DNA from: Candidatus Magnetomicrobium cryptolimnococcus
GTDB taxonomy: Bacteria > Nitrospirota > Thermodesulfovibrionia > Thermodesulfovibrionales > Magnetobacteriaceae
Direction: 5' to 3'
Assembly: GCA_018606805.1 (NCBI GenBank)
Contig: JAGYWI010000004.1
Coordinates: 152,666 to 216,665 of the forward strand
DNA: 64,000 bases
Positions 1 to 64,000 of this stretch are shown here, in pieces (position 1 is the stretch's first letter; each line of letters starts with the position of its first letter). The notes below the pieces were generated by a model, which saw only the letters and a program-made list of their open reading frames with translations, did not search any database and had not been told where the DNA came from. The translations under genes and the position numbers were made by a program.

Positions 1-1
1 T

Positions 2-97
2 AGATATGCCTATAGAAAAGGCCTTTTTGTTATAGCCGAAAGTGGTAATACTGTCGATATATTAAATGATGGGAAGTTTGTACCAAAAATGTGGTAA
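2..97 (+). CDS. C-terminal end of a PD-(D/E)XK-like coiled-coil protein (cut by window edge)
   Basis: The last 31 codons of a gene that begins before the window. The DNA is essentially identical to the 3' ends of the two complete copies that follow (stops at 765 and 1517). It ends in Lys-Met-Trp-stop like them. It is the first visible member of a tandem array, and more copies may lie upstream. Confidence 0.85.
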   Translation, partial: RYAYRKGLFVIAESGNTVDILNDGKFVPKMW

Positions 98-195
98 TAG
101 GTTTTCAATTAAGCCAATTCCCATAAATATACGTAATTTTGTTATGATAAAAAAGAGGCTTGTGTCTTAAAAACAAACAAAGAGGAAATAAGTGT

Positions 196-765
196 ATGAC
201 AGCTAAAGAGATAGAGTTAGGGTTTCAAGAGGTATGGAAGCTTTTTATGGAAGTTCGGGAAGATTTCAAAAAAACTGATAACGAAATTAAAGAACTTAGC
301 AAGACAGTAGACAAATTATCTAAAGAAGTAGAAAAAACAACAAAAGCAGTTGATGGGTTATCTAGTAAGTGGAGTAAGTTTGTTGAGGGCTTGATAGTAC
401 CTGCTATGGAAAGACTGTTTAAAGAAAGAGGTATTAAGATTGATAAAATCTTAACAAGAGTAAGAGCAAAGGGACGAGTTATGGAGATAGATATTTTGGC
501 TATAAATGGCAAATATGCAATATTAGTAGAAGTAAAGAGTACGCTAAAGGTAAATGATGTAAAGGAACACATTGAAAGATTAAAGGATTTCAAGGTGGCA
601 TTTCCGGAATATAACGATAAACATGTCGTTGGAGCAGTAGCAGGTATAGTCATTGATGAAAAGGCTGATAGATATGCCTATAGAAAAGGCCTTTTTGTTA
701 TAGCCGAAAGTGGTAATACTGTCGATATATTAAATGATGGGAAGTTTGTACCAAAAATGTGGTAA
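196..765 (+). CDS. Coiled-coil PD-(D/E)XK nuclease-like protein (DUF3782-type), short copy
   Basis: About 189 residues. The N-terminal third is a charged heptad-type coiled coil (TDNEIKELSKTVDKLSKEVE). The C-terminal part resembles a PD-(D/E)XK fold: an acidic residue in MEIDILAINGKY followed by ILVEVKS, the usual D...(E)xK layout. I therefore read it as a DUF3782-like member of the restriction-endonuclease-like superfamily. The substrate is unknown and activity is not shown by the sequence. I chose the ATG at 196 because AGAGG sits about 10 bases upstream. An in-frame TTG at 160 has a purine-rich stretch too close to serve. The gene is repeated almost identically downstream at 864. Confidence 0.75.
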   Translation: MTAKEIELGFQEVWKLFMEVREDFKKTDNEIKELSKTVDKLSKEVEKTTKAVDGLSSKWSKFVEGLIVPAMERLFKERGIKIDKILTRVRAKGRVMEIDILAINGKYAILVEVKSTLKVNDVKEHIERLKDFKVAFPEYNDKHVVGAVAGIVIDEKADRYAYRKGLFVIAESGNTVDILNDGKFVPKMW

Positions 766-863
766 TAGGTTTTCAATTAAGCCAATTCCCATAAATATAC
801 GTAATTTTGTTATGATAAAAAAGAGGCTTGTGTCTTAAAAACAAACAAAGAGGAAATAAGTGT

Positions 864-1517
864 ATGACAGCTAAAGAGATAGAGTTAGGGTTTCAAGAGG
901 TATGGAAGCTTTTTATGGAAGTTCGGGAAGATTTCAAAAAAACTGATAACGAAATTAAAGAACTTGCTAATAGGTTCAAGGAAACTGATAATGAAATTAA
1001 AGAGCTTGCTGATAGGTTCAAAGAAACTGATAATGGAATCAAAGAACTTAGCAAGACAGTAGATAAATTATCTAAAGAAGTAGAAAAAACAACAAAAGCA
1101 GTTGATGGGTTATCTAGTAAATGGAGTAGGTTTGTTGAGGGTTTGATAGTACCTGCTATGGAAAGACTGTTTAAAGAAAGAGGTATTAAGATTGATAAAA
1201 TCTTAACAAGAGTAAGAGCAAAGGGACGAGTTATGGAGATAGATATTTTGGCTATAAATGGCAAATATGCAATATTAGTAGAAGTAAAGAGTACGCTAAA
1301 GGTAAATGATGTAAAGGAACACATTGAAAGATTAAAGGATTTCAAGGTGGCATTTCCGGAATATAACGATAAACATGTCGTTGGAGCAGTAGCAGGTATA
1401 GTCATTGATGAAAAGGCTGATAGATATGCCTATAGAAAAGGCCTTTTTGTTATAGCCGAAAGTGGTAATACTGTCGATATATTAAATGATGGGAAGTTTG
1501 TACCAAAAATGTGGTAA
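864..1517 (+). CDS. Coiled-coil PD-(D/E)XK nuclease-like protein (DUF3782-type), long copy
   Basis: About 217 residues, 28 longer than the copy at 196. The extra length is two additional 14-residue (two-heptad) units of the type KETDNEIKELADRF in the coiled coil. The nuclease-like half, with MEIDILAIN and ILVEVKS, is the same at protein level as in the short copy. Start chosen at ATG 864 for the same AGAGG spacing as in the first copy. It follows the previous copy after a short spacer that is itself repeated. Homology to the array stops just after the gene at the shared GCCAATTCC, where the sequence becomes unique. Confidence 0.75.
   Translation: MTAKEIELGFQEVWKLFMEVREDFKKTDNEIKELANRFKETDNEIKELADRFKETDNGIKELSKTVDKLSKEVEKTTKAVDGLSSKWSRFVEGLIVPAMERLFKERGIKIDKILTRVRAKGRVMEIDILAINGKYAILVEVKSTLKVNDVKEHIERLKDFKVAFPEYNDKHVVGAVAGIVIDEKADRYAYRKGLFVIAESGNTVDILNDGKFVPKMW
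939..1055 (+). repeat. Intragenic 42-bp tandem repeat encoding coiled-coil heptads
   Basis: Units at about 939-980 and 981-1022 and a partial third from 1023 each encode a 14-residue stretch of the KETDNEIKEL type. The sister gene at 196 has only one unit. The unit length keeps both the reading frame and the heptad phase, so expansion changes coiled-coil length without disrupting the protein. Confidence 0.85.
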
Positions 1518-1645
1518 TAGGTTTTCAATTAAGCCAATTCCGCTTGAAGCTAAGGTAGTCTTGATGTCAATGCCTAATTTTGCCATGGTATCATATGAAG
1601 ATTAAAAAAGTAAAGTATATTTTTTTACATATATAAACATAAAGT

Positions 1646-2191
1646 TTATTCTTCAAAAACGTACTTTATATCAACTTGAAGCCCTTTAATAACTTTTGAG
1701 TTGACTACCCCTTCACCTTCAGCACAGGAAAAAATAATATATTTCTCACCTTCAATTACAAGGATTTCAACTGTTTTAAGTTCAGGTATAATAATCCAAT
1801 ACTCTGGCACTTTATAGCGTTCATAGATAGCCCTTTTGGTTTCAGTATCTTTATGATAAGACCCCTGAGATATAACCTCACAGACCATGTCAGGTACACC
1901 ACGTATCCAATCTTGAGCTATAGCCATATTTTCTTTCTTAATAAATATCAGGTCTGGCTGTAAGCGATTTATGCCTTCTTCAAAAATAACATCAAGTGGA
2001 GAGATATACACTTTACCTAATTTCTTTGAGTATATGTAGTTATCAATTATACGATTAATATTTTGGACAATATCTTGATGTTTCCTAAATGGACTTGGGG
2101 ACATAACTTCCACTCCATTAATGATTTCTGTTAAATCAAACCCTTGAAGGCTTATTTGCTTTGTTTCTATTGAAATAGTTTGTGTGTTCAT
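1646..2191 (-). CDS. Uma2 family endonuclease-like protein (DUF820)
   Basis: 181 residues. The pattern is typical of the Uma2/DUF820 family, a PD-(D/E)XK-fold group: SPLDVIFEE...LQPDLIFI, then VCEVISQGSYHKDTETKRA, then YERYKVPEYWIIIPE. The Asp of QPDLIF and the Glu of CEVIS are the expected metal-binding positions. The cellular role of these proteins is not established. They are abundant in cyanobacteria and Nitrospirota and often lie among mobile or toxin-like genes, as here. It is transcribed towards the nuclease array, convergent with it. Confidence 0.85.
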   Translation of the reverse strand: MNTQTISIETKQISLQGFDLTEIINGVEVMSPSPFRKHQDIVQNINRIIDNYIYSKKLGKVYISPLDVIFEEGINRLQPDLIFIKKENMAIAQDWIRGVPDMVCEVISQGSYHKDTETKRAIYERYKVPEYWIIIPELKTVEILVIEGEKYIIFSCAEGEGVVNSKVIKGLQVDIKYVFEE

Positions 2192-2377
2192 TGAGCTATT
2201 TTATCATAATTCATAAAAGGTGTAATAGTTCAGCCCTCACTTTGTCATTGGGAGCATAGCAAAACAATTGCGGAGAAATTGCAGGGAGGTGTGCTGCCGC
2301 ACCTTCGCTATGCCCGCCATGACAGTACGGAAGATATTTATAACCACTACCCATATGAGTACCTAATTTTTTTCTTT

Positions 2378-2914
2378 TTATTTTTTGTATACAAGGGATA
2401 TTTGAGCCTTTTCCCTTTCATTTGCAAGTTTGTAGGTCAAGATTTCAACCGTATAGTAGTAAGTTGAACCAACTACTTTAGTATCTACAACTTTAGTAAA
2501 GGCTCTATACTCGCCCAAATCAAAGACTATATCCGGCATGGTACTCGCTGTCATGCTTGTATAATCATTTTGAGAGCCAGCCGTACATTGTGTCCAGAGG
2601 AAATTACCGCCTGCTGTATCTAAAGTAGAGGTAGTTAGCTTATCTTTTATGCAATTGGTATCATAATATGTTGGGTCATAGTAGTCTGGCACTGTACCTG
2701 CCGTTGAATCATAGTTATCTATGAAAGCAAGCGCCACTTCACCTGCTGCCTTAGCAGCATCAAGGGCTGTTGCGTAGCGCTGGCCGATACCACCTATTTT
2801 AGTTGTCTGCACTGTTAAGTACAAAAGTGCTCCGGATAAAGCCAGCCCTATCATGGCAAATAAGAGCGTTATTACAAGTGCAAACCCTTTATCATTCATT
2901 TTCTTTATCAACAT
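2378..2914 (-). CDS. pilX: PilX-like minor pilin / pilus assembly protein
   Basis: 178 residues. The N-terminus carries a class III-type prepilin signal: KKMNDKGFALVITLLF followed by a hydrophobic helix, with cleavage expected after Gly and Phe as first mature residue. PilX-type proteins are minor pseudopilins that help prime type IV pilus assembly with PilV, PilW and PilY1. It is the last gene of the minus-strand pilin operon. AGAGG lies 8 bases before the ATG, and the upstream pilW-like gene ends 11 bases away. The rest of the protein is low in recognisable motifs, so the pilX name rests on the N-terminus, length and position. Confidence 0.75.
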   Translation of the reverse strand: MLIKKMNDKGFALVITLLFAMIGLALSGALLYLTVQTTKIGGIGQRYATALDAAKAAGEVALAFIDNYDSTAGTVPDYYDPTYYDTNCIKDKLTTSTLDTAGGNFLWTQCTAGSQNDYTSMTASTMPDIVFDLGEYRAFTKVVDTKVVGSTYYYTVEILTYKLANEREKAQISLVYKK

Positions 2915-2925
2915 AATGTATACCT

Positions 2926-4287
2926 CTACCCTAAATTTGCTGTATTAATAGTTATAGTAATAATTTTCCATCTATAGTTAGTCCAGTTGCTAAGTTTAGT
3001 GAAGTCGTAGGATTTTAGCAGTAAATCCCCTGCGTCGCTTAAGTCCCCATCATCATTACCATCCACCCCTATATCCATGTTATTGCCAGTAATTTCATAG
3101 GTATAGTCAGCATCGTATGTCCCTTCGTGCATCAGTATGAACACCTTTACTGCCCTAACATATTGCGCTATACTATTAGCATTACCAAAGTACGTAGCAC
3201 TTGAGTTATCTTGCACCCAAAGGTCAAGCGTACCGTCATTGTCGCTATCAATACCAAAGGCTATTTGAAAGTCTATCACACAGTCCATGATGGGCATTTC
3301 GTTGCGCATACCGTTATAGTCGCTTTCTGGGCTGTTTTGATAGTTATGATTAATGGCAGCTCGTACTAGGTTATATGATTTAGGATGGCAGCGGTTTGGA
3401 AAGTTATTTTTATTGCGTTGTAGGTAATAGTCCACGCGGTTAAAGGGCATGCGGAGGGTTAGTGGTTTAGAAGCGGTAGTTTTTTCTACCCCATAGACAA
3501 AGAAGAGCTCATTTGCCGCAGCTGATGGATCCGGTAAAGCAGAGGCGTTTGCAGAATCCGGTGGGGTTGTAGCACTCCAGTTTGATATAGTAAAAGCCCA
3601 AGTGTCATTACCTGCTGTACAAGCTGTGGAATTACTGCCACCACCTGTACACTTTATAATACCATCACCTTCCACTATTACAAGGTAATTGTCATCTATA
3701 TCGTGTTCAGTGCTGTTAAATTTTTGATTATACGGAGCCCCAGCAATACCGTCATCAAACCGCAAAGCCCATTTGCCGCCAGCATCGTTAAGGGATGCCG
3801 TTAGGGATTTTATTGAAAGTACGTCTGAGTCGTCATTACTATCTGCAGTATCGTCGCCGGGGTTTTCGTCATCTGCAAGGATAATAGCCCGTGGCTCATT
3901 TGTTGAAGAGACACAGCTTAACACCGTTGAAGCACACTCACATGTAGGCGTTATGGAATCGTTAAAACAAGTAGGGTCGGGTGTATATTGTTCAGGCATA
4001 TAATCAGTGGTACCTGCGTATGCCGATGCTGGGTGGGCTTCATTATATGTTATATTAATATTGGGTGAGGATGTACCGCTTGGTAGCCCAAAGCCAGCCA
4101 TTTCTATATCATATCGAAGGAGGTCTAAGCCAAGTATATTTTCAACAACAGCCTCACTCTTTTTAGCCTCAGCCTTAAACCCCTTAGACAGTGTTATAAA
4201 GGCTGTATAGCTAGCCGCCATAATAGCTGCCACTATGAACATCGCAAGCACTAACTCAACAAGTGTAAATCCGTTTTTTTTCATCAT
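2926..4287 (-). CDS. pilW: PilW-like prepilin-type N-cleavage protein
   Basis: About 453 residues, long for a pilin and in the range of PilW-type minor pilins. It begins MMKKNGFTLVELVLAMF, a canonical GFTLVE prepilin peptidase site with Glu at mature position +5 and a hydrophobic assembly helix. Start placed at 4287 because GGGGGGAG precedes it at good spacing. An upstream in-frame ATG at 4305 lies before that ribosome site. The large C-terminal part is Asp/Asn/Ser/Thr-rich with calcium-loop-like stretches (DSDNDGTLD), suggesting a secreted calcium-binding domain. Flanked by pilV- and pilX-like genes in one operon. Confidence 0.8.
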   Translation of the reverse strand: MMKKNGFTLVELVLAMFIVAAIMAASYTAFITLSKGFKAEAKKSEAVVENILGLDLLRYDIEMAGFGLPSGTSSPNINITYNEAHPASAYAGTTDYMPEQYTPDPTCFNDSITPTCECASTVLSCVSSTNEPRAIILADDENPGDDTADSNDDSDVLSIKSLTASLNDAGGKWALRFDDGIAGAPYNQKFNSTEHDIDDNYLVIVEGDGIIKCTGGGSNSTACTAGNDTWAFTISNWSATTPPDSANASALPDPSAAANELFFVYGVEKTTASKPLTLRMPFNRVDYYLQRNKNNFPNRCHPKSYNLVRAAINHNYQNSPESDYNGMRNEMPIMDCVIDFQIAFGIDSDNDGTLDLWVQDNSSATYFGNANSIAQYVRAVKVFILMHEGTYDADYTYEITGNNMDIGVDGNDDGDLSDAGDLLLKSYDFTKLSNWTNYRWKIITITINTANLG

Positions 4288-4306
4288 AACCACTCCCCCC
4301 TTCACG

Positions 4307-4723
4307 CTACTGTATTATTGTTGACGTATTATATGTGTATTGGCTAGACCGATAGCTCCAACTTACATTTATCTGCATCCTAACGGAATTACCAGTTGTA
4401 GGGGTACCAATCCGTTGCACTGTATAATTAAAATCCGAGTTTTTAAAGCGCATGGTTTTTACAGAACTGGAAGTACCAAGCTGTATTGAAGCTACCGCCA
4501 TATTCCGATAGTCTTCCAGTTCATCAGTAGCCAGCTTAACGGCATTGTCCCTAAGGGATACCTTCACGTTAGCATCTGTTGCCATTATAATAGTTTGCAA
4601 AAGCCCCAGTATGACAAATATCAGTATCAGCATTGAAAGTAATGCCTCTACTAATGTAAAACCGTTATGTTTATCGGAGCTGGCATTCGTCGCTGTCAAA
4701 TATTTCATCGCAATTTTTATCAC
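4307..4723 (-). CDS. pilV: PilV-like type IV pilus minor pilin
   Basis: 138 residues with the prepilin motif HNGFTLVEALLSMLIL after a leader of about 20 residues. The mature part (TIIMATDANVKVSLRDNAV, ATDELEDYRNMA) resembles PilV/PulJ-like minor pilins. The GTG start at 4723 overlaps the 3' end of the preceding pseudopilin gene by 53 bases. An ATG five codons later (4708) is also possible. Both fit translational coupling within the operon. Role inferred: part of the minor pilin tip complex in the inner membrane and periplasm. Confidence 0.75.
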   Translation of the reverse strand: MIKIAMKYLTATNASSDKHNGFTLVEALLSMLILIFVILGLLQTIIMATDANVKVSLRDNAVKLATDELEDYRNMAVASIQLGTSSSVKTMRFKNSDFNYTVQRIGTPTTGNSVRMQINVSWSYRSSQYTYNTSTIIQ

Positions 4724-5429
4724 ACCATTTCCCCATTTTTATAGTTGTTTTGTTAACGCTTATACATGAAAACTCAGGATATTCAGGGTTATTACAGTAA
4801 TTAAAAGCCTGAGCACTCCCACACATACCATCAGAGGGCCGATCGGCAGGTTTACAGTCTAGATTGTCTGGGTCATCGGCCTTACAAGTTGTTGTAACCT
4901 TATCACACTCCTTACATTCAACATAAAAGAGCAGCTCATCATCAATTGCTGCTATACCTTTAGAGTTAAATGCCACAGACCTTAGGGCATTAGCAACTAC
5001 TATCTCTTTAAAGCCTTGGTCTCCACGGTCTATTTTAACTGTTTGTATAACCGTATCGTCGGTATCATCTATGTCTCTGGTCATTGATGTATCCTTATCA
5101 GACCTCAGCTCATAGGTTTTAAATGCGTAGTCAGTCTGGGACGATGGGTTATCCCAGAATATACCGTAAATCTTATTTTCAGAAAGCGACTTTAACCGCA
5201 TCTCCATAAGGTCTGTATAGAGTTTTTTAACATCCGATTCGTGCAGAAATTTCTTATTAGTACCTGCAAACTGTGAAATAACCAAACCAGTAAGAATCCC
5301 CACAATAGCCACAACTACGACCACTTCCACTAGTGTAAAGCCGTTGTTGTAGAGGGGGCGAGCGCAGTTTTCCCATTTAGCCCGGAGCCGATTCTTAACT
5401 GCGCTCAAAATAATATACATTATATTCAT
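4671..5429 (-). CDS. GspH/FimT-type pseudopilin with cysteine-rich C-terminus
   Basis: 252 residues. After a basic leader of about 28 residues comes NNGFTLVEVVVVVAIVGIL, the prepilin cleavage site and N-terminal helix. The following region (SDVKKLYTDLMEMRLKSLSE) is typical of GspH/FimT proteins, the major component of the pilus-priming minor pilin complex. Unusually, roughly the last 80 residues contain about a dozen cysteines, including VECKECDK and GKWCDKNCDE, suggesting a disulfide-rich extracellular tail. GGGGGG lies about 6 bases before the ATG at 5429. It sits between pilY1 and pilV in the operon. Confidence 0.8.
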   Translation of the reverse strand: MNIMYIILSAVKNRLRAKWENCARPLYNNGFTLVEVVVVVAIVGILTGLVISQFAGTNKKFLHESDVKKLYTDLMEMRLKSLSENKIYGIFWDNPSSQTDYAFKTYELRSDKDTSMTRDIDDTDDTVIQTVKIDRGDQGFKEIVVANALRSVAFNSKGIAAIDDELLFYVECKECDKVTTTCKADDPDNLDCKPADRPSDGMCGSAQAFNYCNNPEYPEFSCISVNKTTIKMGKWCDKNCDEIFDSDECQLR

Positions 5430-5450
5430 AACAAACCCCCCTATTATATT

Positions 5451-8400
5451 TTACCGTTCTATCCAGTGCAAAATACTCCCACCCGATGACTCATCATATG
5501 GAGGTACTGGTGGTCCAGATTCTGGTGGTGAACCTATCTTAAAACCTGAAACAATGCCACCTCCAACGCTAAAATCCCCACTGTCAGGACTCAAGGCATA
5601 TATTGCTGCAGTTGATAATTGGAGATAAAGCGTAGCAGTTGTATCCGTAACCGTGTAGCCTGCACAAGATTCATCGAAAACAGACGTACCAAGTGCGCAA
5701 TTAAGCGCCCACACCCGGGACTGACCACCATAGGCACAAACATCGCTTGATGGCATCATTGAAACTACAAAAACCATCCCCTGCGATGCAGTTGTTACGG
5801 TTGGGTCGGTTATTACTCTTTCTTTTAAATAATCTGACGACGTCGGACATCCTGGCGCATCGGTATCGTAACAAAGTGGTACGTGCCAGCCGATAGAATC
5901 TTGGTTTGGATCATCTATTTTATCACAAATATTATTTGAACTACCGTGCACTGAGTTAACCGTTTTATTCAAACAGTTTTGAGTAATACTTGATGAACAC
6001 AGTATAGGCACTCCTATGATATTATCATATTGAGCAGTGCTTCCGTAGTTATCGGTCGAGAAGAAATATCTGCCTGTTCCAAAATAAATGTAGTACTTCT
6101 TATCAAAACACTTAGCAGCCTCTATCTTAGTCGTTATGGGCTGTTGGGCCTGATTGACGTAGTTTGTATTATAGTCCCAGTCATTTGGGTCATTGCTTCC
6201 AGTGTATACTTGGACAATGCCACCGCTCCAGTCATCTATCTGGCCATTTGGTGATCTGGAATACCCAAAGTATACAAAATCCGTGTAACCATCAGAGTCT
6301 ATATCTACCCCATCAGTAAATAATCTTCCACCAAAGGAATTATTTAGTGAATTATCCGGTTGCACCAATAAATACCCGTCTGTTCCAAAGGAGGTATCTA
6401 TGGTTGAATCAGCATTTAATTTTAAAATAAATACTTTAAGTATTTGATCTGACTCACCTTTATATGTAAGCGGCCCAGACAAAACCATGATAAATGTCCC
6501 ACCCGGCCTTTTAATAACAGCAGGTCCTGAGTAGGTAAATCCAAGCTCCGGATGAGCAAACTCCCAAAGCAGCGATGGATTTTCCCCATCAGTTACATTC
6601 AAGGCATAGTACGACGACAGCCCTATACAGGTGGCAATATCCTTTGGGTCACTGCATGTATCTGGTGGCGGCAGGGTTGCTATGCTTTTAACCGAGCATG
6701 CCTGTCCTCCACTTTCACAACCACATGCCCCCCCAAGTCTCATACCACCTATTAGTATCTTTTGTTTAGTTGATGAAGTGTAAACGTAGGGGTGTAAATC
6801 GCTGTAGTAGAGGTGGCAGTAGTCTTCCTCTGCAAGGTACCTTAAGTACGGCAGACCGTGCTTTGGTATAAATCCCCACAACTCATCGCCAAGTTCTAAG
6901 CTTGGATTATCATTAATAAGTTTTGCTACCTCATTAGCACCAAGACCACTTGTTGAGAGTTTACCTAATTTAAAGGCATGGAGCATACCGTCATTCCCAG
7001 AGGTATATACAACGGCATAAGTGTCATAGTCTTCAAGCACCGGTGTTGAATATATAATGTCACCTAGTTTCCATGTATTTGTTGTCCCACCAATACTTAC
7101 CACACGATTCCTAAGTGTGCTGTAGGAAGTTTGCCTTTTGTAATCTGTATCTGTAAATGAGCCATCGTTAGTTATATCCATCCCACGAATATAGTCAATA
7201 ATGTCATCAATGTCATTTGAACTACCACCATTCATATAGGATGAAAATGCGACTTTATTGTCTACAGTAAAAGGCGTTAAGGTATTTAGAGTACTACCAT
7301 GTGTATATATAGTCCGTGAAGCTGGCAGACGATTAAAAAGCCGATAGCCTGCCTCCCATATGGTACTAACATCGTCAAGGGTTTTGTTTGCAAGCTGTGT
7401 GTCTTCAATGCCATCACCGTCAGTATCTGTCCACTGTTTTATAACTAGTTCGTTATCTACGAAATCAAACTCTACGATTCTATCTTGAACCAAATTTAAG
7501 ATGTCATCTTCTATGGTATCCTCTCTTATGTTTTCCGCATCTTTGGCAATATATAGCCATAAGTTATTCAGATAACCAACCCACTCTATGGTTACATCGG
7601 AAAAGTTTTTTTCCGGATAAAAAGCCACCTGTAGTATATTAGCGCCTTTTTTTGCCTTTTCCGATAAAATAGTTGCAGATGTACCGGAAGATGCCTTTTT
7701 TAATATATTAGTTAAAGCGGTCTCAAGGGAAGTCTCAAGCTCAAGGGCATTGGTAACATAATAATAATTATCCGGATCGCCATCCTCATCCGAATCCCAT
7801 TCGATGGTATTATCGGGTATTTGATAGCCCGCATCACCACTTACGTCTGAATCCGAAAAACTGCCCCACTTAGCAGCATACCAAAGCGGGTCATTTAGCA
7901 AATTTGCTGCTGATGTCGAACTTGGCGTAAATGTGCGGGTGTGCGTTAGTGGCAGATTCTGGTTATCATCCCAGCAGGTGTCGGATACGCCTTGGTTTGG
8001 ACCACAGCCATCCGGTGTATCAAGGAAGTAATCCACATCACTAGATGGATTATTAGTATCGTCCCGTACTTCAAGATATGTACCATCATTTGTACTGCCT
8101 GAGAGTATGTAACCCATGTGCATTATATAACCAGCACCGGCATACTCTGTTGTAAGCTTAACAGTAAAGGTGTTATATATATCACTATTTACTTGATACT
8201 CATAGCTAACAATAGCATCCATATCGTGGTCAGCCCCTTGTTCAACGTCTTCAAAGTTGACACGAAACTTACCGTTAGAAGAACCAAGACTTTCCACATA
8301 AAAATCTACAATCGTATTTGTTGGTTGAAAACTGCCACGTGCTGTAATATCACTATAATTCCACACAGTTTTACCAAAGGGCACAAGTGTGATTAACTGA

Positions 8401-10790
8401 TTACCAGCAGAAAACTCTATTTTAGGCACTTGAGGCGCCATTGCTATAGCATAGGTCGTTACATTTTGATTGCCAGATGCTGTCAGGTTAATATCGTTTA
8501 TTAAACCATAATAAGCAACAGCCGCTGAGTAGTAGCCACCGTTTTTAGTAGGCTCATCAGGGCAAAGTCCACGTATATCGCTAAAACCTGTTACTGTTTT
8601 TGGAAAGCAGCTACCATCATAAGTAACACCCGATTGACCTATATAGTGCAGACCGGCAACATCGGCTTCATTGGTTGAGATAGTATTTGCCAAAGTGGAT
8701 ACATTTAAGCTTTGAAATGTATCGCTAAATGTAGCAAAAGATGTCCCTGGCAGTTGATCGGTATCGTAGCTTGGTGTAATGTCGCTAAAAACCAGCATAA
8801 AGGGTTTTGAGCAGCTTGGAAAGTTTGATGCTGCGCTATCGTATGGACTTACCCAGCCCGGCAGAGGCAGTCCTAGTTTATTATCGTCTATAGATGAATC
8901 GGTTGAGCTATAGGTATATGCACTAGTTGCAGTTGTAGCACCTGAAAAATAGCGTAAGCCCTCGTACATCATCTCACCTATAGGATTACCCCATGAGCGA
9001 CACTGCCCTTCACTTAAGGCTTGGCTAGTTATCCAGCCACAGTTTTCATTATAGTAATAATTTGTGTAATCAAAGCCAGTAATTTTTATCTTATTTAATG
9101 TTGTAACTATACCGTTTGTAGCCCCTGTAAAAATTCCAGTACTAGAGTTAACCTCATCACTAAATGAGCTTATGTTTTTTCTAAGAACCCCACCAGAGGT
9201 ATTTTTATTATAAGAACCAGTAATCAATCCAAAATATATTTGGTCATCCTCACCATATTTTTGCAATATCCCTATAGGCTTATAAGTACCACTTGAATAA
9301 CTTTGGCACTCATCACCTAAAAACGAGGAATTACAAGCTTGCACCCGCACCGTATAATCAGTAATTTGTGAGCCTGTACCATAAAAATTATATGTAGACA
9401 TGGTAAGACCATTAAACGATCCAGACAGCACTCTTTGCCAGTTATTGCTGCTATCTGGTCCTTTCCACCATAGGTAGTAAGAATCTCCACCAGTCCTTTC
9501 CTCCATTCTAAAGGTAATTGTGTGGTTACCTGCCGCTAAATAGATATAGTTAGAACCACCATCAGAAGCCCAGTCTGTCGTATAAGATGACCTTTTAACG
9601 TGGGTACTACGACAGTAATTGCAAGCGTTTCTACAGTTGGTACCGGTAGTACCGCCACCACTACCGCTACAACTACCAGAACTCGTAAAGCTACAAAAAC
9701 TTTGACTGCTGTAGCTACTGCAATTACTGCATGAACTGTAGCCGTCGCCGCAAGTACCATGACCACCATACCAAAAAGAAGCTAACTGACCATCTACTAA
9801 AACCTCTACCGCATCGTCCCCATCCGCTGCAAAGGCATAATTACCAGCACTTGTTACCTTAAGATAACCCTCAAAAATTGCCAGATAGTGCTCATTTGAG
9901 CAATTTGTAACTGTTGTATATGGGTTTCCGGTACCTTTTATCCACGAAACATTACCAGAACCGCACAAATGCGATGAATTTGCATATAGATTTACAAGGT
10001 CTTCAAACTCTTGGTGATTATCTGGATGATCATCATATTCAAGCCCACTGCTGCTTTCCAACGATTCATCAGCAACGGGGCGTTCCTTTGAAACCCACCA
10101 CCAGATACGATTAGAGTTATTTGGCAGTACGCGCAGTAACGGATTATTAGCGCTTGAAAGCGAAATATTAGCAAAGAGGTGTCTCGTATTAGAACTTGGC
10201 AAATCAAGTGGTGTATAATCCCTTATATCGTAGCCATCATTTGTAGCGCCTGCATACTCTTTACCCCAGCCATGGGCGTCTTGTGGTAACCCTGTTCTTT
10301 CAAGGACTGTTTCTGAGGTAGTATCCGTAGAGCGGTAACCACCGTAGAGCACTTTTCTAATTGTATCAATTTTAGCCATAGTTACATAGTTTAAGAAATC
10401 CCCACTCCACTCACTTGCCCCTGAGCACATCTTTGATGCGTTAGCAGCCGAGGTTGGTACAAACTTATCTGTCTGATACGTGTAACACACATCGTTATCA
10501 AAATACCCATAGTAATCTATGGAGGATTTATAATGTGTATCAAGCGTACCATCGCCATCTAAGTCAGAGGCATCATTATATGCCTCGTAAAAGAGCTTAT
10601 GGTCTCTGCCCATAACGAGCATCAAAAGTGGCGGTACGCTTTGGGTTATAAAAGGCGGCGTTGAACAGTAATATTCCATATCACCAGCCGAGTAGGCATA
10701 CGCTGGCGTTTCACCGTATACAAATAGTGTGAATATTGTGGCAAGGATTACTAACCACATTATCCATTGTCTAAGTCTAAAACTTTTCAT
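5451..10790 (-). CDS. pilY1: PilY1-like type IV pilus tip/assembly protein with a PA14 domain
   Basis: About 1,779 residues. Start set at 10790, where GGAGG lies 7 bases upstream and a signal peptide follows (MKSFRLRQW...YAYSAG). The N-terminal region has calcium-type acidic loops (DASDLDGDGTLD). Residues about 300-445 look like a PA14 carbohydrate-binding domain (AGNYAFAADGDDAVEVLVDG and ITFRMEERTGGDSYYLWWKG), interrupted by a Ser/Gly/Cys-rich insert at about 343-397 with eight cysteines. A central part has VWA-like sequence (PFMLVFSDITPSYDTD). The C-terminal third is the PilY1 beta-propeller (YTSGNDGMLHAFKLG). PilY1 proteins sit at the pilus tip and act in adhesion and retraction control. 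First gene of the pilin operon. Confidence 0.9.
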   Translation of the reverse strand: MKSFRLRQWIMWLVILATIFTLFVYGETPAYAYSAGDMEYYCSTPPFITQSVPPLLMLVMGRDHKLFYEAYNDASDLDGDGTLDTHYKSSIDYYGYFDNDVCYTYQTDKFVPTSAANASKMCSGASEWSGDFLNYVTMAKIDTIRKVLYGGYRSTDTTSETVLERTGLPQDAHGWGKEYAGATNDGYDIRDYTPLDLPSSNTRHLFANISLSSANNPLLRVLPNNSNRIWWWVSKERPVADESLESSSGLEYDDHPDNHQEFEDLVNLYANSSHLCGSGNVSWIKGTGNPYTTVTNCSNEHYLAIFEGYLKVTSAGNYAFAADGDDAVEVLVDGQLASFWYGGHGTCGDGYSSCSNCSSYSSQSFCSFTSSGSCSGSGGGTTGTNCRNACNYCRSTHVKRSSYTTDWASDGGSNYIYLAAGNHTITFRMEERTGGDSYYLWWKGPDSSNNWQRVLSGSFNGLTMSTYNFYGTGSQITDYTVRVQACNSSFLGDECQSYSSGTYKPIGILQKYGEDDQIYFGLITGSYNKNTSGGVLRKNISSFSDEVNSSTGIFTGATNGIVTTLNKIKITGFDYTNYYYNENCGWITSQALSEGQCRSWGNPIGEMMYEGLRYFSGATTATSAYTYSSTDSSIDDNKLGLPLPGWVSPYDSAASNFPSCSKPFMLVFSDITPSYDTDQLPGTSFATFSDTFQSLNVSTLANTISTNEADVAGLHYIGQSGVTYDGSCFPKTVTGFSDIRGLCPDEPTKNGGYYSAAVAYYGLINDINLTASGNQNVTTYAIAMAPQVPKIEFSAGNQLITLVPFGKTVWNYSDITARGSFQPTNTIVDFYVESLGSSNGKFRVNFEDVEQGADHDMDAIVSYEYQVNSDIYNTFTVKLTTEYAGAGYIMHMGYILSGSTNDGTYLEVRDDTNNPSSDVDYFLDTPDGCGPNQGVSDTCWDDNQNLPLTHTRTFTPSSTSAANLLNDPLWYAAKWGSFSDSDVSGDAGYQIPDNTIEWDSDEDGDPDNYYYVTNALELETSLETALTNILKKASSGTSATILSEKAKKGANILQVAFYPEKNFSDVTIEWVGYLNNLWLYIAKDAENIREDTIEDDILNLVQDRIVEFDFVDNELVIKQWTDTDGDGIEDTQLANKTLDDVSTIWEAGYRLFNRLPASRTIYTHGSTLNTLTPFTVDNKVAFSSYMNGGSSNDIDDIIDYIRGMDITNDGSFTDTDYKRQTSYSTLRNRVVSIGGTTNTWKLGDIIYSTPVLEDYDTYAVVYTSGNDGMLHAFKLGKLSTSGLGANEVAKLINDNPSLELGDELWGFIPKHGLPYLRYLAEEDYCHLYYSDLHPYVYTSSTKQKILIGGMRLGGACGCESGGQACSVKSIATLPPPDTCSDPKDIATCIGLSSYYALNVTDGENPSLLWEFAHPELGFTYSGPAVIKRPGGTFIMVLSGPLTYKGESDQILKVFILKLNADSTIDTSFGTDGYLLVQPDNSLNNSFGGRLFTDGVDIDSDGYTDFVYFGYSRSPNGQIDDWSGGIVQVYTGSNDPNDWDYNTNYVNQAQQPITTKIEAAKCFDKKYYIYFGTGRYFFSTDNYGSTAQYDNIIGVPILCSSSITQNCLNKTVNSVHGSSNNICDKIDDPNQDSIGWHVPLCYDTDAPGCPTSSDYLKERVITDPTVTTASQGMVFVVSMMPSSDVCAYGGQSRVWALNCALGTSVFDESCAGYTVTDTTATLYLQLSTAAIYALSPDSGDFSVGGGIVSGFKIGSPPESGPPVPPYDESSGGSILHWIER

Positions 10791-10968
10791 ACATTTACCT
10801 CCATATAAAGCTATATCGTATATAATTATCACCTTTACGCTATTCATATTGTTATTATTAAGAGTCTTTAACCCCGCTTATAGTATTGCATGTTGTACGT
10901 GGAAAAATCGTGAATGGTTTTTAGAAATTTTTAAACAAATGTTTACAGTAAGCTTTTGATATTTTTTG

Positions 10969-10977
10969 TGTTATAAT
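10969..10977 (+). promoter_or_regulatory. Extended -10 promoter candidate for the DUF29 gene
   Basis: TGTTATAAT is a perfect extended -10 element (TGnTATAAT) with no good -35 at correct spacing. Transcription would start around 10984, essentially at the ATG at 10985, which would give a leaderless message. No Shine-Dalgarno precedes either candidate ATG. Confidence 0.45.
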
Positions 10978-10984
10978 AATGTTT

Positions 10985-11443
10985 ATGAAAACTAACAACA
11001 TAGCAGAGGAAAAATCACTTTATGATACCGATTTTTATGAGTGGGCTATTCATAATGCTAACCTGATAAAAGAAGGTAAACTTGATGAACTAGATTTAGA
11101 TAACATAGCAGAGGAATTAGAAAGTATGGGTAGAAGTGAAAAAAGGGAATTACGCAATAGATTAGCCGTGTTAATAATGCACTTACTCAAATGGCAATAC
11201 CAATCAAATAAACGCTCTGATAGTTGGGTGTTAACTATAAACACTCAAAGAACACGTATTAATTTATTACTTGAAGATAGTCCTAGTCTAAAATATAAGA
11301 TAAACATAGTAATAGAAAAAGCTTATGAACAGGCAAAACAAGATTTTGAAGATGAAACTGGCATTGATAAAGATATTTTACCTGCTACTTGCCCTTATAC
11401 ATTTAAACAAGTAATGGACCGCAAATTCAGACAAGGCGAGTAA
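10985..11443 (+). CDS. DUF29 family protein
   Basis: About 152 residues. The whole protein matches the DUF29 pattern: YDTDFYEWAIHNANLIKEG, LDLDNIAEELESMG, then RNRLAVLIMHLLKWQYQ, and a C-terminal CPYTF. The family is small, mostly helical and of unknown function, abundant in cyanobacteria and some Nitrospirota and often near mobile DNA. ATG 10985 is preferred to ATG 10979 because the likely promoter -10 ends at 10977. The gene stands alone, divergent from the pilin operon. Confidence 0.85.
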   Translation: MKTNNIAEEKSLYDTDFYEWAIHNANLIKEGKLDELDLDNIAEELESMGRSEKRELRNRLAVLIMHLLKWQYQSNKRSDSWVLTINTQRTRINLLLEDSPSLKYKINIVIEKAYEQAKQDFEDETGIDKDILPATCPYTFKQVMDRKFRQGE

Positions 11444-11554
11444 GTAAGAAGTACATCCCTTAATTTTAACTCAATAATAAAAAATTTTTCTTCATTTTTT
11501 TATAAAAATAATACTTAATCAAAATACAATAATATAATAAATATTTAACGCTAC

Positions 11555-11815
11555 TCACAACCCGCCTATTAGTTTATGAGTAGCAGCATAATAAAGCCGA
11601 TAAACATTACCTTCTTGTTTAAACACACACCTATATCCTATCCCTTATCAATAAAATTCCCAAAAATCACTTCCTTTGATTTTATGTATTTTTAGTGATT
11701 TATGTTTCGGGTTTTGCTGCATTAGCTGTATTTGCTTTTGGAACTTTTTCTTTATATTTTCCGATAGTTTATCTTATTGAGACCAAAATTTATGATGAAC
11801 TGCTATCTCTAACAT
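11555..11815 (-). pseudogene. Decayed RelE/ParE-like toxin gene
   Basis: Reading the minus strand from the ATG at 11815 gives MLEIAVHHKFWSQ, a TAA, DKLSENIKKKFQKQIQLMQQ, NPKHKSLKIHKIKGSDFWEF, then TGA TAA, then GYRCVFKQEGNVYRLYYA and THKLIGGL-stop. This is the outline of a RelE-superfamily mRNA endoribonuclease or gyrase toxin of about 87 residues. It carries three internal stops: a TAA, and a TGA TAA pair where about four residues do not fit the family. It overlaps the 3' end of the intact AbrB-type antitoxin gene by 26 bases, as expected of a toxin in a two-gene operon. Confidence 0.7.
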
Positions 11816-12077
11816 CAAGTTCTTTTAAAAAATCATCTATATTATATGTTATACTCTTCCCCTCTTTAAAATCCACTTCTGTCGCTTTTATAATATCCTG
11901 CACTTCTTCGCTCCAAAACCACTCTTGTGATTTCGGAACATAACCGACAGGCTTGAGAATTATCTTATCTTCTATAACATGTATATTTAGGTGATCTCCA
12001 GTTTTTATACCCAAACGCTCTCTTATCTCTTTAGGGATAGCTATCTGTCCTTCCGATGATACAGTTATTGCCTTCAT
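11790..12077 (-). CDS. AbrB/MazE-type antitoxin (SpoVT-AbrB domain)
   Basis: 95 residues. The first 50 form a swapped-hairpin AbrB domain: MKAITVSSEGQIAIPKEIRE, RLGIKTGDHLNIHVIEDK, IILKP. The acidic C-terminal tail (FKEGKSITYNIDDFLKELD) would bind the toxin. The gene is intact, while the toxin frame that follows is broken, so this is an antitoxin left without a working partner. Such proteins usually repress their own promoter. The short C-terminal RDSSSS overlaps the toxin start. Confidence 0.85.
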   Translation of the reverse strand: MKAITVSSEGQIAIPKEIRERLGIKTGDHLNIHVIEDKIILKPVGYVPKSQEWFWSEEVQDIIKATEVDFKEGKSITYNIDDFLKELDVRDSSSS

Positions 12078-12101
12078 ATGTTCATTATATGATAATTTTA
12101 G

Positions 12102-12596
12102 TCATAGAGTCAATCTTTCTTTACCTATTTGTACTTTGTTTTCTATATAAAACTTATTAACATAGCACTTATCAGCATTTTTAAGTATTACGTGAAAGAT
12201 ATTACAGATATTAGAGCTATAACTTAGGCGTTTTGGCAGATAAGTGTATTTTTTTTGTTTAATTGCAACATTAAAAAACTGTGCAATTTGCTTATATGAT
12301 TGTTGTTTAACAACCCGTCTAGTAAATATTTCATAGAGTGCATCTAAGGGTATGATTGTTATGGTTTTATCGCTGAACTGGGAGTTGAACGTGAACTTCA
12401 CTATACTTTCTACATCACAAATGAATGCAAGTTTTTCTTCAATGGATTTTATTTTTATTATTGGACTGGGAGTATCAGATATTACTTGTTTTTTTATATC
12501 TGAGATATGACACCGAATAGGGTTTTCCACGTTTAATTTTAAATATCTGTAATATGATAGCAAATCATTTATGTCTATAAATTCAAATTTAGCCAT
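12102..12596 (-). CDS. Hypothetical protein with a possible helix-turn-helix
   Basis: 164 residues, not recognised. The segment VKQQSYKQIAQFFNVAIKQK looks like a sigma-region-4 or HTH recognition motif, so DNA binding is possible. There is no signal peptide or membrane segment. The start at 12596 is immediately preceded by an 18-bp perfect palindrome, which suggests self-regulation. Base composition is very AT-rich, like its accessory neighbours. Function unknown. Confidence 0.55.
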   Translation of the reverse strand: MAKFEFIDINDLLSYYRYLKLNVENPIRCHISDIKKQVISDTPSPIIKIKSIEEKLAFICDVESIVKFTFNSQFSDKTITIIPLDALYEIFTRRVVKQQSYKQIAQFFNVAIKQKKYTYLPKRLSYSSNICNIFHVILKNADKCYVNKFYIENKVQIGKERLTL

Positions 12597-12602
12597 TCAA
12601 AA

Positions 12603-12653
12603 TATTAGCATATGCTAATAAAAAATATCAAGGATAAAATAGCATTAGCTAAT
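12603..12653. promoter_or_regulatory. Paired palindromic operator candidates
   Basis: TATTAGCATATGCTAATA (12603-12620) is a perfect 18-bp palindrome. ATTAGCTAAT (12644-12653) is a second palindrome with the same ATTAGC half-site, centres 37 bp apart. An ATATCAAGGAT direct repeat follows each of them. They lie just upstream of the start of the minus-strand gene at 12596, covering its ribosome-binding position. Confidence 0.5.
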
Positions 12654-12715
12654 ATTTTTACTAAAACAAATATCAAGGATTCATAAAAAATAAATAACTA
12701 CACAGATGGCAGGAT

Positions 12716-12812
12716 AAAAGTTTTAGGAAGTGCGTAGGCGCACTCCCGTAAGGGGTGCAGGGCGCCTACGCGCCTTTTTCTCGAAAAGGGGTTCCCCCGC
12801 CATTATTTCCTT
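12716..12812 (+). repeat. Dispersed GC-rich hairpin repeat, copy A
   Basis: Order of parts: AAAAGTTTTAGGAA, GTGCGTAGGCGCACTCCCGT, GGGTGCAGGGCGCC, CCTTTTTCTCGAAAAGGGG, TTCCCCCGCC. GTGCG-TAGG-CGCAC and CCTTTTTCTCGAAAAGG both form hairpins. Related copies occur elsewhere in the window. The rest of the 12597-12928 gene-free stretch holds the operator palindromes and a promoter candidate. Confidence 0.8.
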
Positions 12813-12819
12813 AAACTTA

Positions 12820-12849
12820 TTGCCTTTTTCATTACAGATCGGTTAGAAT
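12820..12849 (+). promoter_or_regulatory. Sigma-70-like promoter candidate for the wzm-wzt operon
   Basis: TTGCCT, 18-base spacer, TAGAAT, about 80 bases before the wzm start. Reasonable match to consensus but not exceptional in AT-rich DNA. Confidence 0.35.
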
Positions 12850-12928
12850 AGGGATATTTAGTGTCATGATTGCAGGGATTTTATCTCTTGTTATAATATA
12901 TATTAAGGGTTTAGTTTAGGGATAGCCG

Positions 12929-13735
12929 TTGTTTTTAAGAGTTGACCGTTTTATCGGAAATGTTGTAAAAAACAGATACATGTTAAAGAGCCTTGTTGTT
13001 AGGGATATGAAGGGGCGTTATGCTGGTTCTTTTATGGGAATATTTTGGTCGGTTATTCATCCGCTAATAATGTTTTTAACCTATAACTATGTGTTTACAT
13101 TGGTATTTAAGGCAAGATTAGGCCAACAGGCAGGGACAGATAACTTTGCGTTGTGGCTTTTGTGTGGCTTACTGCCGTGGATTTTCTTTTCCGATAGTAT
13201 CATGCGCTCGGCAAATGTTTTAATCACCAATAAGCCACTTATAACTAAAAGCATATTTCCGTCGGAGTTACTTACACTTGGTATTATCTTTTCTAATTTG
13301 ATTAATCATTTTATAATTTTTACAATCATACTAATAGCTATGTTAATTATGGATGCTGTCATTCATCCATACATACTGCTGCTACCACTGTACACATTTC
13401 CATTAATACTGATGACTACAGGCATAGGGTGGATGGTTTCAGGTATAAACGTCTTTTTTCGTGATATTGAGCAGGTTTTTGCTGTTTTAATTAACTTCCT
13501 ATTTTTTTATACCCCAATCCTTTATGAACCACAGATGCTCTCTAAAGAGCTGCAACCTATACTTAAGATAAACCCGCTCTTTTATGTTGTAAATGGTTAT
13601 AGGCATTGCATATTAGGCAGTGGAGGTATTGAATTTGTGAACCTTTCTATTATATATTTATTAGGAGGGGTTCTTTTCATTGCAGGTGGTATGATTTTTA
13701 AACGCTTAAAGCCTGAGTTTGCTGAACTATTATAA
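12929..13735 (+). CDS. wzm: ABC-2 type polysaccharide export permease (Wzm/TagG-like)
   Basis: 268 residues with about six membrane segments. The N-terminal stretch (SLVVRDMKGRYAGSFMGIFW, SVIHPLIMFLTYNYVF) is the hallmark of O-antigen, teichoic-acid or capsule export permeases of the ABC-2 group. It would form the inner-membrane channel for a lipid-linked polysaccharide. The TTG start at 12929 is preceded by AGGGA. The stop overlaps the start of the ATPase gene by one base (TAATG), showing tight coupling. Confidence 0.88.
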   Translation: MFLRVDRFIGNVVKNRYMLKSLVVRDMKGRYAGSFMGIFWSVIHPLIMFLTYNYVFTLVFKARLGQQAGTDNFALWLLCGLLPWIFFSDSIMRSANVLITNKPLITKSIFPSELLTLGIIFSNLINHFIIFTIILIAMLIMDAVIHPYILLLPLYTFPLILMTTGIGWMVSGINVFFRDIEQVFAVLINFLFFYTPILYEPQMLSKELQPILKINPLFYVVNGYRHCILGSGGIEFVNLSIIYLLGGVLFIAGGMIFKRLKPEFAELL

Positions 13736-15030
13736 TGGAAACCGTTTTATCGGTAAAAAATCTATCCAAGAAGTATAAAATATATGTAAATCCAACCGAT
13801 AGGCTAAAGGAGATATTTTATCCCGGTAAGTGCATATACCATAAGGAGTTTTGGGCTTTAAGGGATATTACCTTTGATGTAGAGCGCGGTGAGGCATTTG
13901 GCATTATTGGGCGAAATGGTTCAGGCAAAAGTACACTACTGCAAATAGTGTGTGGCATACTGCAAAAGACAGCGGGGGAGGTTCATGCTAATGGGCGCAT
14001 TTGCGCACTTTTGGAGCTGGGCGCTGGTTTTGACCCTGAGTTTACAGGCAGAAACAATGTATACATGAATGGTGCACTTATGGGGTTTACGCCGGCTGAA
14101 ATGCTTGAGCGTGTCCAAGACATTATCGAATTTGCTGAAATAGGCGACTTTATAGACCAACCAGTTAAATTTTACTCAAGTGGTATGTACGTGCGGCTGG
14201 CATTTTCCTGTGCCGTTAAGATGCAGCCAGATATACTCGTCATAGACGAGGCTTTGAGTGTTGGGGATGTCTTTTTTCAACAAAAGTGCTATAAACTAAT
14301 ACGCCAAATTATGGAAAGCGGTACTACCTGTATTTTTGTCTCCCACGACACCACCTCCATTATGAATTTGTGCAAACGGACAATGCTTCTTGTTGATGGC
14401 TGTATAGATTACGTAGGACCATCTCAAGGGGCTGTTAGCAGATACCTTAGTAGATACAAAAAGGCCGTTACCTTTGGAGCTGAGGTAATGGCAGAGCATG
14501 TTAAAATTGAAAACACGATATCCACTGGCATAGAAATAACTAAAAATAATATATTAAAACCAGACGGTATGCGTCATGGCGCTAACGGGATTGAAATCCA
14601 AGCCCTGCGTGTTAGCGATGAGTTTAATCGAGATACGCAGACCGTTCATATGCTAAAACCGCTGCACTTCGATTTACTCCTAAAGGCAAATGAGTATATC
14701 GAGGGGGGTTCCACAAATATACACATTTACGATAAACTAGGTAATAATGTATTTGCCTGCGGTAATCACTTACTTGGACAACGTTTGCCACCACTTAACG
14801 CAGGTGAGAAAATAGTGGTACGTATGACTGTTACGTTTAATGTGCGCCCGGCCGAGTACACATACGCTGTTGGCGTTGGTGAGCCATCAGGTAAAGGGCT
14901 GCATGACCGCCATGAAATGCTTGGACCTATATTAGTTATTGAAACTTTCAAGGGGCCTCCGCCATTTCACGGCATGGCAAAACTACCATTTGAGGTATCA
15001 TATAATAAGTTGAATGACAATGAAAACTAA
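13735..15030 (+). CDS. wzt: ABC polysaccharide exporter ATPase with Wzt carbohydrate-binding domain
   Basis: 431 residues. The nucleotide-binding domain occupies about 1-245: Walker A GRNGSGKST, signature YSSGMYVRLAFS, Walker B ILVIDEALS, switch His in VSHDT. The additional C-terminal region (about 265-425) has the layout of the Wzt C-terminal beta-sandwich (GIEIQALRVSDEFN, ADEY-type strands, VRMTVTFNVRPAEY). In O9a-like systems this domain reads the capped end of the glycan to be exported. That suggests a terminator-dependent polysaccharide. Partner of the permease upstream. Confidence 0.9.
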   Translation: METVLSVKNLSKKYKIYVNPTDRLKEIFYPGKCIYHKEFWALRDITFDVERGEAFGIIGRNGSGKSTLLQIVCGILQKTAGEVHANGRICALLELGAGFDPEFTGRNNVYMNGALMGFTPAEMLERVQDIIEFAEIGDFIDQPVKFYSSGMYVRLAFSCAVKMQPDILVIDEALSVGDVFFQQKCYKLIRQIMESGTTCIFVSHDTTSIMNLCKRTMLLVDGCIDYVGPSQGAVSRYLSRYKKAVTFGAEVMAEHVKIENTISTGIEITKNNILKPDGMRHGANGIEIQALRVSDEFNRDTQTVHMLKPLHFDLLLKANEYIEGGSTNIHIYDKLGNNVFACGNHLLGQRLPPLNAGEKIVVRMTVTFNVRPAEYTYAVGVGEPSGKGLHDRHEMLGPILVIETFKGPPPFHGMAKLPFEVSYNKLNDNEN

Positions 15031-16861
15031 TGAATATCCGTCAATTACAATAGTTACACCGTCTCTTAATCAGGGGGTGTACCTTGAAGAATGTATTTTA
15101 TCAATATTAGGACAGGGCTATCCACGTCTTGAGTACATAATTATGGATGGCGGCAGTAGCGATAATTCTGTTGACATAATCCGAAAATATCAAAAATACT
15201 TAAGCCGCTGGATAAGTGCCCCTGACGGTGGCCAATACGCCGCTATAAACGAAGGCTTTAAGGGCACAAGCGGTGAAATCATGGCATGGCTTAACGCCGA
15301 TGATAAACTCCATAGCGGGGCACTTTGGAAAGTTGCGGAGTTATTCGATACCTATAAGGAAGTCCTATGGCTTACTGGAAGACCTACCGTTTGGAATGAC
15401 TCCGGTAAACTTGTGCATGTCGTAGACCCCCTTCCCTTTTGGTCAAGAAAAAAATACCTTGACGGTCTAATAGGACCGCCTCACATACAGCAGGAATCTA
15501 CATTTTTTAGGCGCTTACTTTGGCAGTTAGCCGGCTCTACCATTGATGCAAATCTATATTACGCCGGAGACCTTGAGCTTTGGTGCAGATTTTTCCGCCA
15601 TGCAGGGCTTTACTCTGTTGATACGCTAATAGGTGGATTTCGTGTCCATAAAGGCCAAAAAACAGAGGCTTGCGACAAATACCAAGAAGAAGCACTTAAA
15701 ATTATAGAAAAAGAACGAGTATTTTTTGAAACACATGAAAAGGATAAACCCCTTACACCTCCTCCACCTGCCCTTGTCTACCCTATAAATAAGCCTGCAG
15801 CGGTTGTAAGTACACCTGAATATCTAATCTCAGTTATCGTGTCAACCTATGCCTCCGAACTCTTTATTAAGGAATGTATCGAACAACTGCTAAGCCAAAC
15901 GGTAAGTCATAAAATGGAAATTATAATCGTAGATGCCGCCTCCCCTCAAAGAGAATGGGAAATAATACTTGAGTATCAAAGACACCACGATAACATTACA
16001 ATCATACGCACGGGTAAAAGAATTGGCGTATACGAGGCTTGGAATATTGCCATAAGACAAGCAAAGGGTCAATTCATAACCACATTTAGTACAAACGATG
16101 CCCTTAGACTCGATGCCTTTGAAATACTATCACAAACGTTAATAGCCCATCCAGATGTTGCACTTGTGTACGGTGATACCATTTTAACACACATACCACA
16201 CGAAACCTTCGATAACCACACAAAATGTGGTGAATACATATGGCCTGAATATTCCTATGAAGACCTTATACAAAACTGCCGTGTAGGACCCCACCCAATG
16301 TGGCGCAAATCTATTCATGAAACCGTCGGCTATTTCGATGAAACCTACACAGCCATAGGCGACCAAGACTTCTGGATACGCATCGGCCTACGCTATAAAC
16401 TTATACACCTCCCCCAATACACCGGCCTCTTTTGGCTAACCCCACAATCAATATCCCAAAATGGTCAACTCCCATACGATGAAATAGATAAGACCCACGC
16501 CAAATACCAAAAACTCTACCTTAATAAAATAAAGAAAAAGGCCTCCTATTACAAAACATTTCTAAAACGCCAGCTCCTTATCTGGGGCACTGGTAGCGCC
16601 GGTAAGCTTACTCTTAAGATTTTACAAAACCACTCAATCACAGTGCACGGTTTTATTGATAATGATTCGAAAAAATGGAACTCTACTTCTACTATAGATG
16701 GTTTAAAAGTTTATAGCCCAGATTATATAGAAAAAACACGTCCATTAATTATAATAGCTACAATATATTTTAATGAAATCAAACCCATACTGAATGCCAT
16801 TGGGTATACAGAACGAGAAACCTACTGGACTAATATATATGAGTTTAAGTGTCTTGGCTAG
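15014..16861 (+). CDS. Bifunctional family 2 glycosyltransferase with C-terminal Rossmann-like domain
   Basis: 615 residues with three parts. The first GT2 domain spans about 10-240 (SITIVTPSLNQGVYLEECIL, IIMDGGSSDNS, and NADD at the DXD position). A second GT2-like domain follows at about 270-485 (LISVIVSTYASELFIKECIE, IIIVDAASP, STND). The end, about 520-615, reads LLIWGTGSAGKLTLKIL then VHGFIDND, the nucleotide-binding style seen in PglD N-termini and sugar-modifying enzymes. It overlaps wzt by 17 bases. Most likely it assembles the polysaccharide exported by Wzm/Wzt. Acceptor and donor sugars cannot be told. Confidence 0.85.
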   Translation: MTMKTNEYPSITIVTPSLNQGVYLEECILSILGQGYPRLEYIIMDGGSSDNSVDIIRKYQKYLSRWISAPDGGQYAAINEGFKGTSGEIMAWLNADDKLHSGALWKVAELFDTYKEVLWLTGRPTVWNDSGKLVHVVDPLPFWSRKKYLDGLIGPPHIQQESTFFRRLLWQLAGSTIDANLYYAGDLELWCRFFRHAGLYSVDTLIGGFRVHKGQKTEACDKYQEEALKIIEKERVFFETHEKDKPLTPPPPALVYPINKPAAVVSTPEYLISVIVSTYASELFIKECIEQLLSQTVSHKMEIIIVDAASPQREWEIILEYQRHHDNITIIRTGKRIGVYEAWNIAIRQAKGQFITTFSTNDALRLDAFEILSQTLIAHPDVALVYGDTILTHIPHETFDNHTKCGEYIWPEYSYEDLIQNCRVGPHPMWRKSIHETVGYFDETYTAIGDQDFWIRIGLRYKLIHLPQYTGLFWLTPQSISQNGQLPYDEIDKTHAKYQKLYLNKIKKKASYYKTFLKRQLLIWGTGSAGKLTLKILQNHSITVHGFIDNDSKKWNSTSTIDGLKVYSPDYIEKTRPLIIIATIYFNEIKPILNAIGYTERETYWTNIYEFKCLG

Positions 16862-16950
16862 TTTAAGTATACCAAAATAAAAATGGTTTGCAAAAAATGA
16901 TAGCTGTATTTTTTTTTATTATACCTCATGAAAATGGTGTTTTGGGGTTC

Positions 16951-16994
16951 AAGGGTCTTCTCCCACACCCCTTACGGGAGTGCGCCTACGCACC
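16951..16994 (-). repeat. Dispersed GC-rich hairpin repeat, copy B (partial, inverted)
   Basis: CCCCTTACGGGAGTGCGCCT followed by ACGCACC is the reverse complement of the core of copy A at 12730-12757. Only the GTGCGTAGGCGCAC hairpin part is present. Confidence 0.8.
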
Positions 16995-17073
16995 ATTCGC
17001 GACGCTTGCAATGACATGTATTTGTGATTTGTCAATAATAAAAAACTTGATCATCGAGTAAAGAGATAACAAG

Positions 17074-17153
17074 TCAAAAGTTTTAGGAAAGGGGGTGCGG
17101 GGGGACAACCCTTTTTCTCGAAAAGGGTTTCCCTCCGTTCTTCTATTTCCTTA
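17074..17153 (+). repeat. Dispersed GC-rich hairpin repeat, copy C
   Basis: Shares with copy A the AAAAGTTTTAGGAAA start, the GGGTGCGGGG core, the TTTTTCTCGAAAAGGGTTTC hairpin and the TTCTATTTCCTTAA end. It lacks the GTGCGTAGGCGCAC unit. Confidence 0.8.
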
Positions 17154-17252
17154 ATTAATGACAATTTTGTCGAAACTATTCCTCTATAATATGTTTGTAT
17201 GAAATAGTGCTTTTATATAGATTTTATTAATAATTATTAAAATAAAATTCAA

Positions 17253-17282
17253 TTGACATCTACACTTTTGTTCCGTTACCAT
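17253..17282 (+). promoter_or_regulatory. Sigma-70-like promoter candidate for amtB
   Basis: TTGACA, 18-base spacer, TACCAT, about 200 bases upstream of amtB. The -35 is perfect and the -10 is weak. Confidence 0.35.
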
Positions 17283-17479
17283 AAGCCCTCTCTTTGAGAG
17301 ACAATAGTTTTGACAAGTTTGAGCTTTTTATGAATCCTTTAAAATCAATATGTTAAAACACCGTTTTTTTATGTATCTACAGTTTATGTGTTAAATGAAA
17401 AAGGTATGTAAGGGTGTATAAAAAGAAAAAACTGACAAAATTGTCGTGCAAATATGTCTATTTTGGAGGAGCACTTTAT

Positions 17480-18784
17480 ATGAGGGTAATTGGTAATATT
17501 GTTTACGTCGTATTAATTGTGTTGTGTTTAAGCTCTTTTTCATATGCCGCAGGTGCTGAGCAGATTGATAAAGGCGATACGGCATGGATATTAACGTCGT
17601 CGGCCTTGGTCTTATTGATGACGCCAGCGCTTGCCATGTTTTATGGCGGTATGGTTAGGAGGAAAAACGTGTTAGCAACCATAATGCACAGTCTTGTGGC
17701 AATAGGGGTTGTTAGCGTGCAGTGGGTAATTGTGGGGTATAGTTTGTCTTTTGGACCTGATTGTGGTGGTATCATTGGAAGCTTGAGTTGGATAGGGTTG
17801 CGGGGGGTTGGAATGGAGCCAAGTCCGGATTATGCAGTAACTGTGCCGCATATTGCATTTATGATATATCAAGCGATGTTTGCCGTGATAACGCCAGCGC
17901 TAATAAGCGGGGCTGTTGCTGAGCGTATGAAGTTTTCAGTGTTTTTAATATTTATTTTGCTATGGACTACCTTAGTGTATGACCCTGTGGCTCATTGGGT
18001 ATGGGGTAAGGGTGGTTGGCTTGGTAGACTTGGGGTGCTTGACTTTGCCGGTGGTCTTGTTGTGCATGTTTCATCTGGGTTTTCAGCATTAGCAGCAGCC
18101 CTCTATCTTGGCAAACGTAAGGGGTTTCCGCATGAGCCGATGCCGCCGCACAATTTGCCACTTACGGTCTTGGGGGCTGGCATGTTATGGTTTGGGTGGT
18201 TTGGTTTTAATGGCGGAAGTGCCCTATCTTCAGGTGCCCTTAGTGCGATGGCTTTTGTAACAACGCATTTGGCAGCAGTATCTGCTATGCTTATATGGAT
18301 GATTATAGAGTGGAGGCAGCATGGTAAGCCGACATTATTTGGTGCAGCAACGGCATCTATTGCTGGGCTTGCTACGATTACGCCTGCTGCCGGCTTTGTA
18401 GGACCAATGTCAGCGTTATTAATAGGTCTTGCCGCTGGCTTTGTTTGTTATAAGGCGCTAAACCTTAAACCACACATTGGATACGACGATTCACTTGATG
18501 CCTTTGGTGTGCATGGTGTGGGTGGGGTTATTGGCACAATAGGGGCTGGTTTTTTTGCATCCTTACTTATAAATCCTAACGGAGCAAACGGCCTTTTCTA
18601 TGGCAATGCCCTTCAGCTTTTAAAACAAATAGCAGGAGTTATTGTTATTATGGTATACTCTTTTATATTTACTTGGATTATACTAAAAGCAATAAGCGCT
18701 TTTACGGAAGTTAGAGTTAGTGAAGAGCATGAGATGCAGGGGCTTGATCTGAATCAGCACGGTGAAAGTGGTTATGATATGTAA
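17480..18784 (+). CDS. amtB: Ammonium transporter (Amt family)
   Basis: 434 residues. Start at ATG 17480, preceded by GGAGGAG at 8 bases, and followed by a signal peptide (VVLIVLCLSSFSYAAG). Then come about eleven membrane helices with family landmarks: DTAWILTSSALVLLMTPALA, FYGGMVRRKN, PVAHWVWG, GGLVVHVSSG with the first pore His, and GVHGVGG with the second. It would conduct ammonium or ammonia across the inner membrane. No glnK-type PII gene lies beside it, unlike the usual amtB-glnK pairing. The downstream sensor kinase follows after a structured 130-base spacer. Confidence 0.93.
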   Translation: MRVIGNIVYVVLIVLCLSSFSYAAGAEQIDKGDTAWILTSSALVLLMTPALAMFYGGMVRRKNVLATIMHSLVAIGVVSVQWVIVGYSLSFGPDCGGIIGSLSWIGLRGVGMEPSPDYAVTVPHIAFMIYQAMFAVITPALISGAVAERMKFSVFLIFILLWTTLVYDPVAHWVWGKGGWLGRLGVLDFAGGLVVHVSSGFSALAAALYLGKRKGFPHEPMPPHNLPLTVLGAGMLWFGWFGFNGGSALSSGALSAMAFVTTHLAAVSAMLIWMIIEWRQHGKPTLFGAATASIAGLATITPAAGFVGPMSALLIGLAAGFVCYKALNLKPHIGYDDSLDAFGVHGVGGVIGTIGAGFFASLLINPNGANGLFYGNALQLLKQIAGVIVIMVYSFIFTWIILKAISAFTEVRVSEEHEMQGLDLNQHGESGYDM

Positions 18785-18835
18785 ATTGGGGAATTTTTCG
18801 GTTAAGAGCCGATGAGTTAAAGATTTTTGAAAAGT

Positions 18836-18915
18836 GGGGAAAAACCTTTAGGGCTGTTTTGATAGTGCTATATGTTTTCCAGAAGGTTTTTTTCCATAAG
18901 TTTTTTTAAAACAGC
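18836..18915 (+). promoter_or_regulatory. Pseudoknot-like structured leader or terminator between amtB and the sensor kinase
   Basis: Stem 1 pairs GGAAAAACCTT (18838-18848) with AAGGTTTTTTTCC (18883-18895, two extra T). In its loop GCTGTTTT (18853-18860) is exactly complementary to AAAACAGC (18908-18915), the eight bases directly before the kinase ATG. This topology is that of an H-type pseudoknot. A T7 run at 18901-18907 also makes stem 1 a possible amtB terminator. No ribosome-binding site precedes the kinase start. Confidence 0.4.
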
Positions 18916-21315
18916 ATGAAAAAATTAACGCTTCGTTTGAAATTGCTTTATATCGTAGCAATAACAGGTGTATTGTTTGGTCTTATGTCGTTAGTGCTGT
19001 ACTGGCGGGTTGCGGCTGCCTTTAAACAGGAGGTAAGACAAAATGTTACGGATATATTATTTGAAAAGGTTAGTGTTTTAGATAGGCTTTTAAATGATAA
19101 GCTTGAACGAATTGCAGCCGTTGTAAATAACCAAGTAGTTATAAATTTTTTACAACAACATGGCGAACTTGATGAAATTGAAATCAAAAATGATATTACT
19201 ACTATCTTAAAGGGATTTTATAAGTCTAACGCAAATGACTATGGCGATATATTTATAACTAATATCAACGGGGAAATGGTTGCTGCAACATCCAAACTTG
19301 AGCCTCTCCATTATGGTAATGCCTCTTGGTGGAAATACTCTGTAAATGACAAAAAGGAGCTCTTTTATTATTCAAAGGAAAATGTAATTGGTGAAGCCAT
19401 CATGATAAATGCGGTTTTGCCAATTAATAATGGTGCTGGTAGGATTATTGGGGTGGTTAATGCTGTTATTAAGTTAGATAGTTTTTTTGATTTTCTGAAA
19501 TTGTCGGTTGCCTCTGGTCGGGGGCATTTCTTTTTAGCTGATTCAAGAGGAACTTGTATTGTTTGTTTGCAGAAAGAGCGCTATTATATAGCAAACCTTA
19601 TTAATTCATCAAAAATAGTTAGGGGTAGTTCTGGGGTTTTAGAAATCAATGGACAAAGTATTTTTTACAGGCCGATGAAAGCCAATTTTTATAGAGAAAC
19701 AAGGGAAAGTGGCGGCTATAGTATGTCAACTAGTACCTTTGAGCGTGTTGACTTTATTGTGTTTTTTGATGCTGGCTCTCTTAGATTTTTCAATACCATA
19801 GGTACATTACAAGGGGAGTTAGCCTTTATCGTGATTATATTTATTTTGATAACACTTTTATCTTTGGGTGTAGCCTTGTTTTTGGTTTTATCACCAGTAA
19901 AAAAGCTGAAACAACGTATGGAAGATAGAGACAGTACTGAAGGCAAAATATTAAAAGATATAATCAAGCCAGCTCTAAATGCTAAAGATGATATTTGTCT
20001 GTTGTCAGAATATATTGATAAAATGAGTGTTGATTTTAAAAAAACAAATGAGGAATTAAAACGAGAGCTGGATTTTAATAAGGCTATAGTTGAAACTTCT
20101 AAGGAGCTTTTAAATAAGTATACCATAGAGGATGTTTCTCTACTGATATTAAAACAAGCGCAGCTTATGACAGATAGCCCCTATGGGTTTGTTGGCTACC
20201 TTGAGCCTAAAAGTGGTTACTTAGTGGTGCCTACTTTGACAAAAGACGTGTGGGATAGTTGTAATATGACGGACAAACACGTAATTTTTGAAAAACTCTC
20301 CGGCCTTTTAGGCTGGGTTATTGAAAAGCATCAATCCATACTTGTGAATAACCTTCAAGAAGACCCACGGTCTCTTGGTACACCTAAAGGGCATATACCT
20401 ATTAATAGATTTATATCGGCACCAGCCATAATTGATAACCGCTTGATAGGTCAAATAGCCCTAGCTAATAAAACTGCTGAATATACCCAAGCGGATATGC
20501 TTGTTGTGGAACGCCTTGCCTTACTTTATGCTATTTCTATTGAAAAACTGCTAAATGAAGATAACAATAGACAAAACGAGCATATACTTATCCATCAATC
20601 AAAGCTTGCCTCCATGGGGGATATGTTTGGCTCTATCGTGCATCAGTGGCGACAACCGCTTAATTCCATGGGCATGTTAGTTGCTGATTTAAAGGACTCT
20701 TTCTTATACGGAGAAGCCGATGCTACTTACATTGAAGATATAGTAAATAAGTTTAAATTCCAGTTGCATCACATATCTGGGACTATTGATGATTTCCGTA
20801 ATTTTTTCAAGCCAGATAGGATTAAGATTCCTTTTGATGTGAATATTGTAGTTAGAGAGGCTGTTTTTTTGATGTCAGCTCATATGATGCAAAACAATAT
20901 GGAAATACTCTTTACATCGAAGGCTGACAGTATGGTTAATGGCTATCCTAACGAATTAAAACAGGTTATTGTTATCTTGATTATCAATTGTAAAGATACA
21001 ATAATTGCAAACCAGAAGGATAAAGACCTTGTAACACTTGAAAAACATAAGATATTTATTGATTTATTTAAAGAAGGTGATAAGACTATTATTAATATAA
21101 AAGACGATAGCGGTGGTATTTCTGAAACGCTTATATATAAGGTATTTGACCCATATTTTTCTGAAAAACCGGGCACTACCGGCATTGGTCTTTATATGAG
21201 TAAAATCCTTATAGAAAAACATATGGGAGGAACTCTCTCTGTAAAAAATGATTCAGAGGGGACTGTTTTTACAATAAAACTGAACTCCATAAAACTTTAT
21301 AGCAGCAATGCCTAA
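18916..21315 (+). CDS. Membrane sensor histidine kinase with Cache and GAF domains
   Basis: 799 residues. One membrane helix at about 12-32, an extracytoplasmic Cache-like sensor to about 285 (WWKYSVNDKKELFYYSKENV), a second helix at about 298-328. Then a GAF domain at about 400-545 (MTDSPYGFVGYLEP, LLGWVIEKHQSILVNNL). The kinase core has its H-box in SIVHQWRQPLNSMG (His about 576), N-box INCKDTI, G1 DDSGG and G2 GTTGIGLYMSK. The N-box is somewhat off consensus. No response regulator is adjacent, so its output partner is unknown. The kinase at 53092 has a closely similar H-box region. The input ligand cannot be told. Confidence 0.88.
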   Translation: MKKLTLRLKLLYIVAITGVLFGLMSLVLYWRVAAAFKQEVRQNVTDILFEKVSVLDRLLNDKLERIAAVVNNQVVINFLQQHGELDEIEIKNDITTILKGFYKSNANDYGDIFITNINGEMVAATSKLEPLHYGNASWWKYSVNDKKELFYYSKENVIGEAIMINAVLPINNGAGRIIGVVNAVIKLDSFFDFLKLSVASGRGHFFLADSRGTCIVCLQKERYYIANLINSSKIVRGSSGVLEINGQSIFYRPMKANFYRETRESGGYSMSTSTFERVDFIVFFDAGSLRFFNTIGTLQGELAFIVIIFILITLLSLGVALFLVLSPVKKLKQRMEDRDSTEGKILKDIIKPALNAKDDICLLSEYIDKMSVDFKKTNEELKRELDFNKAIVETSKELLNKYTIEDVSLLILKQAQLMTDSPYGFVGYLEPKSGYLVVPTLTKDVWDSCNMTDKHVIFEKLSGLLGWVIEKHQSILVNNLQEDPRSLGTPKGHIPINRFISAPAIIDNRLIGQIALANKTAEYTQADMLVVERLALLYAISIEKLLNEDNNRQNEHILIHQSKLASMGDMFGSIVHQWRQPLNSMGMLVADLKDSFLYGEADATYIEDIVNKFKFQLHHISGTIDDFRNFFKPDRIKIPFDVNIVVREAVFLMSAHMMQNNMEILFTSKADSMVNGYPNELKQVIVILIINCKDTIIANQKDKDLVTLEKHKIFIDLFKEGDKTIINIKDDSGGISETLIYKVFDPYFSEKPGTTGIGLYMSKILIEKHMGGTLSVKNDSEGTVFTIKLNSIKLYSSNA

Positions 21316-21338
21316 TAATATATTTATAATATTTTAGT

Positions 21339-22499
21339 ATGTTTATAGAAAAGACACAATATCTTAAAGGTAAGAATCTCTTTCGTTTTATAAATGATAG
21401 GGCAACTCCGCAGGGTAGAACTATCACTATAGATGACAGAGCACTGCTGAATTTCTCATCAAACGATTACCTTGGACTTGCCTCAAATCCTGATGTGGTG
21501 GCATTAGTAAAGTTAGCAGTAGAGGCGTATGGGGTTGGCGCTGGTGCTTCAAGGCTATTAAGCGGGGGTACTACACTGCACGGTGAACTTGAAGAGGAAC
21601 TTGCAGCGTTAAAGTGTACGCAGCGGGCGGTTTTATTTAGCTCCGGCTATCATGCTAATGTGGGTGCTATACAGGCATTGGCAGGAGCGGGGGATGCTAT
21701 ATTTAGCGATGAGCTAAACCATGCAAGCATTATTGATGGGTGCAGGTTAAGTAAGGCTCAAAAATTTATCTATGTACACAATAATCCCTCACACCTTGAA
21801 GAGGTTTTTCAAGCAGCCTCAATAACATCAAAGACCGGTATTAAGCTTGTTGTTACCGAGTCCGTGTTTAGTATGGATGGGGATATCGCTCAATTAGATG
21901 AGCTACAGGGTCTTTGTAAAAAGTACAAGGCATTTTTATATGTTGATGATGCCCATGGCAGTGGTGTTTTAGGTAAATATGGCGAGGGCGGACTTGCTTA
22001 TTTTGGCATAAAGCCAGATAATAATATAATTCAAATGGGTACGCTTTCAAAGGCTTTTGGGGCGCTTGGGGCTTTTATTGCCGGGACTGCCGAAATTATT
22101 GAATACCTTATAAATACGTCAAGGACTCTCATTTACACGACTGCTATGAGTGTACCTGATGTAGCAGCCTCACTGTATGCCATCAGATATATAAAAGAGC
22201 ATGATGAAATTTTAGTAGCACTTTTGCAAAGGGCTTTATACTGCCGCAAACTGCTTAAAAGTGCTGGCTTTGATGTGCCATTAATAGAAACGCCAATAGT
22301 GCCAGTTATCTTGAACGATATACAAAAGTGCCTAAACGTATCTGCATACCTTAAGGAAAAAGGCATATATGTGCCAGCCATAAGGCCTCCAACTGTGAAG
22401 ACCCCGCGTCTTAGAGTCTCACTTTCCTGTAACCACCGTATGGAAGACATAGAGTATTTGGTAAATACATTATCCGATGGATTTGATAGATGTCAGTAG
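21339..22499 (+). CDS. bioF: 8-amino-7-oxononanoate synthase
   Basis: 386 residues, normal for the alpha-oxoamine synthase family of PLP enzymes. Landmarks: NFSSNDYLGLA near the N-terminus, GAGASRLLSGGTTLHGELE, VDDAHGSGVLG, and GTLSKAFGALGAF with the PLP-binding Lys. It would join pimeloyl-ACP (or -CoA) and alanine in biotin synthesis. The related 2-amino-3-ketobutyrate CoA ligase is an alternative, but the bioD neighbour favours BioF. It overlaps the next gene by 10 bases. Confidence 0.92.
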   Translation: MFIEKTQYLKGKNLFRFINDRATPQGRTITIDDRALLNFSSNDYLGLASNPDVVALVKLAVEAYGVGAGASRLLSGGTTLHGELEEELAALKCTQRAVLFSSGYHANVGAIQALAGAGDAIFSDELNHASIIDGCRLSKAQKFIYVHNNPSHLEEVFQAASITSKTGIKLVVTESVFSMDGDIAQLDELQGLCKKYKAFLYVDDAHGSGVLGKYGEGGLAYFGIKPDNNIIQMGTLSKAFGALGAFIAGTAEIIEYLINTSRTLIYTTAMSVPDVAASLYAIRYIKEHDEILVALLQRALYCRKLLKSAGFDVPLIETPIVPVILNDIQKCLNVSAYLKEKGIYVPAIRPPTVKTPRLRVSLSCNHRMEDIEYLVNTLSDGFDRCQ

Positions 22500-23194
22500 C
22501 ATTTATAGCTGGTGGTAGTGGTGGACTTGGCCGCGAGGTGGTACTTGCACTTTTAAAAGAAGGCATGCAGGTAATGACCACTTACAATAATAGTAATCCA
22601 GATGTCTCATTTAGTGGATATGATTGGGGACTTAATATCCAGAAAATGGATTTAACCAATGTAGAGGAAATAGAGCAAGCCTTTAAAACCCTTCATAGGC
22701 TTTATGGTAGGCTTGATGTTTTAATAAATTGTGCAGCACTAAATATGGACGGACTTTTAGTTAAATATAAAGAAGACGACTGGGATACGTGTATATCAGT
22801 GAATTTGACGGCTAATTTTCATCTTGTAAAACACGCCGTTCCACTCTTAGAACGCTCTGGCGGAGGACATGTCGTCTTAGTGTCATCTATTTCAGGGCTA
22901 AAGGGGAAGGCTGGCCAGCCTGCCTATAGTGCCTCAAAAGGGGCTTTGATTGGTTTTACCCTATCTCTTGCTAAGGAGCTTGCTTGCCATAATATACGCG
23001 TAAACGCTATACTTCCGGGCTATATGGCAACACAAATGGGGTTTCGTAACCAATCAGCCATTTTAGCGGCACGTAAGGCAAGTCTTTTACACACGCTTTC
23101 AACGGTAAGTGAAGCGGCTGAGTTTATACGGTTTTTAATAAGTACAAAAAACCTAACCGGTCAGGTCTTTACACTAGATAACCGAATTTTTTAA
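22490..23194 (+). CDS. Short-chain dehydrogenase/reductase (FabG-like) in the biotin cluster
   Basis: 234 residues with an SDR fold: FIAGGSGGLGREVVLALLKE for nucleotide binding, NCAALNMDGLL, the catalytic Ser in VLVSSISGLKG and YSASKGAL with Tyr and Lys. The C-terminal VRVNAILPGYMATQM-type region is FabG-like. Position between bioF and bioD suggests a ketoacyl-ACP reductase dedicated to the pimelate moiety. That is inference, since FabG-like enzymes serve many pathways. Confidence 0.82.
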   Translation: MSVAFIAGGSGGLGREVVLALLKEGMQVMTTYNNSNPDVSFSGYDWGLNIQKMDLTNVEEIEQAFKTLHRLYGRLDVLINCAALNMDGLLVKYKEDDWDTCISVNLTANFHLVKHAVPLLERSGGGHVVLVSSISGLKGKAGQPAYSASKGALIGFTLSLAKELACHNIRVNAILPGYMATQMGFRNQSAILAARKASLLHTLSTVSEAAEFIRFLISTKNLTGQVFTLDNRIF

Positions 23195-23204
23195 GAAGGA
23201 ATAT

Positions 23205-23924
23205 GTGTCTAAGGTCAAAGGGTTTTTTATAACAGGTACGGATACTGGGGTTGGTAAGACGGTGGTAACTTGTGCTCTTTATGCCTTTTTAAGGCAGCGG
23301 GGGCATAGTGTTACTGTTTTTAAGCCAATTGAAACCGGCTGTGAAAAAACACTGACTGGGCTTAGACCAAATGATGCCTCTCTTTTTAAAGAACTGCTTA
23401 GCTTAGAAGAAGAACTTGACGTAATCAACCCGGTGAGATTTGAACAGCCGTTGGCCCCTATGGTAGCTGCTGAAATTGAGGGTAGGGCGGTTGACCTTGG
23501 GCTTATAAGGGCAACTTTTAATAAAGTGCAGGCAAAACATAGGTTTATACTTGTTGAGGGGATTGGCGGCATAATGGTGCCTATTACCTATAATTACTTT
23601 TTGTATGATCTAATAAGAGAATTTCAATTACCGGTAATTATCGTAGCACGAAATGCCCTTGGTATGATTAATCATACGCTTTTAACGTGTGATTTTGCTG
23701 TAAGGGCAGGGCTTAAGCCTGCCGGTATTATTATTAATAACCCCTCCGATAGAGAGCCGGATATCGCACAGCGTACCAATGCCAATGCCTTAAGACAGGT
23801 TGTGCCAGTGCCAATTATTTGTAATTTGCCATATATTGAGCAATTAAGTTATACTTCTCTTTTAAAGGCTATAAAAGGTATAGAAGATGACATTATATCA
23901 GTTTGCAAGGGTGGAAATATATGA
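23205..23924 (+). CDS. bioD: Dethiobiotin synthetase
   Basis: 239 residues. P-loop in [19 protein letters not shown], then [10 protein letters not shown], and [15 protein letters not shown], all characteristic of BioD. It makes dethiobiotin from 7,8-diaminopelargonate with CO2 and ATP. The start is GTG at 23205 after AAGAAGGA; an ATG two bases earlier is out of frame. Its TGA overlaps the secA ATG (ATGA). bioA and bioB are not in the window. Confidence 0.92.
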
Positions 23925-26611
23925 TAGGAAGATTATTAAAAAAGATTTTTGGTACTAAAAACGAGCGTGAACTTAAGAGGATGATGCCTATTGTTGAGGC
24001 TGTAAGTGCAAAGGAGGAGGAACTGCTCAGGCTTACGGATGAAGAGCTAGCGCATAAAACTGACTATCTAAAAGAGCGCCTAAGTGGTGGTGAAACCCTT
24101 GATGATATATTAGTTGATGCCTTTGCTGTTGTTCGAGAGGTCTCCAAAAGGACACTTTTAATGCGGCATTTTGACGTTCAAATAATAGGCGGCATTGTGC
24201 TGCATGAAGGCAAGATTGCAGAGATGAAGACAGGTGAGGGTAAAACCCTTGTGGCAACCCTTGCCGTGTATCTAAATGCCCTTGAAGAGTTGGGTGTTCA
24301 TGTGGTTACGGTTAACGATTACTTGGCTAAAAGAGATGCTGTGTGGATGGGACCTATATACCACTTCTTAGGGCTTTCCGTTGGCGTTATACAGCATGAT
24401 GTGTCTTTTTTGTATGACCCAAATTATAAGACCGGTATCTTTGAATACTTACGTGAGTGCTCGCGGCAGGAGGCGTATAACGCGGATATTACCTATGGGA
24501 CTAATAATGAGTTTGGTTTTGACTATTTACGGGATAATATGAAATATAGTCTTGAGGACTATTCTCAAAGACCATTGAATTTTGCCATTGTTGATGAGGT
24601 TGATAGCATTTTAATTGATGAGTCAAGGACTCCGCTTATTATTTCGGGACCCTCTGAGGACTCTACCGATAAGTATTACGTAATTAATACACTAATTCCT
24701 AAGTTAAAAAAGGATGTAGATTTCACAATAGAAGAAAAGACAAGAAACGTTATATTAACGGAAGAAGGCGGCCTCCATGCTGAAAAACTTCTAAGGGTTG
24801 ATAACCTCTTTGACCCCATAAATATTGAACTAGTACACCATATATTACAGGGCTTGAGGGCACACCATATGTATAAACTGGACGTTGATTATGTTCAAAA
24901 AGATGGTCAAATAATCATTGTTGATGAATTTACAGGGCGTCTTATGCCGGGCAGACGATGGTCAGACGGGCTTCATCAGGCGGTTGAGGCTAAAGAGGGG
25001 GTTAAGATTGAAAGTGAAAACCAAACGCTGGCATCCATAACCTTCCAAAACTATTTTAGAATGTACAAAAAACTTGCCGGTATGACCGGCACTGCCGATA
25101 CAGAGGCTGAGGAGTTTGCTAAGATTTATAACCTTGATGTTTTAGTAGCGCCAACCAATAAACCTATGTCAAGGAAAGATGCCCCGGACGTTATTTATAA
25201 AACCGAACGGGCTAAATTTAATGCCGTCATAGATGAGATAGAACAGCTGCACAAAAAAGGGCAGCCTGTGCTTGTTGGTACCATCTCAATTGAAAAATCC
25301 GAATATCTCGCCTTAGAACTTAAAAAAAGAAAAATCCCCCACAACGTGTTAAATGCCAAGTATCATGAAAAAGAGGCGGAAATAATAGCCCAAGCCGGTA
25401 GAGCTGCCGCCGTTACGATTGCAACTAATATGGCTGGTAGGGGTACGGATATTGTACTTGGCGGTAACCCTAAAGGACTTGCCGCTGATATGCTGCGCAC
25501 CAAAGAGGAATATACGCCGGATGAGTATAGTGCAGCAGTCAAAAAGGCAGAGGAAATATGCCTTAGCGATAAACAAAAGGTGCTTGAAGCCGGCGGCCTT
25601 CACATATTGGGAACGGAACGGCACGAGGCACGAAGGATAGATAATCAGTTACGTGGGCGCTCAGGCCGTCAGGGAGACCCGGGGTCTTCTCGGTTTTATC
25701 TTTCACTGGAAGACGGCCTTATGCGGATTTTTGGGTCTGATAAGATTTTTAGGCTTATGGACAGACTCGGCATGGAAGAGGATATGCCAATAGAAAATAG
25801 AATGATTACACGGGCTATTGAAAATGCGCAAAAGAAGGTGGAAGGACACAACTTTGATATTCGTAAACATTTACTTGAATACGATGATGTGATGAATAAG
25901 CAAAGGACAGAGATATACTCCTATAGAAAAGAAATACTTGGTACTGACTCATTAAAAGAAAGAGTGCTTGACATGGCAACTGATGCTGTGGATGATGCCC
26001 TTAGTGTGCACTGTCCAGAAAGTAGCTATGCTGAAAACTGGGATATGGAAGGGTTTTTCGATGCAATATATGGGACTTTTGGAATAGCTAAAGAGTTTTT
26101 CAAAAGCCGGATAGATGAGTTAAAAAATCTGTCAACCCTGCGCGATATAGTTATTGAGGCTGTACACCGTGCATATGATGAAAAAGAACATGCTATTGAG
26201 GCGTCCAATTTAAGGTATTTAGAAAAGATGCTTCTTTTGCAGGTAGTTGATACCCAGTGGAAAGACCATCTGCTTATGATGGACCACATTAAAGAAGGTA
26301 TCGGACTGCGTGGTTATGGACAAAAAGACCCACTTATCGAATATAAAAAGGAAGCCTACGAGACTTTTGAGGAGATGACGTATAGAATATCCTCGGAGTT
26401 TTTAAAGAGGCTATTTTTTATCCAGATACACTCAGAAGGACAATTAGCCAGTGTAACCCAACGTAGGCCAAGCCATGTGTCTTATCACAAAGGCGATGAT
26501 GAGGCAACAGTGCAAACTACGGTAAGACGAGAAAAAAAGGTTGGCAGAAACGATGCCTGTCCTTGTGGAAGTGGAAAAAAGTATAAAAAATGTTGTGGAA
26601 GAAATGCGTAA
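23921..26611 (+). CDS. secA: Preprotein translocase ATPase SecA
   Basis: 896 residues from the ATG at 23921, preceded by AAGGGTGG. Landmarks: [20 protein letters not shown] (Walker A), [17 protein letters not shown] (DEAD-type box), [15 protein letters not shown]-type and [10 protein letters not shown] motifs of the second helicase domain, and the C-terminal zinc knuckle [14 protein letters not shown] that binds SecB and lipid. It is the essential motor of the Sec pathway. Being the fourth gene after bioF, an SDR and bioD, with an ATGA overlap, is an unusual operon context for secA. Confidence 0.97.
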
Positions 26612-26618
26612 TCTGTCC

Positions 26619-26698
26619 CAATGCCATTAAGTTAAGGAAAGAGATTTGCGTGGGGAAACAAAGGTGCGTAGGCGCATCCCTTTTTCCCCCGCTCTTCT
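26619..26698 (+). repeat. Single MITE-type end plus dispersed hairpin repeat, copy D
   Basis: CAATGCCATTAAGTTAAGG (26619-26637) resembles the terminal inverted repeat CAATGTCATTAACTTAA of the element at 31247. It is followed by GGTGCGTAGGCGCATCCCTT and TTTCCCCCGCTCTTCTA (26664-26698), a partial copy of the dispersed repeat. It fills the short space between convergent secA and the ABC transporter genes. Confidence 0.6.
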
Positions 26699-27503
26699 AA
26701 TCTTCTTTATTAATACTATAAATAGTATCTTCTATATCATTAACAAGGTCTATGAAGTGTTGTTCCTTTTTTATTTCGTATGTTCGCTCAAGGGGCAAAT
26801 CTATATGAATATGCTTAATAATTTCACCGGGGTTTGGTTTCATGATATATATATCATCACCTAAGAAAACAGCCTCTTGAATATCATGGGTTACAAAAAT
26901 CACGGTGTTTTGAAAACTAAGCCAAAGATTGGCAAGCAGTAATTGCATCTTAAAACGTGTGTGGGCATCAAGTGCGCCAAAGGGTTCATCCATTAAAACG
27001 ATTTGAGGGTTTATTATTAGGCTCCTAGCAATGGCAACCCGCTGCAACTGCCCGCCAGAAAGTGTGGGATAAACCGTATACTTATGCTCATGCCCTTTAA
27101 GTCCAACAGACTCTATCATGCTAAGCGCCTTTACGATAGCATGCTCTTTGGGCACTTTTTTTAATAAAAGAGGCAGCATCACATTTTCCAAGACCGTATA
27201 CCATGGAAAGGACGAATACTGTTGGAATACCATACCTATAACAGTATTATCTGTACGCGGCTTACCATGGATGAGGATTTTACCGGATGTCGGTTCTTGT
27301 AGCCCTGCAATGTAGCGCAATACCGTTGACTTGCCGCAGCCGGAAGTCCCAAGAATTACAACAAATTGCCCCTGTCCCGGCTTATCTTCTATTATGAGAT
27401 TAAGGTCCTTTATGATATAAGATTTCCCCTCGTCGTAGGTTTGACTTACATTTTTTAATACAATTATATCATCAAGTTTTGTATCTTCAAACTCTATTGG
27501 CAT
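26697..27503 (-). CDS. ABC transporter ATPase (NitT/TauT type)
   Basis: 268 residues. Walker [22 protein letters not shown]-loop [10 protein letters not shown], signature [14 protein letters not shown], Walker [13 protein letters not shown], switch VTHDIQEAV. The FQ...PWxTVLENV pattern is that of TauB/SsuB/NrtD proteins importing nitrate, sulfonates or taurine. It overlaps the permease gene by 17 bases. Substrate not determinable. Confidence 0.9.
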
Positions 27504-28287
27504 AACGCTTATAAGGAAAGAGCACCCTATCTATAGTTGCAAAGAGCTTATCTTGAACAAAGCCAATTAGCACTATAATTATTAGCACAGCAAAGACCTT
27601 ATCCACACGGCTTTGTCGTGCAGCAGTGTAAGCAAGTGCCCCTATCCCCCCTTCAGTTTTATTAACTAATTCCGCTATGATTATATAAGTCCATGAAATA
27701 GCTACAAGCACCCTTATGTCATCCGATACACGCGATATAACGCTTGGCATATATACACATTTGATGGTTTGCCACTTTGTAGCGCCAAGGGTTTTTATTG
27801 TATGTAAGTATACGTCATCCACCTCATCTATCCTTTGTATAACTACAGGCAAAAGGTATACGATAATGCCAAAGGATAGAAACTGTACCTTCATATTTGT
27901 ACCAATACCAAACCATGCAATGAAAAGTCCCATAGCGGCTGTTAGAGGCAGATAACGCAGAGAGCTTATGAGCCTTTCACTAAGACCACGGAAAAGTGGT
28001 ATTAGCCCAATTAAAAATCCAAGCGGCAAGGATACGGCAACAGATTCAATATAGCCTAAGAGGTTTAGTTTTATTGAGTGCAAAGTATTTTGTAAGAGGG
28101 CATCTTCAATGTATAAATCCATAAAAGAAAATAAGATTTTTTCAGGCGATGGAAGAATAGTCTCTTGGAAAAAGCCAGATGCCACTATAACATACCAGAT
28201 AAGTAAAAAGAGAAAAATACCAGCAATTTCCGTTAAGAGTTTTTCCCGACGTGAGAGTCTTCCTCTTAATTCAAAAAACCTCTTCAT
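27487..28287 (-). CDS. ABC transporter permease (TauC/SsuC-like)
   Basis: 266 residues with about six membrane helices. The coupling-loop region ([20 protein letters not shown]) and [16 protein letters not shown] are typical of the BPD_transp_1 permeases of the NitT/TauT group. It pairs with the overlapping ATPase and the binding protein encoded 9 bases upstream. Confidence 0.9.
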
Positions 28288-28296
28288 ACTATCAAA

Positions 28297-29985
28297 TTAA
28301 TCCTCAAGGAGTTCAAAATCCGTTCTTCTATTTTTTGCTCGTCCATCTGGTGTATTATTTTGTCCAAGGGGCTTTTTAGACCCATTACCAACCACAATAA
28401 TCCGCGTCGGCGTAAACCCATTTTTTTCAATTAGATAATCTGCCACAGCCTGAGCCCTCTTTTGAGAAAGCCGTTGATTGGCTTCCTCCGTCCCTACGTT
28501 ATCGGTATTTCCCTCTATACGAATCCTTGTATTTGCAAAGGACTTGGCTATTGGGACAAACTCAGAATCTATAAGATACTTAGCGTTATCATCAAGTTCA
28601 GCAGAAGCGGTTGAAAATACAATAGTAACCCTCTTGGTTGCAAAAGGTTTGGCTTTTTCATCATCTTTAGTAGCCTTATTAAACGTGGCCTCTGCCTCTG
28701 GCTCATGCCCTGCTCCGCTTAGCTTAACCTCCTTAAGTATAGATAAATCCACAACATTACGCCAGCTTGGTATCTGCTGTGGCGCAAGATTTATATCACT
28801 ATAAAGTTTTCCCATTTTAGTATAAAGGTCTTCCCCCTTCACACCCTTATAATCAGCGTCTAAGTTAAAGAAATTAAGATTATCCCCATAAGTTGTAAGA
28901 CGTACGTTTGCAATAGCCTTTTTAATAAAGTCCTCCGGCTGATTCAACCCCTCTGAAAGTATAGTAACAGCCTTCTGGCGTGCCTCTTCATTTGTATTGA
29001 TTTCCATAGCTCCTATAAGCCACCCTTTAACAAGGGAAACGAGGCGCTGCCTGTTTTTTTCAATAAAAGAAGCCTTAGCAAAAAAGACATCCGCTATTAT
29101 ATGCGAGGCCTCACGGGTTGTCCTTAGTATCTTAGCGCCCGGCACGTTTTTAACACAATCCTCATCATCCGGACTCCACACAACAGCCGCGTCCACCTTC
29201 CCTGCCTTAAAATACATGGCAGCATCCACAGCCGACGGCGCTTCCACCACCTCTATATCCTTATATGTTAACCCACCAGCAGCTAAAAGCCATAGCAAAA
29301 ACGTGTGCGACGGTGTTCCAAAGGCAAAGGCTACCTTTTTCCCCTTAAGCCCTTCAACGGTATCAATGCCGCGCTTAACAACAATAGCATCCCCTCCACG
29401 CGACCAGTCCGCTTGAAAAATTATTTTAGGCTCGTAATCCTTAAAGGAAGCCACCTCTGTTGTAAAGGCATCTGCCGTTATCCATAATAAATCACACTTA
29501 TCAGCCTTCCAAGCATCCCTTGAGTTTTGAAAATCATCTATAACGATAAAATCAACTAAAAGGCCAAATTCCTTAAAATATCGTGAATCCTTTGATGCCT
29601 TAAACCCACCATTAAAATACTGTCCGCCGGCATATCCACCCCAAGTAACAACACACACCTTTATCGGGTTTACGTCATCCTTTGCAACATCTTTTGGAGG
29701 CTCAACCTGTCCAGTATCTTTACCAGTAACCGGTTGTTGTATAGAGGGTTTCTTAGCGGAGGAAAAAAACACCTTGCTTACACCAAAGCCCAAACCACCT
29801 AAGAGTAAAACTATAACGACTACAACTATGGCCTTATTAAGCCCTCCACCTTTTTTTATTTCAATAAGAGCCCCTTTACACTCCTTACAAACAAACTCCG
29901 ACCCAGCAGGCACATCCACAAGCTTACCGCTATCTGCTGTCTGGCAGTTCCCAAAATTTGTACACTTCCCATACCTTTCTGCCAT
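28297..29985 (-). CDS. Zinc-ribbon / membrane-anchored ABC substrate-binding protein fused to OmpA domain
   Basis: 562 residues in four parts. Residues 1-45: a zinc-ribbon-like segment with Cys pairs (GKCTNFGNC, VCKECKG). Residues 49-72: one membrane helix (IVVVVIVLLLGGLGFGVSKV). Residues about 105-420: an NMT1/SsuA-type binding protein (VCVVTWGGYAGGQYFNGGF, FGTPSHTFLLWLLAAGG). Residues about 455-562: an OmpA C-terminal peptidoglycan-binding domain (IEGNTDNVGTEEANQRLSQK, GRAKNRRTDFELLE). It would be held in the inner membrane with the ribbon in the cytoplasm and the OmpA part gripping the cell wall. A classical signal peptide is absent. GAGG lies 6 bases before the ATG. It is the first gene of the three-gene operon. 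Confidence 0.85.
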   Translation of the reverse strand: MAERYGKCTNFGNCQTADSGKLVDVPAGSEFVCKECKGALIEIKKGGGLNKAIVVVVIVLLLGGLGFGVSKVFFSSAKKPSIQQPVTGKDTGQVEPPKDVAKDDVNPIKVCVVTWGGYAGGQYFNGGFKASKDSRYFKEFGLLVDFIVIDDFQNSRDAWKADKCDLLWITADAFTTEVASFKDYEPKIIFQADWSRGGDAIVVKRGIDTVEGLKGKKVAFAFGTPSHTFLLWLLAAGGLTYKDIEVVEAPSAVDAAMYFKAGKVDAAVVWSPDDEDCVKNVPGAKILRTTREASHIIADVFFAKASFIEKNRQRLVSLVKGWLIGAMEINTNEEARQKAVTILSEGLNQPEDFIKKAIANVRLTTYGDNLNFFNLDADYKGVKGEDLYTKMGKLYSDINLAPQQIPSWRNVVDLSILKEVKLSGAGHEPEAEATFNKATKDDEKAKPFATKRVTIVFSTASAELDDNAKYLIDSEFVPIAKSFANTRIRIEGNTDNVGTEEANQRLSQKRAQAVADYLIEKNGFTPTRIIVVGNGSKKPLGQNNTPDGRAKNRRTDFELLED

Positions 29986-30264
29986 AAAATACCTCGCCCC
30001 ATAGTTTTTTTAGTATAATTTGGATTTATTATTAACTAATATAATATATATTTACAGAAAAAGTCATTAACAAAAATTTTTCTACAAAATCCAAACTATA
30101 CGTGTAAAGTCTTCAAATAAAGCAAAACACTCAATATTTTTTTCTATTAAATATGGCAAAATACCTATCTATATTAAATTTATTTAATATTACCACTGGC
30201 ATTTTGGGTCTTGCTTTTATTTTTCCACTATTTATATATTACTGAAAAAAGGGAGGTTATGGTT

Positions 30265-31206
30265 ATGGCTGAAAAAAAGATAGCAATAGCATGTCAAGGC
30301 GGTGGAAGCCATACGGCTTTTACGGCTGGTGTGTTAAAGAGGATTTTAGAGGAAAAGGACATAAAAATAGTTGGTCTAAGCGGGACATCTGGTGGGGCGA
30401 TTTGCGCTACCATTGCGTGGTATTCGTTAGTAACACAGCAAAAGGAAACAGGCGGCAAACTCTTAGAGGCCTTTTGGATGGATAACGCTGCAACAGAGTT
30501 TTGGGATGTTTACCTAAATAAATGGTTAGTCGGTATGTCTAGATTAAGGGATTACATTTCAATGCCTGAGATGAGCCCGTATAATTTACCTGATTGGGGG
30601 CATAGAAAACTTAAGGAATTAATTGAAAAATATGTGGATTTTTCAAAACTAAATACACTAAAAAATAAAAACGATATAGGTTTATATGTAGGGGCTGTTG
30701 AAGTACACACGGGGTGTTTTAAGGTATTTGATAGTGAAAGTATCTCCGTGGATGCTGTATTAGCTTCAGCGGCCATTCCAACGCTTTTTAAGGCTATAAA
30801 TATTGGTGGTGGGCTTTACTGGGATGGGCTTTTTTCTGAAAATCCGCCTGTAAGAATACTTCATAATGTTGACCCTCAAGAAATCTGGATAATACAAATA
30901 AACCCTATAATTTGGCTAAACGAGCCTGTAACCGTGCAGGAAATTACTGACAGAAGAAATGAGCTTTCTGGAAATCTTTCCCTAAACCAAGAGGTATATT
31001 TCATAGAGACGATGAACAAACTGATAAGAAACAATATTGTAGATGGGAAAAAGTATAAACCAATTGAAGTAAAACGTATTTTAATGTCAGACAAATACTA
31101 CGCCCTTGATTATTCATCAAAATTAGATAGAGACTCAGGTTTTATAGCAGGCCTCATTGAAGATGGTTACAGTCAGGCGGATAAATTTTTGAAAAAGATT
31201 GGTTGA
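30265..31206 (+). CDS. Patatin-like phospholipase
   Basis: 313 residues. The oxyanion-hole region is IACQGGGSHTAFTAGVL, the nucleophile elbow GLSGTSGGAICATIAW (Ser in GTSGG) and the catalytic Asp in WDGLFSENPP. These define a Ser-Asp lipase of the patatin family. Start at ATG 30265 because GGGAGG is 8 bases upstream; the ATG at 30259 would be only 2 bases from it. No signal peptide, so it may act on inner-leaflet lipids or as a secreted effector. Monocistronic by context. Confidence 0.88.
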   Translation: MAEKKIAIACQGGGSHTAFTAGVLKRILEEKDIKIVGLSGTSGGAICATIAWYSLVTQQKETGGKLLEAFWMDNAATEFWDVYLNKWLVGMSRLRDYISMPEMSPYNLPDWGHRKLKELIEKYVDFSKLNTLKNKNDIGLYVGAVEVHTGCFKVFDSESISVDAVLASAAIPTLFKAINIGGGLYWDGLFSENPPVRILHNVDPQEIWIIQINPIIWLNEPVTVQEITDRRNELSGNLSLNQEVYFIETMNKLIRNNIVDGKKYKPIEVKRILMSDKYYALDYSSKLDRDSGFIAGLIEDGYSQADKFLKKIG

Positions 31207-31246
31207 ATGCAGATAGTTTAAGAGTTTTTATGATATAATTAAGCTA

Positions 31247-31465
31247 CAATGTCATTAACTTAAGGGCGAACACATAGGTTCGCCCCTACAAAAATACATG
31301 TACCGTAGGGGCAGACCTATGTGTCTGCCCTATGTTTTAGTGTTCTTATCAAATCAAAATGTGCTATATTATGACTCAAGGGGATTTTAAATGCCTATCA
31401 TTGCAAGCTGAAAACGAGTAATCTCTCAATGGTTAGAGGATGAATCCGTTAAGTTAATGACATTG
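31247..31465. mobile_element. MITE-like element with 17-bp terminal inverted repeats and 10-bp target duplication
   Basis: The ends CAATGTCATTAACTTAA (31247-31263) and TTAAGTTAATGACATTG (31449-31465) are perfect inverted repeats. The element is 219 bp, has no coding capacity, and is flanked on both sides by the direct repeat AATTAAGCTA (31237-31246 and 31466-31475). Inside is an imperfect inverted repeat, 31263-31289 against 31305-31331, containing AGGGCGAACACATAGGTTCG. Length of the target duplication suggests mobilisation by an IS4-type transposase, but no transposase is in the window. Confidence 0.75.
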
Positions 31466-31516
31466 AATTAAGCTATCAATTGAATTTAGCTAACCAGTTG
31501 TTGAGATAGTAAAAAA

Positions 31517-31888
31517 ATGAGAACAAAATCACTTACTGTACAATTTCATAATGAATCAATGGATTATGCTGAAAGTGCAATGCTTGCAAAAATGCATGGC
31601 AATATAGAGGAAGCTGAGCGTCTTTTTAGGAAGGCTTTACACTTGGAACTTAAAGCGCTATATACGTTTAAAGAATATTTATTGGAGCACAAAGAGCCCA
31701 CATACTCTGTCTTACGTCGTAGCGCTGCAACACTTGCCTTAGACTGTAATCAACCAGAATTAGCCAAAGGACTTATTGCAGAGGCATTATTATATGGTAA
31801 ACCTCCAACTGAAATTGCACAGGAGCTACAAGACTTACTTGAACAAATCAATATTAAAAATCGTCTATCACTGCATGGTTACGCTTGA
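31517..31888 (+). CDS. Small helical TPR-like protein
   Basis: 123 residues, all predicted helical. AKMHGNIEEAERLFRKALHL fits a tetratricopeptide unit, followed by SVLRRSAATLALDCNQPELA and AKGLIAEALLYGKPP as further helix pairs. Similar short proteins occur in cyanobacteria and Nitrospirota near nuclease- or protease-type accessory genes. No function is known to me. The MITE-like element ends about 50 bases before its start, so its promoter may lie inside the element. Confidence 0.65.
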   Translation: MRTKSLTVQFHNESMDYAESAMLAKMHGNIEEAERLFRKALHLELKALYTFKEYLLEHKEPTYSVLRRSAATLALDCNQPELAKGLIAEALLYGKPPTEIAQELQDLLEQINIKNRLSLHGYA

Positions 31889-32421
31889 TAAAGATAATCT
31901 ATTTTATGTATATTTAAACCAAATTAAGCTCAAAAAATAAAAGATACGTTTCAGATTTGGTAAAGAAAGTGTTGTTATGTTTTTATCAAATTGAAATCTC
32001 TATTATATTTTAAAATAAACAATTCAAAATATATAAACAGTTGGAAGGCAGGTGTGCTTTCCACCTGTTTTCTAAATAAGAATTCCTCCTATATTTTTTA
32101 TCTTTACTTTATTATTTTAAATACATAAGTTAAGTTAATATTTAGAAATTTTTTTTGCTTTAACTGATTTGAACTGGTTTATTTGTTTAAAATAATTGAT
32201 TATTATTGCTTATGTACACATTGACTAATAAAATAATATGATTAAGTAATAAATTTTTTTTATTTGACCAAAGTACACCAAATTATAGATAATGGATAAT
32301 AAAAAAAATGATAAGAATAAAATCATTTCACTAAATCATTAATATTATTTTTTGTTTTATTATTTTTTTAATATAGTTGTTATAGAGATAGACTCTATGA
32401 TAAATCAATAAGGAGGTCTTT
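31889..32421. other. AT-rich gene-free stretch upstream of dsrA
   Basis: About 530 bases, extremely AT-rich, with no credible gene. It contains a terminator-like hairpin at 32049-32073 and an inverted repeat ATAGAG-N5-CTCTAT at 32382-32398, about 25 bases before the dsrA start, possibly an operator or 5' UTR hairpin. No clear consensus promoter was found. Confidence 0.55.
32049..32073 (+). terminator. Rho-independent terminator candidate
   Basis: CAGGTG-N7-CACCTG followed by TTTTCT. It would end transcription from the small TPR-like gene before the dsr locus. Confidence 0.5.
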
Positions 32422-33603
32422 ATGAGTAAGAAGTACGACACGCCCTTGCTTGATGAGTTGAAGAAGGGTGTATTCCCGAGCTTTGTAGTGGAAATGGAAA
32501 AAGCAGCTGCAAGGTCTGACATGGCGGCTGATCTTTTGGGCCAAGTGGAGCTTTCTTACAAAGAAAAGCTTACTCACTGGAAGCACGGTGGAATCGTGGG
32601 CGTAAGAGGCTATGGTTCTGGCGTTATCGGTAGATACTCAGATATACCGGATAAGTTTCCTGGAGTTGCTCATTTCCACACAGTAAGAATAAACGCCCCA
32701 TCAGGTTTCTATTACACTTCAAATGCGCTAAGAGAAATTATGGACTTGTGGGATAAGTATGGTAGTGGTATGACAAATATGCACGGTTCCACAGGGGATA
32801 TGATTCTTCTTGGTACTAGAAGTGAAAACCTAGAACCCTTATTTGCAGAGGTTTCATCAAGGGGTTGGGACTTAGGCGGTTCAGGCTCTGCTGTTAGAAC
32901 GCCTAGTTGCTGTCTTGGCATGTCTCGTTGTGAATGGTCTAATATAGATAGTCAGGCTATTACGTATGATATTACACAGCACTATCAAGATGAAATGCAC
33001 AGACCTGCATTCCCATATAAGTTTAAATTCAAGATTGCTGGTTGTGCTGTTGACTGTATAGCATCTATAGCACGTGCAGATATGTCAGTAATTGGTACAT
33101 GGAGAGATAAAATCCGTGTGGACCAGAATGAAGTAAAAAACTATGCAAGCAAGATGGATATAAAGGCAGAGGTGGTAGACCTGTGCCCAACAGGGTGTAT
33201 AACCTACACAGGTGGGGAACTTACAATTGATGATTCCAATTGCTCAAGATGTATGAACTGTATTGCCAGAATGACTAAGGCTTTAAGACCTGGAGTTGAA
33301 AAGGGCGCTACAATACTGCTTGGTAGTAAAGCTCCTATTGTAACAGGTGCTCTTATGTCATGGGTTATCGTTCCGTTTATGAAGATGGAACCACCTTATG
33401 ATGAGTTCTATGAGTTAGTTGACAAGATATGGGAATGGTGGGATGAAAACGGCAAAAACCGTGAGAGAATCGGTGAATTGATAGAAAGATTGACATTCCC
33501 AAGATTCCTCAAGGACGTAGGTATTGAGCCTCACCCAGCAATGGTTAAAGAACCAAGAAGAGACCCATTCTTCTTCTGGTCTGAAGAAGATATTAAGAGA
33601 TAA
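32422..33603 (+). CDS. dsrA: Dissimilatory sulfite reductase alpha subunit
   Basis: 393 residues, a little shorter than the 420-440 typical of many sulfate reducers. The sirohaem-[4Fe-4S] ligands are at about Cys164 and Cys170 (CCLGMSRCEW) and Cys208 and Cys212 (GCAVDC). A ferredoxin insert follows (VDLCPTGCI and CSRCMNC, about 255-281). Conserved DLGGSGSAVRTPSCC precedes. The enzyme reduces sulfite in the cytoplasm, together with DsrB and DsrC, in sulfate or sulfite respiration. AAGGAGGT lies just before the ATG, a strong ribosome site. The dsrD gene nearby indicates the reductive rather than the sulfur-oxidising pathway. Confidence 0.96.
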   Translation: MSKKYDTPLLDELKKGVFPSFVVEMEKAAARSDMAADLLGQVELSYKEKLTHWKHGGIVGVRGYGSGVIGRYSDIPDKFPGVAHFHTVRINAPSGFYYTSNALREIMDLWDKYGSGMTNMHGSTGDMILLGTRSENLEPLFAEVSSRGWDLGGSGSAVRTPSCCLGMSRCEWSNIDSQAITYDITQHYQDEMHRPAFPYKFKFKIAGCAVDCIASIARADMSVIGTWRDKIRVDQNEVKNYASKMDIKAEVVDLCPTGCITYTGGELTIDDSNCSRCMNCIARMTKALRPGVEKGATILLGSKAPIVTGALMSWVIVPFMKMEPPYDEFYELVDKIWEWWDENGKNRERIGELIERLTFPRFLKDVGIEPHPAMVKEPRRDPFFFWSEEDIKR

Positions 33604-33643
33604 ATCTTAAAATATTTTAAAACGAATTAATAAGGAGAGCCAT

Positions 33644-34717
33644 ATGTCGTTACCAGACAGAAAAACAGATATAGGACCACCGCATTATGAACAGTTCTTA
33701 CATCCCGTGATAAAGAAGAACTTTGGAAAATGGAAATATCACGAAGAGATAAACGCTGGTGTTATGGTGCATGTGGCAGAAAGCGGCGAGAAAATTTATA
33801 CCGTGAGAGCTGCAACACCAAGACTCCTTGCTACTGATACTATCAGGGAATATTGTGACATTGCAGAGAAGCATTGTGATGGTTACCTGCGTTTTACTAC
33901 AAGAAACAACGTTGAATTTTTCGTTGATAGTGAAAGTAAGGTTCAGCCTTTATTGGATGACTTAAAGTCAAAGGATTATTTAGTTGGCGGTATAGGCGCT
34001 AGAATCAGTAACGTAGTCCATACACAGGGATGGGTACACTGCCACTCAGCAGCTACGGATGCTTCCGGTTTAGTGAAGGTTATTATGGATGAGTTCCACG
34101 AGTACTTCTCATCAAAAGAGTTGGCTAACAGATGTAGAATAGCTGTAGCATGCTGCGTTAATATGTGCGGTGCTGTTCACTGCTCAGACATAGCTCTGGT
34201 TGGCGTACACAAGACACCACCAAGGATTATGCACGAGGGTGTTAAGAATTCCTGTGAAATACCTTCAACCATAGCTTCATGCCCAACTACGGCAATAAGC
34301 CCTGATCCGGCTAACAAGAGCGTTAAGATTAAGCTTGAAAAGTGTATGTACTGCGGTAACTGCTACTCCGTATGTCCGGCTATGCCGATAGCAGATACGG
34401 AAAACGACGGCATTGCTATCGTTGTAGGTGGAAAGGTGTCAAACCTGAGAAAGCCTCCAATGTTTTCAAAGTTAGCGGTTCCATGGTTACCAAACAATCC
34501 GCCACGTTGGCCAGAGGTTGTTGATGTTGTTAAGATAATACTCAAAGAGTATGAAAAGGGCGCTAGAAAACACGAGAGAATGGGCGAGTGGATTGCAAGA
34601 ATCAGCTGGGAAAAATTCTTTAGTGTAACAGGTCTAGAGTTTAAGATTCAGCATATTGATGACTTCACATATGCACGTGAAACATTCAGAACCACTGCAG
34701 CATTTAAATGGACTTAA
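33644..34717 (+). CDS. dsrB: Dissimilatory sulfite reductase beta subunit
   Basis: 357 residues, usual length. It shows FTTRNNVEFFV-type DsrB sequence, IGARISNVVHTQGWVHCHSA, the cofactor-binding CCVNMCGAVHCSDIA and a ferredoxin domain (SCPTTAIS, CMYCGNCYSVCPAMPI). It is 40 bases downstream of dsrA, with AAGGAG before its ATG, and forms the alpha2beta2 enzyme with DsrA. A strong terminator-like hairpin follows the gene. Confidence 0.96.
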   Translation: MSLPDRKTDIGPPHYEQFLHPVIKKNFGKWKYHEEINAGVMVHVAESGEKIYTVRAATPRLLATDTIREYCDIAEKHCDGYLRFTTRNNVEFFVDSESKVQPLLDDLKSKDYLVGGIGARISNVVHTQGWVHCHSAATDASGLVKVIMDEFHEYFSSKELANRCRIAVACCVNMCGAVHCSDIALVGVHKTPPRIMHEGVKNSCEIPSTIASCPTTAISPDPANKSVKIKLEKCMYCGNCYSVCPAMPIADTENDGIAIVVGGKVSNLRKPPMFSKLAVPWLPNNPPRWPEVVDVVKIILKEYEKGARKHERMGEWIARISWEKFFSVTGLEFKIQHIDDFTYARETFRTTAAFKWT

Positions 34718-34732
34718 TATATATTTTATAAT

Positions 34733-34767
34733 AAAAAGGGGGAGAATAGATGTTCTCCCCTTTTTTT
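34733..34767 (+). terminator. Strong hairpin with T7 tract between dsrB and dsrD
   Basis: AAAAAGGGGGAGAA, a 6-base loop, then TTCTCCCC and T7; one bulged G. It would stop or reduce readthrough from dsrAB into dsrD. Confidence 0.75.
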
Positions 34768-34799
34768 CATATCTATCCCCTATTTAATGAGGTGTTTAA

Positions 34800-35024
34800 A
34801 TGGAAAGAGAAGAAATAAAAAAGATAATTTACGATCTCGTAGAAAAATCAGTCGGTAAAAAGAAACTGAAACAGGGCGACATCCTTAAAAAAGTTGCTGC
34901 TGACCATGGAGTCGAAAAGGATGAGGTTAAGGCTGCCTTAAGGGAGCTTGTTGATGCCGGTACTCTTATATTTACTTATTTTGGTGGTAGTTACATAGAA
35001 ATACCGCCAAAAGAAGCAGTATAA
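34800..35024 (+). CDS. dsrD: DsrD, winged-helix protein of the dsr operon
   Basis: 74 residues. The helix-helix-wing pattern (KQGDILKKVAADHGVEKDEV, KAALRELVDAGTLIFTYFGG) and its position after dsrB identify it as DsrD. In sulfate reducers DsrD stimulates sulfite reductase activity and is a marker of the reductive Dsr pathway. Although it has a winged-helix fold, DNA binding is not established. It begins 33 bases after the dsrB terminator hairpin, so its expression may be set separately from dsrAB. Confidence 0.88.
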   Translation: MEREEIKKIIYDLVEKSVGKKKLKQGDILKKVAADHGVEKDEVKAALRELVDAGTLIFTYFGGSYIEIPPKEAV

Positions 35025-35164
35025 AGAACTTAGGGGAGCAGAGGGCTTTAGATGGTTTCTTTTTATTATTATATTGTCTTATATAAAGTAGCATTAAATG
35101 ATATTAAATAAGATAGCGTTCTGCTTCTCTATAGTTTTCCCTATTATATTTTATAAATCAAGAT

Positions 35165-36571
35165 ATGCTTCATAAAATACCAAGAGTGGTTATTTCAGGG
35201 CTTAAGGGAGGCTCAGGTAAGACCACATTGACACTTGGGATTCTCAAAAATCTTAAAGACAAAGGGCTTAATATAACACCATTTAAAAAGGGCCCGGATT
35301 ATATTGATGCTGGCTGGCTGGCACGGGCTTCAGGTAGGCGCTGTTATAATCTTGATACATTCATAATGCCTGAAGACCAAATCCTGACATCTTTTATAAG
35401 CCAATCCGTTAACAGCAATGGCAGCCTTATTGAAGGTAATCGGGGGCTTTTTGACGGTGTGGATTCAAGCGGCACCTTTAGCACTGCCTCTTTAGCTAAG
35501 CTTTGTGGGGCTCCAATTATCTTAGTCGTTGATTGCGAAAAGACAACAAACACCCTTGGCGTTATCGTAAAGGGTATTTGTGGGTTTGACAGTGAGCTTT
35601 CAATTAAAGGTGTAGTACTTAACTATACAGCTGGCGCTCGTCATGAACGGATTATTACAGAGGCAATAGAAAAACATGCGGGGGTACAGGTCTTAGGCGC
35701 TATACGCAGGGAAAGTGCCTCTCTTGTTCCTGAGCGACATATGGGGTTATTTAGCAGCCTTGAGTACTCTGCGGTGGATGTGGCACTTAATGCAATAGGG
35801 AAAGTTATTGCTAACTCCGTAGATATTGACAAAATCTGGAATATCTGTAATGAGAGTTTCCCTATTAATTATGAAATAACCACTGCCAACAACACTCCCC
35901 AACATAAGAACGTTGTTAAGATAGGTATTATAAAGGATAGCTCCTTTCAGTTCTACTACCCTGAAAATATAAGTGCCCTTAGCAAACTAGGGGCAGATAT
36001 TATTCAAATAAGCGCCCTTGAAAGCCATGAGCTTATGGACGTGGATGCCCTTTATATTGGTGGCGGTTTTCCGGAGACAAATGCGCCGCTGCTTGCCAAA
36101 AATCAATCATTCATGAAAAGCCTGCGCACAAATATAGAAAAAGGGCTACCTGTTTATGCCGAGTGTGGCGGTTTTATGTTTTTAGGTAACACTATTATAA
36201 ATGGCAACAAAGTGTTTCCTATGACAGGCATATTTCCAGTAGATTTTGTCATGGAAAGCAAACCACAAGCGCACGGATATACAATTGTAGAGGTTTGTAA
36301 AGAAAATACTTTTTTTAATAAAAATGTTATACTAAAAGGCCATGAGTTTCATTATTCTCGGGTTACAGGGCTTAACGTCAAATCACAAGGGATTGCCCCA
36401 CAATTTACATTTGTCTACAAGATGGACAGAGGAAAAGGAATTGCTGACGGTTATGACGGCCTTATGTATAAAAACGTACTGGCCACTTATACGCATCTCC
36501 ATGCCCTTGGAAGCAATGTTTGGGCAGAAGGAATGATTAGTGCAGCCATGAAATATAAGTCTAACCGATAA
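35165..36571 (+). CDS. dsrN: Cobyrinate a,c-diamide synthase-like amidase, probable DsrN
   Basis: 468 residues. The N-terminal dethiobiotin-synthetase-like ATPase has VVISGLKGGSGKTTLTLGIL and FKKGPDYIDAGWLARASGR. The C-terminal class I glutamine amidotransferase has ALYIGGGFPETNAP-type sequence, the nucleophile Cys in YAECGGFMFLG, and KGHEFHYSRV. CbiA amidates cobyrinate. The dsr-linked paralogue DsrN is proposed to amidate sirohaem for sulfite reductase. Context favours DsrN, but sequence alone does not exclude a cobalamin role. It follows dsrD after 140 bases. Confidence 0.85.
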   Translation: MLHKIPRVVISGLKGGSGKTTLTLGILKNLKDKGLNITPFKKGPDYIDAGWLARASGRRCYNLDTFIMPEDQILTSFISQSVNSNGSLIEGNRGLFDGVDSSGTFSTASLAKLCGAPIILVVDCEKTTNTLGVIVKGICGFDSELSIKGVVLNYTAGARHERIITEAIEKHAGVQVLGAIRRESASLVPERHMGLFSSLEYSAVDVALNAIGKVIANSVDIDKIWNICNESFPINYEITTANNTPQHKNVVKIGIIKDSSFQFYYPENISALSKLGADIIQISALESHELMDVDALYIGGGFPETNAPLLAKNQSFMKSLRTNIEKGLPVYAECGGFMFLGNTIINGNKVFPMTGIFPVDFVMESKPQAHGYTIVEVCKENTFFNKNVILKGHEFHYSRVTGLNVKSQGIAPQFTFVYKMDRGKGIADGYDGLMYKNVLATYTHLHALGSNVWAEGMISAAMKYKSNR

Positions 36572-36625
36572 TCAAAAAAACAGCTCTTTAAGTTTCTCAA
36601 TAATAAAATACAGGGGTGTTGCTAT

Positions 36626-37309
36626 ATGGCAGAAAAATATCTTGCCAAATTAAAAAAAACAGAACTATCCATCAGGCAGTTAAAAAAAAATGTTAAAGAA
36701 CTTGTAGAAAAAAATGATTTTGAAGAAGTCTACCGTTTAATTGAAAGCAATAAACGCGCCTTAAGTGCTCTTTTGGCACTCTCTTATGATAAAACCCAAG
36801 AGCTTTCTTGGCGCGCTATCCACTACGCTGGAAAAACCATAGGTCGTATGGCCGTAAATGATTACAATGAAGCCAGAGTCCAAGTACAGCGCCTACTTTG
36901 GAATGCTAGCGATGAATCCGGTACAATTCCATGGACTGTCGTAGAAATCCTCGGTGAGGCTATTCGGGAAAACCCACAGCCATTTGATGATATAGTGTCC
37001 ATTATTGTGGGATTTGCACACTCAGAAACAGAAGATAATATCTTACTGCCAGGCGTACTCTATGCCTTTGGCAGAATCGGAGAAGTACACAACGAATATA
37101 TTGCCAATTATGTGTACGAACTTATAAAAGAGTGTTTGACTCATAAAGATGCAGAGGTCTGCGCTAATGCCATAATAGCAGCAAAACGTCTTAATGTTGA
37201 TATAAATGATTATAAAAATAAATTACAAATAAGAGAAGAACCAGTAACGGTTTACCTTGATGATAAACTTATTAAAACAACGCTAAGCGAGCTTGCAACT
37301 AAACTATAA
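36626..37309 (+). CDS. HEAT-repeat protein of the dsr neighbourhood (DVU0298-like)
   Basis: 227 residues, all helical, with HEAT-like pairs: SYDKTQELSWRAIHYAGKTI, QRLLWNASDESGTIPWTVVE, ILLPGVLYAFGRIGEV. Proteins of this style recur beside dsr genes in sulfate reducers, and I relate it to the DVU0298 group from memory. The function is unknown; a scaffold or assembly role for the Dsr machinery is only a guess. It sits between dsrN and murA and is co-directional with both. Confidence 0.7.
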   Translation: MAEKYLAKLKKTELSIRQLKKNVKELVEKNDFEEVYRLIESNKRALSALLALSYDKTQELSWRAIHYAGKTIGRMAVNDYNEARVQVQRLLWNASDESGTIPWTVVEILGEAIRENPQPFDDIVSIIVGFAHSETEDNILLPGVLYAFGRIGEVHNEYIANYVYELIKECLTHKDAEVCANAIIAAKRLNVDINDYKNKLQIREEPVTVYLDDKLIKTTLSELATKL

Positions 37310-37323
37310 AAGGGAACGATAGT

Positions 37324-38589
37324 ATGGATAAATTGTTAATAAAAGGCGGTAAACAGCTAAAAGGAGAGGTATCTATTAGTGGGGCAAAAAATGCAGCACT
37401 TCCACTAATGGCAGCTACTATTTTGTGTAAAGGAAAAAGCGTTATTAAAAACGTGCCAAAACTAAGGGATGTCAATACAATGGCAGAGGTATTAAAAACC
37501 CTAGGGGCTGTTGTTGAATACAATAATGGTATATTAAACATAGATACAACAGTGCTGACTGAGGCAGTAGCCCCCTACGAACTTGTAAAGACAATGAGGG
37601 CATCAGTGCTCACACTTGGACCAATGGTGGCACGCTTTGGTCATGCAAAGGTGTCCATGCCCGGCGGATGCGCCATAGGAGCCAGACCCATTAACCTACA
37701 CCTATCTGCACTTGAAAAAATGGGCGCAGATATTACCCTTGATGGCGGTTACGTTATCGTTGACTGTTGTAAGGTATTAACCGGTGCTCATATACTGTTT
37801 GAAACCGTAACAGTTACAGGTACTGAAAATATCATGATGGCAGCCGTCTTTGCAGAAGGTAAAACCATTTTAGAAAATGCAGCACTTGAACCCGAGGTGG
37901 TAGACCTCGCCAACGCTCTAAACAGTATGGGGGCTCAAATTACAGGTGCCGGTACATCAACAATAGAAATTACCGGCGTTGACGAACTTAAACCCCTTGA
38001 TAGCCATTCAATTATACCCGATAGAATTGAAACCGGCACTTTTATGGCAATCTCTGCAATAACACAAGGCAATGTCCTTATAAAAAGGACAAGAGTTGAC
38101 CACATCATGGCAATAATAGAGAAATTTAGACAAACCGGTGTCATCATCGAAGAAGAACCCGACGGCATACGTGTGATAGGTCCTGAAAAACTAACTTCAT
38201 CAAATGTAAAGACTAACCCATTTCCAAGCTTTCCCACAGATATGCAAGCTCAGTTTATGGCGATGATGGCCGTAAGCAACGGTACAAGCATAATTCAGGA
38301 AACTATTTTTGAAAATAGATATATGCACGTTGCCGAACTTCTACGCATGGGTGCAAAAATCGAAATAGTGGATACCATAGCTAACGTGCACGGCGTTAAA
38401 CAATTAAAAGGAGCCCCTGTAATGGCAACCGACTTAAGAGCAAGCGCTTCATTAGTTGTAGCAGCACTCGTGGCCGAAGGCGAAACCATCATAGACAGAA
38501 TATATCATCTTGATAGAGGATATGAAAGGATTGAGGAAAAAATAGCCGCACTCGGTGGCGATGTCAAGAGAATAAAATATAAAAAATAA
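37324..38589 (+). CDS. murA: UDP-N-acetylglucosamine 1-carboxyvinyltransferase
   Basis: 421 residues, normal length. [20 protein letters not shown] at the N-terminus and the catalytic loop [16 protein letters not shown], with Cys at about residue 116 (the phosphoenolpyruvate and fosfomycin site), identify MurA. It makes the first committed step of peptidoglycan synthesis. It begins 15 bases after the HEAT-repeat gene. The Cys form is expected to be fosfomycin-sensitive. Confidence 0.96.
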
Positions 38590-38622
38590 AAAATAAAAAA
38601 TAGAAGATAGAAGATAGAAGAA

Positions 38623-38675
38623 AAGGGGGAAGTACTCTGTCCTTCCCCCTTAGACCCCCTACCTGCAAGGGGTCT
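38623..38675 (+). terminator. Double hairpin after murA
   Basis: AAGGGGGAAG pairs with CTTCCCCCTT (38623-38651), followed directly by AGACCCC pairing with GGGGTCT (38652-38675). There is no T-tract, so it may act as a transcript-stabilising or bidirectional element rather than a classical terminator. Upstream, 38590-38620 is a simple AAATAAA/AGAAGAT repeat. Confidence 0.5.
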
Positions 38676-38742
38676 AATGACCCCTTGACCCATTATGTGC
38701 TTAGTCGGTTGAATTCTTAAACATTGTACTTACATAACAACT

Positions 38743-38833
38743 AAAGCGTCTATTGGGGAAAGCGCACTGACCTCAAAGAAAGCCGAAAAGATGGCTTTCT
38801 TATACGGCCGTGCCATTTCCCCATAGACGCTTT
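38743..38833. repeat. Long three-helix hairpin element
   Basis: Outer arms AAAGCGTCTATTGGGGAAA (38743-38761) and TTTCCCCATAGACGCTTT (38816-38833) pair with a single bulge. A central perfect 9-bp stem AAGAAAGCC/GGCTTTCTT spans 38776-38801. A short GCAC/GTGC helix lies between them. The whole 91 bases can fold into one rod, as DNA cruciform or RNA. It is within the 38590-39299 gene-free stretch. Confidence 0.7.
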
Positions 38834-38841
38834 GGCGTAAT

Positions 38842-39015
38842 CAGGGGGAGTAAAAATATCTCCCCCTGAGAAAAGACCCCCTCTGGATTCTTTTCTCTAC
38901 TGGTGCGCAAGCGCACCAGATGTGCTACCACAAACTTTTATCATGTGGAGTTTCTGCGTGGCTCCAAAGTAGTGAGAGGGGGATTTAAAGGGGGAGATAT
39001 TTTTACTCCCCCTTT
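38842..39015. repeat. Inverted-repeat pair of palindromes enclosing a third palindrome
   Basis: A 25-bp palindromic hairpin at 38843-38867 (AGGGGGAG, 9-base loop, CTCCCCCT) recurs exactly as its reverse complement at 38989-39013. Between them CTGGTGCGC-AA-GCGCACCAG (38900-38919) is a near-perfect 20-bp palindrome. Lacks coding capacity; looks like a composite REP or MITE-type unit. Confidence 0.75.
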
Positions 39016-39022
39016 CAGCGCC

Positions 39023-39084
39023 AAATCTGCAATGGAAAGAAAACCCCCATTCTTTTTGGGGGGTTGTCTTTCCATTGCAGATTT
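39023..39084. repeat. Perfect 18-bp-stem hairpin element
   Basis: AAATCTGCAATGGAAAGA (39023-39040) and TCTTTCCATTGCAGATTT (39067-39084) are exact reverse complements. CCCCC and GGGGGG inside extend the stem. Total 62 bases. Confidence 0.85.
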
Positions 39085-39164
39085 ACTCGTTATGCCTGCA
39101 CAAACTTTGGAAAAACAAGTATCATCCTGCCACAGTGTACAACATTTAGCACTTATTGTCAGGA

Positions 39165-39299
39165 CAAAAGTTTTAGAAAAAGGGGTGCGGGGTTGGGGAG
39201 TGCGCCTACGCACCTTTTGCCTAAAAGGGTTTTCCCCCGCTCTTCTATCTTTTTTCTTCTGCCTAAAAGGGTTTTCCCCCGCATCCTCTATTTTTTTCT
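39165..39299 (+). repeat. Dispersed GC-rich hairpin repeat, copy E
   Basis: Starts AAAAGTTTTAGAAAAAGGGG and contains GTGCGCCTACGCAC. A 22-base block (GCCTAAAAGG...CCCCCGC) occurs twice, 39219-39240 and 39261-39282. It abuts the mnmE stop codon. About 60 bases match the inverted copy at 52993-53062. Confidence 0.85.
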
Positions 39300-40670
39300 T
39301 TACTTACCTATACAAAAATCATTAAATATACGAGTAAGTAAATCCTCTGTTGTAACTACGCCGGTGATTTCTCCTAAGCTATCAAGGGCGGTTCTTATTT
39401 CAAGGGCTAAGAACTCGATGGGGCTATTATTAGTAAGTAGGGTTAGGGCGCGTTTTATAGCAGCCAGTGTATTATCTATAACAGCTTTATGCCTAATGTT
39501 TGTTATGAGCATAGTATCCTTTTGGTTAGTGGGGTTTTGGGCTACCATTTTAATAATTTCCTGTTTTAATTCATCAATGCCGGTGCCATTTTTAGCGGAT
39601 ATTTTGACGGTGTTTTTTTGTTTAAGGGAAGTTACTTGTTTAAGGTCTGATTTATTTAAGACAAATAGGGGGTTTTTATTAGCAACCGTTTCGAATATGA
39701 TAGAGTCTTCTTCTGTTAGTGGTTGTGAGCAATCAAGTAGGCAAAGCACAATATCGGCTTCCTCGATAGCCTTTAGGGTTCTGGTGATGCCTTCCTTTTC
39801 AATTATATCTGAGCTACTGTTGCGTATGCCTGCGGTATCTATGAGTTTTACGGCAAAGCCACCAATATTGAGGGGTTCTTCTAATGTATCTCTGGTTGTG
39901 CCTGCAATGGGGGTAACTATAGCCCTATCTTTTTGTAGCAGTGCATTCATAAGGGATGATTTGCCGACGTTTGGTTTACCGCAAATAGCAAGGCCGATAC
40001 CGTCTCGGCAGAGTCTTCCGTAGTGAAATGAGTTGGAGAGGGTTTCCATATCTTCTATAATAGTGTAAATAGTGCCTTTAAAGTCCTCTGGGTTAAACGT
40101 GCCTGTTTCATCGTCGGGGAAATCTATATATGCTTCAATATGTGCAAGGAGCATGGTTAAGGAGTGTGAGAGGGCGTTTATTTTGTTTGATAGGTTTCCA
40201 TCAAGTTGATTTATTGCTGCGTTATAGCCTTTTTCGGTAGCAGCCCGTATTAAATCCATGACGGCCTCAGCTTGTACAAGGTCTATTCTGCCGTTTATGT
40301 ATGCCCTGAAGGTAAACTCACCTGGCTTGGCAAGGCGAGCGCCGTGTTTAATGGTAAGTTCGAGGACTTGTTTAAGGACAAAAAAACCGCTGTGGCAGTT
40401 AATTTCTACGACATCTTGGCAAGTGTAGCTTTTTGGGGCTTTCATGACGGATACGATGACTTCATCAACGAAACGCTCGGTGTGTTTGTCAATAATGTGG
40501 CCGTAGGCTATTTTAAACGTTGCAAGGTCTTTGAGGGTTTTTGTACCTGATGGTTTAAATATGGCATCAGCAATTGTAAGCGCTAGTGGCCCACTTAGGC
40601 GGACAATGCCAATCCCGCTTTGACCATAGGGGGTTGATATTGCTGTTATTGTATCATCTGTTGTGTACAT
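39300..40670 (-). CDS. mnmE: tRNA uridine-5-carboxymethylaminomethyl modification GTPase MnmE
   Basis: 456 residues. N-terminal folate-binding region (DTITAISTPYGQSGIGIVRL), a helical domain, and an inserted G domain (GKPNVGKSSLMNALL, DTAGI, NKSD). It ends in FCIGK, whose Cys is a MnmE hallmark. With MnmG it modifies the wobble uridine of several tRNAs. It is divergent from the GGDEF/EAL gene with only 34 bases between starts, so the two probably share overlapping promoters. Confidence 0.96.
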   Translation of the reverse strand: MYTTDDTITAISTPYGQSGIGIVRLSGPLALTIADAIFKPSGTKTLKDLATFKIAYGHIIDKHTERFVDEVIVSVMKAPKSYTCQDVVEINCHSGFFVLKQVLELTIKHGARLAKPGEFTFRAYINGRIDLVQAEAVMDLIRAATEKGYNAAINQLDGNLSNKINALSHSLTMLLAHIEAYIDFPDDETGTFNPEDFKGTIYTIIEDMETLSNSFHYGRLCRDGIGLAICGKPNVGKSSLMNALLQKDRAIVTPIAGTTRDTLEEPLNIGGFAVKLIDTAGIRNSSSDIIEKEGITRTLKAIEEADIVLCLLDCSQPLTEEDSIIFETVANKNPLFVLNKSDLKQVTSLKQKNTVKISAKNGTGIDELKQEIIKMVAQNPTNQKDTMLITNIRHKAVIDNTLAAIKRALTLLTNNSPIEFLALEIRTALDSLGEITGVVTTEDLLTRIFNDFCIGK

Positions 40671-40704
40671 TTTATGTATATATATGATAGTATTATAACA
40701 AAAG

Positions 40705-43341
40705 ATGATAGGTAAGATATCAAATATAAGATTTAAAAGACCGCAGAGTTTGGGGTTTTTTATTTTGTTAGCGGGGCTTATAATTTCCTTGGTAAGCTTT
40801 ACGGTGTGTTATGTTGTAACTTCCACGATTTACAGTTCTATACTTGAGACATCGGCAAAGAATTTAAATTCGGTAGTGTCTAATCAGGCGATTAAGTCAA
40901 TGATACTTTTAATGAAAAAGGGATGGTCGAAGGGAGAGCTCCTTGAGTTTTTAAAAACGCTAAAGGGAGGAGATGGTAAGGAGATTCCGCCATATGAAAT
41001 AACTATATATAGGGCAAGTATAGTAAAAGATATTTTTGGTGATATTAGTAATGAAAAATTGAGTCCTGAGGCGATGGATGCCTTGGAAAAAGGGATTACC
41101 ATAAATAGCAGGGATGGTTATATAATTAAAAACGCCTATCCAATAAAGGCGGAACAATATTGTTTAAAATGCCACGTTAATGCCAAAGTTGGGACTGTTT
41201 TAGGAGCTATTCAGGTAAGTCAAAATATAGGGATTTTGCAGCATAATGCCAATAAGATGTTTTTAAAATTCTTTATAATACTGTCGCCGCTACCTTTTTT
41301 AATGGCATTTTTAATTTCCTTATTTTTTACAGGGCGGATAAATATAGCAGCTCGTTCCTTTAAAAGAAGGATAGAGGCTATAAACTCCATAAAAGATTTA
41401 ACTAAGCTTGAAATAGAAAATCTGGAGCTTGGTTTTTTAGAGTTTAATCAGATACTGCATGATATAAAACTGTTTCTTGATAAGATGAAAACAGTAGCTG
41501 TTGACAAGAACATGTTAGAGTTTGAAATCAAGGTATTGGAAAAGTTCATAATAACATCGGAAGTGGTGCGCGATTGGAAAAAACATGTAAGTGGTCTCCT
41601 CCTTGAGATAAATGAGGTCATAGATGCTTGTAATCTTTTTACGGTGTTTCAAATAGATAATGTACTGTATGACCTTGAGATTTTCTGGAAAAATGAGCCA
41701 GATGCAGAGATAGCCAAAAAGATAGAACATATTATAAAGGTACGATTAACCGGCGATAACATTGAAAATCTCGAATTAAAGGAGATAGGTATTTGCCATA
41801 ATGTAGCGGATAATAACGCCAAATTACCGGATTTTGACATTGATAAATATAGTTTTCAGATAAAATCCTTATCGCTTAAGTCTCCGCAAATAGGAGGAGT
41901 GGTTGGCATATATGTTCAAACAGAGGTAGTAAAGGACCCAATACGGGCGCTTGTGCTTGACAGTATACTGACTACGCTTATAAACGTAATTGGCTCGATT
42001 AAGGCAATATATAAATACACGAGGGAGCTTGAGTTTTATGCAACAAGGGACCCGTTAACCAACCTATTTAATCAGCGGATGTTTTGGGAGCTCTTTACTT
42101 ATGAAATAGGCCGAGCGCACAGGCATGGCTATGATTTCCCTATAATGATAATAGATTTTGATAATTTTAAGCTTATAAACGATAGATACGGACACAATTT
42201 TGGTGATAAGTATCTGCAAACCTTTTCAAGCGTCATACGGGATGTTTTAAGAGAGGGCGACCTTATGTTTCGGTACGGAGGGGATGAGTTTGCCATAATA
42301 CTGCCAAATATGGATGACGAGCAAACCTATATAGTAGCCAATCGTATTAAAGATAAAGTGGAAGGGCAAGTGTTAGAAGCCCCGGATGGTGCTAAAGTAA
42401 AAGGCACTATTTCAATTGGTGTTGCCATGTATCCCCACCATGCCCAGGATGTTAAAACCCTCTTTTTAGTAGCTGATAACATGATGTATAAGGCTAAAAA
42501 AGAAGGGAAAAATAAAATAGGCATTCCAACCAAAGATGAGCTGGCTGATGCTATACACCAAAAAAAGGAAAAAAGCATTTTTCTACTAAGCGTTGTTGAT
42601 GAGATAGACCTGATAATCCCTTATTTTCAGCCAGTTGTAAATTTGGAAAATTCTAAGGTGGAAATCAGTGAAATGCTCATGCGATTGAAATATAATGATA
42701 GAATACTAGCAGCGGGTGAGTTTATAGATACGGCTGAAAAGTTAGGCATTATTCATAAGCTTGATAAAATACTAATAGAAAAGGCATTTCGGAAAATCCA
42801 AAAGGAAGACTACCAAGGTACGCTATTTATAAATCTGTCGCCTCGGGCGCTTATTATAAGTGAATTTATTTCTATATTAAGGCGTCTCACTATGGATTAC
42901 AATATTAATCCGTCAAAGATTGTCTTTGAAATAACAGAAAGGGAAACCGTTAAAAACATAAGTCTTTTAGAGCGATTTGTGAAGGACTTGAAGTACGAGG
43001 GATTTCACTTTGCTATTGATGACTTTGGTTCTGGTTTTTCTTCTTTTCAGTATGTAAAGCACTTTCCAATAGATTACATAAAAATAGAAGGTGAGTTTAT
43101 TAAAAACATGGCGAGTGATTCGATGGACCTAGCATTTGTAAAAAGCATAATAACCCTTGCAAAAGAGCTTAATATAAAAACAATAGCAGAATTTGTCGAA
43201 AATGCTGAAATCCTCTTAGCAATTAAAAAACATGGTGTAAATTATGGTCAAGGGTATTTTATAGAAAAACCAATACCTGAGCTACTGCCCCTTGGTTCTA
43301 AGTTGGAACGGGTAAGTGAAGTGTTGAAAACCAATGGATGA
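40705..43341 (+). CDS. Membrane GGDEF-EAL protein with a haem-binding CxxCH sensor domain
   Basis: 878 residues. Membrane helix at about 14-36, then an extracytoplasmic Tll0287/DUF3365-like domain with AEQYCLKCHVNAKVG (CxxCH at about 153-157), a second helix at about 190-210, a helical linker, a GGDEF domain with intact RYGGDEFAIIL (about 524), and an EAL domain. The EAL signature is changed to SEMLMRL. The other phosphodiesterase motifs (INLSPRA, FEITERE, IDDFGSGFSS) remain. It probably makes or degrades cyclic-di-GMP in response to redox state or a haem-bound gas. Overlaps the next gene by 8 bases. Confidence 0.88.
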   Translation: MIGKISNIRFKRPQSLGFFILLAGLIISLVSFTVCYVVTSTIYSSILETSAKNLNSVVSNQAIKSMILLMKKGWSKGELLEFLKTLKGGDGKEIPPYEITIYRASIVKDIFGDISNEKLSPEAMDALEKGITINSRDGYIIKNAYPIKAEQYCLKCHVNAKVGTVLGAIQVSQNIGILQHNANKMFLKFFIILSPLPFLMAFLISLFFTGRINIAARSFKRRIEAINSIKDLTKLEIENLELGFLEFNQILHDIKLFLDKMKTVAVDKNMLEFEIKVLEKFIITSEVVRDWKKHVSGLLLEINEVIDACNLFTVFQIDNVLYDLEIFWKNEPDAEIAKKIEHIIKVRLTGDNIENLELKEIGICHNVADNNAKLPDFDIDKYSFQIKSLSLKSPQIGGVVGIYVQTEVVKDPIRALVLDSILTTLINVIGSIKAIYKYTRELEFYATRDPLTNLFNQRMFWELFTYEIGRAHRHGYDFPIMIIDFDNFKLINDRYGHNFGDKYLQTFSSVIRDVLREGDLMFRYGGDEFAIILPNMDDEQTYIVANRIKDKVEGQVLEAPDGAKVKGTISIGVAMYPHHAQDVKTLFLVADNMMYKAKKEGKNKIGIPTKDELADAIHQKKEKSIFLLSVVDEIDLIIPYFQPVVNLENSKVEISEMLMRLKYNDRILAAGEFIDTAEKLGIIHKLDKILIEKAFRKIQKEDYQGTLFINLSPRALIISEFISILRRLTMDYNINPSKIVFEITERETVKNISLLERFVKDLKYEGFHFAIDDFGSGFSSFQYVKHFPIDYIKIEGEFIKNMASDSMDLAFVKSIITLAKELNIKTIAEFVENAEILLAIKKHGVNYGQGYFIEKPIPELLPLGSKLERVSEVLKTNG

Positions 43342-43957
43342 ACTCTCAAAAGAATACGTAATAAAATATTTTGAAGATAAACTACTCTTTCACGGAGATA
43401 GGCCTGAGGCTCTCAGGTGGACAAGTAAAGGGCAGGCACAACACTACGAAGGCATGCTTGATGGTGAATGTAACCTAAATGGTGCTGATATACTTGATTA
43501 TGGTTGTGGTAAGGGGGATTTTTACGTTTTTTTGAAAGAAAGAGGTTTCAGCGTTAATTATACTGGTTATGATATTAATGACAAATTAGTAAATTTGGCA
43601 AAAAAGAAATATCCAGACATTGACTTTCGAGTTTTTGATATAGAAGTGGAAAGAAGGCTAAAACGGGACTTTGATTATATATTTCTGTGTGGAGTCTTTA
43701 ATTTAAAAGTAGAAGGGGTTACTAATACAGCTAAAGAGGTAATAAAGGCGCTATTTCCACACTGTAAACATGCAATAGCCTTTAGCTGTCTATCGTCATA
43801 CAATCCTAAGCATGATTTTGAAGTAAACTACTTCAAACCGGAAGAACTACTATCCTTTGCATTAACATTATCCCCATACGTTACGCTTAGGCATGATAGG
43901 GTGGAGTATGGCTTTACCGTGTTTATTTATAAACAAAGAGTAACATGTATCGTTTAA
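43334..43957 (+). CDS. SAM-dependent methyltransferase (class I)
   Basis: 207 residues. Motif I is ADILDYGCGKGDFYVFLKER, and the acidic residue after the second strand is in YTGYDIN. The C-terminus (FKPEELLSFALTLSPYVTLR) looks like small-molecule or lipid methyltransferases. Substrate unknown. It overlaps its neighbours on both sides (8 and 13 bases), so it is cotranscribed with the c-di-GMP enzyme and the glycosyltransferase-like gene. Confidence 0.8.
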   Translation: MDELSKEYVIKYFEDKLLFHGDRPEALRWTSKGQAQHYEGMLDGECNLNGADILDYGCGKGDFYVFLKERGFSVNYTGYDINDKLVNLAKKKYPDIDFRVFDIEVERRLKRDFDYIFLCGVFNLKVEGVTNTAKEVIKALFPHCKHAIAFSCLSSYNPKHDFEVNYFKPEELLSFALTLSPYVTLRHDRVEYGFTVFIYKQRVTCIV

Positions 43958-45402
43958 CGCCAAGGCTTGGCTTTATAGCATTTCTTATAGCAATATCTAT
44001 AACTATTTATTGGAAAACGCTTGGATATGATTTTATAAATTACGATGACACTAACTATGTAGTCCTAAACGATAAATTGAAGGCTGGCCTTAGTCTTGAA
44101 GGTATTAAATGGGCTTTTACTACAAATGAAATGTCCAATTGGCATCCACTCACGTGGCTTTCTCTTATGCTTGACTATGAACTATATGGGTTAAATGCTG
44201 GTGGGTTTCATTTAACATCGCTGTTGCTGCATGTGTTAAGTACAATACTTTTATTTCTTAGTCTAAACCGTGCTACTTCAAACCTATGGCAAAGCGCTTT
44301 GTGTGCATGTCTTTTTGCAATACACCCAATAAATGTTGAATCTGTTGCCTGGATTGCAGAACGAAAGGGTACACTGAGCACTTTTTTTTGGTCCATTTCT
44401 TTGTATATATACATGCTATATGCAAAGAAACCAGATGTACTAAAATATGTTTTATTACTTATATCTGTAATGCTTGGGCTTATGTCCAAGCAAATGTTAG
44501 TTACATTGCCTTTTTTATTTATGTTATTGGATTACTGGCCATTAAAGAGATTTTCCTTGCCAAAGGTAATAATAGAAAAAATTCCCCTTTTTATTCTAAC
44601 AGCTGTCTTTAGCATAATAGCCTACTATGCTCAAAATAAAGGAGGCTCTTTACTTTCAGTTGAAAACTTGCCACTATTAAACCGACTACTAAATGCCATT
44701 AGCTATTACAGTAATTATCTATTAAAAATATTCTACCCTGATGGGCTTTCCATATTCTACACAATGAAACCCCCGATAGACTTATTCACTACTGTAGCAT
44801 TCCTATCATTATTGGTATTAATCACCCTACTATCTATAAAATACGCTTCAAAGATGCCATATTTATTAGTAGGCTGGCTATGGTATGTAGGCACATTAGT
44901 GCCAACTATACAGTTAGTGCAAGTTGGTATGCACTCTATGGCAGATAGGTACTTATACATACCAGCAATAGGCATTTTCATAGCTGTCAGCTGGAGCTTA
45001 AGTCGTCTACGCATAGTAGCCATAGTATTAATATTAGTATTGTCGCTTCTTTCAATAAAACAAGTAAGCCACTGGAAAAACACGTTACATATATTTAAGC
45101 ATTCAATAGATGTAGACAGAAATAATTATCTTGCATATACAAAACTTGGTGAATTACTGGCTTCTAATAATAATTATGAAAAGGCTATACAACTATTTGA
45201 TGCAACAATAGAATTAAAACCAAATTATCCGTATGCGTATTATAATAAAGGGTTAACTCTGCATAAATTAGGGAAGTTCGAGGAGGCCATCAAAGAGTAT
45301 AAAAAGGCGCTTATTATATCCCCTAAGCTATCAATTGTACAGAATGCTATGGAAGATGCTTATAACGGATTTGGACCAAGTTTTAAACACAAGACAAAAT
45401 AA
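43945..45402 (+). CDS. Membrane glycosyltransferase-like protein with C-terminal TPR units
   Basis: 485 residues, about ten membrane helices, then two TPR units at about 390-460 (YLAYTKLGELLASNNNYEKA, YAYYNKGLTLHKLGKFEEAI). The first loop, YDFINYDDTNYVVLND with the DD pair, and the second, AIHPINVESVAWIAERKG, are typical of GT-C/PMT-like proteins widespread in Deltaproteobacteria and Nitrospirota and annotated only as TPR membrane proteins. A role in glycosylating surface proteins or lipids is inferred. Confidence 0.75.
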   Translation: MYRLTPRLGFIAFLIAISITIYWKTLGYDFINYDDTNYVVLNDKLKAGLSLEGIKWAFTTNEMSNWHPLTWLSLMLDYELYGLNAGGFHLTSLLLHVLSTILLFLSLNRATSNLWQSALCACLFAIHPINVESVAWIAERKGTLSTFFWSISLYIYMLYAKKPDVLKYVLLLISVMLGLMSKQMLVTLPFLFMLLDYWPLKRFSLPKVIIEKIPLFILTAVFSIIAYYAQNKGGSLLSVENLPLLNRLLNAISYYSNYLLKIFYPDGLSIFYTMKPPIDLFTTVAFLSLLVLITLLSIKYASKMPYLLVGWLWYVGTLVPTIQLVQVGMHSMADRYLYIPAIGIFIAVSWSLSRLRIVAIVLILVLSLLSIKQVSHWKNTLHIFKHSIDVDRNNYLAYTKLGELLASNNNYEKAIQLFDATIELKPNYPYAYYNKGLTLHKLGKFEEAIKEYKKALIISPKLSIVQNAMEDAYNGFGPSFKHKTK

Positions 45403-45529
45403 CCACTTAGTTTTTATTATTTTTCAAGAATACTATTAGCCAAAATCCGACACAATAACAAAACAAGGACTAAACATACGTATTTGCTTTACATATAAAT
45501 AAATATTTTTGATTTGATACAAAAAAAAC

Positions 45530-45558
45530 TTGACAGAGTGTAAATAATATGATATAAT
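45530..45558 (+). promoter_or_regulatory. Consensus sigma-70 promoter of the tRNA pair
   Basis: TTGACA (45530-45535), exactly 17 bases, TATAAT (45553-45558): a perfect match to consensus, 14 bases before tRNA-Lys. Confidence 0.9.
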
Positions 45559-45572
45559 TTTATTTTTAGTAT

Positions 45573-45645
45573 GAGCCGCTAGCTCAGTAGGTAGAGCACC
45601 GCCCTTTTAAGGCGGGCGTCCTGGGTTCGACTCCCAGGCGGCTCA
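45573..45645 (+). tRNA. tRNA-Lys (TTT)
   Basis: Cloverleaf: acceptor GAGCCGC/GCGGCTC, D-arm GCTC...GAGC, anticodon stem CCGCC/GGCGG with loop CTTTTAA (anticodon TTT), T-arm CTGGG-TTCGACT-CCCAG, discriminator A. CCA is not encoded. Confidence 0.97.
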
Positions 45646-45669
45646 GGTAGTTTTTTTTAGTATTTGGTT

Positions 45670-45747
45670 GTCCCTATCGTCTAGCCTGGCCTAGGACACC
45701 GGCCTTTCACGTCGGCAACACGGGTTCGAATCCCGTTGGGGACGCCA
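45670..45747 (+). tRNA. tRNA-Glu (TTC)
   Basis: Acceptor GTCCCTA/TGGGGAC (one T-G pair), anticodon stem with loop CTTTCAC (anticodon TTC), T-arm ACGGG-TTCGAAT-CCCGT, discriminator G followed by an encoded CCA. It lies 24 bases after tRNA-Lys and shares its promoter. Confidence 0.96.
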
Positions 45748-45944
45748 ATCAAAATTGAGTAAAAACAAGAGGATTTGACTTAAAACCCCCTCAAAAAAAA
45801 CCAGCCCCAGATTAATGAAGGATGTGTGTGTTGGCAAGTTCAATAACCTCTGGAAACATTCTGGTAGTGCTAATTTATAAATTTAAGTAATTTTGCTTAT
45901 TAATTTTAATTTCTTATTGTCTTTCACAAGGCATTATAACGTAA

Positions 45945-46017
45945 CGTCTGACATTGTCTGACAAAATAACCTTTTTAAATTAAATAGTTAGCAAGAGCGT
46001 CAGACATTGTCCGACAG
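45945..46017. repeat. Pair of GTCnGACATTGTCnGACA direct repeats
   Basis: GTCTGACATTGTCTGACA (45946-45963) and GTCAGACATTGTCCGACA (45999-46016) are 53 bp apart. Each contains GACATTGTC, a 9-base palindrome. They lie just after the tRNA genes and before the accessory nuclease gene, and could be recombination or regulator sites. The remaining part of 45748-46054 shows nothing else I can name. Confidence 0.6.
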
Positions 46018-46054
46018 TTTTTAAACAAAACTTTGAAATTCCTATTCGTGAAAT

Positions 46055-47029
46055 TTATGGGTCCATTATACCTCTGAGATTCTTTATAAGCAATGTCCCT
46101 AACCGACGTGTTGTAAGTTTATTGGAATTATCTTTATTTATTGTCTCCCAAATATCTTTCTCTTTTAAATAATTCCTTATAACCTCTTTGTTATTGCTTA
46201 CCTTCTCATGATCTGGTAATGTAAATACTTGGATTTGACCACTATCTCTTCTTACAATTTCAAATAGTTCACCTGATTTTAATTCAAAAGTGTACGTTTC
46301 ATTTATCTTACCAATATCTTCCCCAAATCTAAACTTTTTCGCATTATCATAATTAATTGTTATTGTTTCTGAAATATAATATACAAATGCTTTTAAAGTT
46401 TGCCTCATATATTCATTTATAGGGTTAATTTCCGCCTTGATTTCTTTCTGCAGAATATCTCTTATCAACTTTACGATAGTTTCTTCATCATCATCATCAT
46501 TACTACACCAATAAAGACGTAAAGAATATATATTACTATCTTTCTTTTTTTCTAGTGTCTCATATTCTATATCTAAGTTGGTATTATTAATGTGAGGTGT
46601 AATAAAAATGATAGTCAATTGAGGTGATTCATTTATATAGTCTTCATCAGCTATAACAGTTTGATAATATTCAAATAGTTGTGTGCTATTTGCTGACGAT
46701 GTTTTAATCTTGTTTTCTATAATAATACGATGAAGCTCTTTGGACATTAATTTATCATATAAAGATAATTGGACATCAACGTACTTATAGCTGCCTTTTA
46801 AAAAATAAGATACCTCCAAATTCACTTCCACTAACAAATTAGGTCTTTTAAAAAGCTCAGAAAATATATTTTTATTTAATTTTTTATCTACTTGTAATAA
46901 AAATGATTTTAAGAACGTATCGTTTAGACCATGATCGTCAGTAGGAGATAATAGATACCCTAACATAGCCGAAATACTGGGTTCATGCAGTCTTGATTTA
47001 CCTCTACTTAAAATATTAAATATATTCAT
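46055..47029 (-). CDS. PD-(D/E)XK nuclease superfamily protein (PF14281-like)
   Basis: 324 residues from the ATG at 47029, which has AGAGG 7 bases upstream; an upstream in-frame ATG lacks one. The N-terminal half has EPSISAMLGYLLSPTDDHGL, then YVDVQLSLYD and RIIIENKIKT, the D...ExK order of PD-(D/E)XK nucleases, followed by LFEYYQTVI. This matches the PDDEXK_4 family found in defence islands and mobile DNA. Biological target unknown. No methyltransferase partner is adjacent, so it is not a plain restriction system. Confidence 0.78.
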   Translation of the reverse strand: MNIFNILSRGKSRLHEPSISAMLGYLLSPTDDHGLNDTFLKSFLLQVDKKLNKNIFSELFKRPNLLVEVNLEVSYFLKGSYKYVDVQLSLYDKLMSKELHRIIIENKIKTSSANSTQLFEYYQTVIADEDYINESPQLTIIFITPHINNTNLDIEYETLEKKKDSNIYSLRLYWCSNDDDDEETIVKLIRDILQKEIKAEINPINEYMRQTLKAFVYYISETITINYDNAKKFRFGEDIGKINETYTFELKSGELFEIVRRDSGQIQVFTLPDHEKVSNNKEVIRNYLKEKDIWETINKDNSNKLTTRRLGTLLIKNLRGIMDP

Positions 47030-47425
47030 TTTATTACCTCTTACCTTATTTACAATAAAAATTCCACTAAAAACACATACCATTTATGATGGTATCACAA
47101 TTACTTATTTAAAAGCAATAGAATGTAATTCAATACAGCAATTCAGAAAGAAGAATTTGTTACAAAGAAAAAACATTTAATGGTAAACTCCTACCCTTTC
47201 AGCTATGAACTAATAAGCTGTATGTACTTTACTGCCAACGTTGTAAGTTATATTTCCGTTTACCTCATTTTTTTTGTAACAAAGTAATTGCTCTAATTCC
47301 ATATATTAAGGGAGTAGAGTATCTTCCTTACGATTATCCAAATGGTATTCATATTTATTATAATACAATGCTTGTATGAGTACAAGTATTTAAACATCAT
47401 TTAGCACAAAGTGTCATAATAGTTT
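47030..47425. other. Gene-free stretch before the TumE/TumA pair
   Basis: About 400 AT-rich bases without a credible gene. Small inverted repeats are visible: TACCAT-N5-ATGGTA near 47080-47096 and the promoter/operator at 47359-47386. Confidence 0.6.
47359..47386 (+). promoter_or_regulatory. Promoter -10 with overlapping operator for the TumE-TumA operon
   Basis: TATAAT at 47359-47364 is followed at 47371-47386 by the inverted repeat CTTGTA-TGAG-TACAAG, which would cover the transcription start. The downstream antitoxin has a winged HTH, so autorepression here is plausible. No clear -35. Confidence 0.45.
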
Positions 47426-47714
47426 ATGAAGGCCAAACTAGTCTATCATATAAAGGAGTTTGAGGAAAAAGGTATTCTCTATGAAATAAAGATATGGCAG
47501 GTCAAAAAAAACAAAAGATAAGCCTCATGGAATAAAATATTCCTTTGTATACATTGTAGATAATACAAGGGTAATTGGTTATGATAACGCAGAGGGAAAA
47601 GGGGACCACAAACATTATAAAGATAAGGAAATTCCTTACGAGTATGAAAGTTTAGATAAACTGTGGAACGATTTTTATATTGATATAGAAAGGTTTCAAA
47701 AGGGTGAATTATGA
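47426..47714 (+). pseudogene. TumE-like (DUF6516) toxin gene, frameshifted at an A8 tract
   Basis: From ATG 47426 the frame reads MKAKLVYHIKEFEEKGILYE then IKIWQVKK and soon stops. One frame over it continues DKPHGIKYSFVYIVDNTRVI, GYDNAEGKGDHKHYKDKEIP and YESLDKLWNDFYIDIERFQK to a TGA at 47714. Removing one A from the A8 run at 47504-47511 restores about 95 residues of a TumE/DUF6516-type toxin. Its TGA overlaps the antitoxin ATG (ATGA). This may be inactivation, phase variation, or a sequencing error. Confidence 0.75.
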
Positions 47715-48085
47715 AAGTCAAAGAAAAGAAAATAGCCATAAAAAGTGATGAGGATGTCTATAAAGAGGTTAAACGTGTTTGGCAGGCAATTGAAAAAGAT
47801 GAAGATATAGACAGTCATGAGGGTATTTATTTTAAGAATATGGAAGTAATGAAAGAGGTACTAACTGATGAGCGATTAAAGATGATACGTACAATAAAAA
47901 AAGATAATCCGATGTCCATTAATGAGCTTGCTAGGTTACTTGAAAGGGATTATAGACAAACTAATGAAGACGTGGAGTATCTAGCACAAATGGGGTTAAT
48001 AGAAATTGAATATAGTGTGCCGGATAATGATAAGATTGTAGCCCATGTAAGCTACGATAGGATACTGTTAGAAATTCCAGTATAA
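47711..48085 (+). CDS. TumA-like antitoxin, HVO_A0114-type winged HTH
   Basis: 124 residues. The C-terminal two thirds carry a winged helix: RLKMIRTIKKDNPMSINELA, RLLERDYRQTNEDVEYLAQM, GLIEIEY. This is the HVO_A0114 family pattern, the usual partner of TumE/DUF6516 toxins. It overlaps the toxin by four bases. It would neutralise the toxin and repress the operon; here the toxin frame is interrupted. Confidence 0.8.
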   Translation: MKVKEKKIAIKSDEDVYKEVKRVWQAIEKDEDIDSHEGIYFKNMEVMKEVLTDERLKMIRTIKKDNPMSINELARLLERDYRQTNEDVEYLAQMGLIEIEYSVPDNDKIVAHVSYDRILLEIPV

Positions 48086-48086
48086 T

Positions 48087-48188
48087 TTGTTTGATATAGA
48101 AACTGCCTTAGCAATAAATTATAACGCATTAAAAGACAAGCTTGGGGAGGAAGGTACAAGGGTTTTTATAGAAGCCTTTGATGAATAG
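48087..48188 (+). pseudogene. Short remnant with coiled-coil-type N-terminus
   Basis: From a TTG at 48087: FDIETALAINYNALKDKLGE then EGTRVFIEAFDE-stop, 33 codons. It resembles the first 30 residues of bacterial coiled-coil proteins of the LYxxLKxxLGEExxxxI style. No ribosome site is visible. Probably the start of a truncated gene. Confidence 0.35.
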
Positions 48189-48333
48189 GAAAATCATTTC
48201 CGATAGGTTGGAAAAAGATTATCAAGTTAAAATAACACATATTGAATTATATAATATGGGAGTAAAAAAGATAGGTGCCAACAGTATTAAGAGTAGGTCA
48301 TTACCGGTTTTTCTTTTATTCAGGAGACGGTGA
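48181..48333 (+). CDS. Small unrecognised ORF, possibly a gene remnant
   Basis: 50 codons from ATG 48181: MNRKIISDRLEKDYQVKITH, IELYNMGVKKIGANSIKS and so on. The ATG overlaps the stop of the preceding remnant, and the last third overlaps the DUF4160 gene in another frame. No family recognised. It may be the broken head of a gene whose tail was replaced by the DUF4160/DUF2442 pair. Confidence 0.25.
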   Translation: MNRKIISDRLEKDYQVKITHIELYNMGVKKIGANSIKSRSLPVFLLFRRR

Positions 48334-48511
48334 TGAACCCAAGCATATTCATATTGAACGTAATGATAGTGTTGCTAAATTTTGGCTTAACCCTATAATG
48401 TTGCAAAGGAGTAAGGGATTCAGTAGGGCTGAAATCGCTAGGCTTTATAGAATTATCAATGACAATCATCTAAAATTATTGGAGGCATGGAATGATTACT
48501 TCACCAATTGA
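48275..48511 (+). CDS. DUF4160 family protein
   Basis: 78 residues from a GTG. The pattern YRFFFYSGDGDEPKHIHIER then AKFWLNPIMLQRSKGFSRAE is characteristic of DUF4160, including the paired His of PKHIHIER. These small proteins nearly always precede a DUF2442 gene and are thought to form a toxin-antitoxin-like pair, unproven. It overlaps the DUF2442 gene by 20 bases. Confidence 0.85.
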   Translation: MPTVLRVGHYRFFFYSGDGDEPKHIHIERNDSVAKFWLNPIMLQRSKGFSRAEIARLYRIINDNHLKLLEAWNDYFTN

Positions 48512-48806
48512 CTTAAAATTACCAAAGGCAGAAAATGTAACTGTTTCTGAAGATACATTAAGTGTAGATTTGAGTGATGGAAGAACTATTTTAGTTCCCT
48601 TAGGGTGGTTTCCCCGTTTGCTTTATGCCTCTCCTGCTGAACGTAACAACTGGAGATTCATAGGTATGGGGCATGGCATCCATTGGGAAGACATTGATGA
48701 GGACATTAGTGTTGAGGGATTATTATTAGGCAAACCCTCAGCCGAGAGTCAGTCTTCTTTTGATAAATGGCTAAAACAACGCCCCTCTAACATAAATTGC
48801 AAATGA
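48492..48806 (+). CDS. DUF2442 family protein
   Basis: 104 residues: VTVSEDTLSVDLSDGRTILV, PLGWFPRLLYASPAERNNWR, GHGIHWEDIDEDISVEGLL. This is the full DUF2442 signature (W/F-P-R-L and IHWxxIDEDIS). Partner of the overlapping DUF4160 gene. ATTGGAGG lies just before its ATG. Confidence 0.9.
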   Translation: MITSPIDLKLPKAENVTVSEDTLSVDLSDGRTILVPLGWFPRLLYASPAERNNWRFIGMGHGIHWEDIDEDISVEGLLLGKPSAESQSSFDKWLKQRPSNINCK

Positions 48807-49119
48807 AGGTTTCTTTTATAGCAAAGGCATGATGATTACTTAATGGAGATATTTTAAGAGTAGTTGCCAGCTAATAATTAAAAGATAATTGCTTTAAAAT
48901 GTAGTACAAGATAAGAGGGATGAGTAAAGAAATTGTAGGCTAAAAGTTTTTGGAAGTGCGTAGGCGCACTCCCGTAAGGTGCGTAGGCGCACTCCCGTAA
49001 GGTGCGTAGGCGCACTCCCGTAAGGTGCGTAGGCGCACTCCCGTAAGGGGGGCAAGAACAGAGATGTGTGCTGCCGCACACCTTTTTCTTGAAAAGGGTT
49101 TCCCCTCTTTATCTTTTTT
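48807..49119. other. Gene-free stretch holding dispersed repeat copy F
   Basis: After 130 AT-rich bases lacking features, a full-length variant of the dispersed repeat occupies 48942-49112. It starts AAAAGTTTTTGGAA and contains the four-unit array. GTGTG-CTGCCG-CACAC and a CCTTTTTCTTGAAAAGG hairpin come before the AIM24 gene's stop. Confidence 0.8.
48956..49047. repeat. Four perfect 23-bp tandem repeats with internal palindrome
   Basis: Units begin at 48956, 48979, 49002 and 49025. Each is GTGCGTAGGCGCACTCCCGT plus AAG and contains the hairpin GTGCG-TAGG-CGCAC. There are no intervening spacers, so this is a tandem repeat, not CRISPR. Confidence 0.95.
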
Positions 49120-49911
49120 CTAAAACGGTATAACTCGTTGTATAAGTCTCTTTAGCCTTAATGCTACAACTTCCATAAACATCATAGGAGGTGGCGCAAT
49201 ACAAATGGAACTTCCCATCAAGCCCCTAAGTCTATTAAGTGGTAAGGTTTGAATAAAGACTGTGCCAGGACCTGAAAACCGTGAAAGAAACATCCCCTCA
49301 CCACCAAAAAGCGCTGATTTAATGTGCTGGGCATGCTCTATTTTATGTGTTACAGTTTCACTCCAGCCAACAACAGCGCCGGCTTCGGCGTTTATTGTTT
49401 CATCCTTTTCCAAGTAGTGAGTAAGTATATTACCGCCACCATGTAAGAAAACATCCCCTTTACCATGCAATCTCTTTAAAACCAGTCCCTCGCCACCAAA
49501 AAAAAGATTCCCAACACACTTTTGCGATACAATCGAAATATCTATTTCATCAAGTGCTGCTATAAAACTACTCTTGGATACTACGATGGCTTCATCTTCC
49601 AGATGAACTGGGACAATAACCCCTGGCACAAAATCAGCAAAACCGACCTCTCCACTGCCAGCAAAGTGCGTTAATGTTACTGGCTCTTCCACAATAATTT
49701 TTTCCATAGTGTGAAAAATCTGCTTGCGGTATGAGCACTTTTCATCAAAAACTTTAGCCGTTATATTTATGTTACCATCGTAGTATATCATCTTGCCTGC
49801 TTCTGCTATAAGTCTTCTCCCTTTGGCTCCATCAAGAAATATGGTCAACATCTCCATGTTTTCGCCATGAATTTTATAGCTACCATCTTGTTCCTTATTA
49901 AGTATCTCCAT
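49120..49911 (-). CDS. AIM24 family protein
   Basis: About 263 residues from the ATG at 49911; a TTG at 49941 would overlap the upstream gene. Beta-rich with AIM24/DUF124-type segments: KMIYYDGNINITAKV, HFAGSGEVGFADFVPG, VLKRLHGKGDVFLHGGGNI, FLSRFSGPGTVFIQTLPL. Proteins of this family are of unclear bacterial function; the yeast namesake affects mitochondrial membrane organisation. Last gene of a run with pheT and the rhodanese-ferritin protein. Confidence 0.85.
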   Translation of the reverse strand: MEILNKEQDGSYKIHGENMEMLTIFLDGAKGRRLIAEAGKMIYYDGNINITAKVFDEKCSYRKQIFHTMEKIIVEEPVTLTHFAGSGEVGFADFVPGVIVPVHLEDEAIVVSKSSFIAALDEIDISIVSQKCVGNLFFGGEGLVLKRLHGKGDVFLHGGGNILTHYLEKDETINAEAGAVVGWSETVTHKIEHAQHIKSALFGGEGMFLSRFSGPGTVFIQTLPLNRLRGLMGSSICIAPPPMMFMEVVALRLKRLIQRVIPF

Positions 49912-49927
49912 ACCTACAACTCTCCCT

Positions 49928-50776
49928 TTATTGAGAATCAATCAGTGTTGCCATCTTTCTAAGATGAGAAAGCTCCTCATTTGCTATATTCATAAAAAAA
50001 GACCGATTAATGTCGTTTTGCGCCTTTTGCGCCATCAGCAAATACACTTCATAAGAATTAGCCTCAAAGGACATAGATATATCCAAAATATCGCTTAGGC
50101 TATGCCCCCTTGCCCACAAAAGCGTATCATCTACACTTAAACCACTTTCCATAATGGAACCAGACTTTATATTAAGCTCTGTGGCTACCAATTGTTCAAA
50201 TTCATCAAACGATAACGCTTTATTTAAAACCTCTCCATAAAACCTAACAATAGACTCCTTATGTTTATCCTCAGCTTTAATCAGCTCAGCAAAAATATCT
50301 TTCCCCTTAGTCTCTGAAATCAAATCCCTAACACCGCTATAGAAGCGCTTAGACCCTTCTTCCATAGAATAAGCAATAGCAATAAGCTCTGATAGAGAAG
50401 CCCCTTGTGGAAAAACCAACATCCTGATTTCAGGCTGCCCTGTTGCCTTAAGACCGTTCCAGGCATTAATACCACCTTCCATCGTATACACATCTTTAAA
50501 TTTCATCCCAATTAAAAGCCCTGTTGCCGACAGACTCCTACTACCCGAACGGCAATAGACAAGCGTTGTATTTTCACTATCAAGCTCATTAGCCCTATCC
50601 ATAAGCTCACCAAGCGGGATTAATACCGACCCCGGAATATGTGCCTTTTCATACTCTTGCGGCTGGCGTACATCTAAAATTGTATATTCATCGCGCACCT
50701 TTTTATCTATTATACTGCGCACCTCACTTACTGTCTTAGTCGGTATGGAATTAAAAAGGTCCTCTAAGGCCATCAA
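49928..50776 (-). CDS. Rhodanese domain fused to a rubrerythrin/ferritin-like domain
   Basis: 282 residues. Residues about 10-115 are a rhodanese: TILDVRQPQEYEKAHIPGSV and the active-site loop VYCRSGSRS with Cys75. Residues about 130-280 are a four-helix ferritin-like domain with di-iron style motifs (AYSMEEGSKRFYS, KAEDKHKES, FEANSYEVYLLM, NEELSHLRKM). There is no rubredoxin Cys4 site. Such fusions suggest coupling of persulfide handling to peroxide or metal chemistry in anaerobes; the actual reaction is unknown. 31 bases after pheT. Confidence 0.87.
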   Translation of the reverse strand: MMALEDLFNSIPTKTVSEVRSIIDKKVRDEYTILDVRQPQEYEKAHIPGSVLIPLGELMDRANELDSENTTLVYCRSGSRSLSATGLLIGMKFKDVYTMEGGINAWNGLKATGQPEIRMLVFPQGASLSELIAIAYSMEEGSKRFYSGVRDLISETKGKDIFAELIKAEDKHKESIVRFYGEVLNKALSFDEFEQLVATELNIKSGSIMESGLSVDDTLLWARGHSLSDILDISMSFEANSYEVYLLMAQKAQNDINRSFFMNIANEELSHLRKMATLIDSQ

Positions 50777-50807
50777 AGCACCTCCATTATAATTTAATAT
50801 TTAAAAA

Positions 50808-52877
50808 TTAACGTAAAGAAGCCCCTGTTCTTTCTATTATAGCTTTAATAATGTTTTTATGTAGTCCATCCACCTCACTATCGGTAAGCGTCCTTTGGCT
50901 GTGCCTGTAAGTAACCCTGTAAGCCAGATTTTTCTTTCCTTCAGGTATATTTTTTCCTTGATAGGAATCAAAAATCTCCACCTCTTCTATTAAATCAGAA
51001 GGATAGCCTTTTATTAATTTTATTATATCAAAAGCCGGAAAATCCGCATCAATAATTATTGCCATATCAAGCGTTACTGGTGGATACTTAGGCAATTCCT
51101 GATATTTTGCACAAGTCTGCTTAAGTGAAAATACCCTATCAAGACATATCTCAAAAACCGCAATCTCCGGTTTACTTACCTTAAGCTCAAGGGTGGCCGC
51201 AACATCCGGTGAAAGAAGGCCAATATACCCAAGCTTTTCCTCTACCCCGCCAACTCTCACATCAGCACACTGCCCATCAGCTAAAAAAGGCTCCTCAGAC
51301 GGCACAAACTCATAATGTGTTACACCACAAACATAAAAAAGCCCCTCTATAACAGCCTTCAGTTGGAAAAATAAACCACTCGGCGCACTCCACAAGCGGT
51401 TTTGTCCACTATCATATGAAAGCGCTATAAGATTGCATCTTTCCGTTGGTAACACATCATTGCCTTTAGAAAAGACCTTTGATACCTCATACATATGGCA
51501 CTCGGTAATGCCATGTCTGATATTATGGAGAAAGACCTCCAAAGCAGACGGTAATAGAAAACTCCTCATAAGATTATAGTCATTTACTAAGGGATTTACA
51601 ATATTTATGCACTTTGCCCTCTCATCATCTGTGGCAATGCTTAACGTGGAAAGGGCTACTGGATTCATAAAGCTATAATTAATAACCTCCGTAAAACCGG
51701 CCTGTCTCATCCAAGTTTTAACGGTAGCAGTTTTTTGAAAAAATGATTCATCCGCTAAAGACGAAAGTTTAACGGTCGGCATACCTGAAGGGATTTTATC
51801 GTAACCGTTTATCCGTGCAAGTTCTTCAAATATGTCAGCCTCTTGACAAATATCATGACGAAAAGACGGCGGTATAATCTCATACGTACCATTGGTATGC
51901 GTATGCTCAAAAGAAAGCCTCTCAAAAATTGTCTCTAAAGTAGCCCTATCAATGTCAAGCCCAAGAACCTTGCGAACGTTTTCATGCTTTAAAACTACCT
52001 TTTTAGCAGCAAAAGGCCTTGCGAATATATCAATCTCACAGTACGATTCCCCACCACACAACTCATGAATCAAAAAAGTAGCCCTATCAAGCGCCATTTT
52101 AACGTTTAATATATCAGTTGATCGCTCAAATCTATAAGACGACTCCGTCTTAATCCCCAACCGTTTACTAGCCGTTCTTATTAATGATGGCTCAAACCAA
52201 GCACTTTCAAGAAGTATACTGGTGGTAGCACCCGATACCTCAGTATCTTTAGTCCCTATAACACCAGCTACGGCCACAGGTTTAACAGCATCCCAGATAA
52301 GCAGCGTACCACGTGGTACCTCTCTTTCAATACCATCAAGGGTTTTGACCTTTATACTATCTTGCATTGCCTCGCCAACGCGAATAAGGTTACCTTCAAG
52401 TTTGTCAATATCAAAGGCATGCATCGGGTGTCCTAACTCAAAAAGCACATAGTTAGTAATGTCAACAATATTTGAAATAGACCGCACCCCACAAGCCCTA
52501 AGCTTGCGCTCAAGCCACTGCGGTGATTTCTCAACTCTGATACCACGTATCACCCGTGCCATATACCTATAACACATATCCTCGTTATCTATGGATACCG
52601 TAAAGCCACCAGTTGAATCTTTGTGGGTAATAACCGGTGATAGCGGTGGCATTGTTAAAGGTATACCTTTTACGGCTGAAAGCTCCCGTGCTACTCCCAG
52701 TACACTCAAACAGTCCCCACGGTTTGGAGTTACATTTACCTCAAAAGTAACCCCGTCCTCTCCAGAGGCATCTACCGACTCTATTTCAAGCCCAGCCATT
52801 GTGAGCGTGTGAGCTACCTCTTGAGGTTTACACTTTAAATCAATAAATTCGTTTAACCAATCATAAGATAAAAGCAT
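50808..52877 (-). CDS. pheT: Phenylalanyl-tRNA synthetase beta subunit lacking the EMAP-type OB domain
   Basis: 689 residues. N-terminal LLSYDWLNEFIDLK and LTMAGLEIESVDA, then directly VTFEVNVTPNRGDCLSVLGV (B1/B3 region). The middle has SSYRFERSTDI and the C-terminus a ferredoxin-fold anticodon-binding domain (YPPVTLDMAIIIDADFPAFD, YRVTYRHSQRTLTD). In E. coli PheT about 110 residues of tRNA-binding OB domain lie between those first two blocks; here they are absent, which accounts for the length. pheS is not adjacent. The protein otherwise looks complete and functional. Confidence 0.94.
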   Translation of the reverse strand: MLLSYDWLNEFIDLKCKPQEVAHTLTMAGLEIESVDASGEDGVTFEVNVTPNRGDCLSVLGVARELSAVKGIPLTMPPLSPVITHKDSTGGFTVSIDNEDMCYRYMARVIRGIRVEKSPQWLERKLRACGVRSISNIVDITNYVLFELGHPMHAFDIDKLEGNLIRVGEAMQDSIKVKTLDGIEREVPRGTLLIWDAVKPVAVAGVIGTKDTEVSGATTSILLESAWFEPSLIRTASKRLGIKTESSYRFERSTDILNVKMALDRATFLIHELCGGESYCEIDIFARPFAAKKVVLKHENVRKVLGLDIDRATLETIFERLSFEHTHTNGTYEIIPPSFRHDICQEADIFEELARINGYDKIPSGMPTVKLSSLADESFFQKTATVKTWMRQAGFTEVINYSFMNPVALSTLSIATDDERAKCINIVNPLVNDYNLMRSFLLPSALEVFLHNIRHGITECHMYEVSKVFSKGNDVLPTERCNLIALSYDSGQNRLWSAPSGLFFQLKAVIEGLFYVCGVTHYEFVPSEEPFLADGQCADVRVGGVEEKLGYIGLLSPDVAATLELKVSKPEIAVFEICLDRVFSLKQTCAKYQELPKYPPVTLDMAIIIDADFPAFDIIKLIKGYPSDLIEEVEIFDSYQGKNIPEGKKNLAYRVTYRHSQRTLTDSEVDGLHKNIIKAIIERTGASLR

Positions 52878-52940
52878 GTCCTTTCTCTATTAGTGATGAA
52901 TTTTTGAAATTAGTTTAGCAGAAAAGCAAAAGAAAAGACA

Positions 52941-52988
52941 AGGAGAAGAGACAAGGAAAAGAAAAGGAGAAGAGACAAGGAAAAGAAG
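52941..52988. repeat. Purine-rich 24-bp tandem repeat
   Basis: AGGAGAAGAGACAAGGAAAA plus GAAA or GAAG, two copies (52941-52964, 52965-52988), inside a purine-rich run from about 52919 to 53000, upstream of pheT. Confidence 0.85.
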
Positions 52989-52992
52989 TAGA

Positions 52993-53062
52993 AGAGCGGG
53001 GGAAAACCCTTTTAGACAAAAGGTGCGTAGGCGCACTCCCCAACCCCGCATCCTCTATCTTT
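52993..53062 (-). repeat. Dispersed GC-rich hairpin repeat, copy G (inverted)
   Basis: Reverse complement of the core of copy E at about 39184-39255. It includes AGAGCGGGGGAAAACCC, GGTGCGTAGGCGCAC and the GGATGCGGGGTTGGGG part. It is followed by a T-rich run to 53100. Confidence 0.85.
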
Positions 53063-53091
53063 TTCTTTTTTTTTCTTTTTTTTCTTTTTTT

Positions 53092-54498
53092 TTATTTTTT
53101 AGATGTTGGGAGTTCTATAGTAAAGACAGCGCCATCTTCCGTATTTTTTGCAAAGATTTTACCATTCATACTATATTCAATAATTTGTTTAGTCATATAG
53201 AGGCCTATGCCAGTACCTTTTTCTGTTTTGGTAGTGAAGTATGGTTCGAATATTTTATCGAGCAGTTCGGTTGGGATACCGCCGCCATTATCTGTTATTG
53301 TTATAGTTATTTTATCATTATCATTGGATATATATATGGTTATGAGGCCGTATTTTTCTTGAGGGGTGGTTTTTTGTCTATTTTCGATGATAGAGTCTTT
53401 GGCATTTAGGACTATATTCAAGATAGCCTGCATAAGTTCGTTTGATGAGCCGTATATGGTGAAGTCATCGGTAGAGTTGTCTATATCTATGAGTTCGTTT
53501 TGGTGTTTACAGAAGTATTTATATTTTATATTGTTTTTTCTAAGTTCGGAGGCTATCATGTTAACGATTTCTTTTATTGCGAGTTTGGCATCAAAGAAAA
53601 GTTTTTTATTGCCGTATTTGAAGAAATTTCTAAAATCGTCTATAGTTTTAGACATATAGTTTATGTATGCCATGGATTCTTTAACGACTTCCTTTATATA
53701 TGAAAAAGTTAGTTCGTTGAATTGGTAGGCATCTTCTAAGTCTTGGATTAAGAGACCGAGGCTATTTAGAGGTTGCCGCCACTGGTGGGCTATAGTGCCG
53801 ATCATTTCACCGAGTGAGGCTACCTTGGATTGTTGGATAAGGAGTTTTTCTTTTTCGATTCTTTTAGCGATTTCCTCTTGGATTTGGGTTTCAAGGAGTT
53901 TGTTTAGTTTTTCCAGTTGATTAGTTTTTTCTCTGAGTTGTAGTTGTATTTTAATAAGTTCGCGGTTTTGTTTAGCAGCGTTTTCAAAAGTTGAGATTAG
54001 TAGGTTTAGCATCTGGCGTTTTTCAAAATTAATATTATATTTTTTACCGCCAAGTTGTACTTCCATTAGGGAGGTTGGTTCTGTGTGGCGTAGTTGGCTG
54101 CTAGATATATATAGCAGGGATTCTACCATAGAGAGGAGTTCTTCTTTATCGTAGGGTTTAAACATGAAATTATCAGCGCCGCAATCAAGCCCATTTACTA
54201 TGCACTCCGGACCGGACAATTCAGTTAAGAGTATTATGGGGATATTTTTTGTATGTTCGTTTGTTTTGATTTTACGGCAAAAGTCGTAGCCATCCATTTC
54301 TGGCATAGCTATATCGCTTATAATAACGTTAGCCCTATTGTCCTTTATAACGTTGATAGCTTCGTAGCCGTCTTTTGCCAATATGACATTAAAGCCTTTT
54401 TCCAACATAAAGCGTTTCAAAAGTTCCCGTTGGGTTAGGCTGTCTTCTACAATTAAAACGGTACGTGCAGTATTTATTATTTTGTTTTCATCATTCAT
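53092..54498 (-). CDS. Hybrid response-regulator / histidine kinase
   Basis: 468 residues. Receiver domain at 1-125 (VLIVEDSLTQRELLKRF, phospho-acceptor Asp62 in VIISDIAMPEMDG). A coiled coil at about 165-220 leads to the kinase core: H-box TIAHQWRQPLNSLGLLIQDL, N-box ILNIVLNAKDSI, G1 DNGGGIP, G2 GTGIGLYMTK. Soluble, so it takes its input by phosphotransfer, probably from CheA upstream. Last gene of the chemosensory operon, 9 bases after cheB. Its output partner is unknown. Confidence 0.88.
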   Translation of the reverse strand: MNDENKIINTARTVLIVEDSLTQRELLKRFMLEKGFNVILAKDGYEAINVIKDNRANVIISDIAMPEMDGYDFCRKIKTNEHTKNIPIILLTELSGPECIVNGLDCGADNFMFKPYDKEELLSMVESLLYISSSQLRHTEPTSLMEVQLGGKKYNINFEKRQMLNLLISTFENAAKQNRELIKIQLQLREKTNQLEKLNKLLETQIQEEIAKRIEKEKLLIQQSKVASLGEMIGTIAHQWRQPLNSLGLLIQDLEDAYQFNELTFSYIKEVVKESMAYINYMSKTIDDFRNFFKYGNKKLFFDAKLAIKEIVNMIASELRKNNIKYKYFCKHQNELIDIDNSTDDFTIYGSSNELMQAILNIVLNAKDSIIENRQKTTPQEKYGLITIYISNDNDKITITITDNGGGIPTELLDKIFEPYFTTKTEKGTGIGLYMTKQIIEYSMNGKIFAKNTEDGAVFTIELPTSKK

Positions 54499-54507
54499 AA
54501 TACTATT

Positions 54508-55581
54508 TTAATACTTTTTGCATTTATGATTAATGGAATAAGCTAAAAAATCAATAATTTCATCAACAGAAAGTACGCATTGAGCAGCGCCGAGGTTTAT
54601 CGCCTGTTTAGGCATACCAAAGACAACGGAGCTGTCCTCATCTTGAGCTATGGTGGAGCCTCCTGCTTGTAATATATTAAAAAGCCCTTCCGCACCGTCT
54701 TTGCCCATGCCTGACAGTAATATGCCGGTTACGTTACTGCCGTAGTGTTTTGCTAGTGAATTAAATGTTACGGTTATAGATGGTTTATGTCCATCGTAGG
54801 CTGGCCTTGCGGTAGTTATAAAGTGTCCGGCGTTATTCATTTCAAGGTGCAGGTTTTCAGGGGCAAAGTATACGGTGCCTAGTTTTGGTATTTCGCCATC
54901 TGTGGCTATTTTGACTGTCAAGGTGGTATCGCCGGCTAGCCACTCAATAAACCCATGTAGGAAGCCATTACTTATATGTTGTATGCAAACAATAGGGAAG
55001 GCATAGTTTGGGGGCAGGGTCTGCAAGATGGCATGAAAGACTTGTGGGCCGCCCGTTGATGCCCCGATAGCAATTATCTTCATGTTGCTTTTAAGTGTAG
55101 GCGGTTGCTTTTCTATTGGGTCTTTTAAAATATCTTTTTTCTTGTGTTTAGTAAAAGGCACAACGCCTGATATGATTTTAATCTTACTGATGAGTTCACT
55201 TGCCTTGGTTTTTAAATTACAAGCCCTACTTAGGTCTGGTTTTTGAAAAACGTCAATGGCGCCTGCTTCAAGGAGTTCGAAGACATTTTGCTGGTGTTCG
55301 TCGCTTACGTATTCGCTAATGACAAGTATAGGCATCGGGTTTGTGCACATGACTTCATGTATTAACTCTATGCCATTCATCACAGGCATCACTATATCAG
55401 TACAGATAACGTCTGGTTTTAGGAACGGTATAAGTTTTAGGGCTTCTTTGCCGTTTAAAGCACAGCCAACAACATTGATGCTGGGTGAGAGCGAAAGCAT
55501 GCCCTTTAAAAGTGTAGTTGCCACTATTGAATCATCAACTAAAAGCACATTTATAATTTTTCTTTGTCTATTAATATTCAT
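54508..55581 (-). CDS. cheB: Chemotaxis protein-glutamate methylesterase
   Basis: About 357 residues. Receiver domain (IINVLLVDDSIVATTLLKGM, Asp in VICTDIVMPVMNG). C-terminal methylesterase domain with IAIGASTGGPQVF (Ser nucleophile), VCIQHISNGF (His) and LLSGMGKDGAEG (Asp). It removes methyl groups from the receptor in opposition to CheR. The ATG at 55581 fits the usual receiver start; an in-frame TTG at 55617 would add 12 residues. No ribosome site decides. Confidence 0.93.
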   Translation of the reverse strand: MNINRQRKIINVLLVDDSIVATTLLKGMLSLSPSINVVGCALNGKEALKLIPFLKPDVICTDIVMPVMNGIELIHEVMCTNPMPILVISEYVSDEHQQNVFELLEAGAIDVFQKPDLSRACNLKTKASELISKIKIISGVVPFTKHKKKDILKDPIEKQPPTLKSNMKIIAIGASTGGPQVFHAILQTLPPNYAFPIVCIQHISNGFLHGFIEWLAGDTTLTVKIATDGEIPKLGTVYFAPENLHLEMNNAGHFITTARPAYDGHKPSITVTFNSLAKHYGSNVTGILLSGMGKDGAEGLFNILQAGGSTIAQDEDSSVVFGMPKQAINLGAAQCVLSVDEIIDFLAYSINHKCKKY

Positions 55582-55626
55582 ATTTTGCAAACATTTATAT
55601 TGTACCTGATTTATCAAAATAAAGGT

Positions 55627-57918
55627 TTATAAAAGTCTTTTAATGCAGTCAAGAAAAACTTTATGGTCAAAGGCCGGTTTGGTTATGTAAGCATTAGCAC
55701 CTGCCTTAATGCCTTGTTTTTTGTCGTTTTCAGATGCCATCGCGGTAACCAAGACGATAGGCAGTTCTTTAAATTTTTCCTGTTGGCGTATCTTTGCAGT
55801 AAGTGTAAGGCCATCCATGTTGGGCATTTGGATGTCTGACACGATGGCGTCGTAACTTTGTACCCTGAGCTTTGCCAAGGCATCCACGCCGTCAACGGCT
55901 GTTACTACGTTATAGCCGGCACTTTCTAATATGCGTTTTTCAAGTGTACGGGTCGTTATGGTATCTTCTACAAGTAATATGGTCTGGCGTTTAGGTGCTT
56001 TTACAGGTTTTGCGGAAGGCTCGGATGCTACTACGATTTTTTTAACACTTTTTATTAAATCAGCTGGATTTAAAATCATACACACCTCGCCTGCATCAAT
56101 GATAGCGGCCCCTGCTATGTTTCGTACACGTTTTAGGATTTTACTGTAGGTTTTTAATATAACCTCTTTTTCGTCTATTATGAAATCAACTAAAAGACCA
56201 AGTTTATCTTTTCCAGATGATATTATAATACAAACGGGGTTTTCCTTATAGTCGGAGTTTAAAGCTGGTTTTTCATTTTCACTTACTTGTGTAAGTTCTA
56301 ATAGTTCAAAAAGCCAAGCTACCGTTATTGGCTGATTATTAAAGTTAATTGTTTTTCGTCCTTCCAGTGTGAATATGTCAGGTATATTAATATGGAGGGC
56401 TTTTAATACAGATGCTACAGGTATGGCAAAAATCCTACCATTAGCACAGACGGTGAAAACCCGTGTGGTTGTTAACGTGGTTGGCAGGTGAATCCGGAAA
56501 GTACAGCCCTTTTGCGGAAAGGAGGTTACTTCCACTTTACCTTTTAAAATGTCCACTTTGTTTTTAACAACGTCAAGGCCAATGCCGCGGCCGGATATGT
56601 CGCTTATGATTTTACTTGTGGAAAAACCCGGTATAAATATTATGGAGTGTATCTGCTCATCATTCATAGCGTTTAGTTCACTATCATTAAAGAGTTCCTT
56701 CTTTAAAGCCGTATGCTTGATAGCCTCAAGGTCAAGCCCGCGCCCATCGTCTTCTACTTCTATGATAATCCCCTTGGCAACCTTCAAGGCCCTTAGCGTA
56801 ATAGAGCCTTTTGCCGGTTTGCCCTTTTCTTCGCGCTCAAAAGGGGGCTCTATGGCGTGGTCTATGGCGTTTCTTAGCATATGTATTAACGGGTCCTTTA
56901 TTTCTTCCAGTATGTGTTTATCAACGGTATAATCTGCCCCTTCCGTAAATAGCTCCACGTCTTTAGACATTGCCCTTGCAATATCGCGCACCATTTTAGG
57001 AAACAGTTTAAAAATAGTCGAAAGTGGTAAGAGTCGTATGTTTCGTACACTTTCTTCCATTTTCTTGGTAACAAAGCTAAGACGCGCGTTATTGCCGTAT
57101 GCCTTATCCTTGAGTTTTTGTACCGTAGCATTAAGCCGTTCAATCCTATCTTGTTCTTGGGCATAGAAGCTGTAGTATTTGTCAAAGGCGGCTCTATTGG
57201 TAGTTTTTTCGAGTTCTGAAATAAGGCTGCGATAACCAATAAGCTTATCAGCCCATTGGTTACAAAATAAAAGTAAGTCAGCTATTTCCTTAAACTGGTG
57301 GTTAACGAGTGTGTTTGTAACCAAGAGTTCGCCGGCGTGCGTAATAAGTGTGTCAAGGGTTTTGGTATCTACGCGGATAGTGTCTATTTTATAGCCTTCT
57401 ATAAGGGCGACATGTTCTGGTTCACTCAATGGTGCTGGTTTTGGCTTAGATGAAGGTGAAGGTAGCACTTTTTTTGATATTTCGGTGTCTACTTTTTTGG
57501 GTACCGGCTCTGCTTTTTCTGCAATAGTGCCAAGTATGGAATCTACCGAGATGGTTGCGGGTTTACCGCTTACGGCTTCTTCGACAAACTCCCGCATGGC
57601 ATCTACGCACCGATACATCTGTTCAATGGTTGAAGTCGTCAGTGCAACCTTACCATCTTTTGCAACAGTAAAAATGTCCTCCATGTGGTGTGCAATGGTT
57701 TGTACGCTAATAACGCCAAGCATACGAGCCGAACCCTTGATGCTGTGCGCTTTACGAAACAGCTCTTCCATGACATGAATATCGGTTGGGTTTTTTTCAA
57801 TATGTAAAAGGCCGCTTTCAAGTTGCTGCAAATGCTCAGCACTTTCAATCTTAAAAAGCTCCGCTATTTCTCTATCTTCAATCACCTTATACCAGGAGTG
57901 TGAGGGCAACGCCCTCAT
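55627..57918 (-). CDS. cheA: Chemotaxis kinase CheA with C-terminal receiver domain
   Basis: 763 residues. Hpt domain with His58 in FRKAHSIKGSARMLG. A Pro-rich linker, then dimerisation and ATPase domains (HMLRNAIDHAIEPPFEREEK, DDGRGLD, GRGIGLDVVK), and a CheW-like domain at about 500-630. The C-terminal receiver has its Asp near residue 692 in DAIVSDIQMPNMDG. CheA-receiver fusions are typical of non-flagellar or FrzE-like systems. The P2 domain is not obvious. The ATG lies in a perfect GAGGGC-N3-GCCCTC hairpin at 57902-57916, which could limit translation. Confidence 0.93.
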   Translation of the reverse strand: MRALPSHSWYKVIEDREIAELFKIESAEHLQQLESGLLHIEKNPTDIHVMEELFRKAHSIKGSARMLGVISVQTIAHHMEDIFTVAKDGKVALTTSTIEQMYRCVDAMREFVEEAVSGKPATISVDSILGTIAEKAEPVPKKVDTEISKKVLPSPSSKPKPAPLSEPEHVALIEGYKIDTIRVDTKTLDTLITHAGELLVTNTLVNHQFKEIADLLLFCNQWADKLIGYRSLISELEKTTNRAAFDKYYSFYAQEQDRIERLNATVQKLKDKAYGNNARLSFVTKKMEESVRNIRLLPLSTIFKLFPKMVRDIARAMSKDVELFTEGADYTVDKHILEEIKDPLIHMLRNAIDHAIEPPFEREEKGKPAKGSITLRALKVAKGIIIEVEDDGRGLDLEAIKHTALKKELFNDSELNAMNDEQIHSIIFIPGFSTSKIISDISGRGIGLDVVKNKVDILKGKVEVTSFPQKGCTFRIHLPTTLTTTRVFTVCANGRIFAIPVASVLKALHINIPDIFTLEGRKTINFNNQPITVAWLFELLELTQVSENEKPALNSDYKENPVCIIISSGKDKLGLLVDFIIDEKEVILKTYSKILKRVRNIAGAAIIDAGEVCMILNPADLIKSVKKIVVASEPSAKPVKAPKRQTILLVEDTITTRTLEKRILESAGYNVVTAVDGVDALAKLRVQSYDAIVSDIQMPNMDGLTLTAKIRQQEKFKELPIVLVTAMASENDKKQGIKAGANAYITKPAFDHKVFLDCIKRLL

Positions 57919-57936
57919 TCTGTATTTTTTTCACCA

Positions 57937-60093
57937 TCAAACCATCTCTTTTAAAGTATGCGACACCTCATTCAAGCTACCGATGGCTACCTTAGTTTGC
58001 CCAATGCCATTGGCCGACTCCTTAGCAATGGCATTTAAGTTATTCATAGCCTCCACTACCTGCTTAATGGCGGCTGCCTGTTGCTTTACATTTAAAGAAA
58101 TCTGCTTAGCACTTTCAGCAGATGACGTTACTGCCTCAACAACACCATTAAATGCCTCTGCCGTTTTTAAGGCAAGCTCCATGCCATTTGCTACGTTTTT
58201 AGTGCCTTCCTCCGTTACCATAACAGTGTTATTTGTAGCCTTCTTTATCTCCTCAACTAGCGTGTTTATCTGTGCAACAGACCTCTTACTTTCATCGGCT
58301 AACTTTCGTATCTCTATAGCAACAATGGAAAACCCCGCACCGTGCTCACCAGCCCTTACTGCTTCAACGGAGGCATTCATGGCAAGCATCTTCGTTTCGT
58401 TAGCAAAATCATTAACAAGGCTCGTTATCTTGCCTATTTGATTGGTTTGCTCACTTAAATTTAAGATTTTATCAGCTACCTCTGCGACCCTTTCTTTTAA
58501 GTAATTCATGCCATCAAGCATTTTATGTATAATATTAGCTCCTTCAGCAGATAGCTGCATGGCGCGCTCAGAGCCCATAGCGGCAACTTCAGCCTGTTCA
58601 GCTGCTAAGCGTGATGAGGCACTTAATTCATCCATAGTCGTGGTTGTTTCATTAACGGATACGGTTTGCTGTGATGCTACCCGCTCTTGTTGATTTATTG
58701 TTGTGGCTAATTCACTAGTAGTCGTTGCTATATTATTGACAATCCTTGATATAGAGCTGCTTATATTCTTTGAAAAAAAGACACCAAGCACAATTACTAC
58801 TATAATAAGACTAACGCCTAAAATTACATTAACGTTTCGTAAATATAAAAGGGATGAAAACGCCTCTTCCATTTCAATCTCAACAACGATAGCCCACGTC
58901 AATCCCTTAATATTAAGTGGGGCATAGGAAGTAATAACGGAGCGTTTTAAGTAATTGTTCATATCTTCCTTATAATTAGACTTACCGTCAAGGGCTTCCT
59001 GCATATAGTCATTTTTAATCTCTAAAATGCCAGACGTTGTTTTATGTTTTACTATGGAATCAATAGTTTCCGTAGGATAGCCGTTTTCCTTTAGCTCTTT
59101 TAAAAACCCGTCTTTATCAGAAACAAAATACCGTGAATTATTTTTAATTTTATAATCATCACCTACAATGTAACTTTCACCGGTTCTACCCATACCAACA
59201 GCTTCCCACCTGTTGTGATTAGTCATTATTTCATCTACAACGCCAACAGGGGTTTGAAAGATTAAAACACCGATTTTCTGCCCATCTTTATATATCGGCG
59301 AGGCAACAAAGGATGCTGCCTTATTGTATGACGGTTCATAGGGGGCGTAATCGGTAATAGTAACGAAATCCTGTTCCGTAGAGTTAAGAGCCAGCTCAAA
59401 AGCCCGACCCAAACCACTTTTGCTAAAAGGACCGTTTAATAGGTTGGTTGCATAATCTAACTCCTTAAAGGCAGTGTACACAACATAGCCAGTTTTGGCA
59501 TCCACTAAAAAGAAATCATAATAATAAAACTTTTCAACAATATCAGTAAAGAGTTTATGGTATTTTTTGTGCACTTGAGTGTACGTGCTTTGGTCGCTAG
59601 CAAACAACATGTGATGTTTTTTGCCTATATCAAAGGGATTAGCCGCTATGTATTGGTACTGTAACAACTTTGTGGCAAACTTTCTAGGCCACCAAAGCTC
59701 TATAGCGTTATCAGAAAGCCCATCGGTGTTTTCCTTTTGATACACATACCTAGACCGTAATATGTCATCGTTTTCTTGTAAATTAGCCTTGTATGTTGTC
59801 CCTAACTCCTCTTCAACTAAAAAAAAAGCCGCCGTAAACTCCTCCATAGCATCACTAATCATTCTATCCTTGGCATACAACTTAACCTGCTCCGTTATAT
59901 ACTTAAAGTAATCTTCTATTTGGTCTTTTTTCATCTCACGAACAAACAGCAGACGTTCCACGATTGAGTGCTTAATAGAACGCTTAGCCGTATTATAAGA
60001 GATAATGCCAATGAGGAAAAAAGGCATAAGACCTATTAATAGAAAAAGCACTGTTAGTTTCTTACCTAAACGCATTTTTAAATTTATCATCAT
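57937..60093 (-). CDS. Methyl-accepting chemotaxis protein with Cache sensor
   Basis: 718 residues. Membrane helices at about 14-34 and 425-447 bound a large extracytoplasmic Cache-type domain (ELWWPRKFATKLLQYQYIAA, FVASPIYKDGQKIGVLIFQT). A short HAMP-like linker is followed by the signalling domain with the conserved tip: ASVEAVRAGEHGAGFSIVAI, EIRKLADESKRSVAQINTLV. It passes the signal to CheA through CheW. The ligand is unknown. It lies inside the che operon, so it is the likely dedicated receptor. Confidence 0.93.
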   Translation of the reverse strand: MMINLKMRLGKKLTVLFLLIGLMPFFLIGIISYNTAKRSIKHSIVERLLFVREMKKDQIEDYFKYITEQVKLYAKDRMISDAMEEFTAAFFLVEEELGTTYKANLQENDDILRSRYVYQKENTDGLSDNAIELWWPRKFATKLLQYQYIAANPFDIGKKHHMLFASDQSTYTQVHKKYHKLFTDIVEKFYYYDFFLVDAKTGYVVYTAFKELDYATNLLNGPFSKSGLGRAFELALNSTEQDFVTITDYAPYEPSYNKAASFVASPIYKDGQKIGVLIFQTPVGVVDEIMTNHNRWEAVGMGRTGESYIVGDDYKIKNNSRYFVSDKDGFLKELKENGYPTETIDSIVKHKTTSGILEIKNDYMQEALDGKSNYKEDMNNYLKRSVITSYAPLNIKGLTWAIVVEIEMEEAFSSLLYLRNVNVILGVSLIIVVIVLGVFFSKNISSSISRIVNNIATTTSELATTINQQERVASQQTVSVNETTTTMDELSASSRLAAEQAEVAAMGSERAMQLSAEGANIIHKMLDGMNYLKERVAEVADKILNLSEQTNQIGKITSLVNDFANETKMLAMNASVEAVRAGEHGAGFSIVAIEIRKLADESKRSVAQINTLVEEIKKATNNTVMVTEEGTKNVANGMELALKTAEAFNGVVEAVTSSAESAKQISLNVKQQAAAIKQVVEAMNNLNAIAKESANGIGQTKVAIGSLNEVSHTLKEMV

Positions 60094-60142
60094 TTTCAGT
60101 GATTCCCCTCATCTTTTACTACATTGTTTGCTATATTTTAGT

Positions 60143-61111
60143 TTACACTTCTTCATCAACAATAAGACCTTCAGAAAGCAAAAGCCTCTCTACGTCAATA
60201 ACGCTTATAGAGCGCTTACTATATCCGACCGTTGCCTTTAGGTATTGTTCATTATGGTTGCGCCCCACAAGCGGTGTTGTTGAAATATCCTCTGATAGTA
60301 CATTTAATACATCATAAACATCATCTATTAATATGCCAAGCACCATTTCATTAGATTTGACAATAACGGTATTATTAATAGCGGCTTTAGGCGGTAGATT
60401 TAAAAATCCGCTTACATCAATAATAGTAATAATCTCACCCCTTAGATTCATATTTCCGGCTATGTGATTAGGACAGCATGGCACTTGCTCTAAACTTTTA
60501 ATGTTTGCAAATTCACAAATAAGCCGAAGCTCAATAGCAAAAAACTCCCCTCCAATGCCAACAACACAAAGGCTAATACGCTTATAAGCCTCCCTTGCCT
60601 GCCGCATTTTGTTAAGAGCCTTTGTCCGATTTTGTAATATCTCAAGCTCTTTAGGGGAAAAATTCAGACTATTTAAATGGGCTACATTTGCACTTGACTT
60701 TCTTAAAAGAAGGCGTCCGGGCTCAATTACCATAATAAGCTCATCTTCTACCTTAGCTATATACTTTATAAACTTATCAGCATCAACGGTACTTTCCAAG
60801 GCATCCAAGGCAATGTCTATAATGTCAATAATCTCGTTAGCTATTACCCCAATGAAATTCCCCTTAGTCTCTGTAACGATAATAATATCACTAAGCCCAT
60901 ATGCAAAGTGCTCCAAGCCCATCTTAAGCGCAAGATCAAACACATAGACAACCTTCCCTCTTAAATTTAAAGCCCCCACCACATAGTCCGACACCTCTTT
61001 GACTTGCCTTAAGCTGCATATCCAAATGATTTGCCAAACAGTAGAAGCCTCCACGGCATAATGCACGTTTTGCAATCTGAAGACCACGTATGGTTTTTTT
61101 AAAGCATTCAT
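60143..61111 (-). CDS. cheW: Double-domain CheW coupling protein
   Basis: 322 residues holding two CheW-like domains. The first is at about 10-145 (YVVFRLQNVHYAVEASTVWQ, VVGALNLRGKVVYVFDLALK). The second follows a helical linker of about 50 residues (GEFFAIELRLICEFANIKSL, IAGNMNLRGEIITIIDVSGF). Start set at ATG 61111, one base after the cheR stop; a TTG at 61123 is the alternative. Two-domain CheW proteins may bridge receptors and CheA in altered arrays. Transcribed between cheR and mcp. Confidence 0.88.
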   Translation of the reverse strand: MNALKKPYVVFRLQNVHYAVEASTVWQIIWICSLRQVKEVSDYVVGALNLRGKVVYVFDLALKMGLEHFAYGLSDIIIVTETKGNFIGVIANEIIDIIDIALDALESTVDADKFIKYIAKVEDELIMVIEPGRLLLRKSSANVAHLNSLNFSPKELEILQNRTKALNKMRQAREAYKRISLCVVGIGGEFFAIELRLICEFANIKSLEQVPCCPNHIAGNMNLRGEIITIIDVSGFLNLPPKAAINNTVIVKSNEMVLGILIDDVYDVLNVLSEDISTTPLVGRNHNEQYLKATVGYSKRSISVIDVERLLLSEGLIVDEEV

Positions 61112-61112
61112 A

Positions 61113-62444
61113 CTAAATCCCAATATTTTTCATAAACTGTAAAAGCTCCCCGGCCGTATATTCGTATGGCTCAATGGTAGTATCTGGTGTAAGACTACCA
61201 AGTAGCTCAGTTGCTATTATACGCATCCTTTTAGCCTTTTGGCTATTGCCTTCATTTTCATATATGTATGATAACTCCACATATGCAGCAATATAGGCGC
61301 TATCTAAATAAATCACCTTTTGGTATAACGCCTTTGCCCGTTCGTTATCAGCATGTTGCACACTAATTTGTGCAAGCAGATAATATGGTAAAACGGTTAG
61401 GGGATGTTTTTCAACTAATTTTTGACAAATCTCGGAAGCCTCAGCGTACTTGCCCATATCAGCGTATGATTTAGCTATACTAATAAGCTCTTGCAGATTT
61501 TGTGTAGGCTGTGTAGGCAGCGTTTCTTTTTTAATTTTGACTCTAACGTTAATAACAGGTGCTACCGGATTTTTTATATGTCTGTTTTCCTCCGTGGTAA
61601 CTATAATACCATCAGATTTTCTATATATAGTGGATTCCGGATAAGCCTTCGACGTAAATAATCCATTTAAGTCCTGCCCATAAAGCTCAGCATGCCCAAC
61701 CACCAAAAAACCACCCTGTAAAAGGGTTTCCCTGAATTTCTTTAAAATAAGCGCTACCGTAGTCCTGTCAAAATATATAAAGACATTCCTACATATGATA
61801 AGGTCTATGCTATAAATACCTTTTAGCACATTGGGCAAATCATCTTTTATAAGATTAAGGTTGTCAAAACGTACCATTTTACAAATATTATTATCTAACT
61901 GCCATTTTCCGCCAGATGAGATAAAATACTTGCACTTTATATCTTCATTAATAGAGCGAAAAGACCACTGCCCATAAATGCCACGTTGGGCCTTACACAA
62001 AGCCTCCTCGTTTATATCAGTGCCTATAATAGAAACACTCCATCCGGGTATCAGCTGCCGTAATTCATTTATTAAAATGGCTATAGAATAAGGCTCCTCA
62101 CCAGTGGAACAGCCAGCACTCCATATGCGCAGTAATTTTTCCGCTTGTTTTATATTGATTAACTCCGGTATAATAATTTTCCTGATTATATCAAACTGCC
62201 CAGCATCCCTAAAAAAATAACTCTCCCCGGTTGTTAAATGAATAATCAATTGCTTCCATTCATTGTCAACCCCACAGGTATTGCTTTTAAGCAACATATA
62301 ATAATAACCGGGCTCATCTATGCCTAATGCCCTCATTCTTTCAGTAAGAGTCTTCTCAAGAGTAACCCTGTCTTGATTGTGCAAATATACCCCTATATGT
62401 GAAGCTATTAGGCTCTTAAAATCTTCTAACATATGGACGTTCAC
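61113..62444 (-). CDS. cheR: Chemotaxis methyltransferase CheR with TPR extension
   Basis: 443 residues. N-terminal CheR helical domain, then the SAM-binding core: LTTGESYFFRDAGQFDII, LRIWSAGCSTGEEPYSIAIL, DLIICRNVFIYFD, GGFLVVGHAELYG. C-terminal TPR units at about 320-425 (AKSYADMGKYAEASEICQKL, ERAKALYQKVIYLDSAYIAA) suggest a docking function, as in CheR-TPR proteins of FrzF or alternative systems. First gene of the operon. Start is GTG 62444 or ATG 62432. Confidence 0.92.
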   Translation of the reverse strand: MNVHMLEDFKSLIASHIGVYLHNQDRVTLEKTLTERMRALGIDEPGYYYMLLKSNTCGVDNEWKQLIIHLTTGESYFFRDAGQFDIIRKIIIPELINIKQAEKLLRIWSAGCSTGEEPYSIAILINELRQLIPGWSVSIIGTDINEEALCKAQRGIYGQWSFRSINEDIKCKYFISSGGKWQLDNNICKMVRFDNLNLIKDDLPNVLKGIYSIDLIICRNVFIYFDRTTVALILKKFRETLLQGGFLVVGHAELYGQDLNGLFTSKAYPESTIYRKSDGIIVTTEENRHIKNPVAPVINVRVKIKKETLPTQPTQNLQELISIAKSYADMGKYAEASEICQKLVEKHPLTVLPYYLLAQISVQHADNERAKALYQKVIYLDSAYIAAYVELSYIYENEGNSQKAKRMRIIATELLGSLTPDTTIEPYEYTAGELLQFMKNIGI

Positions 62445-62762
62445 AACTATATATTAGCATATAAAATATAGATAAGGGTTTTTCCCCACGCATCTCTTTT
62501 TTTAATTCTTGTTGCCCAAACAAACTTTTGCTCAATTTATATACTTATAAAAATAAACACTAACTTAAACCTAATGATATTGACTTATTGAACAGGTTTA
62601 GTGTTGCCTTTTAAAAAGAAATGTTATATATTATTAGACATAACAATAATATCTATTAAAAATCAAAAAAGGGAGGGGTTATTATCTGTTGTTATTAAAA
62701 AAAGGGGCATTAAGGACAAGATATTGTATTTTATCATTAAAAACTTATGGAGGTTATTTATA
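62445..62762. other. Divergent intergenic region between cheR and the cytochrome gene
   Basis: About 320 AT-rich bases. It holds a short piece of the dispersed repeat (GGGTTTTTCCCCACGCATCT near 62476) and a promoter candidate for the cytochrome. Confidence 0.6.
62604..62632 (+). promoter_or_regulatory. Sigma-70-like promoter candidate for the cytochrome gene
   Basis: TTGCCT, 17-base spacer, TATATT, about 130 bases before the ATG. Plausible but of average quality. Confidence 0.35.
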
Positions 62763-64000
62763 ATGAAAGCTGGTAAAGTTGGTATTATTTTCTTAGTACT
62801 TGTATTATTATTTTCTTTTACAGCAGTAGCGTTAGCAGAGCCAGAAGTAAAAAAAGAAGAGGCTAAAGCAGCAGACACTAAGGCAGAGGCTAAAGAAGTA
62901 AAGGCAGCAGAAAAAAAAGAGGCTAAAACGTTGGATGAATTAATTAAGATGTACGATTCATCAAGTTGTGAGCAGTGTCATGCCGATTACGTTAAAGATT
63001 GGAAACATTCATTACATTCAAAACCGCTTGTTGGGCCTTTTAATAAGACACTTGGTACATTGATTGGTTATATAAAAGAGCGTGATAAAGAATTAGTTAA
63101 ATCCAAAGAAGTTACTGATAGCATGAAGGAATATATGATGCCGTGTTTTATCTGTCATATCCCGCAATTGCAGGAAGCCTCTGAGGAAGTTGCTAAAGAA
63201 ATAGCTAAGGCATGTGTTGAAGAGAACTTTCCTGTTCTTGAAAAGCTTACCATTAACTGCTTAATCTGTCACAATAGAAACTCGATAATCAGAAAGTTCA
63301 GAGATGGTAATCCTGTACCGGATGCTGTTTATTCAGCAACAAAGACAGGTCAGCATGCAAACCCTGCCTATCCTAAAATAGAGAAAAATGAGATGATGGC
63401 TGATTCATCTTTCTGTGGTCAGTGCCATCAGGGACCTAACATTTTGCACTCAGCAGAGCCTATGTGGTGTACCTCTAACTATGACAGCTATCTCCAAGCC
63501 TATATACCAAAAGGTGGGGACAAGAGTTGTCAAGATTGTCATATGGAAAAAACTGATTACAATAAGACAGGCCACCGCTTCCCACCAAACTATGATGATG
63601 CAGAGCTTTCTATGAAGAGACTCAAGGATGCTATTCAGTTTGACCTTAAGGCTAAAGCATACACCTTTGCTATCAAAGCACCTGCTCCTAAGATGGTTCC
63701 AACTTTGGTTATAAATACTGAAATTCAGCACAATGTTGCACACAGATTCCCAGATGGCTGTCCATCTCCAACACACTTTAAACTTGATGTTGTTGTAAAA
63801 GATAAGGCTGGTAAAGAGCTGTTTAATGTAGGTAGATACTATATGCCAATGAAGAAACTCGGCTATGCAGAAAACAAAATGGTTTTTGCATCCTTAAGAA
63901 AACTCTCGCTTATGAGAGACACATCACTGCAACCGTTTGAAGATAAGAAGGAAGAGTTCGAGTTTGAATTACCAGAAGGCGTAGATGAGGTTGTGGTAGA
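62763..64000 (+). CDS. Multihaem cytochrome c, five CxxCH motifs visible (cut by window edge)
   Basis: The first 412 codons of an open gene. Signal peptide (VLVLLFSFTAVALAEP), then a Lys/Ala/Glu-rich linker of about 30 residues, then haem motifs CEQCH, CFICH, CLICH, CGQCH and CQDCH within about residues 70-260. The last is in KSCQDCHMEK. The part after about residue 290 is beta-rich without Cys (VAHRFPDGCPSPTHFKLDVV), like the C-terminal domain of some periplasmic multihaem proteins. Probably electron transfer in the periplasm, perhaps to extracellular or respiratory acceptors. GGAGG lies 9 bases before the ATG. Confidence 0.9.
   Translation, partial: MKAGKVGIIFLVLVLLFSFTAVALAEPEVKKEEAKAADTKAEAKEVKAAEKKEAKTLDELIKMYDSSSCEQCHADYVKDWKHSLHSKPLVGPFNKTLGTLIGYIKERDKELVKSKEVTDSMKEYMMPCFICHIPQLQEASEEVAKEIAKACVEENFPVLEKLTINCLICHNRNSIIRKFRDGNPVPDAVYSATKTGQHANPAYPKIEKNEMMADSSFCGQCHQGPNILHSAEPMWCTSNYDSYLQAYIPKGGDKSCQDCHMEKTDYNKTGHRFPPNYDDAELSMKRLKDAIQFDLKAKAYTFAIKAPAPKMVPTLVINTEIQHNVAHRFPDGCPSPTHFKLDVVVKDKAGKELFNVGRYYMPMKKLGYAENKMVFASLRKLSLMRDTSLQPFEDKKEEFEFELPEGVDEVVV

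Follow-up and report, generated by a model that had tools for sequence, protein, structure and literature searches.

Several families of dispersed bacterial repeats provide precedents for the element described here. BIME/REP sequences (PMC2817692, PMC3733652) are mosaics of palindromic units in alternating orientation that are intergenic, non-coding and lineage-specific and are found for the most part at the 3′ ends of genes and in gaps between convergent or tandem genes, and the present element resembles them in all of these respects. It differs in that its rods of 60–90 bases take the place of 20–40-bp palindromes with a GTAG/CGTC head, that it spans about 650 bp and is not tied to the RAYT of its genome, and that it shows almost no G-T pairing; G-T pairing of REP stems has been used as a sign of transcription (PMC3733652). 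The BOX element of Streptococcus pneumoniae (PMC3049150), which reaches 637 bp, is likewise a composite of exchangeable modules with large secondary structure but, compared by description, has the order boxA-boxB(n)-boxC with tandem boxB, whereas here there are two inverted units with swappable terminator-like ends and no tandem middle module was seen in the copies inspected. SPRITE of S. pneumoniae (PMC3049150) is similar as a terminator-like hairpin repeat enriched at gene 3′ ends, but is a single short element with AAAA/TTTT ends. Bidirectional termination has been proposed as a role for both REP and SPRITE repeats (PMC2817692, PMC3049150). Bacterial MITEs (PMC10969869) are also short, non-coding, dispersed and often structured, and one end module of our element, T2, is found on short elements with terminal inverted repeats as well; the 700-bp element itself, in contrast, has been assigned no defined terminal inverted repeat, target duplication or parent transposase. 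Finally, template switching at quasi-palindromes (PMC7202029, PMC8794818) is not an element but a mutational process, in which a single event produces double changes and by which the arms of an inverted repeat are made alike; both rods described below resemble its products, and its targets here would be dozens of paralogous palindromes of a single genome. Set beside these systems, the element is lineage-specific and of a known general kind (BIME, BOX, MITE-like), but it is new, unusually large and bears strong signs of arm homogenization.

The window, the whole stretch of DNA that was analysed, covers 64,000 nucleotides of the genome of Candidatus Magnetomicrobium cryptolimnococcus. Within it, positions 38590–39299 (710 bases) fill exactly the interval that separates the stop codon of murA (+) from that of mnmE (−), two convergent genes whose identities were confirmed by curated models. 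This interval contains a pair of long hairpin rods, two inversely oriented occurrences of a 25-bp hairpin sequence, one 20-bp palindrome, two further hairpins and a repeated 27-mer (Table 1). The predicted RNA fold of the region reaches −308.5 kcal/mol, compared with −191 ± 9 for 20 dinucleotide shuffles (z −13.7), and its DNA fold −163 (z −10.9, likewise 20 dinucleotide shuffles). An earlier note, made from the sequence alone, had described a cluster of at least five hairpin elements after murA, and every item it named is present in the sequence, including the 91-base three-helix rod, the 20-bp palindrome, the 25-bp sequence in two opposite orientations (0 mismatches, 0 expected by chance) and a dispersed repeat, which we find to be 27 nt long, with copies at 39214 and 39256 and a further one of 22 nt on the other strand at 52996. 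What it took for a hairpin with an 18-bp stem is rod 2, the stem of which is 26 nt long at 96%, and the two hairpins of T1 are additional to those it singled out.

Table 1. Anatomy of the copy between murA and mnmE, in window positions
Feature	Position	Strand	Remarks
Purine-rich left edge, AAAAATAGAAGATAGAAGATAGAAGAAAA	38590..38622		Directly after murA stop; roughly inverse of right edge; inverted repeats I3, I5, I7
Left end module T1: two hairpins, AAGGGGGAAG..CTTCCCCCTT and CAAGGGGTCTAATGACCCCTTG	38623..38691	+	Inverted repeat I8
CATAAC	38733..38738	+	Predicted to pair with GTTATG, 39089-39094, closing the two-unit fold (RNA and DNA folds)
Rod 1 of unit U1: long imperfect palindrome, three helices	38743..38833	+	Inverted repeats I4, I6; 32 copies
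Hairpin H1 of U1	38843..38867	-	Exact reverse complement of H2 in this copy
CCCCCTCT strand	38877..38884	+	Predicted to pair across the centre with AGAGGGGG at 38975-38982 (RNA and DNA folds)
Palindrome P, CTGGTGCGCAAGCGCACCAG	38900..38919		Right boundary of most U1-only copies
Central spacer, short in this copy	38920..38949		Site of GTAG-REPs or another inverted-repeat element in other copies
Start of unit U2, GTTTCTGCGTGGCTCC..AGAGGGGG	38950..38988	+	From boundaries of U2-only copies
Hairpin H2 of U2	38989..39013	+	AGGGGGAGATATTTTTACTCCCCCT
Rod 2 of U2: 26-nt stem, T-rich loop	39023..39084	+	Inverted repeat I2; 25 copies
Conserved non-hairpin stretch, begins ACTCGTTATGCCTGCACAA, contains GTTATG	39085..39165	+	25 copies within 3 mismatches
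Right end module T2: AAAAGTTTTAG..GGGGTGCGGGG, hairpin, then TCTTCTATCTTTTTT	39166..39250	+	Outward terminator-like end
Second, partial T2-arm copy	39256..39282	+	Direct repeat D1

In rod 1 the outer arms (38743-38760 and 38816-38833) enclose inner arms at 38754-38784 and 38793-38823. T1, read leftwards, consists of a hairpin followed by a T-rich run. The right edge of the murA–mnmE copy is pyrimidine-rich, and edges resembling its left edge were recognized by eye in most copies inspected. The two long-range pairings predicted for the fold receive no covariation support in the aligned copies, in the case of CATAAC/GTTATG because CATAAC is nearly invariant there; the CCCCCTCT/AGAGGGGG pairing is equally without such support.

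The region proved to be one of many copies. BLAST against the host genome (3.59 Mb in 91 contigs, completeness 98.5%) returned 171 matches, among them near-full copies 77–85% identical and partial ones that reach 93%. In this genome there are 32 occurrences of a 25-base pattern next to rod 1 and 25 of a 24-base pattern next to rod 2, against none of the reversed control; covariance models of the rods recover the same copy sets. In this census, which combines pattern and model searches at up to 3 mismatches and is a lower bound, at least 44 loci, mostly intergenic, have one rod or both: 13 contain the two together, 19 rod 1 alone and 12 rod 2 alone. As in BIMEs generally, the modules are found in both orientations, between genes and dispersed over these 44 loci; the GTAG/CGTC head of REPs is missing from the rods, and the GTAG-REPs carried by the genome's one RAYT-like gene have another sequence. 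The genome-wide search for further hairpin copies that the earlier note had proposed thus succeeded, and its suggestion of REP-like dispersed DNA is supported by these loci. The region is not a chance landing zone of unrelated hairpins: the same hairpins recur together and in the same order, as modules of one element, although nine other copies do hold GTAG-REPs (GTAGGGGC..) in or beside their centre. Pairwise identities are only 78–96% for the rod-1 unit and 67–96% for the rod-2 unit, a range that gives no hint of a very recent expansion in copy number. Of the end modules, T1 has 10 near-exact copies in the genome and T2 has 73 within 3 mismatches, many of them outside rod-bearing loci.

The window contains other repeats as well. 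Further T2-type intergenic hairpin repeats lie at 12694-12812, 16953-17149 and 52980-53107, and one exact GTAG-REP at 31264-31289. At 48956-49047, four 23-bp units GTGCGTAGGCGCACTCCCGTAAG, each a small palindrome, stand in tandem, and positions 1-1541 hold long exact direct repeats, spaced 668 and 752 bp, with 42-bp subrepeats; these repeats overlap open frames.

Comparison of the copies reveals a modular build. U1-only copies mostly end just after palindrome P and U2-only copies begin near CTCTGCG, boundaries from which it follows that the 700-bp form combines two units. At their left end copies can have T1 or an inverted T2, and in the tabulated copies the end modules, where present, have their T-rich side outward. 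Fusion copies are joined either at GGTGCG..CGCACC, a shared short hairpin or word (L083, L085, L089, L092), or at CTCTG (L082, L090). At 12 loci with both units, the divergence of U1 and that of U2 are uncorrelated (Spearman −0.07, Mantel p 0.67). Separate units, swapped ends, fusions and uncorrelated divergence together mark the element as a mosaic whose parts have separate histories. Copy L054 carries another inverted-repeat element in its centre, near 2640-2760 (G000:C5), with ends GGATGTTGGCTAA/TTAGCCAACATCC, and some T2 copies are carried by short elements with ends CAATGCCATTAAGTTAAGG. The family with CAATGCCATTAAGTTAAGG ends gives 96 pattern matches genome-wide at up to 2 mismatches (for example L115, L122 and L102), and its members carry the T2 hairpin.

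Beyond the host, 12 of 39 related genomes match the DNA query, and nearly all of these matches lie in T1, at the left. In a collection of 84,980 genomes, 7 stretches contain the T1 hairpin exactly, all of them from Nitrospirota and including Ca. Magnetobacterium casense. The covariance models of rods 1 and 2 found nothing credible in the 39 related genomes. One weak covariance-model match in relatives (E 0.0012) was rejected as a plain terminator-like hairpin. From the core of the conserved stretch 39085-39165, a 22-mer is absent from 84,980 GTDB-species genomes, a set that possibly leaves out the host's own or a very near genome, and a 21-mer is absent from IMG/VR viral contigs. The host genome is the sole member of its genus among the genomes returned. 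Judged by these sequence searches, the element is lineage-specific, and only its left end module T1 is common to the family (Nitrospirota).

The long palindromes vary between copies while their two arms stay matched, mostly by changes on both sides. In rod 2, all 420 of 420 pair cells are paired across 20 aligned copies (21 pairs); 11 of the 21 pairs have changed on both sides (57 cells), against a single one-sided cell, which is also the sole G-U pair (1/420). Some of the double changes are private to one copy (L059, L067, L070, L083). In rod 1, 94.6% of cells pair, and 14 double-changed pairs are seen among 30 copies where shuffles give 6.5. Its mismatches comprise 10 G-T and 11 A-C with no strand bias, and this equality means that neither strand is favoured as RNA. 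At the asymmetric inner loop of rod 1, the two arms of L080 both carry the left-arm form, and those of L065 both carry the form of the right arm. Matched changes that lack one-sided intermediates or G-U tolerance are what template switching between the arms of a quasi-palindrome would be expected to produce, and the matching therefore probably reflects maintenance at the DNA level by such switching, rather than a structured RNA. As a counterpoint, many rod-1 copies are imperfectly matched, so that arm correction is incomplete. The private double changes in rod 2 are few, and matched haplotypes can also spread when blocks are exchanged among copies, a possibility to which the two main rod-2 types point.

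The obvious rival reading of such covariation is a structured non-coding RNA, of the large ornate kind, encoded at many loci and with stems kept by selection on the folded transcript; a structured RNA locus had also been one of the proposals of the earlier note. The strong fold, compensatory changes far above shuffles and the location at gene 3′ ends all speak for it. We nevertheless regard it as quite improbable, since G-U pairs are almost lacking and the mismatches show no transcribed-strand bias, the units evolve independently, with one rod only at about two thirds of loci, the rods were not found in the 39 relatives, and an Rfam scan of the whole window at the gathering threshold detected tRNAs only and nothing for the hairpin region.

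Taken together, we think that the hairpin region is probably one copy of a lineage-specific, non-autonomous mosaic intergenic element, in which two independently occurring hairpin units, U1 and U2, are bounded by the outward terminator-like ends T1/T2. Its copies may have spread in the past with help from a trans-acting enzyme or, alternatively, as passengers of replication template switching or of recombination between hairpins. The arms would have been kept matched mainly by DNA template switching at quasi-palindromes and not by RNA selection, and copies would have been tolerated, perhaps kept, at gene 3′ ends where their ends could act as terminators for either neighbour. The analysis connected the element with neither a transposase nor an insertion event.

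As for the enzyme, the earlier note had pointed to IS200/IS605-like mobility, that is, a single-strand REP or IS200/IS605-type element moved by an HUH transposase (Y1 or RAYT). In favour of this proposal, the rods are imperfect palindromes and the genome does hold one RAYT-like gene (L094:1465-2079, G000:C68), but that gene is the only match in a Y1 transposase search of the genome and lies below the cut-off. One GTAG-REP pair lies inside its open frame and a second just outside; a gene that contains and adjoins GTAGGGGC.. REPs explains these guest REPs, which are a different repeat and merely sit inside the centre of some copies, and not the host element. Moreover, the bases just before the CATAAC of the rod vary between copies, so there is no fixed TTAC-like cleavage site. 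Neither a Y1 partner for the element nor the subterminal hairpins with a fixed cleavage tetranucleotide that characterize IS200/IS605 derivatives (PATE) were identified, and we consider this origin highly improbable.

A classical MITE would instead have been moved by a DDE transposase recognizing either the purine/pyrimidine terminal inverted edges or the end of an internal unit. The edges are indeed roughly inverse, and T2 also occurs on the short elements with clear CAATGCCATTAAGTTAAGG ends, a MITE-like layout. This explanation is doubtful all the same, as the edges of the 700-bp element are low-complexity purine/pyrimidine tracts of variable length, U1 and U2 occur apart and with swapped ends, and the search for an autonomous parent (Y1 and TIR pattern) found none. 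It is also improbable that the element represents a novel class of large mosaic mobile DNA, one that needs no dedicated transposase because it is propagated by template switching from hairpin to hairpin during replication; if it does, the process that keeps palindrome arms identical would also swap and fuse modules.

The 43 gaps that bear elements comprise 19 convergent, 18 tandem and 6 divergent ones. By comparison, 12 of 153 remaining pairs of adjacent ORFs from those loci and from the window are convergent (enrichment p about 1e-10), and 7 of 55 when the baseline is limited to gaps of 60 bp or more (p 4e-7). Both baselines come from a simple ORF caller, not from gene annotation. The preference for convergent gaps is clear, and it is not exclusive. 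Both element ends bear T-rich terminator-like hairpins directed outward, although a simple terminator scan called 3 terminator-like sites against 1.2 expected and did not recognize the outermost hairpins. These outward T-rich ends, together with the preference for convergent gaps, point to a possible role in bidirectional termination. Transcripts of the two neighbours, if both continue to the far end, would overlap within the element at their 3′ ends.

The same observations, enrichment in convergent gaps and outward T-rich end hairpins in the tabulated copies, could be explained without any mobile element, by a host functional site (a bidirectional terminator or insulator, or a nucleoid or gyrase site) selected between convergent genes. 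We consider this unlikely: more than half of the copies lie outside convergent gaps, six of them in divergent ones, 44 copies are too few for a general terminator, and no element was seen in the murA flanks examined in relatives, a partial test in which the reverse-murA loci showed the upstream side.

The combination of strong covariation with a near absence of G-U pairs carries a warning that compensatory change alone is no proof of a functional RNA. Dozens of paralogous long palindromes in one genome form a natural series in which arm sequence changes while complementarity stays, and this makes two questions testable: how perfect palindromes persist in bacterial genomes, and how mosaic interspersed repeats assemble and spread without a recognized transposase.
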